From NCBI GenBank assembly GCA_003167215.1, contig PMTV01000047.1, positions 62,001 to 126,000 of the forward strand: a stretch of DNA of 64,000 nt, written 5' to 3'. Shown piece after piece: positions 1 to 64,000 of the stretch; within the stretch, counting starts at the first letter, position 1; each line of letters starts with the position of its first letter. The notes beneath the pieces were generated by a model. The model did not search any database and had not been told where the DNA came from. It saw nothing but the letters and a program-made list of their open reading frames with translations. The translations under genes and the position numbers were made by a program. Source of the DNA: Acidobacteriota bacterium. Its GTDB lineage: Bacteria; Acidobacteriota; Terriglobia; Acidiferrales; UBA7541.

Positions 1-1
1 T

Positions 2-391
2 CTTACCGGGGACGAACAACAAATCCGGCAGCTCGCGAACGCCTTGGGCTTTCGGTATGCGTACGATCCGGATTCAAAACAGTTCGCCCATGCCAGCGCA
101 ATTATGATCGCGACTCCGGAAGGAAAAATTTCGCGCTACCTTTATGGCATTCAATTCCCGTCGCGAGATCTTCGTCTTGGTTTGGTAGAAGCTTCGGAAG
201 GAAAAATCGGCACACCGGTCGATCAAGTGCTGCTCTTCTGCTACCACTACGACCCGTCCACCGGAAAATATGGGCTTTTGATCTCGCGCCTGATTCAACT
301 TGCCGGTGCAGTCACGGTGCTGGCGATCGCCGGTCTTATATTGGTGCTCTACAAGAAAGAACATTACGCGCTGCCCGAACGAAGAACGTGA
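2..391 (+). CDS. SCO1/SenC-family copper chaperone, C-terminal part (5' end outside window)
   Basis: The reading frame is open from the first bases of the window, so only the last ~130 residues are present. They show the C-terminal half of the SCO thioredoxin-like fold, including a phenylalanine-alanine-histidine stretch (FAHAS) that supplies the copper-ligand His in SCO proteins, followed by one transmembrane helix (LAGAVTVLAIAGLILVLY) and a short basic tail. SCO proteins deliver copper to the CuA site of cytochrome oxidase subunit II. The cox genes follow 56 bp downstream on the same strand, which supports this role. The CxxxC copper motif would lie upstream of the window and cannot be checked. 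A C-terminal membrane anchor is less common than the N-terminal anchor of classical SCO1. Confidence 0.85.
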   Translation, partial: LTGDEQQIRQLANALGFRYAYDPDSKQFAHASAIMIATPEGKISRYLYGIQFPSRDLRLGLVEASEGKIGTPVDQVLLFCYHYDPSTGKYGLLISRLIQLAGAVTVLAIAGLILVLYKKEHYALPERRT

Positions 392-447
392 AGCCTGCGG
401 CCTGATAAGCCGGGCGGTACAAGAAAAGGGATACTTATAAATAGACC

Positions 448-1446
448 ATGATGGGCGCCATCCAAACCGGTTCCGATTTTCTGTTCGCAGCGGCGATTCA
501 AGCGCCTCAGCTTCGTCCCGAGGCAGCTTCTTCCATTGCGGAGGGAGTTGATCATCTTTACTTTGCCCTCACTTTCATCACCTTGTTTTTTACCTTCATC
601 ATTTTTTCCACGATTTTAGTCTTCATGGTGAAGTACCGCCGGCGCGCCGAAAACGAGCGCCCGCCCGACACGGGGGAACACCTAGGGCTTGAGCTAACCT
701 GGACCATAATTCCCACGCTGATCTGCGTGGGGCTATTCCTCTGGGCTTCCAGCTTGTATTTTGAAAACTCTCGTCCTCCTTCGGCCTCCACTGAAATTTT
801 CGTAATCGGCAAGCAGTGGATGTGGCACATCCAGCATCCCGAAGGCGTGCGGGAAATCAACGAGCTGCACGTTCCCGTCGGCGTGCCGGTGAAACTCACC
901 ATGACCTCGGAAGACGTCATTCACGATTTCTACATCCCCGCATTTCGCGTGAAGAAGGACGTGATTCCCGGCCGCTATTCTTCGCTGTGGTTTCAAGCTA
1001 CAAAGATCGGTACCTATCACCTTTTCTGCGCGCAATACTGCGGAGCGGACCATGCCGAGATGCTCGGCTGGGTATACGTGATGTCGCCCGCGGATTACGC
1101 CGCGTGGCTCGCGGGAGGCGTTCCTAGTCAAACTATGCAGCAATCCGGCGAACTGATATTTAACAAACTCGGCTGCGCCTCTTGTCATCTTTCGGATGGC
1201 ACCGGGCGCGGCCCTTCACTCCTGGGAATTTACAGCAAGGAAGAGGAACTCAAGAATGGCGACAAGCGGCTTGTGGACGAAGCTTTTATTCGCCAGGCCA
1301 TTGTTAACCCCAATTCTGTCGTTTTGCCCAAATACCCGGCGATCATGCCCACCTTCCAGGGCCAGATCAACGAGGAACAAGTGCTGCAACTCGTCGCTTA
1401 CGTAAAGTCTCTGGCCTCGGAAGAAAGGAAGACGGACGGCAAATGA
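448..1446 (+). CDS. coxB: Cytochrome c oxidase subunit II with fused cytochrome c domain (caa3 type)
   Basis: 332-residue subunit II. Two transmembrane helices (about 36-62 and 85-104) precede a cupredoxin domain with the CuA ligands H159, C194, C198, H202 and M205. The residue between the two cysteines is Gln196 rather than the usual Glu. A C-terminal cytochrome c domain carries the heme motif C243-A-S-C246-H247, so this is a caa3-type subunit that accepts electrons through its own heme c. It takes electrons from periplasmic cytochrome c and passes them to subunit I. It overlaps coxA by 4 bp (ATGA), which indicates translational coupling. The start is the first of two adjacent Met codons; the second is equally possible. 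Confidence 0.95.
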
Positions 1447-3080
1447 GCACGGCCACAATAGACGTTCCAGAAGTTCCGACCGGTTCGCGCGTTAATTACT
1501 TAAACGCGCAATATGGTGTGAAGTCGTGGCTTTTCACCACCGATCATAAACGTATCGCGCTCCTCTATCTTGTTTCAATTACCCTGATGTTTTTTATTGG
1601 CGGCTTTTTTGCCGTTCTTATGCGGCTTCATTTGATCGAGCCGCAGGGCGCGTTGGTTCAGCCGGAGACTTACAACAAGCTTTTCACCATGCACGGCGTC
1701 ATCATGGTCTTCTTCTTCCTGGTACCGTCCATTCCGGCCACGCTCGGGAATTTTCTGGTGCCGCTGATGATTGGCGCCCGCGACTTGGCGTTCCCAAGGC
1801 TCAATCTTATTAGCTGGTACATCTATGTTGTGGGTGCGTGCTTCACGTTGTATGCCGTCATTTCGGGGGGAGTAGATACCGGCTGGACGTTCTACACGCC
1901 CTACAGCAGTAGCTTTTCTCACACATCAGTGATTCCCACAGCCGTAGGCGTCTTCATCACCGGATTTTCTTCCATTCTCACCGGTCTCAATTTCGTCGTC
2001 ACCATTCACAAAATGCGCGCGCCGGGGATGACCTGGTTTCGCTTGCCTCTATTTATTTGGGCCATCTACGCCACCAGCATCATCTTTATCCTGGGCACGC
2101 CGGTGATCGCTATCACGCTTTTCTTGCTCGCGCTCGAGCGTCTCCTGCATATCGGCATTTTCGATCCCGCTATCGGCGGCGACCCCATCCTGTTCCAGCA
2201 TCTTTTTTGGTTTTATTCTCACCCCGCGGTTTACATCATGATTTTGCCCGGGATGGGCGTGATGAGCGAATTGGTAACTTGCTTTTCGCGAAAGCGCATC
2301 TTCGGCTACAGTTTCGTCGCTTTTTCCAGCCTTTCCATTGCGATTATCAGCTTCCTGGTTTGGGGACATCACATGTTCGTCACCGGCCAATCGATTTACG
2401 CTGGGCTCATTTTCTCCGTGCTTAGCTTCTTGGTCGCCATCCCCTCGGCGGTGAAAGTTTTCAATTGGACCGCGACGCTTTATAAAGGCTCCATTTCCTA
2501 CGATGCTCCCATGCTCTACGCGCTGGGATTTATCGGCCTCTTCACCATGGGCGGCCTGACGGGCTTGTTCCTCGCTTCCCTTGCCACCGACGTACATTTG
2601 AACGGCACCTACTTCATCGTGGCCCATTTCCATTACATTATGGTCGGCGGCGCGGTGATGGCTTACCTCGGAGGGATTCACTTCTGGTGGCCAAAAATCA
2701 CCGGGCGCCTTTATCCCGACGGCTGGGCGCGTTTCGCTGCGCTGGTAATTTTTGTGGGCTTCAACCTCACTTTCTTCCCGCAATTCATGCTCGGATATCT
2801 CGGGATGCCCCGCCGCTATGCCGTGTACCCTGCGGAGTTTCAGGTGTTCAATGTGATGTCGTCCGCGGGAGCCTCCATCCTGGGTATCGGCTATCTGATT
2901 CCGCTGATCTACTTGACCTGGTCCATGCGCTATGGGCCTGCGGCCGGCCCGAATCCGTGGGGCGCGAAAGGACTGGAATGGACTACGCCTTCGCCTCCGC
3001 CTACTGAAAATTTTGAGGAGATTCCAGTGGTGACCGAAGACGCCTATGACTACGCCGAAAGTACGGTGAACCGTGGCTGA
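1443..3080 (+). CDS. coxA: Cytochrome c oxidase subunit I, A2-type heme-copper oxidase
   Basis: 545 residues with the usual 12-helix pattern. Ligands visible: H84 and H397 for heme a, H395 for heme a3, and H260, H309 and H310 for CuB. Y264 is positioned for the His-Tyr cross-link. Helix VI reads WFYSHPAVY: the D-channel glutamate of A1 oxidases (HPEVY) is Ala, and the Tyr-Ser pair just before the His is the known substitute in A2 oxidases such as the Thermus caa3 enzyme. The protein reduces O2 to water and pumps protons across the inner membrane. It lies in the operon coxB-coxA-coxC-coxD, with 4-bp and 8-bp overlaps to its neighbours. Confidence 0.97.
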
Positions 3081-3765
3081 TATGACGGTCCACAGCGCGC
3101 ATCCGCCGGGCTTTGCGCATCAATTCGAAGACATGGAGCAACAGCGCGAGGCCGACAGCCTTGGCATGTGGGTTTTTCTTCTCACAGAAATCATGTTCTT
3201 CGGCGGGCTTTTCGCCACTTACATCATCTACCGCGCGCTTTACTTGCCCGCTTTCGAGATCGGCAGCCATCAGCTCGAAGTTAGATTCGGCGCGTTAAAT
3301 ACTGCTGTGCTGATCGGAAGCAGCTTGACTATGGCGCTGGCCATCCATTCGGCGCAGGTCGGCAAGCGCAGAGCACAAGTCGGTTTTTTAATCACCACGA
3401 TGATTCTGGGCGCGGCGTTCTTGGCCATCAAGTTTACGTTTGAATGGCACCACGATTACGTCGAGCATCTGGTTCCCGGCCTCGGCTTTGTGATTCGGCC
3501 CGAGTGGGGCGCTGCCGGCCAGCATGTGCCCATGTTCTTCTGTTTTTATTTCTTTATGACCGGATTGCACGCGCTGCATATGATCATCGGAATCGGCGTC
3601 CTTACCGTGCTTACAATCATGGCGCACCGCGGCCGGTTCACGCCCGAATATTACGCGCCGCTCGAAGTGAGCGGCCTCTACTGGCACTTCGTGGACATCG
3701 TGTGGATCTTTCTCTTTCCCCTTCTCTATCTCATTGGAGGGCGTTATATGGGAGCCGGGCACTAA
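3073..3765 (+). CDS. coxC: Cytochrome c oxidase subunit III
   Basis: 230 residues, highly hydrophobic, with about five to six predicted transmembrane helices. The first helix has the family's Glu ([11 protein letters not shown]), and the end is typical of subunit III ([18 protein letters not shown]). It stabilises subunit I and supports proton uptake. A GTG start at 3073 overlaps the end of coxA by 8 bp; an ATG three codons later is an alternative. The stop overlaps the first base of the coxD start. Confidence 0.95.
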
Positions 3766-4100
3766 TGTCTGAGCACATCGTACCGGTAAGTCTTTACATT
3801 GGAATTTTCGTCGCGCTTCTCTGCCTCACGGCGCTCACCACCGGCGTTGCCTACATAGACCTCGGTGCCTTTAACACCGTCGCCGCGCTGGCTATCGCAG
3901 TCGTTAAGATGCTTCTGGTAGTTCTGTTTTTCATGCACGTGAAGTACAGCGGCAGGCTTATCCAGGTTTTCATCCTGGCGGGAGCTTTATTCCTGGCAAT
4001 CCTCATAACCTTGACCCTGGCGGATGAATTGACGCGGCACTGGTCCCCTACGCCCACCGGCTGGGGGATGTTTGTACCCTTTCTCTCGCGGCTCTTTTAG
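3765..4100 (+). CDS. coxD: Cytochrome c oxidase subunit IV (prokaryotic COX4 family)
   Basis: 111 residues with three transmembrane helices (about 8-30, 37-57 and 65-88) and the FFMHVKYSGR loop common in prokaryotic subunit IV. It is a small accessory subunit of the oxidase. The start is the ATG that shares its A with the TAA stop of coxC. A longer frame open upstream is only read-through inside coxC. It is the last gene of the operon and converges on fabF. Confidence 0.88.
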   Translation: MSEHIVPVSLYIGIFVALLCLTALTTGVAYIDLGAFNTVAALAIAVVKMLLVVLFFMHVKYSGRLIQVFILAGALFLAILITLTLADELTRHWSPTPTGWGMFVPFLSRLF

Positions 4101-4103
4101 CAG

Positions 4104-4143
4104 GAGACTCGCCACTTCGCACACCCGCGCGTCAGCGAGTTTC
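4104..4143. terminator. Possible bidirectional terminator between coxD and fabF
   Basis: An inverted repeat lies between two convergent genes: GAGACTCGC at 4104-4112 pairs with GCGAGTTTC at 4135-4143 (9 bp, one G-T pair) around a 22-nt loop. No long T tract follows on either strand, so intrinsic termination is only a possibility. Its position between convergent stops is the main support. Confidence 0.3.
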
Positions 4144-4172
4144 ATGTGGCGCAAGGTTTTCTTCGCAACAAT

Positions 4173-5399
4173 CTACTGCGGGACGGCGCGGAAGGCGATG
4201 ACCGCATTCAATCCTCCGAATGCGAAGGAATTCGAAAGCGCAGCCCCCACCCGCTGGGTTCGGGGCTTATTCGGAATGTAGTCCAGATCGCATTCCGGGT
4301 CGGGTTCATTGTAATTCGCCGTCGGAGGCAGGATCCCGTGATGCAACGCCAGGGCAGTAGCGATCGCTTCCAGGGCGCCCGCTGCTCCGAGCGCATGGCC
4401 GTGCATCGACTTCGTCGAACTAACCGCGAGCTTGTCCGCATGCGCGCCGAAAACCTGGCGGATCGCGCGGCTCTCGACCGGGTCGTTTCCCGGCGTCCCA
4501 GTGCCGTGTGCGTTGATATAGCCAACCTCTTCCGGCGCCATGTTGGCGAGCCGCAGCGCGTCTCGCATCGCGCGTGCCGGCCCTTCGACCGTCGGCTGCG
4601 TCAAGTGGTGAGCATCGGACGACATGCCGAAGCCGCAAATCTCCGCATAGATTCTCGCACCGCGCGCTCGGGCCGATTCCCACGGTTCGAGTATCATCAT
4701 CGCGCCACCCTCGCCCAGGATCATTCCGCGCCGGTCCTTGCTGAATGGGCGGCAGGTATCCGGCGCGATCACACGCATCGCTTCCCAGGCCTTCAGGTGT
4801 CCGATCGCGAACGGCGCCTCGCTGCCACCAGTCACCGCTAGCTCCACTTCGCCATCGCGCACCAGACGAAACGCCTGGCCAATGGCATGATTCGCAGAGG
4901 AGCAGGCAGTCGATACCGTGTACGTCGGCCCTGTAATTCCCAGTTCCATGGAAATATGGCTCGCACCTGCGTTGGCCATCGTTTTGGGAATTGTCAGCGG
5001 GTGAACGCGGCCGCGGTCTGACACGTAAAGATCCGCAAAGCCGGTTTCGATAGCGGATTGGCCTCCCACCGCCGATCCGCAAATTACGGCGCCACCGTAG
5101 CGAAGAGCGGGCGTCAGGTCGAGTCCGGAATCGCGGATCGCCTGCCGCGCCGCCACCACGGAGAACTGGGCAAAGCGGTCAAGGTAGGCTTCTTTCCCGC
5201 CTTCGAAGTGCTGCGTCGGATCGAAGCCCTGCACCTCGGCGCCGTTCTCCATCTTCAGGGCTACCCGCGATCGGTCAACGTTCTTCAAAGGTCCAATCGC
5301 GCATCGGCCTTGGCTCAGTGCATTCCACGAATCCGCAAGATTCAGTCCTAGGGGACAGATGATTCCCAATCCTGTGATAGCAACTCGGCGGGGGGCCAT
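4173..5399 (-). CDS. fabF: Beta-ketoacyl-ACP synthase II
   Basis: 408 residues, the normal length for KAS II. The catalytic triad is visible: C166 in VSTACSS, H298 in INAHGTGTPGND, and H335 in KSMHGHALGAAG. It condenses malonyl-ACP with acyl-ACP in fatty-acid elongation in the cytoplasm. It follows an acyl carrier protein gene by 2 bp, so the two are co-transcribed. No other fab genes are adjacent, so this could be a dedicated ACP/KAS pair for a special acyl product rather than the main housekeeping set. It converges on the cox operon. Confidence 0.93.
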   Translation of the reverse strand: MAPRRVAITGLGIICPLGLNLADSWNALSQGRCAIGPLKNVDRSRVALKMENGAEVQGFDPTQHFEGGKEAYLDRFAQFSVVAARQAIRDSGLDLTPALRYGGAVICGSAVGGQSAIETGFADLYVSDRGRVHPLTIPKTMANAGASHISMELGITGPTYTVSTACSSANHAIGQAFRLVRDGEVELAVTGGSEAPFAIGHLKAWEAMRVIAPDTCRPFSKDRRGMILGEGGAMMILEPWESARARGARIYAEICGFGMSSDAHHLTQPTVEGPARAMRDALRLANMAPEEVGYINAHGTGTPGNDPVESRAIRQVFGAHADKLAVSSTKSMHGHALGAAGALEAIATALALHHGILPPTANYNEPDPECDLDYIPNKPRTQRVGAALSNSFAFGGLNAVIAFRAVPQ

Positions 5400-5401
5400 T
5401 C

Positions 5402-5683
5402 TTAGTCCGCAGGCGTAGGCGAGCCCACAGGCGAGTCAGGCGGTTTGGCGGCGATAATCTTCTTGATTCCCGTCACAACATCGTTGACGGTGCGTATCGA
5501 TCGAACATCGTCATCCGGAATCGAAATCTTGAAAGCGTTCTCGAGTTCGAACAGCAGGGTGAAGACATCCAGGGAATCGATGCCCAAATCCTGCAGATTT
5601 GTTTCCAGCTTGATGTTGTCGGCGGGAATCCGCTTCACGGATGCGAGCGTACTGATCACTTTTTCTGCAACTGCGTCGGACAT
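5402..5683 (-). CDS. Acyl carrier protein
   Basis: 93 residues with the phosphopantetheine motif DSLD (Ser37) in LGIDSLDVFTLLFELE, preceding an acidic helix. The C-terminus carries a Pro-rich extension (KPPDSPVGSP) of about 15 residues that standard ACPs (about 78 residues) lack. The ATG at 5683 is preferred over a TTG one codon upstream; a GGGGG run lies about 8 nt before it. It is the first gene of the acp-fabF unit. It carries growing acyl chains for the downstream synthase. The tail and sequence divergence suggest a specialised rather than the primary AcpP. Confidence 0.9.
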   Translation of the reverse strand: MSDAVAEKVISTLASVKRIPADNIKLETNLQDLGIDSLDVFTLLFELENAFKISIPDDDVRSIRTVNDVVTGIKKIIAAKPPDSPVGSPTPAD

Positions 5684-5895
5684 CAAGCTGACCCCCGAAA
5701 TACGGTAAATGTTTTGTGTCTCGTCTTAGTCCGCCGCGAAACCCAACCCAAGAGAAAAAGGCGCCTGCGCACTCTAGTCGCTTCCAGGCCCGCGTTAACG
5801 CTCAAATTTTAGCAGGAGTGCGCGTCCCTCGCTCGCTGTTTTTCAGGCGCCTTGAGTTAGTTCCCGGCGCGAGGATTGAACAACCTACCGCGCCG

Positions 5896-6456
5896 CTAAT
5901 GACTCATCGGCATCGGAGCCGCTCCGGGGGGCGTTCCCACGGGCGCAGTCACCCCGGGCTGATCGAATTCTCTCTTTGCCGCCGGCGGGAGTTTCTCGAT
6001 GTTGCTCAAAAACGTGACGATCTGCCAAATCTGCGTTTCATTGAGCGTCTTATTCCATGCCGGCATGCCGGTCCAGCGGATGCCGTGCTGAATGATGTAA
6101 AAATTCTGGTTCTCTGCCATGTCCGGAGAATCCTTAAAGAAAGGAGGAACGGTGGGGTAAAACGAACGCCCGAACTGGCTGTCCGGGTTTGAAGGAATGC
6201 CGTGACAGCCCGCGCAGTGGTTGATGTAAAGCTTCGCTCCCGCGGCCAAGTTTTCTTCGTTCGCCGCGACAGGATTCTTCAAATCCGGAGCGTGACGGTC
6301 TGTCGAAGAGTCCACCGCTTCCATGGCTAATTTATTCTCCAGGAACGACGGTTCCTGGTCCGCCTTGAAGTCCACATAGCCTTTCTTGACCGCCAGAAAA
6401 ACCGCGATGCCGATGACCAGCAGCGTCAGAAAAATTCCGGTAAACAAATTCCTCAT
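5896..6456 (-). CDS. Membrane-anchored monoheme cytochrome c
   Basis: 186 residues. An N-terminal hydrophobic helix (about 5-23), without an obvious cleavage site, anchors a periplasmic class I cytochrome c domain with the heme motif C81-A-G-C84-H85. A methionine in GIRWTGMPAWN is the likely sixth ligand. The C-terminus is a Pro/Gly/Ala-rich tail ending in PMPMSH, which could be flexible or bind metal weakly. It is likely an electron carrier between quinol-oxidising complexes and the nearby caa3 oxidase, but no partner is encoded next to it. Confidence 0.88.
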   Translation of the reverse strand: MRNLFTGIFLTLLVIGIAVFLAVKKGYVDFKADQEPSFLENKLAMEAVDSSTDRHAPDLKNPVAANEENLAAGAKLYINHCAGCHGIPSNPDSQFGRSFYPTVPPFFKDSPDMAENQNFYIIQHGIRWTGMPAWNKTLNETQIWQIVTFLSNIEKLPPAAKREFDQPGVTAPVGTPPGAAPMPMSH

Positions 6457-6496
6457 TCGATTTCTCCCATTCGCAGGATTCCAAATGCGCTCCGCG

Positions 6497-7675
6497 CTAT
6501 TTTACTTCCGCTAGCCGGTTATATCTCTTCAAAATTTCATGCAACCTCTCGTGCGGCAAGGCTTCCACAGTATGCCCGTCCGCTCCGGTCATCGTTTGTG
6601 CTGCGACTAAGGCATTTACCACAGCTTCCTCCGTGGCTTGCACCGTGGCTTCAAAGAGCGCATCCATTCGATCGTTTGGCAGCATTTGAAGCGCAACCGA
6701 CTTCTTTTCCTCCAACCCGGCGCCGGCATTCGCCGTCGAGAAAGCAATGAAAATGTCACCAGACTCGTCGCCTGAGATGCTGCCTAGCCGTCCCAGACCA
6801 AGCGTAACTCGTTTCGCAATGCGTTTCATTTGGTTTGGCAAAAGCGGCGCGTCCGTGGCCACCACAACAATAATGGAGCCAGTGTCATCATCCCAGATCG
6901 GCTTGCCCGCAATCTCATACCCTACCGGCGTCCCCGCGACCCGCAAAAGATGCCGCGTTCCGAAATTGCATTGCACCAAGACGCCAACTGTATATCCGCC
7001 GGCTTTCTCCGGAAGCTGGCGCGATGCAGTTCCCGTACCGCCTTTGAACTCGAAGCAGATCATTCCCGTTCCGCCACCGACGTTGCCTTCGGCAATCGCG
7101 CCCGAGTGTGCATCGTCCATCGCAGCGAACGCGTCTTCAGCCTTCACATGGAACCCGTTGATGTCGTTCAAATATCCATCCCATGTCTCCGCCACCACCG
7201 GAAGCGACCACCAATCGTCCGCCGACGTCGGCGTCCCGTGTTTGAGCTGCCACGAAATCACAGCGTCGCGCACCACTCCGACGCTGTGTGTGTTGGTGAT
7301 CATCACCGGCCCATATAAAAATCCCGATTCCTCGACCCAGGTCGTTCCCGTCATTTCCCCATTGCCATTTTCCGTGAACCACCCCGCAAACACAGGGTCC
7401 ACCGCCTCTTTTCCGCGCGGGAAAATCGCCGTTACGCCCGTTCGCACTGGCCCAACACCAACTTGCAGTTTGCCTTCCCCTGAAATCAATGTACGGTAAC
7501 CAACTTCCACGCCTTTCACGTCCGTAATTGCATCCAGCGGTCCCGGCGTACCTTCAAATGGCACTCCAAGTTCGCGCGCCCGCGCATTCCGGGACGGCGT
7601 CGCCGAGGTCTGCGCTATTGCGGGCATGGATGCCGCAAAAAAGATCCAAAGAAAGATAGTCCCCCTTCTGCTCAT
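6497..7675 (-). CDS. Secreted P1-family peptidase (DmpA / beta-peptidyl aminopeptidase type)
   Basis: 392 residues with an N-terminal signal peptide (about 1-22, ending AIAQ). It has the DmpA-family core: NVGGGTGM and GGTGTASR blocks and, at Gly266-Ser267 (DDDTGSIIVVVATDAPL), the autocleavage junction whose Ser becomes the N-terminal nucleophile of the beta chain. Family members release N-terminal residues from D-amino acid or beta-peptide substrates. Its start overlaps the end of the M28 peptidase gene by 4 bp, so the two exported peptidases are translationally coupled. The substrate cannot be told from sequence. Confidence 0.92.
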   Translation of the reverse strand: MSRRGTIFLWIFFAASMPAIAQTSATPSRNARARELGVPFEGTPGPLDAITDVKGVEVGYRTLISGEGKLQVGVGPVRTGVTAIFPRGKEAVDPVFAGWFTENGNGEMTGTTWVEESGFLYGPVMITNTHSVGVVRDAVISWQLKHGTPTSADDWWSLPVVAETWDGYLNDINGFHVKAEDAFAAMDDAHSGAIAEGNVGGGTGMICFEFKGGTGTASRQLPEKAGGYTVGVLVQCNFGTRHLLRVAGTPVGYEIAGKPIWDDDTGSIIVVVATDAPLLPNQMKRIAKRVTLGLGRLGSISGDESGDIFIAFSTANAGAGLEEKKSVALQMLPNDRMDALFEATVQATEEAVVNALVAAQTMTGADGHTVEALPHERLHEILKRYNRLAEVK

Positions 7676-9897
7676 GGCAATTCCATCCCAGCGATAGAAT
7701 CCAGGCCCTTTTTAGCCTGACGCAACAATTCAGTATTTTTTGCGAGTTCGTCTTCGAGAATTTTGGCTTGCGTCACAGCTTGCTTCCAATCACCTGCCTC
7801 CGCGGCTTCCGTCAGCCCGGGTAATTCGAGGTGCGCGTAGGTGTAGCGCGCCGCATACAGGGAGTGCTTGAACCATGGCCGTCCGGGAATTCCTTGCGGA
7901 TTGCACCAATTGCGCTCTACCTGCATAAGCTCCTGATTCACGCCAAACGCATTCGCGGCGGTTAAATGTCCGCTCGCAATTGCTCGCGCTGCGCTTTGAT
8001 TCAGTTCGCGCCCAGCTCGCAGAAATTCGGCGACGTGGTTTTGCAGCGAAGCAAGATCGATATGAGTCGCGATGTGGCTCGAATCGTCAAGCTCGTTGAC
8101 AAACTGGCGGATATGCCCGCCGTAGGACTCAAAGTCGAACGGAAGAATTTCCGCGTTAGCCAATCGCAGCGCTACCGTGCCCCAAACTTGCGTCATCAAG
8201 GAATGGTACTGGTATCCCGGGTCCCCAAAATGGTTCATCCAGTAGAAATCGTCGTACAACGAGTGATAGACGCCGTAAGGGCCGGCAAAAGTAAGTCCGA
8301 CTGTGGGAACTCCGAGAAAATTCAGGAATACAGTATGGTCTGAGCCGCTTCCAATGCGAGTATTCGCCAGCTCAAAATCCGTCAAGGTCTGCTTGTCACT
8401 CAGCTCCGCTTGACGCGAAACTTTCCACTCGTCGTACAGGCTTTTACCGGACGGCGCAGCCAGTGTGCGGCTCACGTCCACGAGCAGTGGCGCAAGCGAG
8501 CCCACTGCATCACCTTGAAAGCTTTTACCCGAAGTCGCTTCATCCACATTTAAATACGCGACTGCTTTTTGTTTCAACTCGTCCGCAAATTCTTCGCCCC
8601 ACTCGGTTGAGCCCGTTAGCGCGTATTCCTCGCCATCCCAACTGCAAATCACCAGCGTCCGCTTGGGCCGAATTCCCTGCCTCAACAATTCCCCCAGATT
8701 GCGCGTCAGCTCCAGCATGGAAGCCGTCCCGCTGGACGGGTCCACCGCGCCATAGACCCATGCATCGCGGTGATTTCCCAGAATCACCCACTGGTCCGGC
8801 GCCTCACTGCCGCGAATCCGCGCTTCCGTCACGTAATACGGCTGGACGCGCGTGTCCATGTCCACCTTTAAATGAACTTGCACCCTCTTCCCGCCCAGAC
8901 GATATTTCAGCGGCAACCCTCCCTGCCAGGAATCCGGCGCCACTGGACCGTCCATTTTTTCGAGCAGCGGCTTCGCATCGCGCCACGAAAGCGGCACGCC
9001 CATAATTTTTGGCAGCGATATTGCCTGCTCTATGGGGATCCGCTTCGCGCCCGGAACCGAAGCCCATCCCGGCGTTAACGGATCCCCGGGTTCAAGGAAG
9101 TCGTAAGTAATTGCGCCGCGTTGGATGTGGCTTTCCGGACCCCACGGCCCATCCGGATAAACTTTCCCTCGCGTGTAACCATCTTCCTGCGGATCGGAAT
9201 AAATAAGTATTGCGGCGGCCCCCAGCCGCTCCGCGGTCAGCGCCTTGAATCCGCGATAGCTGTACGGATTCGAATAGCGCACCAGCACAATTTTTCCGCG
9301 GACGTCAATTCCGTGCGCGCGCAGATAGTCGTAGTCCTCCGGATTCCCGCTGTGCGCGTACACCACGGGCGCCGTTACTTCGCCCGAAGCCGAATATCCA
9401 AGGTATGCGCCATCCGCTTTCGGGTTCTTGGTGTCCGGGTCTACATCGTAAGGATCCTCGCGAAGGCTCGCGTGAAAATGACCTGGATGCACCATCTCCA
9501 GAGAAATTTCCCGCGGCGAAGAATTCAACACATCGTATTCGTGGATAGTGACGTCTTCCAGTCCTTGTTGACGCCATTGCTCGGCCACCCATTGCGCCAG
9601 CTCGTTATTGCGCGCTGATCCGGCTGGGTGAGGTTCGGAGGTGAGATAGCGATGAAACTTCGAAATCTGATCCGTTGATGTAAGGGAACGAAACCGCTGC
9701 TCGACAGAAACTTCCTCAGCCGCTCCGCGCGATGAAAATCCGACGATTGAATTCGCATCGCCGGACCCGGCAAGCGCCGAAAATCCCAGCGGCGAGATCA
9801 ATACAAGTGCGGCGAACACTCCGCGATAGCCGCGGCAATCAGCCCAGTGCAGACGAACCTCCCATTCCGGCCAGATGTGTCTTCTCGAGCGCTGCAA
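7672..9897 (-). CDS. Secreted M28 metallopeptidase, glutamate carboxypeptidase II / transferrin-receptor type
   Basis: 741 residues. The order is a signal or anchor region near residues 27-45, a protease-associated domain (about 170-290), an M28 catalytic domain and a C-terminal helical dimerisation domain. Zinc ligands and catalytic residues are visible: H376 in GNHRDAW, D386 in GAVDPSSGTAS, and E423-E424 in SWDGEEYALTGS. It is a di-zinc exopeptidase probably acting outside the inner membrane. The listed ATG gives a 26-residue hydrophilic leader overlapping the aminotransferase gene by 59 bp. A GTG at 9819 would start directly at the hydrophobic segment and may be the true start. Confidence 0.9.
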   Translation of the reverse strand: MQRSRRHIWPEWEVRLHWADCRGYRGVFAALVLISPLGFSALAGSGDANSIVGFSSRGAAEEVSVEQRFRSLTSTDQISKFHRYLTSEPHPAGSARNNELAQWVAEQWRQQGLEDVTIHEYDVLNSSPREISLEMVHPGHFHASLREDPYDVDPDTKNPKADGAYLGYSASGEVTAPVVYAHSGNPEDYDYLRAHGIDVRGKIVLVRYSNPYSYRGFKALTAERLGAAAILIYSDPQEDGYTRGKVYPDGPWGPESHIQRGAITYDFLEPGDPLTPGWASVPGAKRIPIEQAISLPKIMGVPLSWRDAKPLLEKMDGPVAPDSWQGGLPLKYRLGGKRVQVHLKVDMDTRVQPYYVTEARIRGSEAPDQWVILGNHRDAWVYGAVDPSSGTASMLELTRNLGELLRQGIRPKRTLVICSWDGEEYALTGSTEWGEEFADELKQKAVAYLNVDEATSGKSFQGDAVGSLAPLLVDVSRTLAAPSGKSLYDEWKVSRQAELSDKQTLTDFELANTRIGSGSDHTVFLNFLGVPTVGLTFAGPYGVYHSLYDDFYWMNHFGDPGYQYHSLMTQVWGTVALRLANAEILPFDFESYGGHIRQFVNELDDSSHIATHIDLASLQNHVAEFLRAGRELNQSAARAIASGHLTAANAFGVNQELMQVERNWCNPQGIPGRPWFKHSLYAARYTYAHLELPGLTEAAEAGDWKQAVTQAKILEDELAKNTELLRQAKKGLDSIAGMELP

Positions 9898-11209
9898 TTG
9901 CCTTTTCCAGCCCAGCGGCCAGCATTTGTATCATGGCTGCTGTGATCGTGAAAGGCGGAGCTAGCAGAATGTGATCGCCGCGCGTGCCATCCACGCATCC
10001 TTGAATCGGATACGTCATGATCCCGGCTTCGAGCGCATCGTCTTGAATTCGTGACGCGATTCGAGCATCGGCGGGAAACGGCTCCCGCGTCTTTGCGTCT
10101 CGCACAAATTCCACTCCCCACAGCAGCCCCATTCCGCGCACATCGCCCACAACCGAGAATTTCTTCAGCGGCTCCAGCGCCGCGCGCATCTCGATCCCCG
10201 CGCTCCGCACTCGCGCAAACAAATTCTCGCGCTCGATGTAATCCAGCACGGCATTTCCCGCCGCTGTAGCTACCGGATGCGCGTTGTACGTAAAGCCATG
10301 AAGAAAAGTGCCGGACCCGCTGGAAATTGCTTCCGCAACATGCCCTGCAACAATCACCGCGCCCAGCGGCGCATAACCACTCGCAATTCCCTTGCCGACC
10401 AGAATCATATCCGGAGTCGCGCCCCAGTGTTCCACGGCGAAAGGCCTGCCTGTTCGCCCCATTCCCGACATCACTTCGTCGGCGATCAGAAGAATTCCAT
10501 GCTCGCGGCAAATTTCCGAGATTCGCTGAACGTAACCTTCCGGAGGCGCGACCGCCCCCAAGGTGGCTCCCACGACTGGCTCAAAAATAAATGCCGCCAC
10601 GTTTTCCGAACCGTCGCGTTCCAGCATGCGCCCGAGTTCGTCCGCGCACTCCACGTTGCATTCCGGATAACGAAGCCCGTACGGACATCGATAGCAATAA
10701 CAAGGCGGAATGTGTCCCCACTCCGCCAGCATGGGCGCGAACGGCTCGCGCCGCCGGACGTTTCCGGAAACCGACAAAGCCCCCAGCGTGCTGCCGTGAT
10801 AACTCTGCAGGCGGGAAATCACGCGGAATCTCTCTTTTTGCCCGCGTTCTATCCAGTATTGCCGCGCCAGCTTCAGCGCCGTTTCCGTGGCCTCCGAGCC
10901 GCCCGAAGTAAAATAAACGCGGCCGCCCCGCCGCATTGCCTCCGGTGCGAGGGCGAGAATTCGCTCTGCAAGCTTTTCGGCGATGGCAGTGTGAAATTGC
11001 GAAGAATGAACGTAAGCAAGTTGCGCCGCCTGATCCGCCATCGCACGGGCAACCTCCCCAACGCCGTGCCCGATCGTGACCACCGCGGCGCCTCCCGACG
11101 CATCCAGGTACCGCCGGCCTTCCGCCGTATAGACAAAACATCCCTCGGCACGCACCGCTTGTGGGTACGCCTTCAGGAAACTTCGCGGGAAAACGGCTTC
11201 ATCCATCAT
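9839..11209 (-). CDS. Class III (omega) aminotransferase, PLP-dependent
   Basis: 456 residues of fold-type I aminotransferase class III. D244 (LIADEVMSG) contacts the PLP ring nitrogen and K273 (DMILVGKGIASGYAPLGAV) is the Schiff-base lysine. Both motifs match the family that includes ornithine, beta-alanine and adenosylmethionine-oxononanoate aminotransferases. A Cys-rich insertion (about 170-188, CYCYRCPYGLRYPEC) is found in some members annotated only as aspartate aminotransferase family. The exact amino donor is not determinable. It is the upstream gene of the aminotransferase-M28-P1 unit, so it may handle amino acids released by those peptidases (inference). Confidence 0.9.
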   Translation of the reverse strand: MMDEAVFPRSFLKAYPQAVRAEGCFVYTAEGRRYLDASGGAAVVTIGHGVGEVARAMADQAAQLAYVHSSQFHTAIAEKLAERILALAPEAMRRGGRVYFTSGGSEATETALKLARQYWIERGQKERFRVISRLQSYHGSTLGALSVSGNVRRREPFAPMLAEWGHIPPCYCYRCPYGLRYPECNVECADELGRMLERDGSENVAAFIFEPVVGATLGAVAPPEGYVQRISEICREHGILLIADEVMSGMGRTGRPFAVEHWGATPDMILVGKGIASGYAPLGAVIVAGHVAEAISSGSGTFLHGFTYNAHPVATAAGNAVLDYIERENLFARVRSAGIEMRAALEPLKKFSVVGDVRGMGLLWGVEFVRDAKTREPFPADARIASRIQDDALEAGIMTYPIQGCVDGTRGDHILLAPPFTITAAMIQMLAAGLEKAIAALEKTHLAGMGGSSALG

Positions 11210-11320
11210 TTGCGGCCAGATCGCCAGAATTCGCCCAGGGCAATTCGAAGGGTACGCCGCTTCGTCATCGCTCGGAGACGAGCGATTCTAGCAGGAAATC
11301 TTGCGCCTACCATCGGGCGC

Positions 11321-12136
11321 TTAGCGCCACTTCAGCTTTTTCAGATTGACCGTGGGCTTTGGAAATTTAAAATCCATCTCGTTCAGCGTCTCGTCAATAA
11401 TGTGCGACACCGCAAGGTTGCGAAACCACTTCTTGTTGGAGGGAATAATGAACCATGGCGCATCCGCCGTGTTACAGCGCTCCAGCGCGTCCTCGTACGC
11501 TGCGGTATAGTCGTCCCAATATTTCCGTTCCGTGAAATCGGCTTCGGAAATTTTCCAGCGCTTATCCGGGTCGTCGATGCGCTCCAGGAAGCGTTTCTTT
11601 TGCTCGTCTTTACTGATATGCAGAAAGAACTTCAGAATCTTCACTTGGTTTTCAGCCAGCATGTGTTCGAAGTGATTGATCTGGGCATACCGCCGTGACC
11701 ACACATCTTTGGGCACAAGGTTGTGCACGCGCGCTGCCAATACGTCCTCGTAGTGCGAGCGATTGAAAATCCCGATTTCGCCTTCGCCTGGAACAGCCTT
11801 GTGCACGCGCCAAAGAAAATCGTGCGCCGCTTCTTCCGCGGTAGGCACTTTGAACGACCGGACGACGCAACCCTGCGGATCTACGCCTGACATGACGTGG
11901 CGAATCGTTCCGTCCTTGCCCGCCGCGTCCAGCCCCTGAAAAATTAGCAGCACCGCTCGCTTCTTTTCCGCGTACAGCCGGTATTGAAAGCTGTCGAGTC
12001 GTTTAATAGCGCTCGCCAGACTCTCCTTCATCTCGTGATTCTTGTCCCAACCAAGCGTGTCGTCCGCATCCCATTTTGACAGTTTCACTTTATGCCCGGG
12101 CTTGATCGCGAGCTCTTTACTGAATTTCGTTGCCAT
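11321..12136 (-). CDS. ppk2: Polyphosphate kinase 2 family protein (polyP:NDP/NMP phosphotransferase)
   Basis: 271 residues with the single PPK2 domain. Walker A is GLDAAGKDG at 68-76, and the Walker B-like block FNRSHYED covers 124-131. The lid region contains the conserved Arg-rich segment RRYAQINHFEHML. PPK2 enzymes transfer phosphate between polyphosphate and nucleotides in the cytoplasm. It is divergent from a pair of thymidylate-kinase-like genes and close to Ppx/GppA, SixA and CHAD genes, a setting that points to polyphosphate metabolism. The subclass (NDP- or AMP-phosphorylating) cannot be assigned with confidence. Confidence 0.93.
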   Translation of the reverse strand: MATKFSKELAIKPGHKVKLSKWDADDTLGWDKNHEMKESLASAIKRLDSFQYRLYAEKKRAVLLIFQGLDAAGKDGTIRHVMSGVDPQGCVVRSFKVPTAEEAAHDFLWRVHKAVPGEGEIGIFNRSHYEDVLAARVHNLVPKDVWSRRYAQINHFEHMLAENQVKILKFFLHISKDEQKKRFLERIDDPDKRWKISEADFTERKYWDDYTAAYEDALERCNTADAPWFIIPSNKKWFRNLAVSHIIDETLNEMDFKFPKPTVNLKKLKWR

Positions 12137-12272
12137 CCTTCGAATCTCCTCGAACAGCCTGCCGAACTTCTAACCTCTCTCTCGCCCCATCCTGTTTCTC
12201 TGCGGTAACACTTTGTTCACTCTGTATTCATCGTTCCGGGATATGATATGCGATTCCGTACGGATTTTTCAT

Positions 12273-13007
12273 ATGGTTACGAGTACGCCTGACATCCCGT
12301 CCACTACCGAACTTGCTCCAGTAAAGCAAGCAACCTCGAAGCGCTCATATCCCGGCGCTCTTGTGGTTGTGGAGGGCATTGACGGTTCCGGGAAGAGCAC
12401 CCAGCTCTACCTTCTGAAACGTTGGCTCGAAATCAGCGGCTATCGTACTCACTTCACCGAATGGAACTCGTCTCCGCTCGTGCGATCTGCCACGCGTCGC
12501 GGCAAACAGCGCCGTCTGCTCACACCGACAACATTTTCCCTCCTGCATGCAGCCGATTTCGCCGATCGCTGCGAACGCCAAATCATGCCGTTATTGCACG
12601 GCGGCTACCTGGTGCTTGCCGACCGTTACATTTATACGGCATTTGCCCGAGACGGCGCTCGCGGATGCTCGCCCCACTGGCTTCGGAATCTTTACAGTTT
12701 CGCCCCTACTCCTGACATCACCTTTTATTTCCGCGCTCCGCTCGACGTGGCCGTAAATCGCATCCTCGCCGGGCGCCCCAAGCTGAAATATTACGAGGCC
12801 GGAATGGACCTTGGAATCTCGCTGGATCGCTCGGAAAGCTTCCGCATTTTTCAGGAACGCATACTGAATAACTACGATCAGATGGTCGAAACCGATCATT
12901 TCGTCCTGATGGACGGCACCGTGCGCGTGAACAAACTCCAAAAAATGATGCGGCAGATTGTCGGGGAGAAAATTTCTCTCCAGCAATTCGCTCCCAAGAA
13001 AAAATGA
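12273..13007 (+). CDS. Thymidylate-kinase-like P-loop kinase, first of an overlapping pair
   Basis: 244 residues from the chosen ATG. The P-loop is GIDGSGKST (35-43), and the TMPK-type DRY motif is in VLADRYIYTAFARDG. The rest resembles thymidylate kinases (helical LID region with RILAGRPKLKYYEAG). The size is slightly above the usual 205-215 residues because of an N-terminal tail of about 27 residues. Upstream in-frame starts exist (ATG at 12243) and none has a convincing ribosome site, so the start is uncertain. The gene overlaps the next TMPK-like gene by 4 bp. A pair of TMPK paralogs beside PPK2, Ppx and CHAD is unlikely to be simple dTMP supply; a role in nucleotide or polyphosphate phosphotransfer is inferred. 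Confidence 0.8.
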   Translation: MVTSTPDIPSTTELAPVKQATSKRSYPGALVVVEGIDGSGKSTQLYLLKRWLEISGYRTHFTEWNSSPLVRSATRRGKQRRLLTPTTFSLLHAADFADRCERQIMPLLHGGYLVLADRYIYTAFARDGARGCSPHWLRNLYSFAPTPDITFYFRAPLDVAVNRILAGRPKLKYYEAGMDLGISLDRSESFRIFQERILNNYDQMVETDHFVLMDGTVRVNKLQKMMRQIVGEKISLQQFAPKKK

Positions 13008-13831
13008 AACGCTCCGACAAAAAGCCGCTGGCGTCGATCCCCGCGAACGGCCGCCCCGCGAAGAAGAGGTCGGCCAATGGCCGTGCAACTGTAGCGCCTC
13101 CTTCGCGTTTCTACGGGGCTCCCCTTCCCGGCGTGAAGCCTGAGGAATTGAGCGGAACGCTGGTCGTAATCGAGGGCACGGACGGCTCCGGCCGCTCGAC
13201 CCAGATTTCCCTCCTCACCGAATGGTTGGAATCCCAGGGATTCGCCGTGCAGACGATGGGGCTGCGCAGGTCCTATCTCGTGGGTGAAGACATCGACGCA
13301 CTCCTCGCCGAAAACGCAGTCACCCGCATGACCTTGGCACTGATGTACAGCACCGATTTTTTCGACCAACTCGAGCGCCGTATTCTTCCCGCCTTGCGCT
13401 CCGGCTTGATCGTTCTCGCGGACCGCTACATTTTCACGCTAATTGCCCGCGCCGCTGTCCGTGGCATTGCCCGCGACTATCTTCACGGGATTTATGAAAT
13501 CGCCCTCAGGCCCGACCTCACTTTTTGGCTGAATGTGCGCCCGGAAGTTGCGTTCGACCGTGAATTCAAGAAATCGCAAACGATCAGCTATTGGGAATCG
13601 GGACGCGACATGTCGCTGTCCAATGATTTGTTTCAATCCTTTATTCGCTATCAATCCATGATCAAACGCGAATTCGAGTATCTTTCGAAACGGCATGGCT
13701 TTCTCGAATTAGACGGCGAAAGCAGCGTCTCCAGCGTAAACCGGGTGCTACGCAAACGCATTGCCTCGCACCTGGGCATACGGAGCACGCAATACAAGCC
13801 TTCGCACGCTCTGTCTCACCTCTGGCGCTAG
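13004..13831 (+). CDS. Thymidylate-kinase-like protein with Arg in place of the P-loop Lys
   Basis: 275 residues. A basic, Pro-rich N-terminal tail of about 50 residues precedes a TMPK-like domain. The P-loop reads GTDGSGRST (58-66): the near-invariant Lys is Arg64. The DRY motif (VLADRYIFTLIARAA) is retained. The ATG overlaps the stop of the preceding paralog (ATGA), and Ppx/GppA follows 2 bp after its stop, so all are co-transcribed. The Lys-to-Arg change predicts weakened or absent kinase activity, suggesting a regulatory partner of the upstream paralog, perhaps as a heterodimer. That is inference; the substrate is unknown. Confidence 0.82.
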   Translation: MKRSDKKPLASIPANGRPAKKRSANGRATVAPPSRFYGAPLPGVKPEELSGTLVVIEGTDGSGRSTQISLLTEWLESQGFAVQTMGLRRSYLVGEDIDALLAENAVTRMTLALMYSTDFFDQLERRILPALRSGLIVLADRYIFTLIARAAVRGIARDYLHGIYEIALRPDLTFWLNVRPEVAFDREFKKSQTISYWESGRDMSLSNDLFQSFIRYQSMIKREFEYLSKRHGFLELDGESSVSSVNRVLRKRIASHLGIRSTQYKPSHALSHLWR

Positions 13832-13833
13832 AA

Positions 13834-15396
13834 GTGGCCGCCCCCGTTCAACTAGCCGCGATCGATGCCGGCTCCAATGCTATTCGGCTCGTTATTGCCC
13901 GCGCTACTTCTCCGCAGCATATCCAAATCCTCGACAATGAACGGGCCGCAGTCCGCCTGGGCCACAACGCCTTTACTCGCCGGTTGCTCGACGACGACAC
14001 CATCGCGCGCGCCGCGCGCGTCTTCCGCCAATTCCGCGACCGCATGGATGCTCATCAAGTCACCGCCTATCGCGCCGTGGCAACCGCCGCCGCTCGCGAG
14101 TCGCGCAACTATCGCAAACTCATGGACCGCGTCCGGCGAAAAGCAGGAATTGAGCTGGAAGTAATCAGCAGCGAAGAAGAGGCACAGCTGGTCTGCTCCG
14201 CCGTGAAGTGGGCCTTGGGCGACCGGCTCCAGCCGCGTTTGATTTTTGACCTTGGCGGAGGCAGTCTGGAATTAAATTTTTTTCAGCGCGGCGTGCTGGA
14301 ACATCGCATCGGGCTTCCCCTCGGCACCATACGTCTCATGGAGACGTATTCCATCAAGGGCGCCATCGACGAAGACGATGCAAATCGCCTTCGTCATCAT
14401 GTGCTGGCGATTCTTCGCAGCGCGCTCCCTTCGCCTCCCAGGCTCACCCGGTCCATTGCTGTTGCCTGCGGAGGAAACGCCGAAGCTCTCGTTCGAATCG
14501 CCCCGGGGCCCATGATTGAACGCGTTCCGTCCATGAATGTCCGCCTGCTGAAGGATCAGACTTGGCGAATGATAGCCCTCGACGTGCCCCACCGCATGCG
14601 AGTTTTCCGCGTGCGCGAAGACCGTGCCGAAGTCATGGGCATCGCCGCCATAATCATCACCACGCTCGCGAAATGGCTGGATCTGCGCACCATGCTCGTC
14701 CCCGGCGTCGGCGTGCGCGAAGGGATTCTGATTGACCTGGTCGCGGAGCAATACTCCGCCGGTTCTGCGTCCGAGGAAGAAAAAGGGCGGGCTGCCGAAA
14801 TGCGTGAGGGCACCTTATGGTTCGCCAGCCGCCTGAATTACAATCAAAATCATGCGGAGCAAGTCGCTCGGCTCGCTCTTTCGCTCTTCGACCAGCTCCG
14901 TCCGATTCATGAAATGGGAGCCGATCTGCGGCTCCTTCTGGAAATTGGCGCGCTGTTGCATGATGTGGGCCATTTCATTAATCGCAAAGCCCACCATCGA
15001 CACGGAGAATATCTGATCCGCAATGGAGATATCCCCGGTTTGCGCGGCTGGCGATGCGAAATGGTGGCTGCGCTCGTGCGCTACCATAATTCGAAATCAG
15101 AGCCTCAGCTCGAGCACTCGTCTTATGCCGCTCTGGACGGCCAGCACCGCCGGCAGGCTCGGCTGCTGACCTCGTTGCTGCGCATTGCCGAAAAACTCGA
15201 GTCCGAACACCAGCAGCGTGTAACGGGCGTGGACGTGCAGATTGCCGGGCGCAAAGCGATTTTTGTAATCCGCGCTGTTGACGGCACCCGTTTGGACTTG
15301 GCCGGACTCCAACGAAAAGCGGAGCTATTTGAGAAAGAATTTCATCTCAACGCGGAGTTTCGTCGCGCTCAGAAAAAAGAAAAAGAGGTGGCCTAA
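13834..15396 (+). CDS. Ppx/GppA-family exopolyphosphatase with C-terminal HD domain
   Basis: 520 residues. The N-terminal ASKHA phosphatase domain begins AAIDAGSNAIRLVIA (phosphate-1 loop) and contains the catalytic region ISSEEEAQLV and the phosphate-2 loop FDLGGGSLEL. The C-terminal half is an HD-type domain (ALLHDVGHFINRKAHHRHGEYLI). This is the long Ppx/GppA architecture of enzymes that hydrolyse polyphosphate ends or pppGpp. The GTG start lies 2 bp after the preceding stop. SixA follows after 3 bp, so it belongs to the TMPK-like pair - Ppx - SixA operon. Confidence 0.92.
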   Translation: MAAPVQLAAIDAGSNAIRLVIARATSPQHIQILDNERAAVRLGHNAFTRRLLDDDTIARAARVFRQFRDRMDAHQVTAYRAVATAAARESRNYRKLMDRVRRKAGIELEVISSEEEAQLVCSAVKWALGDRLQPRLIFDLGGGSLELNFFQRGVLEHRIGLPLGTIRLMETYSIKGAIDEDDANRLRHHVLAILRSALPSPPRLTRSIAVACGGNAEALVRIAPGPMIERVPSMNVRLLKDQTWRMIALDVPHRMRVFRVREDRAEVMGIAAIIITTLAKWLDLRTMLVPGVGVREGILIDLVAEQYSAGSASEEEKGRAAEMREGTLWFASRLNYNQNHAEQVARLALSLFDQLRPIHEMGADLRLLLEIGALLHDVGHFINRKAHHRHGEYLIRNGDIPGLRGWRCEMVAALVRYHNSKSEPQLEHSSYAALDGQHRRQARLLTSLLRIAEKLESEHQQRVTGVDVQIAGRKAIFVIRAVDGTRLDLAGLQRKAELFEKEFHLNAEFRRAQKKEKEVA

Positions 15397-15399
15397 ACT

Positions 15400-15894
15400 A
15401 TGATTCTCTACCTTGTGCGCCACGGCATTGCCGTGGACCCCAACGATCCAAAATCGCCTCCCGAGCCTGAGCGTCCGCTGACGGCCAAGGGTGTGCAGAA
15501 GACGCGCGCCGCCGCCCTCGGGCTCAGTGTCTTGGGCATCAAGCCGGACGTGATGATAACCAGCCCCTATGTCCGCGCCACGCAAACAGCTGAGATATTT
15601 GCGGAGACGCTTGGATTTTCGCCGGCAAAAATCCGCGTGCACGATGCCTTGAAACCCGCCGGCAATCCCGCGGAGATTGCCAAGGAAGTCATCAGCCTGC
15701 GCGCAAAGGAAGTAATGTGCTTCGGCCACGCCCCGCAGCTCGACCTCACGATTTCCTATCTTCTCGGCGCGCGCGGCGCGGTCACTGAGCTGAAAAAGGC
15801 CGGCGTTGCGTGTTTCGACCACACTGCCACGCATGGCAAATGGCTGCTTTGCTGGATTTTAACTCCAAAGGTCTTGCGTCAACTGGCGGAGTAA
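15400..15894 (+). CDS. sixA: Phosphohistidine phosphatase SixA (histidine phosphatase family)
   Basis: 164 residues starting with the RHG signature (LVRHGIAVDP) that holds the phospho-accepting His. ERPLTAKGVQKTR and the later FGHAPQLD block supply the second conserved Arg and His. SixA proteins dephosphorylate phosphohistidine in signalling proteins and the nitrogen PTS. Members of this family are often found beside CHAD and Ppx genes, as here. The 3' end overlaps the convergent CHAD gene by 16 bp. Confidence 0.9.
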   Translation: MILYLVRHGIAVDPNDPKSPPEPERPLTAKGVQKTRAAALGLSVLGIKPDVMITSPYVRATQTAEIFAETLGFSPAKIRVHDALKPAGNPAEIAKEVISLRAKEVMCFGHAPQLDLTISYLLGARGAVTELKKAGVACFDHTATHGKWLLCWILTPKVLRQLAE

Positions 15895-16784
15895 ACGCGT
15901 TGCAATTCTAGCGGCGACACCGTTTTGAGGTTGCGGCCCCATTCCAGCCCTTTGTGCCAGACTGCCCAGGACGAGTCCTTGTTTGCCGTCTTCTCGCGGA
16001 ATTCTTCCAGACGAATCTTGCGTTCCTTTTCAATTTCTTGTATCCACTTCGCTACGATTTCGGGACTGAGTCCGATCGCCTGTTTTCTGATTTGAAGCCG
16101 CAGCACATCCAGGTCGTGAACTTCTCCAAGCATATCCTGCATGCCTTTCAGTTCCTTGCTCCATTGAGGGTAGCGCTGCGGCAGAAAATTCTCCAGGATG
16201 TATCGGAACCCTTTGAGCCCGATTCGCAGCCGGTGCCAGGCCGCTCCGCTGCGAAGCTTTCGCGCCTGGTGATACAGGTTTACCGCTTCATTCAATTGCG
16301 CCAGGGCCAGCCGTTGAAAGACAACACTTTCCACGGGAAAAAATTCAGCTTTTGCCGGAAATTTGCGCGACCATTTCTTCCAACTCTTGCGGTCAAACTG
16401 GCGCAGAGCTTTCTCCGCCTTTTTTTTCTGCCCTAGCTCCTGCTGGCTCAGCACTTTCAACATGCGGCCGCGAACGGGGTCTTTCGCCGTACCGAACTTT
16501 CTCACCCATTGCTTCGCTACCTGTGTGTCTCTAAGCTCGCCCAGAGCCTGGAATAAATCGCGCGTCACCTTCTTGAGCTTCTTCCAGCCCGGGCCTGGGT
16601 TCACTTCGCTTACAGCGTCAGCCATAGCTCGGCAGCGTCGCAGCGCTACGCGCAGATCGTGGACGTTATCCGCGTCCCAGTCATCCTGAACTTTGTCCGC
16701 CATCTCCGAAACGCGGTTCATCCAAAGCTCAAGGCCGACGCGCTTCACTGGAATTGTCGTAGGCAAGGTAATTGTAAGTGTCAC
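15879..16784 (-). CDS. CHAD-domain protein (predicted polyphosphate binding)
   Basis: 301 residues made up almost entirely of an alpha-helical CHAD domain, with the signature HDLRVALRRCRAMADAV (conserved His plus Arg ladder) and a second basic repeat (WHRLRIGLKGFRYILENF). CHAD domains bind polyphosphate through these basic surfaces. The protein is very rich in Lys and Arg. The gene is convergent with and overlaps sixA, and is near PPK2 and Ppx. The GTG start at 16784 has no clear ribosome site; an ATG at 16721 is possible but would remove residues preceding the domain. Confidence 0.88.
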   Translation of the reverse strand: MTLTITLPTTIPVKRVGLELWMNRVSEMADKVQDDWDADNVHDLRVALRRCRAMADAVSEVNPGPGWKKLKKVTRDLFQALGELRDTQVAKQWVRKFGTAKDPVRGRMLKVLSQQELGQKKKAEKALRQFDRKSWKKWSRKFPAKAEFFPVESVVFQRLALAQLNEAVNLYHQARKLRSGAAWHRLRIGLKGFRYILENFLPQRYPQWSKELKGMQDMLGEVHDLDVLRLQIRKQAIGLSPEIVAKWIQEIEKERKIRLEEFREKTANKDSSWAVWHKGLEWGRNLKTVSPLELQRVYSAS

Positions 16785-17090
16785 AGGAGTCCAATTTATC
16801 GCATGGCAGGATCGAGGCCCAATCCTACACCGGTCGCTTTACTTTTTCCAGCGCCCCAGGTTTTTACCGGGCTTTCATCCAGCCGTAACAAGGTGCGTGC
16901 AGGATTGCCCTGCCACTGCGGGAACGAAATACTACAAAGCTTCCGCGGTCCTTCATCACACACCTCCCTGGCTCGGCCGCCCCCCGTCGGTCCGAGCCAG
17001 TTTCTTTTTTGCGCATCGAACCCGCCGCCTCCCCGATGTATGCTTGGAATCCGCTCTTTAATTAGGAGCGCTCTTCCTGGAGAAGCCTGC
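16785..17090. other. Intergenic region between divergent CHAD and fdhD genes
   Basis: About 306 bp lie between two divergent starts and must hold promoters for both. A small hairpin is visible (GCAGG at 16899-16903 and CCTGC at 16909-16913, 5-nt loop). The frame of fdhD stays open through this region, but the sequence is Pro/Cys/Arg-rich and does not look coding. No tRNA, riboswitch or convincing -35/-10 pair was recognised. Confidence 0.5.
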
Positions 17091-17915
17091 GTGGCGCCTA
17101 AAATTCATAAGCTGGATCTCACGCAAGTTTCCGAGTGGGATGACGGCCGGCTTCGTCGCAAGGACGACTATCTCGCCGCGGAAGAGCCGCTCGAAATTCG
17201 CGTCGGTGACGAACCTCTCAGCGTCACCATGCGCACCCCGGGTCATGACCTCGAACTCGCCGCCGGCTTTCTGTTCACAGAGGGTTTGGTGCAGTCCGGC
17301 GAACAGATCATTTCGCTTCAGCCTATTGCCGCGAGTGACGGCACTAATTCCGGAAATGTGGTACAGGCAATGCTAGCCGGCGAAGCTGCTCCGGATTTTG
17401 AAAAAATGCGCCGGCATTTTTTCGCCGCGTCAAGTTGCGGCATTTGCGGCAAAGCCTCGATCGACGCGGTCCGCTCGCGCCTGCTGAAGGCGCCGAACGC
17501 TGATTTTCACTTCGATCCGGAACTCCTTGTCGGCCTCCCGGACGTGCTGCGCTCATCGCAGGATGTCTTTCGCCGCACCGGCGGATTGCACGCCGCCGCG
17601 CTTTTCGATGCAGCCGGCACGTTGCTTGTGTTGCGCGAAGACATCGGCCGCCACAATGCTGTGGACAAAGTGATTGGCTGGGCGATGATGAGCGGCCGTG
17701 TTCCGCTGGCGGATTCTGTTTTACTGGTGAGCGGGCGGGGGGGATTTGAAATAGTACAAAAGGCGATCGTGGCCGGCATCCCCATCCTTGCCTCCGTGTC
17801 TGCGCCTTCCAGCCTCGCGGTGCAATTAGCGCGCGAGTTGCGGCTCACGCTGATCGGATTCCTGCGTGGCAGGCGGTTTGTGATCTATTCGGGCGACCAG
17901 CGCATCAGCAAATAA
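17091..17915 (+). CDS. fdhD: Formate dehydrogenase accessory sulfurtransferase FdhD
   Basis: 274 residues. The family's functional cysteine loop is present as SCGICGKASIDAV (C116 and C119). The N-terminal EEPLEIRVGDEPLSVTMRTPGHDLELAAGFLFTEG and the later REDIGRHNAVDKVIG and SGRGGFEIVQKA blocks are typical of FdhD. FdhD transfers sulfur to the molybdenum cofactor of formate dehydrogenases in the cytoplasm. The GTG at 17091 is chosen because a GGAG site sits about 11 nt upstream and homology begins right after it. No formate dehydrogenase structural gene is in the window. Confidence 0.93.
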   Translation: MAPKIHKLDLTQVSEWDDGRLRRKDDYLAAEEPLEIRVGDEPLSVTMRTPGHDLELAAGFLFTEGLVQSGEQIISLQPIAASDGTNSGNVVQAMLAGEAAPDFEKMRRHFFAASSCGICGKASIDAVRSRLLKAPNADFHFDPELLVGLPDVLRSSQDVFRRTGGLHAAALFDAAGTLLVLREDIGRHNAVDKVIGWAMMSGRVPLADSVLLVSGRGGFEIVQKAIVAGIPILASVSAPSSLAVQLARELRLTLIGFLRGRRFVIYSGDQRISK

Positions 17916-17944
17916 AGAAGTCACCGCGACGGCGGCTGAAGAGA

Positions 17945-18946
17945 TCAAACTGCCGCGTTATTTGCGCTCTTGCTTGAGGGTTCTTCCTGAGGGGAATTCC
18001 GCACCTCTCGAATCATTTCGCGAAAAGTAGTGTACAGCTCGCGATCCCACCACCCGCGTTCCGCTTCCGCATCCATCATTAAGAGCGCGGTCTCCCAGGG
18101 AATCGCGATCTTGTACGGGCGGTCGGTGGTAAGCGCGTCAAAAACGTCGGCAAGCTGCAAGATCCGCGCGGTGAGCGGAATGTCCTTCCCCCGCAAATTG
18201 TCGGGATAACCTGATCCGTCATACTTCTCGTGATGGTGGCGAATGATCGGAAGCACGATACCGAACGTTTTCAGCGGCGCGCAGATACTTTCACCCACCG
18301 CCGCATGCTTTCGCATTTGGATGATTTCTTCGTATGTCAGCGGCCCAGGTTTCAGCAGAATCGAATCAGGCACCGCCACCTTGCCGATATCGTGCACGAT
18401 CCCCGCCCTGCGTAGCGCCTTGATGTCTTCCCCGGAAACGCCCAGCCGCCCTCCCAACTGTGCGGACATTTCGGCCAGCCGCTCGCAATGTCCGCGCGTG
18501 TAAGGATCGCGCGCTTCAATACTGCGGGCGAGGCTGAACAGCACACCTTCGGCGTTCTCCAATTCGTCAGTGTATAGCTTCAAACGCAGCAACGAACGCG
18601 TCCGCGCGAGCAGTTCATTCAAATCGATCGGCTTGCTCAGAAAATCGTCTGCTCCGGCATTGATTCCTTTAATCCGGTCCTCGGTTTCAGAAAGCCCCGT
18701 GATCAGCACCACCGGCGTAAGCCGCGTTTCCGGCGTGGCTTTGATTCGCCTGCAAACTTCAAATCCGTCGATCCCCGGCATCAGTATGTCGAGAAGTATC
18801 AGGTCCGGACGAAACGCAGCGCATTCCGCCAGCGCAGCCTCTCCGCTGCTCGCGTCGCGTACTTCGAAACCTTCTCGATGCAGCAGCATTTCCAACGCCG
18901 CTCGCGTCGCGGATTCGTCGTCAACGATTAGAATTTTTTCAGGCAT
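17945..18946 (-). CDS. Response regulator with HD-GYP domain (predicted c-di-GMP phosphodiesterase)
   Basis: 333 residues, RpfG-like. The receiver domain covers residues 1-120, with phospho-acceptor D53 (ILLDILMPG) and K105 (FLSKPID). The HD-GYP domain covers about 130-310, with H185-D186 in VHDIGK and the signature HHEKYDGSGYP (G246-Y247-P248). It is expected to degrade cyclic di-GMP when phosphorylated. It follows the urate oxidase gene by 19 bp on the same strand, so the two are probably co-transcribed, although a functional link is not obvious. The cognate kinase is not adjacent. Confidence 0.93.
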   Translation of the reverse strand: MPEKILIVDDESATRAALEMLLHREGFEVRDASSGEAALAECAAFRPDLILLDILMPGIDGFEVCRRIKATPETRLTPVVLITGLSETEDRIKGINAGADDFLSKPIDLNELLARTRSLLRLKLYTDELENAEGVLFSLARSIEARDPYTRGHCERLAEMSAQLGGRLGVSGEDIKALRRAGIVHDIGKVAVPDSILLKPGPLTYEEIIQMRKHAAVGESICAPLKTFGIVLPIIRHHHEKYDGSGYPDNLRGKDIPLTARILQLADVFDALTTDRPYKIAIPWETALLMMDAEAERGWWDRELYTTFREMIREVRNSPQEEPSSKSANNAAV

Positions 18947-18965
18947 AACTCTCTAAGTATGACGC

Positions 18966-19814
18966 TCATTCCTTGCGTAGTGTCGCTTCGACCAAACCCT
19001 GCGGCTCGTCCGTAGGCAGAAAAACTTCCGCGGAATTGTCCATCCCGAAAGGCGAAAGATCAACAAGATTGAAATGCTTGTCAGGCAATAAAAGATGAAT
19101 CTCGCGAATGCGGTCAAAACTGGCCAGCACCGCTTCGCCCATGGCGTACAGCGTGTGCTGAAGTGAGTTGCTGTCGTGTTCGGCAAAGGTTTCCAGCAAC
19201 GTCTGCCGCACGCCGTGCCAGACCGGACTGAATTCTATTTCGTCGGATTCGTAAAGCCATTCCGCGCGAATGGTCGTGGATAAAATCCGATCGCGGTCCT
19301 CTTTCAACGTGGTGTACGGATCGCGCAGAAATCCGCCGAACGACGATTTCGTTGTCTTCAGCACATCCAGGTCCTGGATACCCGCGCGAATCGCAATTCC
19401 TTCACGAGTTCCGTCCAGCATTGCCGTGCGCTTTTCCGGACCTGACGCGCGCGTGAATGCGAAAGCATGCGGCTTCGCCCCGTGCGCAATACGGGACCAC
19501 GGATTTTCCAGCGTCTCAATCCGGACTCGGGAAACTTGTTCGTTATAAGTAAGAAAGTGCTCGATCAGGTGCAGCGCAAAATCTTCCACCGCTTCGACCG
19601 GGTACTGGCGCGCCAGCGCGTACACCGTGTTCTTGATGGTGTCCGGCGGCAGAATTTTCTTGTTCTCGCCTCTTGTGTGCGCCGCCTCAAAATCGCCTTC
19701 GAAGCGAATCCCGACCGTCAGTTCCTTGATGTCGTGGCGGCCCTCCTGCCGCAAAACGCGGAGAAGCCGCACCCGCGACTTGCCATAATTGTTTTCGCCC
19801 AGCTTCACCGCCAT
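18966..19814 (-). CDS. Urate oxidase (uricase)
   Basis: 282 residues of cofactor-free uricase, a tandem T-fold protein. Visible family blocks are the start LGENNYGKSRVRLLRV (the active-site Lys is in this segment), the first-domain segment PPDTIKNTVYALA containing the catalytic Thr region, and the end-of-protein block LLPDKHFNLVDLSPFGMDN. It oxidises urate to 5-hydroxyisourate. A guanine deaminase gene lies 1.2 kb away, supporting a purine catabolic role. No hydroxyisourate hydrolase or OHCU decarboxylase is seen in the window. Confidence 0.93.
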   Translation of the reverse strand: MAVKLGENNYGKSRVRLLRVLRQEGRHDIKELTVGIRFEGDFEAAHTRGENKKILPPDTIKNTVYALARQYPVEAVEDFALHLIEHFLTYNEQVSRVRIETLENPWSRIAHGAKPHAFAFTRASGPEKRTAMLDGTREGIAIRAGIQDLDVLKTTKSSFGGFLRDPYTTLKEDRDRILSTTIRAEWLYESDEIEFSPVWHGVRQTLLETFAEHDSNSLQHTLYAMGEAVLASFDRIREIHLLLPDKHFNLVDLSPFGMDNSAEVFLPTDEPQGLVEATLRKE

Positions 19815-19913
19815 GCTTCAGCTCCCACTCGTCATATAACGCACGTCTGCGGCGTAAATCCACCGCCGGCTATTCCACTTATTAAATGTAAGTTATGCTC
19901 GCATGCTTGAACC

Positions 19914-20744
19914 ATGAACTACAAGACCACAGCGCCCGCGCTCCTATTCTTGCTTTTAGCGTCCGGCTCAGGTGCGGAATTGCACACAAAAAGTACCACT
20001 GGCACTGTCGTGGTTATCGGCTGGTCGCAAACCGCAATTGTCATCGCTGTTGACAGTCGAGGGTTCGACGACAAGGATAAATATCGCGACGATATTTGCA
20101 AGATCGTGAGACTCGATGACCATTCGGTCTTCACTGCTGCCGGGAATATTATTCACGCTCGTGCTGGCCGAGCGCTCTGGAATGCACAGGCAGAAGCTTC
20201 TACCGCTTTCAAAGAAGCACAAAGGACCGCGGCCCCGCGGCTTCTGAAAAGTGCGGCGAAAGATTGGGGCGATCACATGGTTGCGGCCATCAACCAGGCT
20301 CTCGCGGTCGATCCTTCGGGTTCCCAGCTGATGCTGGAGAACAATGTTTTCCTAACCGGCGTGTTCATAGGTTTCGAAAACGGTTCCACGGCGATGTATC
20401 AGGCGGAAATCGTATTCGACCCTGGCACTCGACAGGCCAGACAGAACTTCTATATCGAGCGCCATGGGCATACCGTTCAATTTGCCGCATTGGGCCGAAG
20501 CGAAATCGTTACCGAAGTCGTCGCGGACAAAACTCATTTTGCACGAGTTGAGCAGCGGAAGTGGGCCGCGGCGGAACGAAATATTCCCTTCCGGGACCGG
20601 GATGTGCGCTGGGCCATCCGCTTGGTCCAACTCACAATGGAGTACGACCCCAAGAAGGCTGATGTGGGGGGCCCCATCGACGCACTTGAAATTACACGCA
20701 GAGGAATTCGATGGGCTGAGCGCAAACCAGAATGCAATCCCTAG
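19914..20744 (+). CDS. Secreted proteasome-like Ntn hydrolase (predicted)
   Basis: 276 residues. A signal peptide (hydrophobic core about 7-16, Ala-Ser-Gly-Ser-Gly-Ala near 16-21) precedes a sequence matching the proteasome beta-subunit fold. Taking Thr31 as residue 1, Asp47 is residue 17, Lys63 is residue 33 and Gly77 is residue 47, exactly the spacing of the T1-D17-K33 catalytic set and the oxyanion Gly47 of proteasome and HslV subunits. Thr31 is preceded by Gly30, like the Gly-Thr junction that proteasome precursors cut. Later blocks (VFLTGVFIGFENGSTAMYQAEIVFDPG and GGPIDALEITRRGIRW) fit the second half of the fold. No ATPase partner is near. The substrate is unknown and activity is unproven. 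Confidence 0.7.
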   Translation: MNYKTTAPALLFLLLASGSGAELHTKSTTGTVVVIGWSQTAIVIAVDSRGFDDKDKYRDDICKIVRLDDHSVFTAAGNIIHARAGRALWNAQAEASTAFKEAQRTAAPRLLKSAAKDWGDHMVAAINQALAVDPSGSQLMLENNVFLTGVFIGFENGSTAMYQAEIVFDPGTRQARQNFYIERHGHTVQFAALGRSEIVTEVVADKTHFARVEQRKWAAAERNIPFRDRDVRWAIRLVQLTMEYDPKKADVGGPIDALEITRRGIRWAERKPECNP

Positions 20745-20777
20745 CCACGGCCCCAGCTTCAGAGAAAGTAAATGACA

Positions 20778-20824
20778 GCGTCGTGAATGATGGCAACCGC
20801 AAAGCGACGCGGAGTACTTTTTTT
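20778..20824 (+). terminator. Probable intrinsic terminator after the proteasome-like gene
   Basis: GCGTCG at 20778-20783 pairs perfectly with CGACGC at 20805-20810 around a 21-nt loop, and a run of seven T follows at 20818-20824. The 7-nt gap between stem and T run weakens it. It lies 33 bp after the stop codon at 20744, between convergent genes. Confidence 0.4.
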
Positions 20825-20828
20825 CGAA

Positions 20829-21029
20829 TTAGCGCGCGCGCTTCAGAAGCAGACATCCGCCAATGAAGGCCAGGATTCCCGCAGCCACGGCCGGAATATA
20901 GGCGGCCCAAAACGCAGCGCCCGGATGGAAGTCAGGAGCTGTGTGAAGCAAATGGTGGTGAAGCAGATGCGCGTAAGCCAACGTTGTGAATAGCACCGAA
21001 ATTCCGCACACGATGTTCAGGATTCGCAT
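20829..21029 (-). CDS. Small two-helix membrane protein, unknown function
   Basis: 66 residues with two hydrophobic helices (about 2-19 and 37-58) joined by a His-rich loop (HLLHHHLLHT), ending in a basic KRAR. The start at 21029 is chosen because GGAGG lies 6 nt upstream; an ATG four codons earlier overlaps that site. The His cluster could bind a metal, but nothing else identifies a function. It sits just downstream of the guanine deaminase gene on the same strand. Confidence 0.6.
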   Translation of the reverse strand: MRILNIVCGISVLFTTLAYAHLLHHHLLHTAPDFHPGAAFWAAYIPAVAAGILAFIGGCLLLKRAR

Positions 21030-21057
21030 GGTGGCCTCCATTCGTTGCCGCTTCGCT

Positions 21058-21525
21058 TCAGTAACTGATTTTGTCCAGCTTTCGTTCCCATGCGCGAAAC
21101 GCCGCCAGCGATTCTTCGCGCATCATCTGGATCATCGGGATTTTCCGGTGCAAGTGCGGACGCTGAATTTCCCGGTATATGAACGAATCGTCAAAGCCCG
21201 CCTTTGCGGCATCCGCGGCCGTGCTCGCGAAATAGACGCGAGCCGGGCGCGCCCAGTAAATTGCTCCCAGACACATGGGACAAGGCTCGCAGCTTGAGTA
21301 AAGCTCGCAATCCGCGAGATGGAAATTTCCCAGCTTTTTGCAGGCTTCGCGAATCGCCGTCATTTCGGCGTGTGCGGTCGGATCGTTCATCACCGTCACG
21401 CAGTTCCCGGCCTCGGCGAGAATTTGGCCGTCTTTCACAATGAGGGCGCCGAAGGGTCCGCCGCCCGAATGTACATTTTCCAGCGCGAGCGCGATGGCGC
21501 GCTGCATAAAAGTGTTTTGATCCAT
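21058..21525 (-). CDS. guaD: Guanine deaminase (CDA-superfamily nucleoside deaminase)
   Basis: 155 residues. The zinc site is HAE (DPTAHAEMTAIREACKKLG) with PCPMC (SCEPCPMCLGAIYWARP). The overall sequence, including the tail segment AGFDDSFIYREIQRP, closely follows the Bacillus GuaD type rather than tRNA adenosine deaminase TadA. It converts guanine to xanthine. The start is the Met beginning MDQNTFMQRAIALA; the open frame continues upstream into the MATE gene but is not part of the protein. It starts 5 bp after the MATE stop, so the two share a transcript. Confidence 0.88.
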   Translation of the reverse strand: MDQNTFMQRAIALALENVHSGGGPFGALIVKDGQILAEAGNCVTVMNDPTAHAEMTAIREACKKLGNFHLADCELYSSCEPCPMCLGAIYWARPARVYFASTAADAAKAGFDDSFIYREIQRPHLHRKIPMIQMMREESLAAFRAWERKLDKISY

Positions 21526-21530
21526 TTTGG

Positions 21531-22928
21531 TCAACCAGTATCCAGCATTGTAGCCGTCAACGGAATTTTCTGCGTGGCGAAGGAACGCTCTTTGCGCCGC
21601 CAGAAATACAGAAGAGCGCAGCCGATCAAAATTAATGCGATGCACAGGCCCGTCCACAACCCGGCCGCGCCCCATCCCAAATGGAAACAAAGATAGGCGC
21701 CCAGAGGCAATCCCACCAGCCAATACAAAATCAAATGGCAGATCATTGGAGTTCGCGTGTCGCCCGCTCCGCGTAACGCGCCGGTGGCTACGGTCTGCAT
21801 CCCGTCAAAGAGTTGGAAAAATCCGCCCACGAAAAGCAGTGTGCTTGCCGCGCGCAGCACCGCTGGATCGGGCGTATAAATCCGGACGATATACTGCGGC
21901 GCCACCAGGAAAAGTATCGTCATCAATCCCATGAAGCCGGTGCCCAGAAACATCGCCGTCCATCCCGCGCGGCTGGCGGCATCGGATTCGCCGCGGCCTA
22001 GCGCTTGTCCCACTCGGACTGCGGCGGCCGCGCTGAGTCCCAGCGGAACCATATACGTGAAGCTCACTGTGTTCAGCGCGACCTGATGGCTCGCGAGCGG
22101 CACGGCGCCCAGCTTCGCGATCATCGCTGTAGCCACGGCAAAAACTCCCACTTCCATGCCGAATTGCGTAGCGGCGGGCAGGCCTAACTGTACCAGGCGC
22201 CAGATACGGAAGAAATCCGGCAGGCGGCGAGTGTCGCGCAAACCGGTTTTGTAGCGGCGATCGTAGTACACGCAATACGCGAGCAGCACACTCATCATAT
22301 AAATCCGCGCGATGCAGGTGGACCATCCGGAACCCACCGTGCCCATCGCCCGCAGTCCCAGATGGCCGTAAATCAACGCCCAGTTTCCCGCCAGATTTAC
22401 CAGGTTCGCAGAGACCAGCGCGAACATCACAGGCTTGGCCTGATCCATTCCCTGCAGGTAGCGCCGGAAGACAAAATAAAGCAGCAGTGGAAGCGTGGAC
22501 CAGTTCAGGGCGTGCAGATACGGAACCGCCTGGTTCAGGACACTACTTTGAATATTGAGCGAACGCATAATCGGCCCAAACAACATGACCAGTCCCATCA
22601 GAACCGGAGATATTCCCAGGCTCAGATACACACCGTTTACCAGCACGCGATGGCACTCTTCCAAATCACCCGCGCCATAAGCGTGCGAAACCAGCGTGTC
22701 CAGACCCAGCATCAAGCCCGTACCGAAAATCGCGACGGCGATGTAGAGGATGCCTCCCAGGCTGACCGCGCCGATCGCCACTGCGCTGTTCGCCTGGCGC
22801 CCCACCATCATCGTGTCCACGATACCCATGGTCATCCAACCCAGTTCGGCGCAGACCAATGGCATGGCCAAGCGCAACATCGGCCGCGCTTCTTCCGCAA
22901 TATAGTGGACGAACAGGCGCTTCAGCAT
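21531..22928 (-). CDS. MATE-family multidrug/toxin exporter
   Basis: 465 residues, about 12 transmembrane helices, two internally similar halves. The N-terminal half begins MLRLAMPLVCAELGWMTMGIVDTMMVGR, typical of NorM/MdtK proteins. It is expected to extrude cationic or other toxic compounds across the inner membrane using an ion gradient. The start at 22928 gives a conventional N-terminus; the frame extends 7 codons further upstream. It is co-directional with guaD 5 bp downstream. Whether it exports purine derivatives is unknown. Confidence 0.92.
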   Translation of the reverse strand: MLKRLFVHYIAEEARPMLRLAMPLVCAELGWMTMGIVDTMMVGRQANSAVAIGAVSLGGILYIAVAIFGTGLMLGLDTLVSHAYGAGDLEECHRVLVNGVYLSLGISPVLMGLVMLFGPIMRSLNIQSSVLNQAVPYLHALNWSTLPLLLYFVFRRYLQGMDQAKPVMFALVSANLVNLAGNWALIYGHLGLRAMGTVGSGWSTCIARIYMMSVLLAYCVYYDRRYKTGLRDTRRLPDFFRIWRLVQLGLPAATQFGMEVGVFAVATAMIAKLGAVPLASHQVALNTVSFTYMVPLGLSAAAAVRVGQALGRGESDAASRAGWTAMFLGTGFMGLMTILFLVAPQYIVRIYTPDPAVLRAASTLLFVGGFFQLFDGMQTVATGALRGAGDTRTPMICHLILYWLVGLPLGAYLCFHLGWGAAGLWTGLCIALILIGCALLYFWRRKERSFATQKIPLTATMLDTG

Positions 22929-23131
22929 AATTTCGTGTCCTGCGATCACTCTGCCGGATCGGGCCCACCAAAAACACGTCGAACGAAATCAATATTGGGA
23001 AGTTTATCGGTATTACCGTGAGGAACAAAACGCAAAAGCACGCCGCGGCTCGGTTCCCTTCGATGCGCTGGAGAACTTAGGACGCAGGAAAATTTTCACG
23101 TAACGCAGCGCAACGCAGTTCCAGGCGCGGG

Positions 23132-23137
23132 TATAAT
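23132..23137 (+). promoter_or_regulatory. Perfect -10 box upstream of the S53 peptidase
   Basis: TATAAT lies 24 bp before the ATG at 23161. The matching -35 is weak (GCAACG about 16 bp upstream). Transcription would begin near 23144, leaving a short leader with the AAGGAG ribosome site. Confidence 0.45.
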
Positions 23138-23160
23138 TGGTCTCGGCCCAAGGAGACATC

Positions 23161-24765
23161 ATGGCCAAACAAGAGAATCGCGTCGAATTGAAAAACAGCG
23201 CCCGCGCCGAATTCCCGGGCGCGCGCAAAATCGGTCCTGCGGACCCCAACGAGCGCATCGAAGTCACGGTCTTTCTTCGCCGAGGCTCGCCGCCATCCGC
23301 GTTCCCTTCTCTCGACCGCCTCGGCGCAACCGCGCCCAAGGATCGCGAGTATCTTTCCTGCGAGGCGTTTGAGGCCAAGCACGGCGCGCGTGCGGAAGAC
23401 ATCGCCAAAATTCGCGCGTTCGCTGCGGACTACGGTCTGGAAGTCGTTTCCGAAAGCTCCGCGCGCCGCTCCGTTTTTTTGGGCGGCACCGTGGGAGCTT
23501 TCAGCAAAGCTTTCAGCGTGCAACTGAGCCGTTACCAGCACGCACAAGGCAACTACCGCTGCCGCACCGGCACACTTCAAATCCCCGCCGCGCTCGAAGG
23601 CATCATCGAAGGCGTCTTCGGCCTCGATAACCGCCCGCAGGCGCAGACTCATTTCCGCCGCCGCAAAGATAACGATGCAACCGGCACAGTGCGCGCGAAA
23701 GCCGCAGACATTTCTTACACTCCGCTGGTTGTCGCGCAAGCTTACGATTTTCCTGCCGGCACGGACGGCACGGGCCAGTGTGTGGGAATCCTGGAATTGG
23801 GCGGAGGATACAATTCCGCCGACCTCACAAAATATTTCGCCGGCCTCAAAATTTCTCAGCCCAAAATCACTGTTGTCCCCGTTGATGGCGGCTCGAATTC
23901 CCCCACCGGCGGTCCTGACGGCCCGGACGGCGAAGTGGAACTCGATATCGAAGTTGTCGGCGCCATAGCTCCCGCCGCGCAGATCGCCCTTTATTTCACG
24001 ACCAACACCGACCAGGGCTTTCTCGACGCGCTGACGACCGCCGTCCATGACACGACGAATCGCCCCGCGATCATTTCCATCAGTTGGGGCGGCCCGGAAA
24101 GCTCCTGGACGCAGCAAGCGATGAATTCTTTCAGCTCGGCCTGCCAGGACGCCGCTACCATGGGCGTTACCGTCCTCGCTGCTTCCGGCGATAGCGGCTC
24201 GACCGACGGCTCCACCGACAACACAGCCACCGTGGATTTTCCGTCGTCCAGTCCTTACGTCGTCGGTTGCGGCGGCACGCGCTTGAGTTTGTCGGGAACG
24301 ACAATCACATCGGAAGTTGCCTGGAACGAGCTTGCCAGCGGCGAGGGCGCAACCGGCGGCGGAGTTAGCGGATTTTTTGCCCTTCCAACGTATCAGCAGC
24401 AGGCCAGCGTGCCGAAATCGCCCAGCGGTTTTGTCGGCCGCGGCGTGCCGGACGTCTCCGGCGACGCGGACCCCGAGACCGGCTACAACGTCATCGTGGA
24501 CGGAAGCGCCACCGTCATCGGCGGAACCAGCGCCGTAGCGCCACTCTGGGCCGGCTTGCTCGCGCGGATCAATCAGTCGCTGGGAAAAAATGTCGGCTAC
24601 GTGAATCCTCTGTTGTATGCCGCCAAAAGCGCTGCCACTTTTCACGACATCACCAGCGGCACCAACGGCACCTATTCCGCCAGCCCGGGTTGGGACGCCT
24701 GCACCGGCCTCGGCAGCCCGGACGGAACAACCCTGCTCGTCTCTCTCGGCGGCAAATCCACCTAG
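23161..24765 (+). CDS. S53 family serine-carboxyl peptidase (sedolisin/kumamolisin type)
   Basis: 534 residues. The pro-domain (about 30-165) is followed by the catalytic domain with E258 and D262 (GEVELDIEV), oxyanion D344 (AASGDSG) and nucleophile S457 (GGTSAVAPLWAG). A C-terminal calcium-site region (FHDITSGTNGTY) precedes the end. This is the complete Glu-Asp-Ser triad of acid-active sedolisins. There is no signal peptide, as in kumamolisin-like enzymes, so the export route is unclear. The start is chosen for AAGGAG 6 nt upstream. It is a single-gene unit facing away from the MATE gene. Confidence 0.94.
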   Translation: MAKQENRVELKNSARAEFPGARKIGPADPNERIEVTVFLRRGSPPSAFPSLDRLGATAPKDREYLSCEAFEAKHGARAEDIAKIRAFAADYGLEVVSESSARRSVFLGGTVGAFSKAFSVQLSRYQHAQGNYRCRTGTLQIPAALEGIIEGVFGLDNRPQAQTHFRRRKDNDATGTVRAKAADISYTPLVVAQAYDFPAGTDGTGQCVGILELGGGYNSADLTKYFAGLKISQPKITVVPVDGGSNSPTGGPDGPDGEVELDIEVVGAIAPAAQIALYFTTNTDQGFLDALTTAVHDTTNRPAIISISWGGPESSWTQQAMNSFSSACQDAATMGVTVLAASGDSGSTDGSTDNTATVDFPSSSPYVVGCGGTRLSLSGTTITSEVAWNELASGEGATGGGVSGFFALPTYQQQASVPKSPSGFVGRGVPDVSGDADPETGYNVIVDGSATVIGGTSAVAPLWAGLLARINQSLGKNVGYVNPLLYAAKSAATFHDITSGTNGTYSASPGWDACTGLGSPDGTTLLVSLGGKST

Positions 24766-25231
24766 CCAGCCGTCCAGCATCCTCCGACCTTGGCCACGGA
24801 TAAATCCTTCTACCTTTTGCGCCCGTGAATCCCGCAGGGATTCAGCCTGAGTGCCTTGCGAAGGGCGCAATGTCTTCGCTTCTGCGCGTGCACTGAAGGA
24901 ACGCGCATTCGCGTTTCTACCTTTTGCGCTGATTTTCTAGCGCAATGGTTTGGTTCAAAGTTCGCGATTAGGACTGCCCGGTTTTGTTTGTTTTCCGTTA
25001 GTCGGCGCACGTTTTAGCTCCGAGGGTCCGAAAATGGAAAGTGGTAGTGCGGCGAGGAGCTTTTCTGAGCGTGCTCGCTCAAATATGTTCACAACCAGAA
25101 CCTGTTGCACAGTCAGGTACGTATGTGTATGCTCACCGCGTTAGTTGCGGTGTCACAATGGTTACGTTCCGGAAGGCAATGATTGAGGCAATTCGGTAAC
25201 CTGCTAAAATCGCGACGCAAGCAGAAAACAT
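24766..25231. other. Intergenic region before the IetAS-like pair, with a perfect inverted repeat
   Basis: 466 bp without a credible gene. TGAATCCC at 24826-24833 and GGGATTCA at 24837-24844 form a perfect 8-bp hairpin with a GCA loop, without a T tract. The rest is less GC-rich than the flanking chromosome and probably carries the promoter of the ATPase gene. It may mark the left edge of an acquired segment. No tRNA or att duplication was recognised. Confidence 0.5.
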
Positions 25232-26227
25232 ATGCCTTCAGCCCAACAAATAGTCGCATTGATAAAGAGCCACGTTAGAGGCGATGAAGAACGATTTTAC
25301 TCCCTTGTGCTGCAGCTTGCGGCAGAAGAAGCTAAAAGGGGGCACGCCGTCGTCGCCGAGCAGCTGCGCGAGTTGCTAGAACAGGCAAAATCACCGAGGC
25401 CGCGAGTTGTTTATTCGCATGGCCCGGTGCCTGTGCCATCCGTGAGGAGCGACCTAGCAACCATTCTCTCCGTTCATTACCCAAAAACTCTACTGTCCAA
25501 TATGGTGCTGGATGACGATCTAAAGACTCGCCTCAGCCGCATTGTTCATGAACAACGGCAGAGGGGGCGCTTGAAGAGTCATGGTCTGAATGCCCGCCGC
25601 AAACTTCTGCTCACCGGGCCGCCAGGCACTGGAAAAACGATGACCGCAAGCGCCCTTGCTGGTGAATTGGACCTCCCTCTTTTCTCGGTGTTATTGCATG
25701 GAATTCTCACGAAATTCATGGGTGAGGCTGCGGCCAAGCTGCGTTTGATCTTTGACGCTATGATAGAAATGCGCGGTGTCTACCTTTTCGATGAAATCGA
25801 TGCACTAGGCGCAAAGCGAGACTCAGATAACGACGTCGGCGAAGCGCGGCGGATTCTCAATTCCTTCCTCCAGTTCTTGGAGCAGGATCACAGCGACGCG
25901 ATAATCGTGGCAACGACTAATCACGAATCGCTGCTCGACCGAGCCCTTTTTCGAAGATTTCAAGCCATTTTGAAGTACCAGCTACCATCAGCAGCCTTGA
26001 CGATCGAAGCCTTGCAGATGCGTCTACAAAGCTTTGATGTTTCCGACGTGGACTGGCAAACGACGGCGATTGAGGCGCGAGGATTGAGTCATGCAGACAT
26101 CATGGCTGCAGCCGAAGATGCGGCGCGCAATGCGATCCTAGACCGGGGCCCGAAGATTCTTGATTCAGATCTGCATGGTGCCATCGCCGCCCGGCGAAAT
26201 CAGTCGCATGTAGATTCAAATGGCTGA
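25232..26227 (+). CDS. ietA: AAA ATPase, IetA-like component of a protease defence pair
   Basis: 331 residues. Helical N-terminal region (1-120), then an AAA domain with Walker A GPPGTGKT (129-136), Walker B LFDEID (185-190), and sensor-type ATTNHESLLDRALFRRF. A C-terminal helical lid follows. The gene overlaps the downstream subtilisin gene by 8 bp. Paired AAA ATPase and S8 protease genes are known as IetAS, first described as a plasmid stability/incompatibility module of an Agrobacterium Ti plasmid and later as an anti-phage system. By analogy the ATPase restrains or loads the protease. The IetA name rests on architecture and gene pairing only. Confidence 0.8.
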   Translation: MPSAQQIVALIKSHVRGDEERFYSLVLQLAAEEAKRGHAVVAEQLRELLEQAKSPRPRVVYSHGPVPVPSVRSDLATILSVHYPKTLLSNMVLDDDLKTRLSRIVHEQRQRGRLKSHGLNARRKLLLTGPPGTGKTMTASALAGELDLPLFSVLLHGILTKFMGEAAAKLRLIFDAMIEMRGVYLFDEIDALGAKRDSDNDVGEARRILNSFLQFLEQDHSDAIIVATTNHESLLDRALFRRFQAILKYQLPSAALTIEALQMRLQSFDVSDVDWQTTAIEARGLSHADIMAAAEDAARNAILDRGPKILDSDLHGAIAARRNQSHVDSNG

Positions 26228-28676
26228 CGGACAGTTCCCGCATCTCATTCTTCAAAACATCGCGCGTAGTGAGCGTTTCGCGCGCCCCGGCACGGGAGGC
26301 TCCAAGCATTTTCCATCTGTCGTGCCGGACAGAGAAGCGCATGCGCAGATGCTCTTGCGGCAACTACGCGCCTCTCAGGATGAAGCCAGTCATAATGTGG
26401 CACGACGTGCGGACATCTTGCCGGAAAGCCAAAACGGTATCTACCTCACTATCGAAGGTCGCCCGCAGGAACCACTTCTAACTAAGAAATTAGAGAGAAA
26501 AAAGGGGAATATCGAACTGCTGGCCGTGAAACAAGAAGCAGATCGAACGACGGCGACAGTATTTGTTCCAGAGACGGCGAGAGGCTTCTTCACAAAGACG
26601 ATTGAGGATTACCGGATAAGAAATGAGCCGCGGGCGTTACAGCCCGAAGCCAAGAACCGTAGACTCATAGACGGCATCGGTGACATTCGGTTGGCAGCGC
26701 TGCGCGACCTATGGATCGATGATCCCGATATGTTCCCTGAGCCCAGAGCGGCGGTTGATTGGGAGGTCTGGCTTCGTCCGACCGCGACAGACAGATTCCG
26801 GGTTGCGGCGATGGAAGCAGGAATTGTATTTGGATCCCACCCGCTGGTCTTTCCCGAGGATGTTGCGTTATTCGTCGTGGCGTCGGCCGAGGCACTGGCG
26901 TCCCTGAATGAATTGACACTCAGCATTTCACGTTTGGCTCGCGCAAAGCGGATGACGAGCTTCTACCCAGCTACGCTAGAGGAGCAGGCCTGGCAAATGG
27001 ATAATTTGCTCGCGCGGCTTCACGCTCCCGAAGGTGGCCAGACCTCACTCTGCATTTTAGATACAGGCGTCAACAGAGAGCATCGCCTATTGGCACCGAT
27101 TGTCGGAGCAGGGGACTGTCATGCTTACCGCGATGAATGGCGTTCCGAGGATCACGACGGACACGGCACGCAAATGGCAGGGATATGCGGCTATGGTGAT
27201 TTAACCAACGCAATGAGGAGCGAGGAACGCATATCGGTTCCCTTCCGTATAGAATCAGTTAAAATCTTTCCGCCCGTCGGCAGTAATCCCCACGAACTGC
27301 TCGGTGCGATCACGGCAGGCGGGGTTGCACGAGCCGAGTTAGCGCAGCCTGATCGTAACCGTCTTTTCTGCTTGGCTACCTCTACGGATCAAGACTCCCC
27401 TCACCGGGGGAAACCAACTTCCTGGTCTGCGGAGCTGGACCAGCTGTGTTTTGGGTCGGATGTAGCACCTCGAGCCGGCCGGCTTTTCTGTGTTGCTGCG
27501 GGCAACATACGCGAGCCTCTTCGACTGCGGCACGCGGATTATCCTGAATTGAATGACCTCAACGAAATCGAGTCTCCAGGGCATGCTTGGAATGTGCTAA
27601 CAATTGGAGGCATTACCGAACTAACGGAAATCAATGACCCCACCCATGCCGGTTGGGTATCGTTCGCAAGTCGCGGTGATCTGTGCCCTGTATCCCGGAC
27701 TGCCACTTGGAATGATTCATGGCCGATTAAGCCTGACATCGTTATGGAGGGAGGTAATCTTGGCGTTGATCCTACAGACGGCTTAGGATACGGCTTTCCT
27801 GAGGTCAGATTGCTGACGACCTCTCGAGAATATCCACAGTCTCCGTTCGACCAGTTCGGCGATACGAGTGCCGCGGCCGCTAACGCGGCTCGATTATGCG
27901 CCCTGGTACAGAGCGAATACCCCGCTCTGTGGCCCGAGACCATACGAGCTCTTGTCGTGGATTCGGCGGCCTGGAACCAATCCATGCTAGGCCACCTGCC
28001 GGCAAACCCAGTGAAAGCCGACCACGGACTATTGCTGAAGCGATATGGTTTCGGAGTGCCCGATGTTGGACGTGCACTCTTCAGCGGTCGCAACACGCTG
28101 ACTCTCATCGTGCAGGACACAATTCAGCCATATCTGAAAGTAGCCAAGAAAAAACCCGTCTTGAATGAGTTGAAACTCTTCACTTTACCCTGGCCTCGCC
28201 AGCAATTGCTCGAACTCGAGAACACACAAGTGCAGATGCGCGTAACCCTTTCCTATTTTATCGAGCCAAACCCCGCTGAGAGCGCGCGTAATCAAAAGTC
28301 GCGGTATTGTTCTCATGGGCTTCGATTCGCGGTCATGTTGCCAGATGAAGACCTCAATGACTTCCGAAGACGTGTGAATAAAGCCTCCCGGGAAGAAGGC
28401 AATCGGCGCTATACACAGGATACGGAATGGACGCTGGGGAGCGACCTTCGTGATCGCGGGTCTCTTCATTCCGACTTATGGCGCGGGCACGCCTCCAATC
28501 TCGCGCGACGGGGAGCCGTAGCCGTCTTTCCAGTATCGGGTTGGTGGAAAGAACGCGAGCAACTGGAGCGGTATCACAGGACTACGCGATTCTCGCTAGT
28601 AGTTAATATCCACACGCCTCCGACTGAAATAGACATTTACACACCCGTTGCGAACCAGATAGGAATTCAACTCTGA
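26220..28676 (+). CDS. ietS: S8 subtilisin-family protease, IetS-like component
   Basis: 818 residues. A long N-terminal region (1-270) of unknown fold precedes the subtilase domain. The triad is complete: D281 in CILDTGVN, H315 in HDGHGTQMAGI and S550 in FGDTSAAAANAARL. A C-terminal beta-rich region (about 610-818) follows. There is no signal peptide, so it acts in the cytoplasm, as expected for a toxic effector protease. The ATG lies inside the end of the ATPase gene, indicating coupled translation. Codon use looks less GC-biased than in neighbouring chromosomal genes, consistent with horizontal transfer (impression, not computed). Confidence 0.82.
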   Translation: MADGQFPHLILQNIARSERFARPGTGGSKHFPSVVPDREAHAQMLLRQLRASQDEASHNVARRADILPESQNGIYLTIEGRPQEPLLTKKLERKKGNIELLAVKQEADRTTATVFVPETARGFFTKTIEDYRIRNEPRALQPEAKNRRLIDGIGDIRLAALRDLWIDDPDMFPEPRAAVDWEVWLRPTATDRFRVAAMEAGIVFGSHPLVFPEDVALFVVASAEALASLNELTLSISRLARAKRMTSFYPATLEEQAWQMDNLLARLHAPEGGQTSLCILDTGVNREHRLLAPIVGAGDCHAYRDEWRSEDHDGHGTQMAGICGYGDLTNAMRSEERISVPFRIESVKIFPPVGSNPHELLGAITAGGVARAELAQPDRNRLFCLATSTDQDSPHRGKPTSWSAELDQLCFGSDVAPRAGRLFCVAAGNIREPLRLRHADYPELNDLNEIESPGHAWNVLTIGGITELTEINDPTHAGWVSFASRGDLCPVSRTATWNDSWPIKPDIVMEGGNLGVDPTDGLGYGFPEVRLLTTSREYPQSPFDQFGDTSAAAANAARLCALVQSEYPALWPETIRALVVDSAAWNQSMLGHLPANPVKADHGLLLKRYGFGVPDVGRALFSGRNTLTLIVQDTIQPYLKVAKKKPVLNELKLFTLPWPRQQLLELENTQVQMRVTLSYFIEPNPAESARNQKSRYCSHGLRFAVMLPDEDLNDFRRRVNKASREEGNRRYTQDTEWTLGSDLRDRGSLHSDLWRGHASNLARRGAVAVFPVSGWWKEREQLERYHRTTRFSLVVNIHTPPTEIDIYTPVANQIGIQL

Positions 28677-28725
28677 CGCGAGCTGACGAGCCCCTCGGTA
28701 ACCCTATGCTCACACAGACAATCCC

Positions 28726-28755
28726 TTGACATCGCCCTTATAAGTATGATATAAA
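28726..28755 (+). promoter_or_regulatory. Strong sigma70-type promoter
   Basis: A perfect -35 TTGACA at 28726-28731 and a TATAAA -10 at 28750-28755, 18 bp apart, in an AT-rich stretch. Transcription would begin near 28762 and immediately enter the hairpin region rather than a gene. Confidence 0.65.
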
Positions 28756-28761
28756 GTCACT

Positions 28762-28875
28762 TACCTCATAAATAACCAATAGCATTTGAATGGTTGCGCC
28801 CCGAAAGAAGGGGGGAGTGGAGAGCTGCTTCTCTTTAGGTCGTTGAGGCGACGAAGGGTAGCAGCTATTTTTTTT
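28762..28875 (+). ncRNA. Putative small RNA or leader ending in a long terminator hairpin
   Basis: The transcript from the promoter at 28726-28755 would be about 114 nt. Its 3' half folds into a long interrupted stem: AGCTGCT (28823-28829) with AGCAGCT (28860-28866), inside it CTCTT with AAGGG (one G-T pair), and inside that GTCG (28839-28842) with CGAC (28849-28852). Eight T follow at 28868-28875. A smaller hairpin (CCCC-GAAAGAA-GGGG) lies near 28799-28813. It is either a stand-alone sRNA or an attenuator leader. No known RNA family was recognised. Confidence 0.5.
28823..28875 (+). terminator. Intrinsic terminator (16-bp interrupted stem plus eight T)
   Basis: The nested pairings AGCTGCT/AGCAGCT, CTCTT/AAGGG and GTCG/CGAC give 16 base pairs in one arm, followed one base later by TTTTTTTT at 28868-28875. 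This is the clearest intrinsic terminator in the window. It ends the short transcript started at about 28762. Confidence 0.65.
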
Positions 28876-29119
28876 AGGAGGCTATGTGCCGACAGTTTGT
28901 GGCAGGCGTGCCCGCCGTGGCGGGGGCGCGGTGGTCGCGCGTGTTTGCACGATTTCTGTGCCCGCCGATCTCAGTGGAGGGCGCTCGCCGATCCTTGTGG
29001 ATCGCTTCCGATTCTCCGCGAATCGCGACAAATTAAATCGCCAAACTCCGGATATAGAACGACTCGTAACCTACAGAAAGCAAAGGATTGCGCTCTGCTC
29101 AAATCGCCAAAAAATCAGA

Positions 29120-29370
29120 TTCTCGAAAACAGAAAACTTGAGAGCCGCCGTAACACGGCTCCAGAATCTCAGCGCATTTCTAACCGGTTCTGCGCCACAA
29201 ACAGAATTCGCCGTAACTCGCTCAAAACAAATGCCCGGGACATTTCTAACCGGTTCTAGATTTGCACGTCAGGTTGCATCTCCGCGCATTTCTACCCGGT
29301 TCTGCCGAATAAGTAGAATGCGACGTAAATCACTCAAAACAAACGCTCGGCAAATTTCTACCCGGGGCCA
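29120..29370. repeat. Degenerate tandem repeat, about 112-bp unit
   Basis: Two imperfect copies begin at 29173 and 29285 (112 bp apart). Each has the core ATTTCTAnCCGG twice, 66 bp apart: at 29176, 29242, 29288 and 29354. Between the cores lie similar segments, GCTCAAAACAAATGC and ACTCAAAACAAACGC. A weaker third copy precedes them from about 29120 (GCCGTAACACGGCTC resembles GCCGTAACTCGCTC). The first three cores contain CCGGTT, and in the first two it forms the palindrome AACCGGTT. Origin unknown. It does not have CRISPR repeat/spacer geometry. Confidence 0.6.
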
Positions 29371-29419
29371 CAACTCCGTAGATTGGATCCCGGACGATTC
29401 AGCGGGACGCAGCTCACGG

Positions 29420-30376
29420 TTATGGGTTGGAGAGCAGCGCGACGAACTTATCCGGCTTGGAATCGAAGACGTCCTTGTGATCCTTCATGCAGAAATAATA
29501 GGTCTGCCCCTTGTACACCTCGGACGGCGCGATTTTGCGATCGACTTGCATCCAGCAGACCGCGCAAATGTCGCCGGCAGGCTTCACGGCGAAGACGGAG
29601 TTGGACTTCGCGTCCATCCAGCCCTGGCCCTGGTATTCGAGCTGAAAGGCGGTGCGTTGGATAGCTTCGGTACCGAAATAGCGTCCGACGACGCGCAGCG
29701 CCAGATCCATGCCGGAAGTAAGGCCGCCGGCGGTGGCCAGGTTGCCTTCTTCGACGAAACGCGCACCGCGCTTCACCTGAACGTCCGGAAATTTTATTTC
29801 CAACTCGGAATAAGCAGTGTGATGAGTAGTGGCCGCTTTGCCGTTGAGCAGTCCGGTAGCCGCCAGGACAAGGGCGCCGGTGCAAACGGAAAAGGTGACG
29901 TCGGCGGTCTTCGATGCTTTGCGGATCCAATCCAGCAGCGCGTCCGAGTCGCCGTTTTGCGCGGGAATCACGATGACCTTCGGCGGCGGCGCGCTTTGAA
30001 AAGTGTAATTGGGCACAATCTTCATTCCGCCGCTTACGGTGATGGGGTCCAGCGATTCCGCGACGGTGTAAAGCTCGAAGGCGCTGTCCATCATGTCGTG
30101 GCCCGGAATATCGGCGTCCTGAAAAACTTCCCACGGCCCGGCAAAATCGATGAGCACCGCTCCTTTGGAAATGACAAAGGCCACGGGTATCGGGCCGCTG
30201 GCTGGCGGCTTGAGCGGGCTCAGAGCGACCGTTACTTTCGCGACGTTCCGGATACCCGAACCTTGCTGCGCGCCCTCGACCCGCGTCGCAGAAAGCGAGA
30301 ACGGCACAGCTGCCGCCAAACCTACCGCGCCCGAAGCCTGGAGCAATTCTCTGCGAGTAAGATTCCTTTTGTTCAT
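29420..30376 (-). CDS. Tat-exported DJ-1/PfpI-family protein with C-terminal YHS domain
   Basis: 318 residues. It starts MNKRNLTRRELLQASG with a twin-arginine-type signal (RR at 8-9), then a DJ-1/PfpI domain with the nucleophile-elbow Cys in FSVCTGALVLAATGLL. The C-terminus (about 275-318) is a YHS domain with Cys in ICAVCWMQVD and YYFCMKD, a likely metal or heme-type site. DJ-1-like proteins include amidases and glyoxalase-like hydrolases; the function here is not assignable. The ATG at 30376 is chosen for GGAAAA 5 nt upstream; the frame extends 37 codons further without signal-like sequence. Confidence 0.83.
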   Translation of the reverse strand: MNKRNLTRRELLQASGAVGLAAAVPFSLSATRVEGAQQGSGIRNVAKVTVALSPLKPPASGPIPVAFVISKGAVLIDFAGPWEVFQDADIPGHDMMDSAFELYTVAESLDPITVSGGMKIVPNYTFQSAPPPKVIVIPAQNGDSDALLDWIRKASKTADVTFSVCTGALVLAATGLLNGKAATTHHTAYSELEIKFPDVQVKRGARFVEEGNLATAGGLTSGMDLALRVVGRYFGTEAIQRTAFQLEYQGQGWMDAKSNSVFAVKPAGDICAVCWMQVDRKIAPSEVYKGQTYYFCMKDHKDVFDSKPDKFVALLSNP

Positions 30377-30609
30377 GTCAGTTTTCCTTTTTTGAGGGCG
30401 TCGAAAAAATGCAACACATCGTGTGACGGCATAGTGAGCTTGCAAATTCGGCGCCAGACGACCGAGATCGTATTTAGCTGATTTCACGATGGTTTCTCCA
30501 ATTTACTGGGGAGAGGCGCTAGCCGGTATGTGCGGTTTTGGGATTCGGCGTGTCGGCGGCGGCTAGCCCCGCGCACGGCGGACTCGGGATGGCTGCAGGT
30601 GGCGTCGCG

Positions 30610-31635
30610 CTACGCGGTGATGCTGATTTCCTGCTCGGCGGCGGCGAGGACTTGCTCGACGGAGAGAGAGAGCATGGCGGCGGAGTAAGAGTCCAGGCGG
30701 ACGTAATCGCCGCGAAGATAATCGGGAGGCTGGGAAGAAATGTTTTGGACCACAGCGCCGCGCGGCAGGGGGCCGTTGCGCTGCGGGTCGGTGGCGCCAT
30801 AGAGCCCGACGACGCGCGTGCCCAGCGCGGCGGCCAGATGCAACGGGCCGGTGTCGCCGGCGACAACCAGACGCGCCTGAGCCAGAAGCGCGGCGAGCGC
30901 GGGAATGGGGAGCTGGACGATCGGGGGATTCGCCGAACCTGCGGCGGAAACGACTGCGCCGCCGAGATCTTCTTCGCCGGGAGCGATATTGACGACCGAG
31001 CGGAGACCGTCGCGCTGAAGAAGCAAGCGGCAGAGCGCGCCAAAGCGGTCGGGCGGCCAACACTTGGATTTCCAGCCGCCGCCGGGACTGATGACGACGT
31101 AACCGCCGGAAATGCCTTCGCGCGAAAGCATCTCGCGGACGAAGCGCAATTCATCTTCCGGGACTCGCAGCGGGAAGCGCGGCTCGGGCTGCGGTTGCGC
31201 GCCGGCGCGAACGGCGAGGTCCACGGTCATGTCCACGATGTGGCGGCCGGTGGGAATCACGCGGTCGGTATAAAAGATAGTGGCGCCGGGTTCGCGCGTG
31301 GCTTGGCGGTCGCGGCCGATGCGGCGAGGAGCGCCGGAAAGCCGGGCGAGCACGGCCGAGCGGTAGCGTCCCTGAAGGTCGAGCGCGCAGGTGTAGCGAG
31401 CGCGGCGCAGGCGGCGAATGCAGGAGAGAACATCGGGAAGCGAGCGGCCGAGCGGAATCGTTTCGTTGATGACCGTGACCATTTCGACCAGCGGAGACCA
31501 GCGCTGGTCCACGACCCAGTCAATTGTGGCGGAGGGAAAACTCGCGCGCAGGGCGGCGACGGCGGGAATGGTGTGGACCAAGTCACCCAGCGAGCTGAGG
31601 CGGACGACGAGAAATCGTTGCGAAGTATCCGTCAT
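30610..31635 (-). CDS. Glycosyltransferase family 9 (heptosyltransferase I-like)
   Basis: 341 residues of GT-B fold. The N-terminus RFLVVRLSSLGDLVHTIPAVAALR is the heptosyltransferase signature, and VVAGDTGPLHLAAALGTRVVGLYGATDP is the donor-binding block with the DTGPxHLAAA motif. It probably adds heptose to lipid A core in the cytoplasmic leaflet. It follows the 2OG oxygenase gene by 9 bp. The gene is markedly GC-rich, which also produces long antisense open frames that are not genes. Confidence 0.93.
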   Translation of the reverse strand: MTDTSQRFLVVRLSSLGDLVHTIPAVAALRASFPSATIDWVVDQRWSPLVEMVTVINETIPLGRSLPDVLSCIRRLRRARYTCALDLQGRYRSAVLARLSGAPRRIGRDRQATREPGATIFYTDRVIPTGRHIVDMTVDLAVRAGAQPQPEPRFPLRVPEDELRFVREMLSREGISGGYVVISPGGGWKSKCWPPDRFGALCRLLLQRDGLRSVVNIAPGEEDLGGAVVSAAGSANPPIVQLPIPALAALLAQARLVVAGDTGPLHLAAALGTRVVGLYGATDPQRNGPLPRGAVVQNISSQPPDYLRGDYVRLDSYSAAMLSLSVEQVLAAAEQEISITA

Positions 31636-31644
31636 GCGGGCGCG

Positions 31645-32316
31645 TCACATGCTCGCGGGATCTTCGGGCTGCGGCTCCTTGGCGGGACGAATGGCGCTCA
31701 GGAGGTGCTTCACGGACGCGGACAGGCGATGGCGCAACAGGGCGAGGCGCTGGTTGCTGCTGTCGTACACCCAATTGAACTGGATCACGCGGCGCTCGCC
31801 TTCGAAGGGCAAATGGCCGTGCCAGGAGCGGTCGGAACGCAAGAAGGCCACGAGCGTGCCGTCGGAAGGCGGAACTTCGACGGCCACGTCGTTGATATCG
31901 TCACGCGAGCGAAGGAGACGGAGGCGGCCGCCGGAATCGTCCCACGCGGGATTCAGGTAGAGCAGGACGGTGATAATTTTGCTGGTGGAATCGTTGTGGA
32001 TTTTGCCGTCGTGCGGGCCGCAGCGGCCGCGCACGGTGATGGTGGTGGGGCGGCTGGCGAGGTCCACTCCGAATTTTTCCTCGAAGGCTTTGCGAAATTC
32101 CGGGGACTCGAGCGCGTCAATCATGGCCTGAAAACCGGGGCCGAATTTGACGGAATCCAGCGGGAAACTGCCCGATTGCGCGATGCGCGGATAATCGGAA
32201 TTGATGCGGCGGAGCGCCTCAAGCTTCACGAAATTGCGGAGGACAAGGTGCTTGTAGGGCGCGCGTTCGAGAGGGGCTGCGTGAAAAGCTTCGAGATCGA
32301 AGACCTGGTTAGCCAT
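31645..32316 (-). CDS. 2-oxoglutarate/Fe(II)-dependent oxygenase (prolyl-hydroxylase type)
   Basis: 223 residues. The iron facial triad is visible as H107-x-D109 (GKIHNDSTSK) and H166 (DRSWHGHLP), with R175 or R176 positioned to bind 2-oxoglutarate (FEGERRVIQFNWV). The LLYLNPAWDDSGGRLRLL strand is typical of the P4Hc/SM-20 group. The substrate may be a protein or a surface sugar; the coupling to a heptosyltransferase 9 bp downstream makes an envelope substrate possible but unproven. Confidence 0.85.
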   Translation of the reverse strand: MANQVFDLEAFHAAPLERAPYKHLVLRNFVKLEALRRINSDYPRIAQSGSFPLDSVKFGPGFQAMIDALESPEFRKAFEEKFGVDLASRPTTITVRGRCGPHDGKIHNDSTSKIITVLLYLNPAWDDSGGRLRLLRSRDDINDVAVEVPPSDGTLVAFLRSDRSWHGHLPFEGERRVIQFNWVYDSSNQRLALLRHRLSASVKHLLSAIRPAKEPQPEDPASM

Positions 32317-32381
32317 GGGCGCTATTGCCGAACGTATCTTTCAGCGCGCAGGATGTCAAGTGAAGTGCCGGTTCGGGGGCT

Positions 32382-33068
32382 TTACTTGGGACTGGAAGAG
32401 CTTTCGGAAAGCACGTCCCAGATTGCCCAGGATGCCAATCCCGCCCCGGCTCCGAGGAGCAGGAAGAATGCCAACCTCCGGCGGCGGCGCTTGGTTGGAG
32501 TGGTATTGCCGTTATCCTGCGACGGCGCCATTTCCGGTGCGGCGGTCGCCGGCTCCGGATCCATCACTACACGAAAAGACTTCCCTTCCGGAATAGTATG
32601 AAGTTCCCCGTCATTATCGAGAACCAACGAACCGTGATATGCGGAGACGACAATCTCCTGCGGTCCGACAATCATCACTTGCCCGTACGCAGGCTGGCCA
32701 TTCGCCGCTCGAATAGTTCCCTCGGGCACTTCCAGCTCGAATTGGTCTGTACCATTGGAGGAGAATCCAACCGTTCCGCGAGCTACCACCGCGACGACAG
32801 CTTCGGATCGTTGTGCGAGGGTGACCGAACTTGCGCTCAGCAAGTAAAGTTGGGTCGCGCCCATCCTCAGGCGCAACGCTCCTCCGACATCGGTTTCCAC
32901 TTTGTCACCCGAATAGACCGTGGTGCCGATCGCAACTTTGCTATCCGCAATCTGCGCGTCCTGGGCCTGGACGACGAGTCCGAGCGACTTCTCGTTGGCC
33001 GCAAACCCGGGGAAACTCAGCAAACCCGCAAGCAGAGTCGCCAGGCAGGATCGAGCAATGGATAGCAT
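32382..33068 (-). CDS. FecR-like exported protein with C-terminal membrane anchor (twin 1)
   Basis: 228 residues. A signal peptide (MLSIARSCLATLLAGLLSFPGFA) is followed by a FecR-like beta domain with the phrases VGGALRLRMGATQLYLLSASS and VVARGTVGFSSNG, then a Pro/Thr linker and a poly-Arg stop (KRRRRR) before one transmembrane helix, ending IWDVLSESSSSPK. FecR domains bind ligands or sense stimuli in the periplasm. A paralog at 35408-36103 shares the whole architecture and an identical 13-residue C-terminus. The ATG at 33068 has GGAGG 4 nt upstream. The precise function is unknown. Confidence 0.75.
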   Translation of the reverse strand: MLSIARSCLATLLAGLLSFPGFAANEKSLGLVVQAQDAQIADSKVAIGTTVYSGDKVETDVGGALRLRMGATQLYLLSASSVTLAQRSEAVVAVVARGTVGFSSNGTDQFELEVPEGTIRAANGQPAYGQVMIVGPQEIVVSAYHGSLVLDNDGELHTIPEGKSFRVVMDPEPATAAPEMAPSQDNGNTTPTKRRRRRLAFFLLLGAGAGLASWAIWDVLSESSSSPK

Positions 33069-33299
33069 AACTCCTCCAAAATCGTACATACCCAAGCTAG
33101 GTGCTCTGGTTGTTGGGGTCAATCTGACAAGCTGCGGTGCGTGGTGTAAGAGACACTATGGGGTCGTGACACCAATCGGGCCGGTAACCGGGTTTCTCGG
33201 TGCTATCAGGAAGAAATACTGTAGATTATGCGGCGACGCAGGTATGCCGGTTTTGGAGTGATGCAGGAGAGCATGGCCGGCGCCATGACTTTTCGATGA

Positions 33300-33623
33300 T
33301 TACAATCGGTCTATTTTCGCGGCGAGGATGAAATCGCTTTCGGTGAGCCCGTCAATTTTGTGCGTCCACGTTTTCACTTCCGCTTTTCCCCAGGTCAGGA
33401 ATATATCCGGGTGGTGCCCCTGCTCCTCCGCAATCTCGCCCACTTTATTTACGAATGCGAGCGCCTGGCGAAAATCCGGAAACTTAAACTCGCGCACGAT
33501 GTGATGACCTTCGACAACCTTCCATTGCGGCGTCTGCTTAGTCAAATCTTGGAGTTCCTTTCCAGCCAGCGGAGGAACTCCCCCGCGGCAGGGTACACAC
33601 GTTTTATTCGCCAATTCGCTCAT
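33300..33623 (-). CDS. phhB: Pterin-4a-carbinolamine dehydratase
   Basis: 107 residues, the normal size. The family motif covers EEQGHHPDIFLTWGKAEVKTWTHKIDGLTESDF in two blocks, with the paired His (GHHPD) and the WTH...GLTE segment. It dehydrates 4a-hydroxytetrahydrobiopterin to recycle the cofactor of aromatic amino acid hydroxylases, and such proteins also appear with Moco or folate functions. No phenylalanine hydroxylase is next to it. The Met at 33623 (MSELANKT) is preferred over one six codons upstream. Confidence 0.92.
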   Translation of the reverse strand: MSELANKTCVPCRGGVPPLAGKELQDLTKQTPQWKVVEGHHIVREFKFPDFRQALAFVNKVGEIAEEQGHHPDIFLTWGKAEVKTWTHKIDGLTESDFILAAKIDRL

Positions 33624-33764
33624 CGAAACTCCCGGCTGCAAGCCTTAGTGCCCGTTCTGCTACGAATTGTGATTGTACAGGAAGCGGTGTCTTACGACTG
33701 GCCGATTGCAAATGAGTTCTGTTATCCTCCTCCGCAGAAACCGGGTACTCGCCATGGAGGACTT

Positions 33765-34307
33765 ATGGCCGACGAACTTCAGGAACTACAAGAAAACGCC
33801 GAGCACGGGGCGCACGAAAAGAGTCTCGCTCCTGTCACGATAACGATGGCCATCCTGGCTGTGCTGGTGGCCTCGGTTTCGCTGATGGGCCATCGAGCGC
33901 ACACCGAAGAAATTCTTAACCAGACGAAGGCCACGGATCAGTGGAGTTATTATCAGGCGAAGGATATTCGCCGCAGAAGTTATGAGTTGTTCCTAGATGA
34001 GTTGTCCGTTTTTTCACTGCAGAACGCCGAACAGGTGGCGAAGATCAAGGAAAAATACTCCAAGGAAGTAGACCGCTACAAAGATGAGCAGAAGGACATT
34101 CAATCCGAGGCCAAGGGGGCGGAGAACGAAGTCCGCACCGAGCAGCGCCGCGCCGACAGATTCGATCTAGGCGAGGTAATGCTGGAAGCGGCTCTCGTCA
34201 TCTGTTCGATCACTCTTCTCACGCGCAAAAAAATCTTCTGGGTATCCGGAGTAGTTCTGGGTTTGGCGGGAGTGGTAATTGCTGCGGGCGGGCTTTTGAT
34301 CCACTAG
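33765..34307 (+). CDS. DUF4337-type membrane protein
   Basis: 180 residues. N-terminal transmembrane helix (about 25-41), a long charged helical region likely to form a coiled coil (about 50-140, rich in Lys, Glu and Gln), then two hydrophobic helices at the C-terminus. This layout matches the uncharacterised DUF4337 family. The ATG is chosen because GGAGG lies 4 nt upstream; the longer open frame upstream is antisense to phhB. Function unknown; it may organise membrane complexes. Confidence 0.75.
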   Translation: MADELQELQENAEHGAHEKSLAPVTITMAILAVLVASVSLMGHRAHTEEILNQTKATDQWSYYQAKDIRRRSYELFLDELSVFSLQNAEQVAKIKEKYSKEVDRYKDEQKDIQSEAKGAENEVRTEQRRADRFDLGEVMLEAALVICSITLLTRKKIFWVSGVVLGLAGVVIAAGGLLIH

Positions 34308-34340
34308 ATCAACGGAGTCCGCTGAGGCAGTTAGAAGACC

Positions 34341-35216
34341 CTAACGCTTTCCTGAGGCCGCAGATCTCGCTTCGATATATTCGCGGACGTATTCGGCGAA
34401 AGCTTGCTCCAACTTTAGAGTCACCGGCCCAGGCGCGCTCGCGATTCGGCGGCCGTTAATTTCGCTTACTCCGAGCATGCTGCGGTTGGTGGAAGAAATA
34501 AAAACTTCGTCGGCGGCGTAAAGATCGTCAGGGAGCAGCGTACATTCCTCCACCGGCGCACCGGCGCGCTTGCCAATCTCCAGCAGCACGCTTCGCGTAA
34601 CGCCTTCGAGGCAGCCGGAAGCCAGCGGAGGTGTGCACACGCGTCCGCTACGCACGCTGAAAATGTTGGCGGCCGTGCATTCGGCCACTTCACCGCGCTC
34701 GTTCAGCATTACTACTTCATCGCATCCGGCCTGCTGCGCCTCATACAGACTCCACACGTTATTCAGCCACGAGGTGACTTTCACTCCCGCCAGCGGCGAG
34801 GCCGCAAAGCGCCCGTTTTCACGCAGTCCGAGCCTCACAGGCTCCTTGTATGACGGCAGATCCGAGGAATAGAGTATCAAGTCCACGCGCGGAAAATTCT
34901 CGTCGCTCCGCCAAAAACCAACTTGATTGTAGATCGCGTAGATTCGCGCGCACCCTTCGCGGACTCGATTGGCGTGCAGAAGCTCGTCCAGCTTGCCTCG
35001 CACGGCTTCTGCGTTGAACGGAAACGGGCAATGGATTCGCTCGGCATCACGCAGCAGGCGCTTCCAGTGGCGTTCGAATGCGAACGGAATGCCCGTCACG
35101 ATGCGTATGGTGGTGAACAGTCCCCAGCCGTTCAACAAGCCCGCTTGCCCGGGAGAAAGGCGCACCTCCTCTACAGGCGACAGCCTATCGTTGTGAAAAA
35201 CGAAACGGTGGATCAA
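34341..35216 (-). CDS. Class IV aminotransferase (aminodeoxychorismate lyase / branched-chain type)
   Basis: 291 residues of fold-type IV PLP enzyme. The Schiff-base Lys is in LAGVKVTSWLNNV. The glutamate and the following block EVAECTAANIFSVRSGRVCTPPLASGCLEGVTRSVLLE are the family signature. Candidates are 4-amino-4-deoxychorismate lyase (folate synthesis), branched-chain aminotransferase or D-amino acid aminotransferase; sequence features lean toward PabC-like, and a pterin enzyme lies nearby, but this is uncertain. Confidence 0.87.
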   Translation of the reverse strand: MIHRFVFHNDRLSPVEEVRLSPGQAGLLNGWGLFTTIRIVTGIPFAFERHWKRLLRDAERIHCPFPFNAEAVRGKLDELLHANRVREGCARIYAIYNQVGFWRSDENFPRVDLILYSSDLPSYKEPVRLGLRENGRFAASPLAGVKVTSWLNNVWSLYEAQQAGCDEVVMLNERGEVAECTAANIFSVRSGRVCTPPLASGCLEGVTRSVLLEIGKRAGAPVEECTLLPDDLYAADEVFISSTNRSMLGVSEINGRRIASAPGPVTLKLEQAFAEYVREYIEARSAASGKR

Positions 35217-35407
35217 GCGCTCCTCCGAAGGAACAGAGCCATTCTATCGCAGAATTCCGCCACTCATAGGGCCGTCGCGCCGTCTCCATGTTTATGGCGT
35301 TCTCGGCGCGCTTTCTTCACTCCACTCGAGGGCCGATATTTTGTCCTTAGGGTATTGACACTTACGACGTCTGCGCCTAGATTGAACTTGTAGAGTCGGA
35401 GGAATTC

Positions 35408-36103
35408 ATGCGGGTACTTTCCCGTTCGTGCCTCATAGCTTTCCTAATAGCCGGTCTGCTAAATTTTCCCGCTTTCGCTGCTAATGAAGCGCCTCTAGGA
35501 CTGGTAACTCAGGCGCAAAGCGCGCAGATCGGGAATACTAAGGTCGAAATCGGAACCACAATTTTTCCCGGCGACATACTCGCGACAGATGTCGGCGGAA
35601 CGCTGCGTCTTAAGTTTGGGGCCAGCCAGTTGTACCTGCTTTCGGCGAGTTCAGCCAGCCTAGCGCAAACCGCTACCAGCAACATGGTTCACGCGATGGT
35701 TAGCCGTGGCACGGTGGGTTTTTCTTCGACCGGCAACGACCAGATCGAGCTTGAAATCCCTGAGGGTGTTCTCCGCGCTGCGAAAGGCGAACCGGCATAC
35801 GGCCAGGTCACGATCATCGGTCCTCAGGAAGTTGTGATTTCGGCCTATCGAGGCACATTGGTCCTTGAATACGACGGAGAGTTTCGATCGATCCCCGCGG
35901 GCAAATCCTATCGAGTCACAATGGATCTCGAACCTTCTGCCGACCCGCAGGCCCCAGCAGGAGTGGGCGGTAGCGTTCCATCGACCAAAAAAGCCCTGAA
36001 TACTCCTACGCTTGTTTGGGCCTTAGTGGCAGTTGGCGCGGCTGGAGGAGTGGCTTACGTCATCTGGGACGTTCTGTCCGAGAGCTCGTCTTCGCCGAAG
36101 TAA
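35408..36103 (+). CDS. FecR-like exported protein with C-terminal membrane anchor (twin 2)
   Basis: 231 residues. Signal peptide (ending FPAFA), FecR-like domain with VGGTLRLKFGASQLYLLSASS and VSRGTVGFSSTG, linker, one transmembrane helix (WALVAVGAAGGVAYVIW) and the tail IWDVLSESSSSPK, the same 13 residues that end the paralog at 32382-33068. The ribosome site GGAGG lies 5 nt before the ATG. It is transcribed alone, facing away from the aminotransferase. The shared tail suggests a conserved cytoplasmic contact or processing signal. Function unknown. Confidence 0.75.
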   Translation: MRVLSRSCLIAFLIAGLLNFPAFAANEAPLGLVTQAQSAQIGNTKVEIGTTIFPGDILATDVGGTLRLKFGASQLYLLSASSASLAQTATSNMVHAMVSRGTVGFSSTGNDQIELEIPEGVLRAAKGEPAYGQVTIIGPQEVVISAYRGTLVLEYDGEFRSIPAGKSYRVTMDLEPSADPQAPAGVGGSVPSTKKALNTPTLVWALVAVGAAGGVAYVIWDVLSESSSSPK

Positions 36104-36321
36104 GTAACTGCCTTTATTGATGATTTGGTTTTAGCCTCCGCTGCATTTACGCCGACTCTGTATTTGCATTTAATTGTCCCAATGGTTGGGGTCGTCCGCG
36201 CGCTACAGAGACTTGAGGCGTTTCCGAGCTTTCAAAGACAACTTCAGCAGCCGCTCTAATCAGCCCGAGAAGACAAAACCGTGTATGCTAGATACGGATC
36301 CTGGAGAGTGTTAACTAAAAA

Positions 36322-38052
36322 ATGACTCGACCCTTCTCTCGTCTCGTGGCTAGTTTCTTGTTTGTTTTCTGCGCTATTCCTTCTTTTCCTTCCGGCTTGG
36401 CGCCCGATGTGGTGCTACAGACCATGCAGCAAGAATTAAAACGCGCCACGGCATCTTTGGCCAAAACAGATCCCGCTCCGTACTACCTGAGCTATGCCGT
36501 TACGGACATCGATGAATCCCTGATCATCGCCTCGAACGGAAGTATCGTTCTTTCGACCGGCGTTCAGCGCCGCCAAGCCGATGTGATGATGCGGGTGGGT
36601 TCCGCAGCCCTGGACAATACTCACGGCAACAGGAGCCGCGGCTCGGGTATCACATCGGGGCTACTTCCGTTGAACAGCGATTCGGACGCAATTGCGCGGG
36701 TGCTCTGGCAACTTACCGACCGCGAATACGACCAAGCGTCTTCTTCGTTTCTCACGGTGAAGACCAGCAAAGCCGTGCAATCGGAAGAAGAAGACAAGTC
36801 GCCTGACTTCTCGCAAGAATCTCCGCAAGCGCATCTAGGCGCTGCGCTCAAGGTTGCGCCCTGGGATCAGAAGCAGTGGGAAGAGCGCGCCCGGCGAATT
36901 TCGGCAGGTTTTCTGAAATATCCTGGAGTGTATGGCTCGAGCGTTTCACTTCAGGTGAGCAACGATCGTTCGTATCTCGCCACGAGTGACGGCGGAGCGG
37001 TGGTGCGGCCCGGAGCGAGCAGCCGGCTGCTGGTGCAGGGCGAGACGCGCGCGGACGACGGAATGGAATTGATGCGCGTGGAATCGTTTCAGGCACCAGC
37101 TCCCGATCAGCTCCCTTCTGATTCCGAACTCGCCGCGAAAGTGGACAAAATTGCGGAAGACTTGAAGGCGTTGCGCGCAGCTCCAGTGGCTGAGCCGTAC
37201 GCCGGCCCGGCCATGCTTTCCGGCAGGGCTGCGGCCGTTTTCTTCCACGAAGTTTTGGGGCACAGGCTCGAAGGGCATCGTCAAAAAGATGAAACGGAAG
37301 GCCAGACGTTTACGAAAAAGATAAATCAGTTGGTTCTGCCGCCTTTCCTGAGCGTAATCGACGATCCAACACAGAAGGAACTCAACGGCGTAAAACTTGC
37401 GGGGTCGTACGATTTCGACGATGAAGGCGTTCCCGCGGTTCGCGTGGAAGCGGTCGAAAACGGTATTTTGAAAAATTTTCTGATGTCGCGCATGCCAATC
37501 AAGGATTTCGACCACTCGAACGGACATGGCCGCAGGCAACCGGGATTGATGCCCACGGGCCGCCAGGGAAACTTGATCGTAACTTCTACGAATACCGTGC
37601 CGGACTCCGAACTTCGCAAGAAATTTATTGACGAGATCAAAAAGCAAGGGAAGCCGTACGGGCTTTACTTCGATGATATTCAGGGAGGCTTCACGTTGAC
37701 CGGGCGTGCGACACCCCAAGCTTTCCAGGTGCTTCCGGTGATGGTGTATCGAGTGTATGCCGACGGGCGGCCGGATGAGCTCGTGCGCGGAGTGGACATC
37801 GTCGGAACGCCGTTGCTTTCCCTGAACAATATTATGGTGACTGGGGACACCATGCAGGTTTTCAACGGGATCTGTGGCGCTGAATCCGGGCAGATTCCCG
37901 TGGCCGCGGCAGCGCCGGCCATGCTGTTTTCGGAAATTGAAGTGCAGAAGCGACGGCGAGGTACGGAACGGCCTCCGATTCTGCCTCCTCCATCCCTCGA
38001 CGCTCCGCCAACTGCTTCAAACTCGCAGCCGGGTACGGCGGCACAGCGCTAA
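36322..38052 (+). CDS. Secreted TldD-like metallopeptidase
   Basis: 576 residues. A signal peptide (about 1-23) precedes a TldD/PmbA-family fold. The metal motif HExxxH is H309-E-V-L-G-H314 (FFHEVLGHRLEGH), and C518 in FNGICGAESG fits the third ligand seen in TldD. The MPIKDFDHSNGHGR and GNLIVTSTN segments are family landmarks. TldD with TldE degrades unfolded peptides and matures RiPPs such as microcin B17, but those are cytoplasmic; this one is exported. A second family member lacking the motif follows 2 bp later, an arrangement mirroring TldD/TldE. A Pro-rich tail ends the protein. Confidence 0.87.
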   Translation: MTRPFSRLVASFLFVFCAIPSFPSGLAPDVVLQTMQQELKRATASLAKTDPAPYYLSYAVTDIDESLIIASNGSIVLSTGVQRRQADVMMRVGSAALDNTHGNRSRGSGITSGLLPLNSDSDAIARVLWQLTDREYDQASSSFLTVKTSKAVQSEEEDKSPDFSQESPQAHLGAALKVAPWDQKQWEERARRISAGFLKYPGVYGSSVSLQVSNDRSYLATSDGGAVVRPGASSRLLVQGETRADDGMELMRVESFQAPAPDQLPSDSELAAKVDKIAEDLKALRAAPVAEPYAGPAMLSGRAAAVFFHEVLGHRLEGHRQKDETEGQTFTKKINQLVLPPFLSVIDDPTQKELNGVKLAGSYDFDDEGVPAVRVEAVENGILKNFLMSRMPIKDFDHSNGHGRRQPGLMPTGRQGNLIVTSTNTVPDSELRKKFIDEIKKQGKPYGLYFDDIQGGFTLTGRATPQAFQVLPVMVYRVYADGRPDELVRGVDIVGTPLLSLNNIMVTGDTMQVFNGICGAESGQIPVAAAAPAMLFSEIEVQKRRRGTERPPILPPPSLDAPPTASNSQPGTAAQR

Positions 38053-38054
38053 CC

Positions 38055-39776
38055 ATGAAAATGAACGACAAGCGGATGGCGTTTCGCTCGGTTCCGTGTC
38101 TCTTGATGGCGGCGTTGATCGCACTGTCCTGTGCCAAGCCCGCTGCGGGGCAGAAGAAAGTGGAGAGTAATACTTCGCCTGCGTCTGGAGCTGCTGTTGA
38201 TACGAAACAGAGCGCTGCTCCCTCCGACCCGGTACTTAGCGCCATGCGCGAGGAACTGGAGCGCTCCAAATCGCATGTGAAGATGGACGACGTCTCAGCG
38301 CCTTATTACATCGAATACCGGCTCTCGGATGTGCAGGAGTACACGGCTGAAGCGACGTTTGGCGCGTTGCGCGAGAACCAGCGCGTGCACGTGCGCAGCA
38401 TTCGAGTGGTGGTGCGCGTCGGTGATTACAAGCAGGACAGCTATTACGGGCCCGGCATAGGCGTGGTTGACCTTGCGCCGCTGGACAACGATTCGATAGC
38501 TCTCCGCCGCCAATTGTGGAATGCAACGGATCGCGCCTACAAAGCAGCCAGCGAGGCATTTGCAAGTAAGAAGGCTCTGCTGAGCCAGTACAGCGCGGAA
38601 CAGCCGTTTGATGACTTCGCAAAGGTCCCATCTTTGCAGTCGATCGGCCCACTGGCCAAACTCGAATTTTCTCCCGAGGCGTGGAAACTGTCGCTTGAAA
38701 AATCGACAGAGCTTTTCCGCTCGGACCCGAAAATCCAATCGTTATCCGCCGCCGTCAGATTTCGCGCGGTGAACGTCTATTTCGTAAACACGGAAGGAAG
38801 CGTTACACGGCAGGGCTATGCAGCCTATTCGGTCCAGCTTTCCGGGGAGACGCAAGCGGCGGACGGAATGCGGCTTGGCCGTTCACCTTTTTATATGGCA
38901 GCCACGGCAGCGGAATTGCCCCAGCCGGAGAAATTACAGGCGGACATGGCGAAAATGCTGGAATCTCTGAAAGACCTTCGCGAAGCGCCGCTCGTGGAGG
39001 AAGATTATCGCGGGCCCGTGCTATTTTCAAATGACGCTGCAACGGATGTATTCACCGGCTTGGTAGGCAACAATGTGCTGGGTATTCGGCCCAAGCCAGG
39101 TGAGTCAGCGCGGACGATCGGGGAGTTTTCTTCAAGCTATAAGAGCCGCGTGCTTCCTGAATTTCTTTCGGTGGTGGACGACCCTACGATGAAATCATTT
39201 CGGGGTAAGAGCCTGATCGGCAATTATGAGATCGATGAAGAGGGAGTTCGCGCACAAGTGGTGCCGCTTATTAAGGATGGCATGCTGGTGGACTACCTGC
39301 TAAGTAGAATGCCCATCCGCGATTTTCCTGTTTCGAACGGGCACGGGCGTGCGGCACCGGGCCAGCCGCCTATAGCGAGTATCGGCAACCTGATCGTGCA
39401 ACCCAAACAGCCGCTGCCGACTGAGGAACTCAAGAAAAAGCTAATCGAGATGTGCAGACAGGAAAACAAACCGTACGGATATTACGTTGAAACGCTGTCC
39501 GGGTACAATCCGCGGCTGCTGTATCGCGTGTATGTTAACGATGGGCACGAAGAACTTGTTCGCGGCGCAGTCTTCAACGAGCTCGATGTGCGCACGTTGC
39601 GAAACGACCTGGTAGCCGCCGGAGACGACCCGCTGGTGAGCAATCGCGAAGGAGCGATTCCCACGACTGTTATCTGCCCTTCAATTCTATTCGATGAACT
39701 GGAAGTAAAGCGCACGGACCAAAAGAACGCCAAGCTGCCGGAATATCCGCCTCCCGCACTCACCTCGGCACATTGA
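38055..39776 (+). CDS. Secreted TldE/PmbA-like partner, lacking the metal motif
   Basis: 573 residues with a signal peptide (MALIALSCAKPAAGQ region) and the same fold as the upstream gene, including MPIRDFPVSNGHGR and GNLIVQPKQ. Where the paralog has HEVLGH, this protein reads DVFTGLVGNNVLG, and the ligand Cys is also not at the equivalent place. It is therefore expected to be a non-catalytic subunit, like TldE in the TldD/TldE heterodimer. It starts 2 bp after the upstream stop, so the two are co-translated. It converges on the pqq operon, 29 bp from pqqE. Confidence 0.85.
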   Translation: MKMNDKRMAFRSVPCLLMAALIALSCAKPAAGQKKVESNTSPASGAAVDTKQSAAPSDPVLSAMREELERSKSHVKMDDVSAPYYIEYRLSDVQEYTAEATFGALRENQRVHVRSIRVVVRVGDYKQDSYYGPGIGVVDLAPLDNDSIALRRQLWNATDRAYKAASEAFASKKALLSQYSAEQPFDDFAKVPSLQSIGPLAKLEFSPEAWKLSLEKSTELFRSDPKIQSLSAAVRFRAVNVYFVNTEGSVTRQGYAAYSVQLSGETQAADGMRLGRSPFYMAATAAELPQPEKLQADMAKMLESLKDLREAPLVEEDYRGPVLFSNDAATDVFTGLVGNNVLGIRPKPGESARTIGEFSSSYKSRVLPEFLSVVDDPTMKSFRGKSLIGNYEIDEEGVRAQVVPLIKDGMLVDYLLSRMPIRDFPVSNGHGRAAPGQPPIASIGNLIVQPKQPLPTEELKKKLIEMCRQENKPYGYYVETLSGYNPRLLYRVYVNDGHEELVRGAVFNELDVRTLRNDLVAAGDDPLVSNREGAIPTTVICPSILFDELEVKRTDQKNAKLPEYPPPALTSAH

Positions 39777-39805
39777 TTCTTGCGGCGAGGAGTTTCAGCC
39801 CCGTT

Positions 39806-40912
39806 TCACGCAGGATTGGGGCGGTAGAGCCAGTCGGGTTTCGCGGCGGGTACCTCAGGAGACGCCGCATTCGCGGCGGCGATGATTTCTTCCACAATCA
39901 GATGCCGAGGCGTTAGCGTGCAAACAGGGTCGGTGACTGCGGGATCACCAGCGAGAAGAAACGCTTGGCAGCGGCAGCCACCGAAATCCTGAGTGCGGCG
40001 GTCGCAACTGCGGCAAGGCTCCTGCATCCAGTCTTCGCCTCGGAATTTTTGAAAGGCCTCGGAGGAATCCCAAATCTCGCGGAGTGGCTTGTTTTTTACG
40101 TTATCAAAGCGCAGGCCGGGAATGACCTGCGCGGCGTGACACGGGAGTACGTCGCCGGTTGGCGTAATCAGCATCAGTTTGTGTCCCCAACCGCCCATAC
40201 ACGCCTTCGGATACTTCGCGTAGTAATCCGGCGCTACATATTCCACACGAACTTTCCCGCGCAGCCGAGCTTCCGCTTGCTGCAGCAGGAGGATCGAACG
40301 CTCCACCTGATCGCGCGTGGGGAGGAGACGTTCGCGATTGGCGAAGGCCCAGCCGTAATACTGGACATGCGCGAATTCCAAACGGCCGGCGCCGGATTCT
40401 TCTCCGAAAGCGATCATTTCCTCCAAGCGGTCGAGGTTCTGGCGATGAATCACGAAATTCAGAGTCAAAGCGACGCGGTGCGCCCGCGCCCACCTGACAA
40501 CTTGGAGCTTTTGCTCAAGCGCCCGGGTGCCTGCAATCTCACTTGCGGCATCCTCCTGTAGGCCTTGAAAACTCAATTGCAGGTGATCGAGTCCGGCATT
40601 CACGAGATCGGCAAGGCGCCGTTCGTCCAGCGGCAGGCCCGAGGTGATCATATTCACATAGAGGCCTGCGGATCGGGCGGCGCGAACAAGTTCGACGAGA
40701 TCGGGACGCGCGAGCGGTTCGCCGCCGGTGAAGTCAACTTGCATTGCGCCTGCTTCGGCAGCCTCTCGCAGCACTCGCGACCAGACCTCGGTCGAAAGTT
40801 CGAGTCCACGAGACTGCAACTCCAAAGGATTGGAACAGTAGACGCAGTGCAGAGGGCAGCGGTGAGTCAACTCAGCAATCAGTGCGAGCGGTGTGGGAAT
40901 CGTAGTAGTCAT
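39806..40912 (-). CDS. pqqE: PqqA peptide cyclase (radical SAM-SPASM)
   Basis: 368 residues. The radical SAM cluster motif is C19-x3-C23-x2-C26 (HRCPLHCVYCS), followed by the SAM-binding DFTGGEPLARPDL. The C-terminal SPASM region has the cysteine set CMGGWG, LPCHAAQ, CRSCDRR and GGCRCQAF for auxiliary clusters. It joins the Glu and Tyr side chains of PqqA in the first step of PQQ synthesis. It overlaps pqqD by 4 bp and ends the pqqABCDE operon. Confidence 0.96.
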   Translation of the reverse strand: MTTTIPTPLALIAELTHRCPLHCVYCSNPLELQSRGLELSTEVWSRVLREAAEAGAMQVDFTGGEPLARPDLVELVRAARSAGLYVNMITSGLPLDERRLADLVNAGLDHLQLSFQGLQEDAASEIAGTRALEQKLQVVRWARAHRVALTLNFVIHRQNLDRLEEMIAFGEESGAGRLEFAHVQYYGWAFANRERLLPTRDQVERSILLLQQAEARLRGKVRVEYVAPDYYAKYPKACMGGWGHKLMLITPTGDVLPCHAAQVIPGLRFDNVKNKPLREIWDSSEAFQKFRGEDWMQEPCRSCDRRTQDFGGCRCQAFLLAGDPAVTDPVCTLTPRHLIVEEIIAAANAASPEVPAAKPDWLYRPNPA

Positions 40913-41211
40913 TTCTGCTCGGCGGCATCTTCTACCGTGAATTCGAGGGCTTGCTGCTCCTGGAGTAGCGCTAGATACCCGAGGATGTCTTTCTCCACGC
41001 GCTCCGGTTCGGCTTTCGAATAAATCTTTTGCAGCTCGGAGATGATCTGCTGGACCGTGTGCCTGCCGTCACAGCGCTCGACGATCTCAAGGCTTGGTCC
41101 GTTCAGACGGAGCGCGCGTTCCGGCATCTGCAACATGCGCGGCGCGCGATTGGGTTCGCTCAGCCGGCAACCGGGCGCGAGCCTGGGCCGCGCGTGCTTT
41201 TCAGGATTCAT
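40909..41211 (-). CDS. pqqD: PQQ synthesis peptide chaperone PqqD
   Basis: 100 residues, slightly longer at the N-terminus than usual. The winged-helix RRE fold is recognisable from RLAPGCRL, MLQMPERALRLNGPSLEIVERCDGRHTV and EKDILGYLALLQEQQ. PqqD binds PqqA and presents it to PqqE. It lies between pqqC (3-bp gap) and pqqE (4-bp overlap). Confidence 0.93.
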   Translation of the reverse strand: MNPEKHARPRLAPGCRLSEPNRAPRMLQMPERALRLNGPSLEIVERCDGRHTVQQIISELQKIYSKAEPERVEKDILGYLALLQEQQALEFTVEDAAEQK

Positions 41212-41214
41212 ACT

Positions 41215-41961
41215 TTAGCCCGCCTGAGGTTGAAAAGCCCCCGGCGGCGGCCAGCCAGGAGACACATAGGCAAAATACACGGCATCGAGCTGGGCCCAAA
41301 GGATATTACACTTCGCGCGTAGCGCAGCGAGCGCGAGGTCCTGCTCCTCGCGCGTTCGGGCATGCTTCACCACCCAGGCCAGAGCAAAGTCGGCGTCTTC
41401 GGGCGCTTGCGTGAGGCGGCCTTGAAAATAATCGAGGCCGCCGGAGAGCCAGGGATAGTAGCGCCTGAGCGCGTCCATGCGCAGAGCAATAAGCTTGCCG
41501 GAAAAAAGTTCGGTCAAAGAAGAGGCCACAGCTTCAAGAAATGTCCCCGACCGAACCAGCTCAAGATAAGCGTCCACGGCATACCGGACTGCCGGCAGAA
41601 TGGCGTCTCCGCGCAGCGCCTGGTCACGAGTGAGCCCCGTCGCCTCCACCAGCCGCAGCCACTTCTCGATGCCGCCAGGGTGCGTGCCGTCTCCATCGTG
41701 GTCGAAGATGCGCTTGCGCCACGCACGGCGAAATTCGGCGTCTTCGCTGCGCGCGAGAATCGTGGCGTCTTTTATGGGAATACGGCTCTGATAGTAATAA
41801 CGGTTGAGGGCCCAGGCTTGCAGTTGGCCGCGCGTGAGTTTTCCTTCGTGCATCAAGAGGTGGAAAGGATGCTTATGATGATAGCGCTCCTCTCCGATGG
41901 CGTGAAAGCGCGCCACGAATTGGGCTTCTGGGAGAAACGATTCTGAGAGCGACACATTCAC
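41215..41961 (-). CDS. pqqC: Pyrroloquinoline-quinone synthase
   Basis: 248 residues, the standard length, all-helical TenA/HO-like fold. Family blocks include HPFHLLMHEGKLTRGQLQAWALNRYYYQ, IPIKDATILAR and DHDGDGTHPGGIEKWLRL. PqqC carries out the final ring closure and eight-electron oxidation giving PQQ, using O2 without a cofactor. It overlaps pqqB by 4 bp. Confidence 0.96.
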   Translation of the reverse strand: MNVSLSESFLPEAQFVARFHAIGEERYHHKHPFHLLMHEGKLTRGQLQAWALNRYYYQSRIPIKDATILARSEDAEFRRAWRKRIFDHDGDGTHPGGIEKWLRLVEATGLTRDQALRGDAILPAVRYAVDAYLELVRSGTFLEAVASSLTELFSGKLIALRMDALRRYYPWLSGGLDYFQGRLTQAPEDADFALAWVVKHARTREEQDLALAALRAKCNILWAQLDAVYFAYVSPGWPPPGAFQPQAG

Positions 41962-42887
41962 AGGGCAAACTCCATACCATCATGCGCGATTTCCCAACCC
42001 ATTTCACGCACCTGGTGGTACTCAGTGCTCTCTTCGTCCAGGATGGGGTTTGTGTTGTTGATGTGAATGAGGACGCGGCGGCCGCGACCGGTGCCGGAAA
42101 ACTGCTGAAGCAAGCCGTCCGCGCCCGAAAGCGGGAGATGACCGATCGCGCGCGCGGTCTTGCCGGATCCTGCTGCGCGGCTGAGTTCGTCATCGCTCCA
42201 AAATGTGCCATCCAAAAACACCAAGTCGCTGGACTCGGCTAGCTTTTTCCATTCCTGATTTTGTCCCGGAAGAGAAGGCGCAAAGAACAAGCGCTTCTCG
42301 CCCTGTTCGACAAGTAATCCGACAACGGCTTGGTCCGCCGGCAGACTGCCGCGCAGAGTATCGCTCACGTAATCCGGGTAAGATCCCCCCAGGGGAACCG
42401 CCGAGCAACGGAAAGACGAATCCTCGCGGGGATCGCTGTCCACGCGAGCAAATTGCGGCCGCATGGAGATGCCAAGCCACTGTACAGGGGGCGTAGCCCG
42501 ATCGAGAACGCGAAATATGGTGTTTTCTTCCCTGAGTATTTGCTGCACAGCAGGAGTGGCGAAAATACGAAATGGCGTGAATTCGCGCAAGTGAAGCAGA
42601 CCCATGATGGAATCTACGTCAGCGCTAGGGAGAAACACACCAGTGATGGGTGACTGGCGCGAACCCTCCGGAGGAGCAAGTTCGGGGGTAGCCAGGATCT
42701 GCGCGCGCAAATCTGGCGAAGCGTTCAGAAGAAACCATGCTTTAGAGTTTACGGAGAAGGCGATTTGCGTTTGGGTACGCGAACTTCCGTGCAGTTTGGC
42801 TGCACGCAGCCCATTGCAGTTGGAACAACCGCAATTCCATTGGGGAAACCCGCCCCCGGCTCCGGAGCCGAGGACTTTAACGCGCAT
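41958..42887 (-). CDS. pqqB: PqqB, metallo-beta-lactamase-fold PQQ synthesis hydroxylase
   Basis: 309 residues. It begins with VLGSGAGGGFPQWNCGCSNC, the PqqB N-terminal signature with Cys ligands, then SADVDSIMGLLHLRE and GHLPLSG and HINNTNPILDEES, metal-binding blocks of the lactamase-like fold. PqqB is an iron-dependent hydroxylase acting on the Glu-Tyr intermediate. It starts 5 bp after the pqqA stop. Confidence 0.95.
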   Translation of the reverse strand: MRVKVLGSGAGGGFPQWNCGCSNCNGLRAAKLHGSSRTQTQIAFSVNSKAWFLLNASPDLRAQILATPELAPPEGSRQSPITGVFLPSADVDSIMGLLHLREFTPFRIFATPAVQQILREENTIFRVLDRATPPVQWLGISMRPQFARVDSDPREDSSFRCSAVPLGGSYPDYVSDTLRGSLPADQAVVGLLVEQGEKRLFFAPSLPGQNQEWKKLAESSDLVFLDGTFWSDDELSRAAGSGKTARAIGHLPLSGADGLLQQFSGTGRGRRVLIHINNTNPILDEESTEYHQVREMGWEIAHDGMEFAL

Positions 42888-42892
42888 ACGCG

Positions 42893-42970
42893 CTAGAGCT
42901 CGGCGTTAGCGTAGGAGCTAATTTCGCAGTTCAGGTTGACTTCTTCGTGCTGAGGGGTAACCCATTCCAT
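42893..42970 (-). CDS. pqqA: PqqA precursor peptide of PQQ (25 residues)
   Basis: A 25-codon gene directly before pqqB (5-bp gap), too short for a usual gene cut-off. It begins MEWVTPQHEEVNLNCEISSY and ends ANAEL. Glu16 and Tyr20 in E-I-S-S-Y have the E-x3-Y spacing that PqqE cross-links to make PQQ. GGGAG lies about 9 nt before the ATG. It is the first gene of the operon, so the promoter is in the 235-bp region upstream. Confidence 0.95.
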   Translation of the reverse strand: MEWVTPQHEEVNLNCEISSYANAEL

Positions 42971-43079
42971 GGTCTGAACTCCCGATTGACAAGATTAAGA
43001 TTCCAACCCAACCAGCGTAGCATGAGGAAAAGGCTCCGTCAATGGGGGTATCAACAACACGCCAGGGGAGGTAACTCTT

Positions 43080-43106
43080 TTATTACCATCACAAACAGGC
43101 AGTCAA
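43080..43106 (-). promoter_or_regulatory. Candidate pqqA promoter
   Basis: On the minus strand TTGACT (43106-43101) and TAATAA (43085-43080) are 15 bp apart, about 110 bp upstream of pqqA. The short spacing makes it only a candidate. A second weak choice (TTGACG with TACGCT, 17 bp apart) lies closer to the gene. Confidence 0.3.
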
Positions 43107-43205
43107 CTTAGCGATTGAGGAATCTGAGGCGTTCGGAGAGACTAACAGCTGGCGGCCGTGTGCTATCTTGACCCTGGGGGAAGGCCACTCCGCTAGGAGG
43201 ATTTA

Positions 43206-44072
43206 ATGGCAACGGCGTCGATGCGACGCAGCGATCGTGTCTCATTGACCGTGCTGCTGGAAGCGTCCGGCATAGATAGCCAGGGTCAGGAGTTCAAAGA
43301 CCGGGCCCGCACGATGCTAATCAATCGAGGAGGCGCTGTCATCGTCCTTGATCGCGAATTGAAGCCCGAGCAGGAAATTCAGATTCGCCGCGAGGCGGGG
43401 CCCGATTCCGAGAAGATCGTGCGAGCGCGCGTGGTGGGTGAATTTGGCCGTCAAAAGGACGGGTATCTTTACGGCGTCGAAATACTGAACCCTGAAGATG
43501 ATTTCTGGAAGATTGAATTCCCACCGATGGCGGAATCGACAGAAGCAGTGGCTCGCATGCTGTTGCAATGCAGCTACTGCAAGAGCCGCGAGGTAGCCTA
43601 TCTGAACGAACTCGAGTTGCGCGGTTTCGAAATCAATCGAGGAATCGCGCGACACTGCAAGACTTGCAGCGTGCCGAGCATTTGGACACAGGCTCCCCAC
43701 GAAGATGAAAAGCAACGGGCCATACGCGCTGCGCGCGGGCACCGCACACGTGAACCCGATCCGATCCCCGAAGGCGAAGAGCAGCGAGAGCGCCAGCGAA
43801 TGCGCATGAAGACCAGGCTGACAGCCTGTATCCGGCAGCCGGATATGGATGACGAGCTAGCGGTTTGCGAAGATATTTCGCCGATTGGAATGTGTTTTCG
43901 GAGCAAGCGCCGCTACGACACAAATGCCATCATTCAAGTTGCGGTGCCCTATTCACCGGATGCAGCGAATATTTTTCTTCCGGCGCATGTAGTCTATTCA
44001 GAAGAAATGCCTAGGGCGGGATTATTCAGGCACGGGGTCGAATATCGCAGGGTGGGACCTCGGGCACGGTAG
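43206..44072 (+). CDS. Two-part PilZ-type protein with Cys cluster
   Basis: 288 residues. Two PilZ-like beta barrels are suggested: residues 5-105 (RRSDRVSLTVLLEASG...VVGEFGRQKDGYLYGVEI) and about 200-288 (MKTRLTACIRQP...VCEDISPIGMCFRSKRRY...HGVEYRR). Between them are two CxxC pairs (CSYCKSRE and CKTCSVP) that look like a small zinc ribbon. PilZ domains bind c-di-GMP through RxxxR and D/NxSxxG; here EDISPIG is a fair match for the second motif. GGAGG lies 5 nt before the ATG. It is next to chemosensory cluster 1 and an HD-GYP protein is in the window, so a c-di-GMP link is plausible. Confidence 0.75.
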   Translation: MATASMRRSDRVSLTVLLEASGIDSQGQEFKDRARTMLINRGGAVIVLDRELKPEQEIQIRREAGPDSEKIVRARVVGEFGRQKDGYLYGVEILNPEDDFWKIEFPPMAESTEAVARMLLQCSYCKSREVAYLNELELRGFEINRGIARHCKTCSVPSIWTQAPHEDEKQRAIRAARGHRTREPDPIPEGEEQRERQRMRMKTRLTACIRQPDMDDELAVCEDISPIGMCFRSKRRYDTNAIIQVAVPYSPDAANIFLPAHVVYSEEMPRAGLFRHGVEYRRVGPRAR

Positions 44073-44101
44073 ACCCGGGCGCGGGATCGATCGTTAAAGC
44101 T

Positions 44102-44602
44102 TCAAGCCACCGGTGCAGCGGAGCGTTCGCGAGTGCGGCGTTGGAGATACTTCATGGCGATATTCAGGTAAACCCTTCCGTTCGAAGTCTCAAAACAGAG
44201 TACCGTCGCTTCCGAGTCATTCCCGGCCTTGGCACATTCTTCTTGGGTGAGCAATTCCGGCGGAAGAACTTTGAATTGAAATCCGCGGTCGTTGAGCTGC
44301 GTCACCGCATTGCCGATAACCATATTGGCCAGCTCGCAGACAGTTTCCCGCACGAGCGGCTCAGTGGGACCCACTTCCGTACCGAATAGACAGCCAGCGA
44401 CATGCGCCGCAGCGCTGGGGTCCATGTCGAGAATTACGCGCCCTTCAATCTGTCCGCGAAAAGTAACAACAGCCGCGGTGCCCTTGCGACGGTAGCCATC
44501 GACTTCCATGGTGAGGTCCGCAATTTTCGCGGGGGTCTCCATCATCTCCGCCAGCACGGCGTCGAGAGAGCCGATAAACGGCTGAATCAGTTCCATCCTC
44601 AT
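44102..44602 (-). CDS. cheX: CheX-family phosphatase
   Basis: 166 residues. The CheC/CheX/FliY active-site pattern E-x2-N appears in RETVCELANMVIGNAV, with the CheX-like IEGRVILDMDPSAAAHVAG strand before it. CheX removes phosphate from CheY-P. It overlaps the cheY gene by 4 bp, matching enzyme and substrate. It is the last gene of chemosensory cluster 1. Confidence 0.87.
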   Translation of the reverse strand: MRMELIQPFIGSLDAVLAEMMETPAKIADLTMEVDGYRRKGTAAVVTFRGQIEGRVILDMDPSAAAHVAGCLFGTEVGPTEPLVRETVCELANMVIGNAVTQLNDRGFQFKVLPPELLTQEECAKAGNDSEATVLCFETSNGRVYLNIAMKYLQRRTRERSAAPVA

Positions 44603-45048
44603 CGGGATTTCTCCTCGCCGGCGCCGACCGCGGCGGTGACGCCGTCGTCGTTGAGGACGTAACGGATGATTTCGTAAAGCGCGTCCGGCTTTACCGGTTT
44701 CTGAACGAAATGGCGGGCGCCCTTTTGTAGCGCGGCAAGAATATTGTCCTGATAGCCGACTGAAGACACCATGACGATACGAGCGTCAGGGTGCTCCTGG
44801 ACAATACGTTCGACGGCCTCAATGCCCTCCATCTGCGGCATAGTGATATCCATCAGAACGATATCTGGTTTGGTGCGCGAGTACTCGGTGATAGCGGTGC
44901 AGCCATCGCCCGCTTCGCCGATAACCTGGCCGCCAAAGGATTCGATCATTTTGGCGAGACTTTTTCGCGCGAAGACCGAATCGTCCACGATCAAATAGCG
45001 GACGGGCTCGCTATTTTTTTTTCTGGTCAATGCCTCAAACTGTTTCAT
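44599..45048 (-). CDS. cheY: CheY-like single-domain response regulator
   Basis: 149 residues. The receiver core starts at RYLIVDDSVFARKS, with D67 (IVLMDITMPQMEG) as phospho-acceptor, followed by the switch Ser/Thr region (MVSSVGYQ) and K in VQKPVKPD. A 17-residue N-terminal extension precedes the fold. GGAGAG lies 5 nt before the ATG. It is expected to be phosphorylated by CheA of this cluster and dephosphorylated by CheX. Confidence 0.92.
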   Translation of the reverse strand: MKQFEALTRKKNSEPVRYLIVDDSVFARKSLAKMIESFGGQVIGEAGDGCTAITEYSRTKPDIVLMDITMPQMEGIEAVERIVQEHPDARIVMVSSVGYQDNILAALQKGARHFVQKPVKPDALYEIIRYVLNDDGVTAAVGAGEEKSR

Positions 45049-45082
45049 AACTCTCTCCTTCGTAAGAATGACTCACTGCAAA

Positions 45083-46180
45083 TCACCGTTCACTTGGGAT
45101 TCTTGACACCACCGGCTCCGCAGATGCGCGTTCCGGCAAGCATTTTGATTGCAACACACCGGAAAGATTGGAAAGCGAAACGATACGCGAAGCAAAACCG
45201 CGCTCGATTGCCGAGCGTGGCATGCTGTCCACCACACAGGAATCGGGACTTTGCACGATGGTAAGACCACCCGCGGCGCGCACCGCGCCCATTCCCGTTG
45301 CGCCATCGTCTCCCATGCCGGTCATGAGCACGGCGATAGAGTTGCTGCCGAACTCCTGCGCCACCGATTGGAACAAAACATCCGCAGACGGGCGGTGTCC
45401 GTTCACGCGCGGCTGGTCAACAAGAATGGCAATGTTTCCGTGCTCCATTCGGCGCACTTTCATGTGGCGATTGCCGGGGCAAATCAATGCGCGGCCGGCC
45501 AACAACAAATCGCCCGATTGTGCTTCTTTTACTTCGATGGCGCAGGATTCATTAAGGCGTCGAGCAAACATGTCTGTGAAACCTTCGGGCATATGCTGTA
45601 CGACCAAGAGGCAGCCGGGAAAATCCTCCGGGAGTTGCGAAAAAAGATATTGCAAGGCATTGGGCCCGCCGGTCGAGATGCCAATTGCGACGATTCGCGA
45701 GGGCCAGTTAGGCAGAGAGGTTCGCCGGTGCTCCTTGCGCTTCATCGAAGGCACCGTGATAATCATTTTTGGCGCGCCGGAAGCGGCCGCGAATTTGATC
45801 TTCAATGCGAATTCGGCGGCAATTTGTTCGATACGGCCTGAGGCAGCGTCTTGCGGCTTGGTGACGAAGTCGAAGGCACCCAGCGCGAGCGCCTTCAGGG
45901 TGAGTGATGCGCTGCGATCCGTCTGTGCGCTGAAAACAATCACCGGAACACGATGCTTATGTGTAATCTGGCGGAGCATCTCGATTCCATCCATGCGCGG
46001 CATGTCCAGATCGAGCGTAACCACGTGAGGACGCAGTTCAGCGATTTTTTTCAGGCCCATCTCGCCGTCCATTGCCGTGCCTACTACTTCAATAGAGGGG
46101 TCGCGATGCAGCACCTGCGGAATCAGCTTCCGCATCAATGCCGAATCGTCGACGACAAGAACGCGAATTTTCCCGTTCAC
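45083..46180 (-). CDS. cheB: Chemotaxis methylesterase/glutamine deamidase
   Basis: 365 residues. The receiver domain (1-120, D57 in VTLDLDMPRMDG) is linked to the methylesterase domain with S169 (GISTGGPNAL), H196 (VVQHMPEG) and the Asp of MTGMGDDGATG. It removes methyl groups from MCPs, opposing CheR. It overlaps cheA by 4 bp. Confidence 0.96.
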   Translation of the reverse strand: MNGKIRVLVVDDSALMRKLIPQVLHRDPSIEVVGTAMDGEMGLKKIAELRPHVVTLDLDMPRMDGIEMLRQITHKHRVPVIVFSAQTDRSASLTLKALALGAFDFVTKPQDAASGRIEQIAAEFALKIKFAAASGAPKMIITVPSMKRKEHRRTSLPNWPSRIVAIGISTGGPNALQYLFSQLPEDFPGCLLVVQHMPEGFTDMFARRLNESCAIEVKEAQSGDLLLAGRALICPGNRHMKVRRMEHGNIAILVDQPRVNGHRPSADVLFQSVAQEFGSNSIAVLMTGMGDDGATGMGAVRAAGGLTIVQSPDSCVVDSMPRSAIERGFASRIVSLSNLSGVLQSKCLPERASAEPVVSRIPSER

Positions 46181-48270
46181 GCTATCGCTCCCACGGGCTG
46201 AATTCTGGACAGATAAGAGATCACGGCTAACACGTTCAAAATCAGGACAACTGTTCCATCTCCCAGAATCGAGGCGCCGCTGACGAGCGGCGATGTCACC
46301 AAGCGATCTTCGAGCGCCTTGATCACCAATTCCTCTTCACCCATTAAGCTGTCCACAGCAAGACCAAATTTGCGAGTTCCCGAAGCGATCACTATGACAA
46401 AAACCCGCTTTCCCAGCGCGCGCTGCGGCTGGGATTCAAGACGCTCCAGGCGAACGAGGGTCAAAACCTGGTCGCGCAATTGAAAGACTTCGTGATCGTC
46501 CACGCGGTGGATGTCGCCTTCCGTTACACGGGTGATTTCGACTACCGACGCAAGAGGGACGGCGTACAGCTTTCCTGACACGCGAAACAGAAGCGACTGA
46601 ATACTCGCGAGAGTGAGCGGCACCATCAGACGAAACGTTGTGCCACAGCCGAGTTCGCTTTCAAGCTCAATCGATCCTTTTAGATTGTCGACTGCGGCCT
46701 TGACGACGTCCAAGCCCACACCCCGACCGGAAATCTCGGTTATCTCATCCGCAGTGCTGAGGCCGGGTGCAAAGATCAGGTTCATAATGTCGGAATCGTT
46801 CAGAAGCCCGGTGTCTTCCGTCCGCAGAATTCCGTTCTCGATGGCGCGTCGAAGAATCTTGTTTCGGTCGAGCCCGCGGCCGTCGTCGGAAATTTCGATG
46901 ACCACATGGTCGGCCTCGTGGTAGGCATCCAAACGAACCGTGCCCCGAGCCGGCTTGCGGGCGGCCTCGCGTTCCGCGGCGGTCTCAATGCCATGGTCGG
47001 CTGCGTTACGAACAATATGGGCAAGCGGTTCGGCGAGAGCATCGAGGATGCTTTTATCCAAGTCTGTATTCTGGCCGGCAATTTCCAAGCCAATATCTTT
47101 GTTGCGCATCTTTGCAACGTCGCGCACCACGCGGGGAAACCGGCGAAAGAGCTGTTCCACCGGAACCATGCGGATCTTCATAACCGACTTTTGAAGTTCG
47201 CCGAGAACGCGCGCTTGAAAAGAGAGAGCATCAGCGAATTTGCCGCGCAGGGGATCTTTGGCATGTATGCGTTCGAACTCCATGATCGTGCGCTGCAGCA
47301 TGGATTTTCCGATGATGAGTTCGCCAACTAAATTCATCACGGTATCGATCCGGTCGGCATCGACACGCAGCGTATTTTCGGCTGCGGCGTGCGCCAAGCC
47401 AGAAGGCGCCGCGCCGTCGCGCGATTCGTCGTGATGATCCAACGCCGAATCCGGCGTACCCGCGGCAACGCCGGCAGAGACAGCGGCGGCTTCCGACTCG
47501 ATCAGAATCTCAAGCAGGTCGCGCGGCGCAGCTTGCGGCACGGGAATTTTCAGAACGGAAATCCGGGCAACGACGGAAGGCACGAAACAATGCTCACGTA
47601 TCCAGTCCGCGGACTTGGCGCTCGAGATGGCCGCTTCGATCAGGTTTGTGCTGGCAGCTTGAGCCACGCTTTCCGGATGGAGTACTAATATTTTCCCTGC
47701 GCTTTCCAGGGCTTTGCGCACGAGTTCGAAGGCCGCCGCCGGAAGCAACGATTCCGAATCGAGATGGAACGCGACGTTGTAAACCGATTCGCCGCGCCGG
47801 AAAGCTTCGGCGATCATGAGGCGCTGGTATTCGGTCCAATCAAATTTCGCTTCGCTCGACGATTTTTCGGGGGCCGCAGCCGTTTTGTGCAATAACCGGT
47901 TGATATGATCCCGCAGGGCGCCTCCCACAGGGGGCTGGAGGCGGTTGCGATAGGCGGCGAGCATTTCGTGAAATGTATCGGCAGCGGTGAGAACAACCTC
48001 GGGAATCAGCCCCGCGTTTTGTTTGACCAGCTCCGGGGTCAGGACGTCTTCGAGCTCGTGGGCGAGCTCACTGAGCTCGCGAAAACCGCAGGCGGCGGAA
48101 TCGCCTTTGAGCGTGTGTACGGCGCGGCGGACACTGCGAAGGTGTTCCTTATCGGCCGGATGCTCTTCGAGCGCGAGGCCGGCTTCATTCATGGCCTGCA
48201 GAATCTCCGCGGCGCTCTCGAAAAAGAGGTCGCGAAGTTCGGACGCGCGATCGTCGGGCAGGAAATTCAC
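46177..48270 (-). CDS. cheA: Chemotaxis histidine kinase CheA
   Basis: 697 residues. Hpt domain with H52 (AVHTLKGDSAACGF), a linker with a CheY-binding-like region (about 145-270), dimerisation helices beginning LRVDADRIDTVMNLVGELIIGKSML, an HATPase domain (VRNAADHGIE, DDGRGLD and ISGRGVGLDVV) and a C-terminal CheW-like regulatory domain. It overlaps cheB and cheR by 4 bp each. It is the kinase of chemosensory cluster 1. Confidence 0.96.
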   Translation of the reverse strand: MNFLPDDRASELRDLFFESAAEILQAMNEAGLALEEHPADKEHLRSVRRAVHTLKGDSAACGFRELSELAHELEDVLTPELVKQNAGLIPEVVLTAADTFHEMLAAYRNRLQPPVGGALRDHINRLLHKTAAAPEKSSSEAKFDWTEYQRLMIAEAFRRGESVYNVAFHLDSESLLPAAAFELVRKALESAGKILVLHPESVAQAASTNLIEAAISSAKSADWIREHCFVPSVVARISVLKIPVPQAAPRDLLEILIESEAAAVSAGVAAGTPDSALDHHDESRDGAAPSGLAHAAAENTLRVDADRIDTVMNLVGELIIGKSMLQRTIMEFERIHAKDPLRGKFADALSFQARVLGELQKSVMKIRMVPVEQLFRRFPRVVRDVAKMRNKDIGLEIAGQNTDLDKSILDALAEPLAHIVRNAADHGIETAAEREAARKPARGTVRLDAYHEADHVVIEISDDGRGLDRNKILRRAIENGILRTEDTGLLNDSDIMNLIFAPGLSTADEITEISGRGVGLDVVKAAVDNLKGSIELESELGCGTTFRLMVPLTLASIQSLLFRVSGKLYAVPLASVVEITRVTEGDIHRVDDHEVFQLRDQVLTLVRLERLESQPQRALGKRVFVIVIASGTRKFGLAVDSLMGEEELVIKALEDRLVTSPLVSGASILGDGTVVLILNVLAVISYLSRIQPVGAIA

Positions 48271-49175
48271 TTCGCCCCCTCGACCTTCTGATACACGGTC
48301 GCGTTGTTCTGGTGGATCATGTGGAACTTCGCCGTCAGGCCGAAGAGGCTCTCGGCGTGTCCCACGAAAAGATAGCCTTCCGGATTCAAGCAGCGATGGA
48401 ACTTGTCAATCAGCCGCTTTTGCTCAGGTTCGTCGAAATAAATCATGACGTTGCGGCAGAAAATCGCGTCGTTGCGCTGAGGAAGATATTCGGTCTTCAG
48501 GTTGTGAAAATCGAACTGAACCAAATTTTTTAGCGCGGGCTTGACTAGATATTTGTCGCCGATTTTTTCGAAATAGCGCAGCCGGCAGGTGTAATCCACG
48601 GTCTCCATCTGCGCTTCGGTATAGATTCCCTGCTGCGCTGTGAGCAGCGCCGAGTAGTTGATATCCGACGCGAGGATCTCGACTTTCCAAGGCGGAGGAA
48701 TCAGCGGCTTCGGCGTGGGCATCTCGAACGGAAGCGGGTTCCTTAGGTAATAGTAGGCAAGGGCATCGCACACGAGCAGTGCGAGCGTATAGGGCTCCTG
48801 TCCTGTGGAACATCCAGCGCTCCAGATGCGCAGCGACCAATCGCGCCGTTCCTGTTTGCGTTTCAAAATTTCTTCGAGAATGACTTTTTGAAAAAGCTCC
48901 AGCTGCGGGCGCAAGCGGAAAAAACTTGTCTCGTTCACTGTAAGGTTTTCGAGCAGCGAGATGAGTTCCTGCTTGCCCTCACGGCTGGTGAGCAGACGAT
49001 AGTAACTGTAGAAAGAATCCATCTGGCAGGCCTTGAGGCGGCGCTGCAAGCGGTCGCGCAGGAAATGAGTGCGGCGCTCGTCAAAGTACATGCCGCACTC
49101 CTGGTACACCAATGTCTGCAAGAGCTTCAGCTCGGCTTCCGTGAGTGGTACCTGCGTCGCGAGTGTGGTGGACAT
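48267..49175 (-). CDS. cheR: Chemotaxis methyltransferase CheR
   Basis: 302 residues. N-terminal helical domain (EAELKLLQTLVYQECGMYFDERR) followed by a SAM-binding domain with IWSAGCSTGQEPYTLALL and, later, FCRNVMIYFDEPEQKRLIDKFHRCLNPEGYLFVGHAESL. It methylates glutamates of the cluster's MCP. It lies 33 bp downstream of cheW. Confidence 0.95.
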   Translation of the reverse strand: MSTTLATQVPLTEAELKLLQTLVYQECGMYFDERRTHFLRDRLQRRLKACQMDSFYSYYRLLTSREGKQELISLLENLTVNETSFFRLRPQLELFQKVILEEILKRKQERRDWSLRIWSAGCSTGQEPYTLALLVCDALAYYYLRNPLPFEMPTPKPLIPPPWKVEILASDINYSALLTAQQGIYTEAQMETVDYTCRLRYFEKIGDKYLVKPALKNLVQFDFHNLKTEYLPQRNDAIFCRNVMIYFDEPEQKRLIDKFHRCLNPEGYLFVGHAESLFGLTAKFHMIHQNNATVYQKVEGAK

Positions 49176-49208
49176 TCGTTCCTCGATGTCGTCGCTTTCT
49201 GGCTAAGC

Positions 49209-49709
49209 CTAGAGTTCCCTCTTCGTACTGATCGCCGGACCGGCGCCGACCAATTCGGCGGTTTCGTCCAGACGGCGAAGTTCGCCGCGCTGCAAAATCT
49301 TGTTAAGGTCCAGCAGGATTACCAGGCGCCCGCGCAATTTCCCAACGCCGGTGATGTAGTTCAACTCGCCTTCCTGGAAAACATCCTGCGGGGCTTCAAT
49401 TTCCGAAGGCAGTATCCTTAAGACTTCGGATGCTGAATTCACGAGCAAACCGATAAGCCGGCCTTCCACTTCGACTACCACGATGCGGTTTTTTTTGGTG
49501 GGCGCCGCCACGTTTTCGCGAAATCGCTTGCGCAAATCCACCACCGGAATGATCCGGCCGCGAAGATTGATGACGCCTTCGATGTATTCCGGCGCGTTCG
49601 GGACGGAGGTTATTTCCGGCACGCGCACGATCTCGCGGACTAACGAGATCGGCACGCCAAAAGTCTCGCGCCCGATGCGGAAGCCTACAACCTGAAGTTC
49701 TTTATCCAT
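49209..49709 (-). CDS. cheW: Chemotaxis coupling protein CheW
   Basis: 166 residues with the full CheW beta-barrel pattern: LQVVGFRIGRETFGVPISLVREIVR, PEYIEGVINLRGRIIPVVDLRKRF and the C-terminal INYITGVGKLRGRLVILLDLNKIL type block. It links the MCP to CheA. It follows the MCP gene by 18 bp. A short acidic tail is present. Confidence 0.95.
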   Translation of the reverse strand: MDKELQVVGFRIGRETFGVPISLVREIVRVPEITSVPNAPEYIEGVINLRGRIIPVVDLRKRFRENVAAPTKKNRIVVVEVEGRLIGLLVNSASEVLRILPSEIEAPQDVFQEGELNYITGVGKLRGRLVILLDLNKILQRGELRRLDETAELVGAGPAISTKREL

Positions 49710-49727
49710 GTTGGGACGTATGCGCCT

Positions 49728-51731
49728 TTACGAGCGTGCTAGTTCTGCATACTCCTGCCGGGCCGGCCGCTCCGAACCAGGCGACGCGCGCCGGGAGGAC
49801 TGACGCCGGCCTTCGACGAAGCCCTCGTCGAGCACGAAACGGTCCATCGATTCCAGAAGCGCGCGGGAAAGCTTGGACATTTGTTCCGCTGCCGCCGCCA
49901 ATTCGGTCGAGCTCGAAGTGGATTGCTGCACAAGCTCGCGCATTTTTTCCATCGCGCGCACGACGCCTTGCGCTCCGGAGGCCTGTTCTTCGACTGAAGA
50001 ATTAATCTCTTGCGTAATTTCAGTCAGCCGATTGGTGGCCTTGGCGATTTGCGTGGAGCCGCTGGATTGTTCGGTAGTCGCGGCTCCGATTTCCTGCGAG
50101 AACTTATAAACCTCGGAAACCACGTCGGAGATTTTTTCGAGCGCGAAGCTGAGGTCTTTATTCAACAGCAGGCCTTCCTGCACCATGCTGGTACTCTTTT
50201 CCATGTTATCCACGGCTTCCCGCGCTTCCTTCTGTATGCCCTGAATCAGTTCGGAAATTTCCTTCGTGGATTGTGTGGATTTTTCCGCGAGCTTGCGCAC
50301 TTCTTCGGCGACGACGGCGAAGCCTAATCCGTGTTCACCAGCCCGCGCCGCTTCGATCGCGGCGTTCAAGGCCAGGAGGTTTGTTTGTTCGGCAAGATCA
50401 TCAATCACTTCGATAATTTTGCCGATATCGTCTGCGCGACGGCCAAGCACGTCGATAATTTCGGCCGAGGATTGGATCGCGTGACTCGTGCGGTTTAGTC
50501 CCTCGGTGGCCTTATCCATGGTGACCATTCCGGTTTGGACCTCTTCGCGCGACCGATGCGAAATATCCACCAGCAGCTTCGCCGTATCCGCAACGCGCTG
50601 AATCGAAGTCACCATCTGATCGATGGAAGCGGAAGTTTCGGCGACGCTGGAAGCTTGCACCTGCGTATTCTTGACCACGTTTTGCACGTTGATGCTCATT
50701 TCGTGCATCGTGCTGGTGACTTCATCAATCGCCGATGCCGCCTGCACGCTTACTTTCGCGGATTCATCGGAAGCGCTGGCCATCTGCCCGGAACCGCTGG
50801 CTACTTGCGATGCGCTGTCGCGGACCTGCCGGACAAGTTCGCGCAATCCATGCGTCATGCGGGTGAAGGCCAAGGCCATGGTGTCTTGCGGGGAGCGGGG
50901 CAGGACGGACACCGACAACTGGCCTTCCGCAATCGCCGCAGAGACGGCCGCCATTTCCTTCAAGTGGACAATCATCTTGTTGAAATTTGAAGCGAGCAGA
51001 CCCACCTCATCATCGCGATGAATATCAATGGACTGGTCGAGGTCGCCGGATTCTCCTATGCGATGGGCCACTTCAATCAGGTGATACAGAGGTTCCTTGA
51101 TTGACTTCGCGGTGGCGAAGGCAATGAATCCGCCCAGCAGAATCGCGAGGAATGTGCCGACAGTCGTAATGATGGTGCTCAATGCGGTGGCGGAGGCGGC
51201 CGATGAGTTGGAATCGTCCAACGACTTCCGCACGGACAGGTTGGCCTCATCCAGTACCGCTGTAGATTTGTTAAACCAGGAATTGGGATCGTGCTGAAGG
51301 TAATAAATCTGCAGATCAGAAACCGTGGCGTCGCCTGCGTCTACCTGGTGGCGTTTAGCGATCATCGGCTTCGCAAAATCCTCAAGCCAGCTGCGTTCTC
51401 CTTCATCTACTTGAACAAAAGCGGTCTTCAGGTTTGCATCGTTTACCTTGGACTCGGCGTCCTTTAGAATCTCGGAAAGCTCATTGGCGCCCTTGTTGGT
51501 TTTATCTTCGTCGCGGACATCGCCACTAAGGAGATAATTTCCAAGATACAAACGGGTTTCCATCATTTGAAAGCGTACCGTCTCAATCGCCTTCACGTCG
51601 GACAGGGTCGAAGCAACGGTAGAACGAGCGATGTATTCGCGCCGCACGGTGAAAATATTGATAATGAACAAAACCAGCATGATCGCGAGAACAGCGCCGA
51701 ATCCGAGATAGAGCTTCTTTCCTATTGTCAT
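49728..51731 (-). CDS. Methyl-accepting chemotaxis protein
   Basis: 667 residues. The start MTIGKKLYLGFG leads straight into the first transmembrane helix, followed by a periplasmic four-helix-bundle sensor (about 35-185), a second helix (about 195-215, IITTVGTFLAILLGGFIAF), a HAMP domain and a long signalling region with the hairpin tip [43 protein letters not shown] sits 8 nt before the chosen ATG; the frame continues 15 codons upstream. There is no NWETF-like docking pentapeptide at the C-terminus. It heads the mcp-cheWRABYX cluster. Confidence 0.93.
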   Translation of the reverse strand: MTIGKKLYLGFGAVLAIMLVLFIINIFTVRREYIARSTVASTLSDVKAIETVRFQMMETRLYLGNYLLSGDVRDEDKTNKGANELSEILKDAESKVNDANLKTAFVQVDEGERSWLEDFAKPMIAKRHQVDAGDATVSDLQIYYLQHDPNSWFNKSTAVLDEANLSVRKSLDDSNSSAASATALSTIITTVGTFLAILLGGFIAFATAKSIKEPLYHLIEVAHRIGESGDLDQSIDIHRDDEVGLLASNFNKMIVHLKEMAAVSAAIAEGQLSVSVLPRSPQDTMALAFTRMTHGLRELVRQVRDSASQVASGSGQMASASDESAKVSVQAASAIDEVTSTMHEMSINVQNVVKNTQVQASSVAETSASIDQMVTSIQRVADTAKLLVDISHRSREEVQTGMVTMDKATEGLNRTSHAIQSSAEIIDVLGRRADDIGKIIEVIDDLAEQTNLLALNAAIEAARAGEHGLGFAVVAEEVRKLAEKSTQSTKEISELIQGIQKEAREAVDNMEKSTSMVQEGLLLNKDLSFALEKISDVVSEVYKFSQEIGAATTEQSSGSTQIAKATNRLTEITQEINSSVEEQASGAQGVVRAMEKMRELVQQSTSSSTELAAAAEQMSKLSRALLESMDRFVLDEGFVEGRRQSSRRASPGSERPARQEYAELARS

Positions 51732-51789
51732 GTGTGCCGCCTCCACTCCCCCACTTGCAAGGGCCGCCGCTCGCATCCGAGCGGGCTAG

Positions 51790-52149
51790 TTATCTGGCGC
51801 CCTGGCCGTTAAATTCGAATTCCACAGTTTCCAGTGTTTCTTTCGGTGCTGCTTCAAAACGCCATCTTTTCACTGCGTCGAGCGCAGAATTCACAAGCAA
51901 CGGGCTCCCGCCAATTACTTTTGTAGCGCTCACGTGGCCGTCGGCCGCAACGCTGGCCTCAATCTTGACTTTTCCTGAAACGTTATATTCTTTGGCAAGC
52001 AAAGGATAATCAGGAGCTATTCGAGTGCGTACTCTTCGCTTGTTCGCGTCCGTTGAGTTTTCCTGTGCGGATCCTTTTGGCGGAAGAGCGAGCGATTCAC
52101 CGAAAAGAAGCGCTAGCCCCAAGCCAATCATTCCCATCTTCGACTTCAT
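51790..52149 (-). CDS. Exported TonB C-terminal-domain protein
   Basis: 119 residues. A signal peptide (MKSKMGMIGLGLALLFGESLA) precedes a TonB C-terminal domain: APDYPLLAKEYNVSGKVKIEASVAADGHVSATKVIGGSPLLVNSALDAVKRWRF in two blocks. There is no membrane anchor or Pro-rich spacer beyond the signal, so it is not a classical energy-transducing TonB; such stand-alone domains occur widely in acidobacteria. It lies 58 bp upstream of the MCP on the same strand. Function uncertain. Confidence 0.8.
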   Translation of the reverse strand: MKSKMGMIGLGLALLFGESLALPPKGSAQENSTDANKRRVRTRIAPDYPLLAKEYNVSGKVKIEASVAADGHVSATKVIGGSPLLVNSALDAVKRWRFEAAPKETLETVEFEFNGQGAR

Positions 52150-52325
52150 TCCACTGCCTCCACGCGGGGGATGACTCCAACCTCGGAAATTGCACGAAGG
52201 GTGCCATGCGCAGACCGATATTTTTGCTTGGCAACAAGTCGCCAATTGTGCCGGGATGTCGCTGAGCTACAGCGTCTTAGGGTCTTTGTCAGACTTCCCA
52301 GGATGAGGTGCTGGTAGCTTAGCGT

Positions 52326-52349
52326 CGTCTCAACCCGCTCTCTGCGACC
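52326..52349 (+). promoter_or_regulatory. Looser operator-like half-site pair
   Basis: CGTCTCA at 52326-52332 and TGCGACC at 52343-52349 repeat the arms of the operator at 52357-52373 but are 10 bp apart instead of 3, about one helical turn less a few bases. It may be a secondary site for the same regulator. Confidence 0.35.
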
Positions 52350-52356
52350 CTTCTAT

Positions 52357-52373
52357 CGTCTCAGCCTGCGACA
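52357..52373 (+). promoter_or_regulatory. Operator CGTCTCA-N3-TGCGACA upstream of the kinase-NtrC operon
   Basis: A 7-3-7 imperfect inverted repeat (CGTCTCA, GCC, TGCGACA). The same two arms, identical in all 14 positions, occur in reverse orientation at 56342-56358. It lies 41 bp upstream of a candidate -35 for the operon, a position suited to an activator. The likely binder is the Fis-type helix-turn-helix of the NtrC-like protein encoded in that operon (inference). Confidence 0.55.
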
Positions 52374-52413
52374 GAGCCGATTGCGAGTTACGAAACAGCC
52401 GGCGCCAGTTCGC

Positions 52414-52443
52414 TTGACTCAAAATGAGATTGGGCCGTAACGT
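52414..52443 (+). promoter_or_regulatory. Candidate sigma70 promoter of the kinase operon
   Basis: TTGACT at 52414-52419 and TAACGT at 52438-52443, 18 bp apart, give a start near 52450, about 36 nt before the ATG at 52486. The -10 box is a poor match. No sigma54 -24/-12 element was found here. Confidence 0.35.
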
Positions 52444-52485
52444 CTTTAGCGGTAAGTAAGAATCGCGCGCAGCCCCCAATCCTCC

Positions 52486-54474
52486 ATGCGTGCATTGAAA
52501 CGAACTCGCGAAGTCTCAACTCGTCTCGATGGCTCTTTCGAGAGCCTTCTGGCGCAGTTCTCCGCCGCCACCCTGGAACTTAATCCGTCGCTGGACAAGC
52601 CGGAGTTTGCGCGGCGGTTGACTGCGCGCGCGGCGGAAATGTTAGGAGCTCGATCCGCGGTCTTGGTAGTGGCGCGCGAGTCTGATTGGGAAATTGCGGC
52701 GCTCAGCGGGCCGGCCCATCGCTGGGACGCGATGACTCAGCATCGTCTGGCCGGGACGCTTGCCGAGCAGGCCGCCGGTCTCGGTTCTGATTTGCGCACG
52801 GGATTAGCGGAACGTCTGCTGGGAGCTGGATTAGCCGAGTCGCTAGGGTGGAAGGGATTGGTGCTCGCGCCGCTCTACGGCAGCGAAGCAGAACTGCTCG
52901 GCGTGCTGTGTCTCGTCGATTTGACGCGTGACCTTTATCCTGCCGAGCGGCAACTACTGGAAGCGCTTGCCAGCCACACATCGGTGGCGCTGGAGAATGT
53001 TCGGCTATTTTCCCGGATCGAGCAATCCCGTAAGCAATGGGTCCAGGATTTTGACGCCATTTCAGATTACATCATCGTGCACGATGCGGTGAATCGTGTT
53101 CTGCGTCTCAATCGCGCACTTGCAGACTTGCTGGAGCTTCGACCCACAGAAGTTATCGGCCGCGATATGGGCGCGCTGGAACTGCTCTCATCACCAGCAC
53201 AACCGGGCTATTGTCCGTTTTGCAGGAATTCGCAAGCGGTGCATGAAGAATTCATTCATGAGTCCGCCGACCGGACATTTCTCGTTTCTGCTTCGCGCAT
53301 ACACGGCGGCCCCAAGGATGAATTGCGCACCATTCATGTCCTGAAAGACATTACCGACCGCCGCACGGCGGAGCGGCGCTACCGGCGGGAGCGCGATTTC
53401 AACAAAAACATTCTAAACAATACCCAGAGCATGATTCTGGTGCTCGATACCGCGGGGCTGGTAAGTTATGCCAATCGCCGCTGCTTTGAGGCCGGTTACA
53501 GCGAACAGGATTTGCTGGGACATTCGCTCGTTCAGATGGTGGCGCCGGCGCGTCGGCCGCTGCTTGCGGAAGCTCTGGAGCGCACATTGCAAGGCGCGGC
53601 GCTCGATAATCTCGAGATTCCACTCTCCCGCGGAAACGGCACTACGGGGCAGTTTTCGGTAAGCCTCAGCCCGATGCGCGACGAACAAGGGGACATTAAC
53701 AGCGTTGTAGTGGTGATGACTGACATCACTGATGCGGCCGACCTGCAGGCGAAATTGATGCACACGGAAAAGATGGCCGCGCTCGGGCAACTGGTCTCCG
53801 GCGTGGCCCACGAAGTGAACAACCCGCTCGCGGCAATTGTCGGATTTACGGATCTTCTGCTGGAAAACACAGACGTCCCGGAAAACGCCAAAGAAGATCT
53901 GCGCGTGATTTTGCAGGAAGCGCAGCGAACGCGAGTGATCGTGCAGAATTTGCTCAGTTTTGCGCGGCAGATGCCGGCACAGCGCGAGCCACTGCAGGTA
54001 AATTCTATTTTGCAGCAGACACTTAGGCTTCGCGCATACGATCTTTCGAACCACGGAGTGGAGTTAATCGAAAATTACGACGCGGAATTGCCGATGATCG
54101 TCGGAGATCCGCACCAATTGCAACAGGCCTTCTTGAACATATTGAATAACGCCTATGATGCCGTTCATGAAACGCGCCGCCAGGGAAAAATTGGAATTCG
54201 ATCGTCGCATCGGGACGGATTAATCGAGATTATATTTCGCGATAATGGGACAGGTATTTCCCACCCCGACCGCATTTTCGACCCTTTTTTCACCACCAAG
54301 GAAGTAGGCAAAGGCACAGGTCTAGGACTCAGCATCTGCTATGGCATCGTTCGAGCGCATGGCGGAGAAATTTCGGCACGCAACAATTCAGACGGAATTG
54401 GATCTACGTTTGTCGTGCGGCTGCCAATTGCGAACAGCACTGCGCCCCCCGACGAAGAAAGTGGCGCCCAATGA
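52486..54474 (+). CDS. Cytoplasmic GAF-PAS-PAS sensor histidine kinase
   Basis: 662 residues, no transmembrane helix. GAF domain (about 25-175), a first PAS (about 185-300) with the cysteine pair YCPFCRN, a second PAS (about 310-420, NILNNTQSMILVLDTAGLVSYANRRCFEAGY), DHp domain with phospho-acceptor H442 (SGVAHEVNNPLAAIVGF) and an HATPase domain (LNILNNAYDAV and DNGTGISHPDRIFDPFFTTKEVGKGTGLGLS). This is an NtrB-like kinase. Its stop overlaps the following receiver gene by 4 bp, which in turn overlaps the NtrC-type gene, making a three-gene phosphorelay operon. The CxxC in PAS1 could sense redox state or bind metal. Confidence 0.92.
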   Translation: MRALKRTREVSTRLDGSFESLLAQFSAATLELNPSLDKPEFARRLTARAAEMLGARSAVLVVARESDWEIAALSGPAHRWDAMTQHRLAGTLAEQAAGLGSDLRTGLAERLLGAGLAESLGWKGLVLAPLYGSEAELLGVLCLVDLTRDLYPAERQLLEALASHTSVALENVRLFSRIEQSRKQWVQDFDAISDYIIVHDAVNRVLRLNRALADLLELRPTEVIGRDMGALELLSSPAQPGYCPFCRNSQAVHEEFIHESADRTFLVSASRIHGGPKDELRTIHVLKDITDRRTAERRYRRERDFNKNILNNTQSMILVLDTAGLVSYANRRCFEAGYSEQDLLGHSLVQMVAPARRPLLAEALERTLQGAALDNLEIPLSRGNGTTGQFSVSLSPMRDEQGDINSVVVVMTDITDAADLQAKLMHTEKMAALGQLVSGVAHEVNNPLAAIVGFTDLLLENTDVPENAKEDLRVILQEAQRTRVIVQNLLSFARQMPAQREPLQVNSILQQTLRLRAYDLSNHGVELIENYDAELPMIVGDPHQLQQAFLNILNNAYDAVHETRRQGKIGIRSSHRDGLIEIIFRDNGTGISHPDRIFDPFFTTKEVGKGTGLGLSICYGIVRAHGGEISARNNSDGIGSTFVVRLPIANSTAPPDEESGAQ

Positions 54475-54875
54475 CGAGTGCCGACGCGGCCGGCGCACGG
54501 ACGCATGGCTGCATCTTGTTGATCGAGGACGAGCCATCCGTCGCTGCGTTTCTGCGCACGGCGCTGGAACGGCGCGGTTATCAAATCACGTCCTCTGCGT
54601 CCGCCATCGACGGATTGCAATTACTCGCCACAGGGGATTTTCGCGGGGTGATTTCGGACTTTCGGACACCCGGCGGAATCACCGGCGCGGATGTTCATGA
54701 CTGGCTGTTGCGCCACCGGCCGGAATTGGCCTCGCGAATCATCTTCATTACGGGTGATACGGCGAGCGCCGAGACGGTGGCGTTACTTGCGCAAAACGGG
54801 ACACCTTGCGTGGAAAAACCCTTCCGCGTTCATCAGCTGATGGCCGCGGTGGAAAAGACGATTGGAAAACCATGA
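54471..54875 (+). CDS. Stand-alone receiver domain
   Basis: 134 residues, a receiver domain only, with acidic pair ED (LLIEDEPSV), phospho-acceptor D63 (GVISDFRTPGG) and Lys in CVEKPFRV. A 12-residue N-terminal tail precedes it. It overlaps both neighbours by 4 bp (ATGA). It may be a phosphate sink or an intermediate between the upstream kinase and the NtrC-type regulator, or an output acting through protein contacts. Confidence 0.9.
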   Translation: MTSADAAGARTHGCILLIEDEPSVAAFLRTALERRGYQITSSASAIDGLQLLATGDFRGVISDFRTPGGITGADVHDWLLRHRPELASRIIFITGDTASAETVALLAQNGTPCVEKPFRVHQLMAAVEKTIGKP

Positions 54876-56269
54876 GAGACGAATCAAAGCTCCGCTTTTT
54901 GATTGTGGACGATGAACAAAGCATTCGCCGGCTGTGCATGACCGTGGGACAAGGACTGGGTTTCGTCTGCACCGAGGCTGAGACGGCCGAGTCCGCTCTC
55001 GAATCATTGGACACAACACCGCCCGACATCGTGGTCACCGATTTGAAGCTTCCCAGCCTCTCTGGGACGGAGTTGCTCAAGAAAATCCGCGAGCAATTGC
55101 CGCGCGCTGAGACCGCTATCATGACCGGGCACGGATCCATCGAGTCCGCCGTGGAAGCCATGCGCCAAGGCGCATACGATTACATTGAAAAACCGTTTCG
55201 AGTGGAGCGGCTACGGCAGCTTCTGCAGCGCATGGCCGAAAAAGTTCGCCTGGTGACGGAGAATCAATTCCTGCGGGAGCGCGTGAGCACGGAAACACAG
55301 CTCGACGGAATCGTCGGGACCTCGGTAAAGATCGAAGATGTGATGCGAATGATTTCCAGGCTTAAGGAAACGCGTACACCCGTGCTGATCACGGGGGAGA
55401 GCGGCACGGGAAAAGAGCTGGTGGCGCGAGCAATTCATTTCCGCGGACCTCTGGCGCAAATGCCGTTCGTCGCCGTGGACTGCGGCTCCCTGGTCCCGAC
55501 ACTTATGGAAAGCGAGCTTTTTGGCCACGAAAAGGGCTCTTTCACCGGCGCGCTGAAAACGAAAGCGGGCCTTTTTCAAGCAGCGAACGGCGGAACCATT
55601 TTCCTGGACGAGATCGGTGAATTGCCTCTGGAGTTGCAGGCCAAGCTGCTGCGCGTGTTGCAGGAAAAAGAGGTGCGGCCCGTTGGCAGCAATGTGAAAG
55701 TTCCGGTGGACGTCCGAGTGATTGCTGCGACCAACCGCGATTTGGAATCCGCCTATCGCGCTGCCACGTTTCGCAAGGACCTCTATTTTCGTTTGAATGT
55801 TGTCACCGTGCACTTGCCCAGCTTGCGAGAACGTCGCTCCGATATACCGCAGCTGGCACATTGTTTCCTGGACCGCTACGCGCCGGGAGAAAATATTCAA
55901 GTGACTCCGGACGCCATGAAGAGTTTCCTGCAATATGACTGGCCCGGAAATGTGCGAGAGCTTGAGAATTGCATCGCGCGTGCCGTTGCGCTGGGGGACC
56001 ATCACACGATTGATGTAGGCGATCTGCCGCCGGCCGTTCGCGTGGCGCCGGAGGGTAAATCGCAAGCTTCCGATTCCGAGCTCTCTACAACCGCGTTGTC
56101 TGATCTGGAGCGCATGACCATATTGCGCGTCTTCGAACAAGCGGGAGGCGATAAGGCGCTCGCGGGAAGAATGCTAGGTATAAGCCGGGCTACGCTGTAT
56201 CGAAAACTGAAACTTTACAATATTCCGTTGCGCTCGGCCCACAGAGAGCATGTGCGCATGGCGTCCTGA
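54872..56269 (+). CDS. Sigma54-dependent NtrC-type response regulator
   Basis: 465 residues. Receiver domain (D57 in [10 protein letters not shown]), AAA+ domain with Walker A GESGTGKE, the sigma54 contact loop as GSFTGA (the usual form is GAFTGA) and [21 protein letters not shown], then a Fis-type helix-turn-helix near 430-455 ([21 protein letters not shown]). It activates sigma54 promoters when phosphorylated. The start is the ATG that overlaps the receiver gene stop; the frame runs further upstream within that gene. Ser in the contact loop is a known conservative variant. Its likely operators are at 52357-52373 and 56342-56358. Confidence 0.94.
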
Positions 56270-56341
56270 GCGATTTACGACAAACGGTAAAGTCCGATTC
56301 TAGATTCACGCCCGCGAATTACGCCGGGCGATGAGACACTG

Positions 56342-56358
56342 TGTCGCACACTGAGACG
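56342..56358 (-). promoter_or_regulatory. Operator (reverse copy) downstream of the NtrC-type gene
   Basis: TGTCGCA-CAC-TGAGACG on the plus strand; its reverse complement CGTCTCA-GTG-TGCGACA has the same arms as the operator at 52357-52373. GAGAC pentamers at 56333, 56353 and 56363 are spaced 20 and 10 bp apart, so additional half-sites lie on one face of the helix. It sits 73 bp after the regulator gene and 211 bp before the first gene of chemosensory cluster 2. Confidence 0.55.
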
Positions 56359-56568
56359 TCGCGAGACGAAACCTCCGCTCTACATCTTGCAATAGCATGA
56401 AATAAAATCACTTAATATTCTAATCTCCTGAAAATCTTTGGCTGTCCATGTGCATTCCCTACTGGGGCAGTTTTCCGCTTTCATTCGTGGTGTTGCTGCG
56501 CTCGCTGTGTTCGCACCCTGGGGCATGAGCCTTTAGCAGACTGCGGAGAGCGAAAGGATTGGGATCCT

Positions 56569-56919
56569 GTGCTGAGTGAAACCGAAGTAGCGGTGGCTTG
56601 CCAAGGTCAAACTTGCATTGAGAAATTAGCGCAACTTTTTACCGGAATTTCGCCAGTGCGCATACCCGTGCGAGTTCTGACGACGGGCACTGGCCGCAAA
56701 CGACTGCAGGAACAGACCGTAATTGAATTCGGCACAGCGCATGAGGTTTTATTCTCGTCGGTTTTGCCGTTGGAGTTCGAAGATCGTGTCCGCATGCTGA
56801 ACTCAGACGGCTCGCTGGATGCGTGGGCCACAGTCGTTGCGGTGAGGTATCACGACGGCCGGAAAGCCGTCGCGGCGCGTTTTGTGGGACATATCGACAA
56901 CTGGATTATCAAACCATGA
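56569..56919 (+). CDS. PilZ-like small protein
   Basis: 116 residues. The core VIEFGTAHEVLFSSVLPLEFEDRVRM and AWATVVAVRYHDGRKAVAARFVG resembles a PilZ-type beta barrel, but the RxxxR motif that contacts c-di-GMP is not clear, so binding is doubtful. GTG start with AAGGA about 10 nt upstream. Its stop overlaps the start of the next gene (ATGA). It is the first gene of chemosensory cluster 2. Confidence 0.65.
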   Translation: MLSETEVAVACQGQTCIEKLAQLFTGISPVRIPVRVLTTGTGRKRLQEQTVIEFGTAHEVLFSSVLPLEFEDRVRMLNSDGSLDAWATVVAVRYHDGRKAVAARFVGHIDNWIIKP

Positions 56920-58499
56920 CGACAAACACGAATGTTTCAAATTCAGGAAACGCCGTAAGTCCTTCCGAATTTGCCACACAATGGAGCGAATCGCGGCTCG
57001 CCTATCCCTTGTACGCAGCGCTGGCGACGCAGTTCAATCTCGCTCCGCTTCCGCATCCCGCGGGTGAGTTGCCCCCACAGCGGCCCACGCGCGATGTATT
57101 TGACGCAGACCTGAAGTGGTTCGACACAATTGACGAAAACCTTGGCGCATTTCAAATTCGCCAGCTTCCTCCGGAAACACTCAACGCCAGCGAAGATGGG
57201 TTGCGAGCCTTTCTGCAGCGGCAGTTGAAGAAACAGGAAAAAACACCAGCCGACCGCGACAAAATCGATTTGCTGCTGGTGCAGTACTTCGCGTTATGCG
57301 CTCCCGAGGACCTTTATCGCAAAGATATTGGACTCGATGACGTCGCGCAGGTTCTGCGACCCGTGCTGGGCGAGGCGGATGTCGCGTCCCTGGAATGGTG
57401 CGCGCCGCTGGACCAGATCCTTGGAACAATCGCGCAGTGCCAGAGCTTGCGCGACATGATGGAGCATGGCCTGCTGGAACAAGGACGATTGCTGAAGGAA
57501 TCCGCCGGTCCCTTGTTCTACGATCCGGCGGCCCTGATTGCGTTTTGCCGCTTCAATTTTCTTCTTCGGCGGGCATTCATTCGTTTGCTCCACGCAGACT
57601 TGAGCGCCGTGCAACAAGCCGTGGAAGCTCTCGATTCCAGCGGCGTGAAAACAGTGGACTGCAGGCGCGCGGGATTTTCTGCGGCTGAAACGACCTTTCA
57701 GCTTCGCTATTACTGCGAAAACTGGCGCCAGCCATTCCACAAAGACTATACGGCGAGTTCGGTAAGGCGGGCTTTCGAGCAATTGCTCGCGCTACGCGCC
57801 GATCTCGAAGAGGCGCTTGGGTCGCCGCATGCCAGCAAGTCTTCCGCGACGATTTCCGAAGAGGTTGTTCGGAGTGCGGTCGCTTCCCCGGATGACGGAG
57901 AAAAACGGCCGGCAGTGTTGGCCACGCCTGCTCCGGCAGCAGTGCAAGTTTCGCCGTCCAATGCCCCAGCGCCCAAAAACACGGAAGCTGGGAAAGATGC
58001 GAATGTGCCGGCCCCAAGGCCGCCGAGCATTCCTCCAGCGGTGAGCCAGCCTGCGAACTCTGCTAATGATGGCCCGGCTGCGGCGACGAGTACCGCGGAA
58101 ATGGAAAAGTGCCTCGAGGGAATCTGGGAGCAACTGATTGCTGCTCCTCCTTCGCGTGGGCGCTCCATGTCCACGGTCGTGCTGCAGGACACCAAGGTTT
58201 TGTTGTCGTCATGGGAGGTAGGCGCTTTCGTCGCGGATGGCGGGCAGGAAGCGGAAGACCTTCGGCGAGCCGTCGTGGCGCGAGCGTTGCTAGGCCTCGC
58301 AATGGACCAGCGAAAACGTTCCGGCGATTTGAGTCAACTCGCATCCGCGCTTGTACTGGCGCGAACGGAAGTTTCCTACTTTCAGGGCCGGGTGGAACAG
58401 GCGAAGCGCGCAAAGAATACGGAAGCCGCGGTGAATTTAGGGATCAGCACGAAGCGTCTGCTTTCCACCATTGAGGAAGCCGAGAAGCTTCAGCCCTGA
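56916..58499 (+). CDS. Unknown 527-residue protein of chemosensory cluster 2
   Basis: I do not recognise a family. The N-terminal two thirds (about 20-320) are predominantly helical, with several Trp, Cys and Arg positions (FAHCAPEDLYRKD-like charged helices and a FRRAFIRLLHADLSAVQQAVEAL-like segment). A Pro/Ala-rich linker (about 335-400) leads to a second helical domain (about 405-527) that ends in a charged coiled-coil-like stretch. There is no signal peptide or membrane helix. It is translationally coupled to the PilZ-like gene and 2 bp upstream of a pseudo-kinase-like gene. A scaffold or output role in the chemosensory pathway is inferred from position only. Confidence 0.7.
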   Translation: MTTNTNVSNSGNAVSPSEFATQWSESRLAYPLYAALATQFNLAPLPHPAGELPPQRPTRDVFDADLKWFDTIDENLGAFQIRQLPPETLNASEDGLRAFLQRQLKKQEKTPADRDKIDLLLVQYFALCAPEDLYRKDIGLDDVAQVLRPVLGEADVASLEWCAPLDQILGTIAQCQSLRDMMEHGLLEQGRLLKESAGPLFYDPAALIAFCRFNFLLRRAFIRLLHADLSAVQQAVEALDSSGVKTVDCRRAGFSAAETTFQLRYYCENWRQPFHKDYTASSVRRAFEQLLALRADLEEALGSPHASKSSATISEEVVRSAVASPDDGEKRPAVLATPAPAAVQVSPSNAPAPKNTEAGKDANVPAPRPPSIPPAVSQPANSANDGPAAATSTAEMEKCLEGIWEQLIAAPPSRGRSMSTVVLQDTKVLLSSWEVGAFVADGGQEAEDLRRAVVARALLGLAMDQRKRSGDLSQLASALVLARTEVSYFQGRVEQAKRAKNTEAAVNLGISTKRLLSTIEEAEKLQP

Positions 58500-58501
58500 G
58501 A

Positions 58502-59209
58502 TTGAAGCGAACGGGGGACCACTTGAGTCAGGCCAGCGTCCTGATTGTCTCGGACGACACGGAATTTGCTCGATCGGTTGCGGCGCGCTGGCACGCGGAG
58601 CGGCACGTTCCGGAAATCGCGCTGGTCACCAGCGACGTCTGGCATGGTTCGAGCGCCGCGAGTTACGACCTGGTAATTCTGGGACCCGTACGTGAGCGCA
58701 AGACTTCCGCAATCCTCTCTGCCTTGCGCGCTTATCCAAACATTACAACCGTTTGTGTTTCGGACGATGAGAAAGAAATTTCGTTCCTACAATCCGAACA
58801 TCCGCACTTGCAGGTTGTGCCGCGCCAGGATGGCTGGACTTCAACATTAATTCTTGTGGCCAGTGAAGCGCTGCGGCGAGTGCAAGCCGTTGCCAGGGCT
58901 CAGCGTGCCGAACGCCTCGCGATTGAAAGCCAAGGGCAGGCGGCCCTTGGCCGCTACATGCTCGAAATGCGTCCCAGCGTGAACAACGCGCTGACCTCCA
59001 TACTGGGGAACGCGGATTTGTTGCTGCTGGAACCGGAACAAGTGACTGCTGAATGTCGCGATCAAATTCGAACGGTTCACACTATGGCTCTGCGGCTGCA
59101 CGAAATCATGCAGCGATTCTCATCGCTTGCGGCCGAGATGCGAGCCGGTGAGAAAGAGTCTCAAGGTGATACGCCGGAGGGTTCTCATCATTTGGTATCC
59201 GGGTCGTAA
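58502..59209 (+). CDS. Degenerate receiver plus degenerate histidine-kinase DHp protein
   Basis: 235 residues. Residues 11-115 resemble a receiver domain (SVLIVSDDTEFARSV) but the phospho-acceptor Asp is Gly61 (YDLVILGPVRE). Residues 140-200 resemble a DHp hairpin (MRPSVNNALTSILGNADLLL) aligning with AHEINNPLTAILGNAELLL, but the phospho-accepting His is Pro158. No ATPase domain follows. It therefore cannot take part in ordinary phosphotransfer and may be a binding partner of the kinase. The TTG start at 58502 is uncertain; a TTG at 58523 with GGGGGA upstream is an alternative. Confidence 0.7.
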   Translation: MKRTGDHLSQASVLIVSDDTEFARSVAARWHAERHVPEIALVTSDVWHGSSAASYDLVILGPVRERKTSAILSALRAYPNITTVCVSDDEKEISFLQSEHPHLQVVPRQDGWTSTLILVASEALRRVQAVARAQRAERLAIESQGQAALGRYMLEMRPSVNNALTSILGNADLLLLEPEQVTAECRDQIRTVHTMALRLHEIMQRFSSLAAEMRAGEKESQGDTPEGSHHLVSGS

Positions 59210-59340
59210 GAACGAAAAAGCGGTTCGTAAAGGTAGTCGATACATGGGGATGTCGAGATGTTCGCAGGACGAGAATTTGTCGCACGGGGTGGCTACCGAG
59301 TTGCAATTCCTTCTCGGGACTCCAATCGGGAGGCGGAGGT

Positions 59341-59703
59341 ATGTTGAAGAAAATTCTAGTTGTGGATGATTCGCTGGCCGAAATTCGGCTAATGCAAAAC
59401 ATGTTGCAGGAGGGGGGCTTTTATTCCGTAGGCATCTCTGATCCTACAAAGATTGAGGAAGCGATAGAGGAAGAGCGGCCGAACGTGATTCTGCTGGACG
59501 TGGTGATGCCGCAGCGGAACGGATTCCAGGCTTGTCGCGACTTGAAGAACCACGAATCGTATTCGCAGATTCCGGTGATCTTAGTGACTTCCAAGACAGC
59601 GCCCAGCGATCGCTACTGGGGCGAACAGCAAGGCGCGAATGGCTACGTTGCCAAACCATTCACACCCGATGAATTGCTGAGCGCGGTAAAGAGGTTTGCT
59701 TGA
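59341..59703 (+). CDS. CheY/PilH-like response regulator
   Basis: 120 residues, receiver domain only: DD at 9-10, phospho-acceptor D53 (ILLDVVMPQRNG), switch Thr (LVTSKTAPSD) and Lys in VAKPFTPD. The sequence GEQQGANGYVAKPFTPDELL is typical of PilG/PilH and other receivers of type IV pilus chemosensory systems. GGAGG lies 4 nt before the ATG. It overlaps the cheW-like gene by one base. Confidence 0.92.
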   Translation: MLKKILVVDDSLAEIRLMQNMLQEGGFYSVGISDPTKIEEAIEEERPNVILLDVVMPQRNGFQACRDLKNHESYSQIPVILVTSKTAPSDRYWGEQQGANGYVAKPFTPDELLSAVKRFA

Positions 59704-60233
59704 TGCCGAACGAGCGCGAAAACTTGGTGCTGTCGCACGCGGAACTCGCCGGGGGCGAGTTTCTCGAGAGCGAGTCGCTCGCTGAAGAGCGGCTGCCAGA
59801 ACGGCAATACTGCGTTTTTCGCGCCGGTCGCGAGCGCTTTTGTTTTTCTGTTCTGGAAGTGGAGGAAGTGGTGGATTGGCCGATCGTGACCCGAGTGCCG
59901 CTGGCGCCCGCGTTTCTGATGGGTGTCTTCAACTTGCGCGGAACAATCGTTCCGCTGGTGGACATTGCGTTCACAGAAGGCCGACGTCCCGGTCTACTGC
60001 CGAAACACGTGGTGGTTGCAGCATTGAAGAGCGACACGCAGCGCGGGGATTTGCGGCTGGGCATTGCAGCAGATGAAGTGATCGGCACGTATTCCGCAAC
60101 GGAAGAATCGATGCTCGATCAAGCGCCCGCGGAAGTGCCGCATTGCCGCGGAATGCTGCGGCATGACGACCGGCTTGCGCTGGTGGTGGATCTCCGGCGG
60201 CTGACTGATGTTTTTCCGGTTCCGGTAATTTGA
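59703..60233 (+). CDS. CheW/PilI-like coupling protein
   Basis: 176 residues. An N-terminal acidic extension (1-32) precedes the CheW domain (QYCVFRAGRERFCFSVLEVEEVVDWPIVTRVPLAPAFLMGVFNLRGTIVPLVDI in two blocks). The ATG at 59703 overlaps the preceding stop by one base; a TTG one codon upstream is less likely. It couples the downstream MCP to the CheA at the window end. Confidence 0.92.
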   Translation: MPNERENLVLSHAELAGGEFLESESLAEERLPERQYCVFRAGRERFCFSVLEVEEVVDWPIVTRVPLAPAFLMGVFNLRGTIVPLVDIAFTEGRRPGLLPKHVVVAALKSDTQRGDLRLGIAADEVIGTYSATEESMLDQAPAEVPHCRGMLRHDDRLALVVDLRRLTDVFPVPVI

Positions 60234-60345
60234 AGAATGGTGTCGCGGAGTTTTAGCTGAGCACAATGAGGCCAGTTCTCCGGCCCCTGAAGGTTCAGGA
60301 TTCGCAGTGCGGGTCGCGCGGTAAACAAGTTCTTTGGAGGAAGTC

Positions 60346-61788
60346 ATGAAAGCTCGTTTGAGTTCGACAATTTGGTTGCTGGTCCTTTGGATCGGCGCCG
60401 CACTTTTTGGCGTGCTGGGGCTAGCGTATTACGCCGGCTCACACGCAGCGGTAGGCGCCGATGCCACATCGTTCCCCGGTGGCGCGAATGGCGCGCTGGT
60501 CGCGGCGGCCGCGCTGGTAATTCTCGCCGCCGTCTCGCTCATCTATGTGCTGGGCAAGCGCGTGCTGACCCCGGTACAGGAGATTGCCACGTTTTCAGAA
60601 CGGCTGGTGGCCGGCGACGTACGCGCGCGTGTGGAAATCGGAACCAGTGACGAGTTCGGATTCATCGCGGAGAATTTCAATCGCAGCGCCGCGAAAGTGG
60701 CACATGCGGTAACGAATCAACAAGCGCAGGATTCACTTCAGCGCAGCATCACCGATTTGCTCAACACCATCAGCCAAGTGGCGCGAGGCGACTTGAATAT
60801 TCGCGGCAAGGTGAGCAACGACGCTCTGGGCAACGTCGTGGACTCCGTGAACTTCATGCTCGACAACTTCACCAAGGTTCTAGAACGCGTGCGCAAGGCT
60901 GCGGTCGACGTCAGCACCAGCGCGAATCAGATTCTGGAAGCCGCAGACGACATGACCGCAGGCGCTACGCAACAAGACCAGGAAATCACGAACACGTCAT
61001 CAGCCGTGGAGGAATTAACGGTTTCGATGAAGCAAGTTTCGAACAACGCGGAAGCCAGCGCAGAGGCCGCTCGTCGCGCGCTGGATGCCGCGGAACAAGG
61101 CAACCGCGCGGTGCGCGATACGCTGGATGGTATGCAGCGGATTCGCGCTTCGGTGCAAGCGACCGCTAAGAAAATCAAATCCCTGGGTGATCGCTCACTC
61201 GAAATTTCGGAAATCATCAACGTGATTAACGACATCACCGAACAAACGAATTTGCTGGCGCTCAATGCTGCCATCGAGGCGGCGCGCGCCGGAGAAGCAG
61301 GTCGAGGTTTCGCGGTAGTCGCGGACGAAGTGCGCAAACTCGCCGAACACTCCCGCAGCGCCACCAAGGACATCGCCGCGCTCATTAAAGCCATTCAGGC
61401 CGAGACAAACGAAGCCGTCGTAGTAATGGAAGAAGGTACGCGCGAGGTGGAGGTGGGAGCGGGACTGGCGGACCAAGCCGGAAAAGCGCTGGAAGCCATT
61501 TCAAGCGTTGTACGCCAATCCGCTGAGCTGGTGCAGGAAATTTCGCTCGCATCGAAGCAGCAGGTACGCGGAACAGAAGGCGTCGCAAACGCCATGCAGA
61601 TCATTTCCGGCATCACGCGCCAGACCACGCAGGGTGCGCGGCAGACGGCCTCGACCGTGGGCAACATGGTGAAGCTCTCCGAACAGCTCAACGAAGCGCT
61701 CGCGCAATTTCGTTCGCAGTCCGGCCGGCCGGAAACGGCTGCATCCGAGGAAACGCGGCCGGCAGCACCAGTGGGGGCGCATCGTTAA
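60346..61788 (+). CDS. Methyl-accepting protein without periplasmic sensor (PilJ-like)
   Basis: 480 residues. Two transmembrane helices (about 8-29 and 49-69) are separated by only about 20 residues, so there is no periplasmic ligand domain. A HAMP domain (about 70-122), a second HAMP-like segment (about 130-180) and the signalling domain with [38 protein letters not shown] follow. The signal is probably received through the membrane, through HAMP, or from a partner. GGAGG lies 5 nt before the ATG. It is the receptor of chemosensory cluster 2. Confidence 0.92.
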
Positions 61789-61839
61789 CGGTGTGCCGGA
61801 GTGGTCGGCGAAAAAGCCGGCCGCTGACGCGTGCCGAAC

Positions 61840-62721
61840 ATGAAACAACATCTCACTACCGCGCAGCTTACCGAGACGGAACTCGGCGAGATTCGCACAT
61901 TGGTTGAGCAGCGTTCCGCGATTTTGCTGGATTCTTCTCGCGAGCGCTTCTTTTCATCCCGGCTGCGCGAATATCTCGGCGATAAACATATTGAGAGCGG
62001 AACAGAGCTGCTGCAGATCGTACGCGGTTCCGTCGTTGAATACGAAGCGCTGCTGGAACAGCTGCTGACGCAGGAGACTTCTTTCTTTCGCTATCCGGCG
62101 GTGTTTGAAGCGCTGAGGAAAAAGATTCTGCCCGAGGTGCAGGAGCGGAAATTCTGGCAGGACCCGCGGGCGCTTCGCATATGGAGCGCGGGATGTTCGA
62201 CGGGTGAAGAACCCTGTTCGATAGCGATGACGCTGAGCGACACGCTGCAATTTGCGGAGGCGTGGCAGATTGAAATCCTAGCCACCGATATCAGCCGCCG
62301 TGCGTTGTCCCACGCCGAACGCGGAATTTACGGCAAGCGCAGCTTGCAGGATGTTTCGCCGGCACAGCTGGAAGCGCATTTTTTGGCAACGAAACATGGA
62401 TATCAAGTGAGACCGCGAATTCGAAAGATGATCTCGTTCGTGCAGATGAATCTCGTCGAGCCGCTGTACTTCGGCAAGTTCGACTGCATTTTTTGCATGA
62501 ACGTGCTGATGTACTTTTCGGAAAAAAGGCGGCTCGCGATCCTGCGCCGCTTTTATGACGCGCTGGAGCCCGGCGGATATTTTCTGCTGGGCCACTCGGA
62601 AACGCTTTCGAATGTTTCGCTGAATTTGGAATCCATCAGGCTTGGTGATTGCTTGATTTATCGCAAGCCCGTATCTGCCGAGGCGCCACGGACGCTGGCC
62701 TTCGCGGAGGAACGGCCGTGA
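61840..62721 (+). CDS. CheR-type methyltransferase (second copy)
   Basis: 293 residues from the chosen ATG (a GTG three codons upstream is possible). N-terminal helical region, then SAM-binding domain with IWSAGCSTGEEPCSIAMTL, IEILATDISRRALSHAERGIYGKRS and FDCIFCMNVLMYFSEKRRLAILRRF. It methylates the MCP of cluster 2. Its stop overlaps the GTG start of the following CheA gene by 4 bp. Confidence 0.93.
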   Translation: MKQHLTTAQLTETELGEIRTLVEQRSAILLDSSRERFFSSRLREYLGDKHIESGTELLQIVRGSVVEYEALLEQLLTQETSFFRYPAVFEALRKKILPEVQERKFWQDPRALRIWSAGCSTGEEPCSIAMTLSDTLQFAEAWQIEILATDISRRALSHAERGIYGKRSLQDVSPAQLEAHFLATKHGYQVRPRIRKMISFVQMNLVEPLYFGKFDCIFCMNVLMYFSEKRRLAILRRFYDALEPGGYFLLGHSETLSNVSLNLESIRLGDCLIYRKPVSAEAPRTLAFAEERP

Positions 62722-64000
62722 ACGTGCCAAACCAAGAATCGGTGGAATTGTTCCTCCAGGAGGCTTCCGAGAACCTCCAGTTTCTGCGGGAGTACTCCGG
62801 CATGCTGCAGGAGCCGCAAACTAAACCTGAAGATCTCGAGAAACTTTACATCGCTTCGCACACACTCGCGGGAACTTCCGCGAGCTACGGATTTCCTCAA
62901 TTTTCGGAAGTATCCGCAAAGATGGCGCACATTTTCCATTACGCCATGAACGCCACGTTAACCGCGGACATGCACGGGCCTCTCACTGAATTCATTTCAG
63001 ACGCAATTTCGGTGCTCGAATTCGATTTGCTGCAAATCAGTTCGAGTGGCGCCGAAACAATGGAGGATCTCGCCGCCTTCAAGCAGCGCTATTCGTTCGC
63101 ATTTCCCGCCGAACCGTCCGAGTCCAAGCAATACTCCGATGACGAATACGGTGGCGCAACAGCTGGCGGTGATCCCGGTGACGGGCAGTCCGTGCCCGCA
63201 GTCTTTCCATCGCCTTCCTATGCCGACAAGCTGCCGGCCGACGGGGAAGTGCCTGACGAGGTTCTCGAATTTTTCATTCCCGAGGCTGAAGAGCACTTGC
63301 AGGCGGTGACGGAATGCCTGCTCGCGCTCGAAGCGAACCCGAAGGCCGAAGACATTCACCGGTTATTCCGTTCGATGCACACGGTAAAGGGCTCGGCCGC
63401 TCAAGTCGGACTTCACCGCCTTTCCGCCGTGGCGCATCGAGTGGAGGATTTAATCGGCGAGTTGCGAGATGGAGCGCTGCAACCCAACGCCAGCATCATC
63501 GATATTTGTCTCGAGTCCGTCGATGTGCTGAAAAAGTTTCTGCACCGGCAATGGTCGAGCGATACAGAGATGCGCGCTGCGGTCGATATGCTTCTCGCGA
63601 GAATTGAGGACCTGGCACCTGAAGGCGCGCCCGACGCGAAGGCCGAGACCACTCACGGCGCTGCGGCAGCACCGGAATCAAGGGAGGAGCCGACAGTTGA
63701 AGGGCAGGCGGCTGCTCCGAGTTCCGCCGCTGCGCAGGTATTGCCCCATGCGAAGTCCGTGCGCATTTCGCTCGAGCGCCTTGACCGTATGATGAACGCG
63801 GTCGGAGAGCTGGTCATAAACCGAACGCGCATGCTGGGACGCCTGTCCGAACTCGCGAAACTGGTGGAGATCCTAAATTTTTCGAAGAGACGCCTTTCGG
63901 GAAAAGTCGGCGATTTTCAGGAAAAGCATGAATTCAGCCGCATTGGAGGAATTCGGAACTTTGGCGTCCATGCGCCGCAGATGGACACGTTCCGCGGCAC
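62718..64000 (+). CDS. CheA/ChpA-like kinase, N-terminal part (runs off window)
   Basis: The gene starts at a GTG with GGAGGAACG upstream and overlaps the cheR stop by 4 bp. About 427 residues are present, open to the window end. Two Hpt-type domains appear: a divergent first (ASHTLAGTSASYGF, about 48-61) and a second typical one (FRSMHTVKGSAAQVGLHRL, about 216-234). An Ala/Pro/Glu-rich linker is followed by the dimerisation helix SVRISLERLDRMMNAVGELVINRTRM. Multiple Hpts before the kinase core are characteristic of ChpA/PilL-type chemosensory kinases. ATPase, CheW-like and possible receiver domains would lie beyond the window. Confidence 0.9.
   Translation, partial: MNVPNQESVELFLQEASENLQFLREYSGMLQEPQTKPEDLEKLYIASHTLAGTSASYGFPQFSEVSAKMAHIFHYAMNATLTADMHGPLTEFISDAISVLEFDLLQISSSGAETMEDLAAFKQRYSFAFPAEPSESKQYSDDEYGGATAGGDPGDGQSVPAVFPSPSYADKLPADGEVPDEVLEFFIPEAEEHLQAVTECLLALEANPKAEDIHRLFRSMHTVKGSAAQVGLHRLSAVAHRVEDLIGELRDGALQPNASIIDICLESVDVLKKFLHRQWSSDTEMRAAVDMLLARIEDLAPEGAPDAKAETTHGAAAAPESREEPTVEGQAAAPSSAAAQVLPHAKSVRISLERLDRMMNAVGELVINRTRMLGRLSELAKLVEILNFSKRRLSGKVGDFQEKHEFSRIGGIRNFGVHAPQMDTFRG

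Follow-up and report, generated by a model that had tools for sequence, protein, structure and literature searches.

Proteasome-like enzymes are treated in the open-access literature as cytoplasmic, most of them in closed rings. One gene in the window analysed here, a 64,000-nucleotide stretch of contig PMTV01000047.1 from a soil bacterium of the Acidobacteriota, raises the question of whether a member of this family can act outside the cytoplasm, as the first-pass annotation had placed the catalytic spacing of active proteasome subunits behind a signal peptide and read the product as a self-processing, secreted Ntn hydrolase. The gene, whose product we refer to as P0001, has the following parts:

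19914..20744, + strand: gene for the exported proteasome-like Ntn hydrolase P0001, as predicted, 276 aa (ORF translation, homologs, dN/dS < 1)
19914..19976, + strand: predicted Sec signal peptide, residues 1-21, MNYKTTAPALLFLLLASGSGA, with a probable cut after Ala21 (hydropathy, (-3,-1) rule)
19977..20003, + strand: nine-residue pro-stretch ELHTKSTTG, ending in Gly(-1) (Gly(-1) in 14/14 members of the window's clade)
20004..20006, + strand: Thr31, equivalent to Thr1, predicted N-terminal nucleophile (Thr 44/48, Ser 3/48; first model residue aligned with that of mature 20S beta)
20052..20054, + strand: Asp47, equivalent to Asp17 (Asp 47/48, Glu 1/48)
20097..20099, + strand: Cys62, directly before Lys33, predicted disulfide partner of Cys274 (Cys 45/48)
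20100..20102, + strand: Lys63, equivalent to Lys33, predicted catalytic lysine (48/48)
20142..20144, + strand: Gly77, equivalent to Gly47, predicted oxyanion-hole glycine (44/48)
20664..20714, + strand: VGGPID...W motif, counterpart of the proteasome S169-G-G strand pair (S10-S11) (alignments to proteasome beta and cytosolic PMI-like proteins)
20733..20735, + strand: Cys274, C-terminal cysteine (42/48)

Catalytic spacing and its conservation

In the translation of 19914-20744, an N-terminal hydrophobic segment ending ...LLLASGSGA is followed by ELHTKSTTG and then by T31VVVIGWSQTAIVIAVDSRG, which bears out both the Gly30-Thr31 junction after the signal peptide and the T1-D17-K33-G47 spacing (Thr31, Asp47, Lys63 and Gly77) that had been claimed from the sequence. 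The gene is present in single copy in a host genome of 3.78 Mb, to which the closest public genome is L001, an Acidobacteria palsa MAG, and the only other PF00227-type proteins of the host are HslV (L033) and a second, non-HslV protein (L034:1090-2076) of 328 aa that scores 27 bits, above the cut-off, and has a C-terminal extension.

Within a greedy, non-overlapping set of window ORFs of at least 100 aa, the T+16D+32K+46G pattern occurs in P0001 only. When the P0001 protein was shuffled 200,000 times, the spacing arose anywhere in 0.3% of the shuffles, a rate that gives some room to its being a coincidence in an unrelated secreted protein, and arose together with Gly(-1) within the first 60 residues in 0.0055%. 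By itself the spacing would be suggestive; the reading becomes firm because the spacing is conserved across relatives that are 20-30% identical. Relatives at this distance have in common G(-1) or A(-1), T1, D17, S18, C32, K33 and G47, and also keep the VGG/VGP-ID strand, the Trp and the final Cys, while relatives of 70-87% identity keep all of these features. Among 48 aligned relatives, position 1 is Thr in 44, Ser in three and Ala in one (L109, whose Thr sits one residue downstream); position 17 is Asp in 47 and Glu in one, position 33 is Lys throughout, and position 47 is Gly in 44, with Cys at position 32 in 45 and at position 274 in 42. The first-pass annotation had made its reading depend on conservation of Thr31, Asp47 and Lys63, and this was found (Thr/Ser 47/48, Asp 47/48, Lys 48/48). 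Conservation across 48 divergent relatives, with the profile matches to PDB proteasomes and the fold match described below, refutes coincidence, to which we assign a negligible probability.

The gene is kept by purifying selection, because dN/dS is 0.35 against the L001 copy (87% identity) and 0.10 against the 70% identical relative L006, the latter at a dS of 1.93 that is near saturation. Against L001 the gene has a dS of 0.20 at 87% identity, compared with about 0.11 and 96-98% for its neighbours, which indicates faster divergence between two close genomes. Copies in two other genomes (L007/L012 in G458 and L069 in G585) are split between frames and are either decayed genes or assembly faults; that of G458 contains undetermined bases.

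Fold and predicted export

The homology of P0001 to the proteasome-like family is detectable at the profile level only. P0001 alone matched Pfam Proteasome with an E of 0.083, below the cut-off, and found no match in NCBIfam, and curated HslV models gave weak matches in one or two of 42 relatives (best E 0.0018). A profile of eight relatives retrieved proteasome chains from the PDB at an E of 3.7e-4, and one of 42 relatives, at a best E of 2.5e-5, retrieved chains of HslV, BPH and the 20S proteasome (alpha and beta); its T1 column coincided with the first residue of mature HslV, beta2 and BPH. Comparison by hhalign matched the family to Acidobacteriota HslV at 94.6% (E 7e-8), with T1, D17 and K33 in register, and to cytosolic proteins with a VGGPID...W..RK end at 98.0% and 95.5%.

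A first AlphaFold model, built from two near-identical rows, was poor (pLDDT 41.9). The second was built for the mature protein from an alignment of 24 rows comprising P0001, the L001 relative and, from viral contigs, one PMI-like protein and three exported members, together with PMI-like fragments that were trimmed, as MAFFT split the longer ones; it reached a pLDDT of 75.8 and a pTM of 0.75. Its elements run S1-S2-S3-S4-H1-H2-S5..S9-H3-H4-S10-S11, which is the proteasome order, with H1 at 52-75, H2 at 81-102 and S3 and S4 adjacent. Foldseek against the PDB gave a best E of 1.3e-8, all of the matches listed being to the 20S proteasome, and VIA-align superposed 182 residues on 20S beta (Z 17.7, rmsd 3.2), let the model start on the first mature residue of the beta5 chains, and scored Anbu (5lox) at Z 16.9. 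The structure prediction thus returned the proteasome Ntn sandwich that the first-pass annotation had anticipated. The model and fold search back the sequence result and are not fully independent of it, since proteasome-like rows were in the alignment. P0001 has the fold (S1-S11 with H1-H4) and the T1/S1-D17-K33-G47 residues that characterise the proteasome-like family.

Signal peptides were scored by hydropathy and the (-3,-1) rule rather than by a dedicated predictor. This revealed a signal-peptide-like hydrophobic core upstream of T1 in 43 of the 48 relatives. All 43 have a Cys before K33 and 42 have a C-terminal Cys, the exception being the split ORF of L069, whose second half carries one. 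Both cysteines are absent from the three clearly signal-less members (L055, L056 and L114), and a Cys before K33 was found in 0/65 cytosolic PMI-like proteins and 0/10 HslV; this coupling is uncorrected for relatedness and includes only three negatives inside the family. As the cysteine pair goes with the signal peptide, its simplest reading suggests an extracytoplasmic disulfide. Export of most family members is supported by the signal-peptide-like N-termini and the associated cysteines, as is the secretion claimed for P0001 itself.

It could be argued instead that the start was called in the wrong place, or that the hydrophobic N-terminus is a signal anchor that is never cleaved, and that the protein is cytoplasmic like other proteasome homologs, given how the signal peptides were scored and that three members are signal-less. 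Behind an uncleaved anchor T1 would stay blocked, however, and relatives carry an AxA site exactly before T1; the cysteine pair moreover accompanies the signal peptide, and cytosolic relatives have no Cys before K33. We consider a cytoplasmic protein very improbable and proceed with export.

Predicted release of Thr1, genomic context and proposed function

Two layouts precede T1 in the family. The window's clade comprises 14 members (tree support 100/96), all with Gly(-1) and with T1 lying 10-22 residues beyond the hydrophobic core. Ala(-1) occurs in none of these 14 versus 21 of the 29 other signal-bearing members (Fisher p 6e-6), and the core-to-T1 gap also differs between the clade and the rest (Mann-Whitney p 4e-6), both p-values ignoring shared ancestry. 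Members with Ala(-1) have a median of seven residues from core to T1, and outside the window's clade the (-3,-1) rule is satisfied exactly before T1 in 25 of 29 signal-bearing members (for example HASSARA↓TTIVV, PVWA↓TTVIA and SAFA↓TTIIA, with the arrow before T1). Because the site lies directly before T1, signal peptidase alone would leave an N-terminal Thr1 in most members outside the clade. A single origin of A(-1) or of G(-1) was considered and set aside, as the tree does not back one change.

Proteasome beta subunits undergo autolysis at Gly(-1). The self-processing proposed in the first-pass annotation is plausible for the window's clade, where Gly(-1) is invariant, and does not extend to the rest of the family, in most of which T1 is apparently freed by signal peptidase. 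P0001 might also mature without autocatalysis, signal peptidase cutting at Ala21-Glu22 and another extracytoplasmic protease trimming to Thr31. Signal peptidase alone seems to free T1 in most other members, so autolysis would not be required family-wide; the invariance of Gly(-1) in 14/14 clade members, as at the proteasome beta autolysis site, speaks against such trimming, and we regard it as unlikely. Autocatalytic release remains our preferred reading for the window's clade.

Strong matches are patchily distributed, with about 34 of 329 sampled genomes in the host's own class and 9/162 and 9/193 in two other classes of the phylum. The neighbours of the P0001 gene encode urate oxidase, an HD-domain response regulator and a deaminase. 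The urate oxidase/deaminase neighbourhood is kept in near relatives only and is absent in distant ones, so gene context gives no function, and a role in a purine pathway was not inferred. No AAA+ partner of the exported family was found in the gene neighbourhoods.

Several other features of these regions were recorded. In L001 about 2 kb (L001:2971-4950) separate urate oxidase from the P0001 relative, compared with 100 bp in the window, and encode an exported protein as well as a metallopeptidase-like ORF with HELCHGLGPH, which may together be one gap-broken gene. Elsewhere in the window, a tandem pair of Thymidylate_kin (PF02223) proteins that share about 34% identity is followed by Ppx/GppA, a histidine phosphatase and a CHAD protein (12213-16784), which looks like a polyphosphate-handling cluster, and an AAA ATPase gene overlaps an S8 subtilase-family gene by 8 bases to form a two-gene pair (25232-28676).

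No relatives were found on plasmids or in named phages. In viral contigs, scanning with protein patterns of P0001, L024, A3 and A4 returned no match, but scanning with a DNA motif turned up further exported members. Two IMG/VR contigs, both temperate-phage-like, carry exported proteasome-like genes (L245:6914-7639 and L246:10012-10824) near a KilA-N gene and an integrase (Phage_integrase with Arm-DNA-bind_5/SAM_5), and their products begin TCIIV/TCIVI directly after the signal peptide. The vicinity of a phage integrase is the usual place for cargo genes. A short exported protein at L249:7226-7654 has the C-terminal VGGPID...W...C half only, without T1, D17 and K33, and the matches listed for viral and proviral contigs (L125-L251) include many MTAEIAVLNK... 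PMI-like homologs of about 430 aa.

The fold, the homology, the conserved residues and the signal-peptide-like N-terminus coupled to the cysteines are computed results. Building on them, we propose that P0001 is quite probably a Sec-exported, proteasome-like Ntn hydrolase that is matured to Thr31, stabilised by a disulfide and cleaves amide bonds. The Sec system would move the protein out of the cytoplasm, into the periplasm or the medium, with signal peptidase predicted to remove residues 1-21. The remaining nine residues would then be cut at Gly30-Thr31, most likely autocatalytically as in proteasome beta. The freed Thr31 would be the nucleophile, and Asp47, Lys63 and Gly77 would take the parts that their counterparts have in the 20S active site. 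A Cys62-Cys274 disulfide probably stabilises the core outside the cytoplasm. The mature enzyme may act as a monomer or small oligomer, hydrolysing peptide or other amide bonds; unfolded or small substrates and the lack of a large assembly are probable because ATP and an AAA+ partner are absent outside the cytoplasm. As Ser169 is Val in the exported family, the accessory hydrogen-bond network would differ from that of the proteasome.

The same fold and active site could also belong to a more specific enzyme, either a connectase-like transpeptidase/ligase or an amidase that acts on a cell-wall peptide or on a small molecule outside the cell. Connectase is a precedent for a monomeric proteasome-like ligase; it is without H1-H2, and two helices are inserted between its S3 and S4 (PMC8665760). 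The P0001 model, unlike connectase, has H1-H2 and no S3-S4 insertion. That neither an AAA+ partner nor a conserved neighbourhood was found, and that Ser169 is not conserved, fit a specific enzyme, which we hold to be possible although doubtful. Returning to the exported hydrolase, we lean slightly towards a broader proposal, in which the family is an undescribed extracytoplasmic proteasome branch: the signal peptide would replace the propeptide, signal peptidase would activate most members, the window's clade would add an autocatalytic Gly-Thr pro-stretch, the disulfide would replace ring assembly, and some copies would reside in temperate phages.

If an exported branch is real, the proteasome active site is able to function where conditions are oxidising and ATP is absent, and the family would offer a simple single-gene model for Thr1 release and for ring-free function of the fold. 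The occurrence of signal peptidase and autolysis layouts in one family would furthermore provide a direct evolutionary test of the origin of Ntn maturation.

Comparison with known proteasome-like systems

The first-pass annotation listed 20S, HslV, Anbu and BPH as known relatives, which is correct and incomplete, as connectase and 22 further proteasome-like families have already been described (PMC8665760). The main text of that paper mentions neither an exported or secreted branch nor Acidobacteria, and no description of an exported proteasome homolog was found in the open-access literature. Within that literature, the impression that no such family had been described holds for the exported branch and not for the fold and superfamily, which are known (PMC8665760).

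P0001 shares with the 20S proteasome beta subunit (MEROPS T1; PF00227) the fold (Z 17.7), T1-D17-K33-G47 and the C-terminal GG strand motif, and the window's clade also shares Gly(-1) before T1. The two differ in that the signal peptide and Cys62/Cys274 are found in P0001, Val251 aligns with the accessory catalytic Ser169 (SGG), and identity is 11-18%; an alpha subunit or ATPase partner for P0001 was not seen. HslV stays in register for 96 N-terminal columns (hhalign 94.6%), including T1, D17 and K33, but is a cytosolic protein of about 175 aa that works with HslU, and the host genome has a separate HslV (L033). More generally, 20S beta, HslV, Anbu and BPH are cytoplasmic and have no signal peptide, whereas P0001 has a signal-peptide-like N-terminus. 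Anbu shares the fold (5lox, Z 16.9) and T1-D17-K33 and has a long C-terminal helix, H5 (PMC8665760); it follows S11, whereas the P0001 model ends seven residues past the last strand. Connectase resembles P0001 in being proteasome-like, possibly monomeric and encoded at a single-gene locus, but its structural traits are absent from the P0001 model, in which H1 and H2 are present and S3 and S4 adjacent.

The closest C-terminal likeness is to the cytosolic PMI-like homologs, which share VGGPID...W..RK (98.0% and 95.5%), T1/S1, D17 and K33. By inference, the MTAEIAVLNK... proteins of about 430 aa and the MSLVI... proteins of about 240 aa correspond to the PMI clusters of Fuchs et al. 2021. Unlike P0001, they start Met-T1/S1, have no signal peptide and lack a Cys before K33 (0/65), and those of about 430 aa carry a large insertion that the P0001 model does not have. 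P0001 lacks features that define 20S beta subunits, HslV, Anbu, connectase and PMI proteins, and it belongs to none of these groups. Taken together, our analysis confirms the original observation and broadens it: the proteasome-like family has a conserved branch that is apparently exported.
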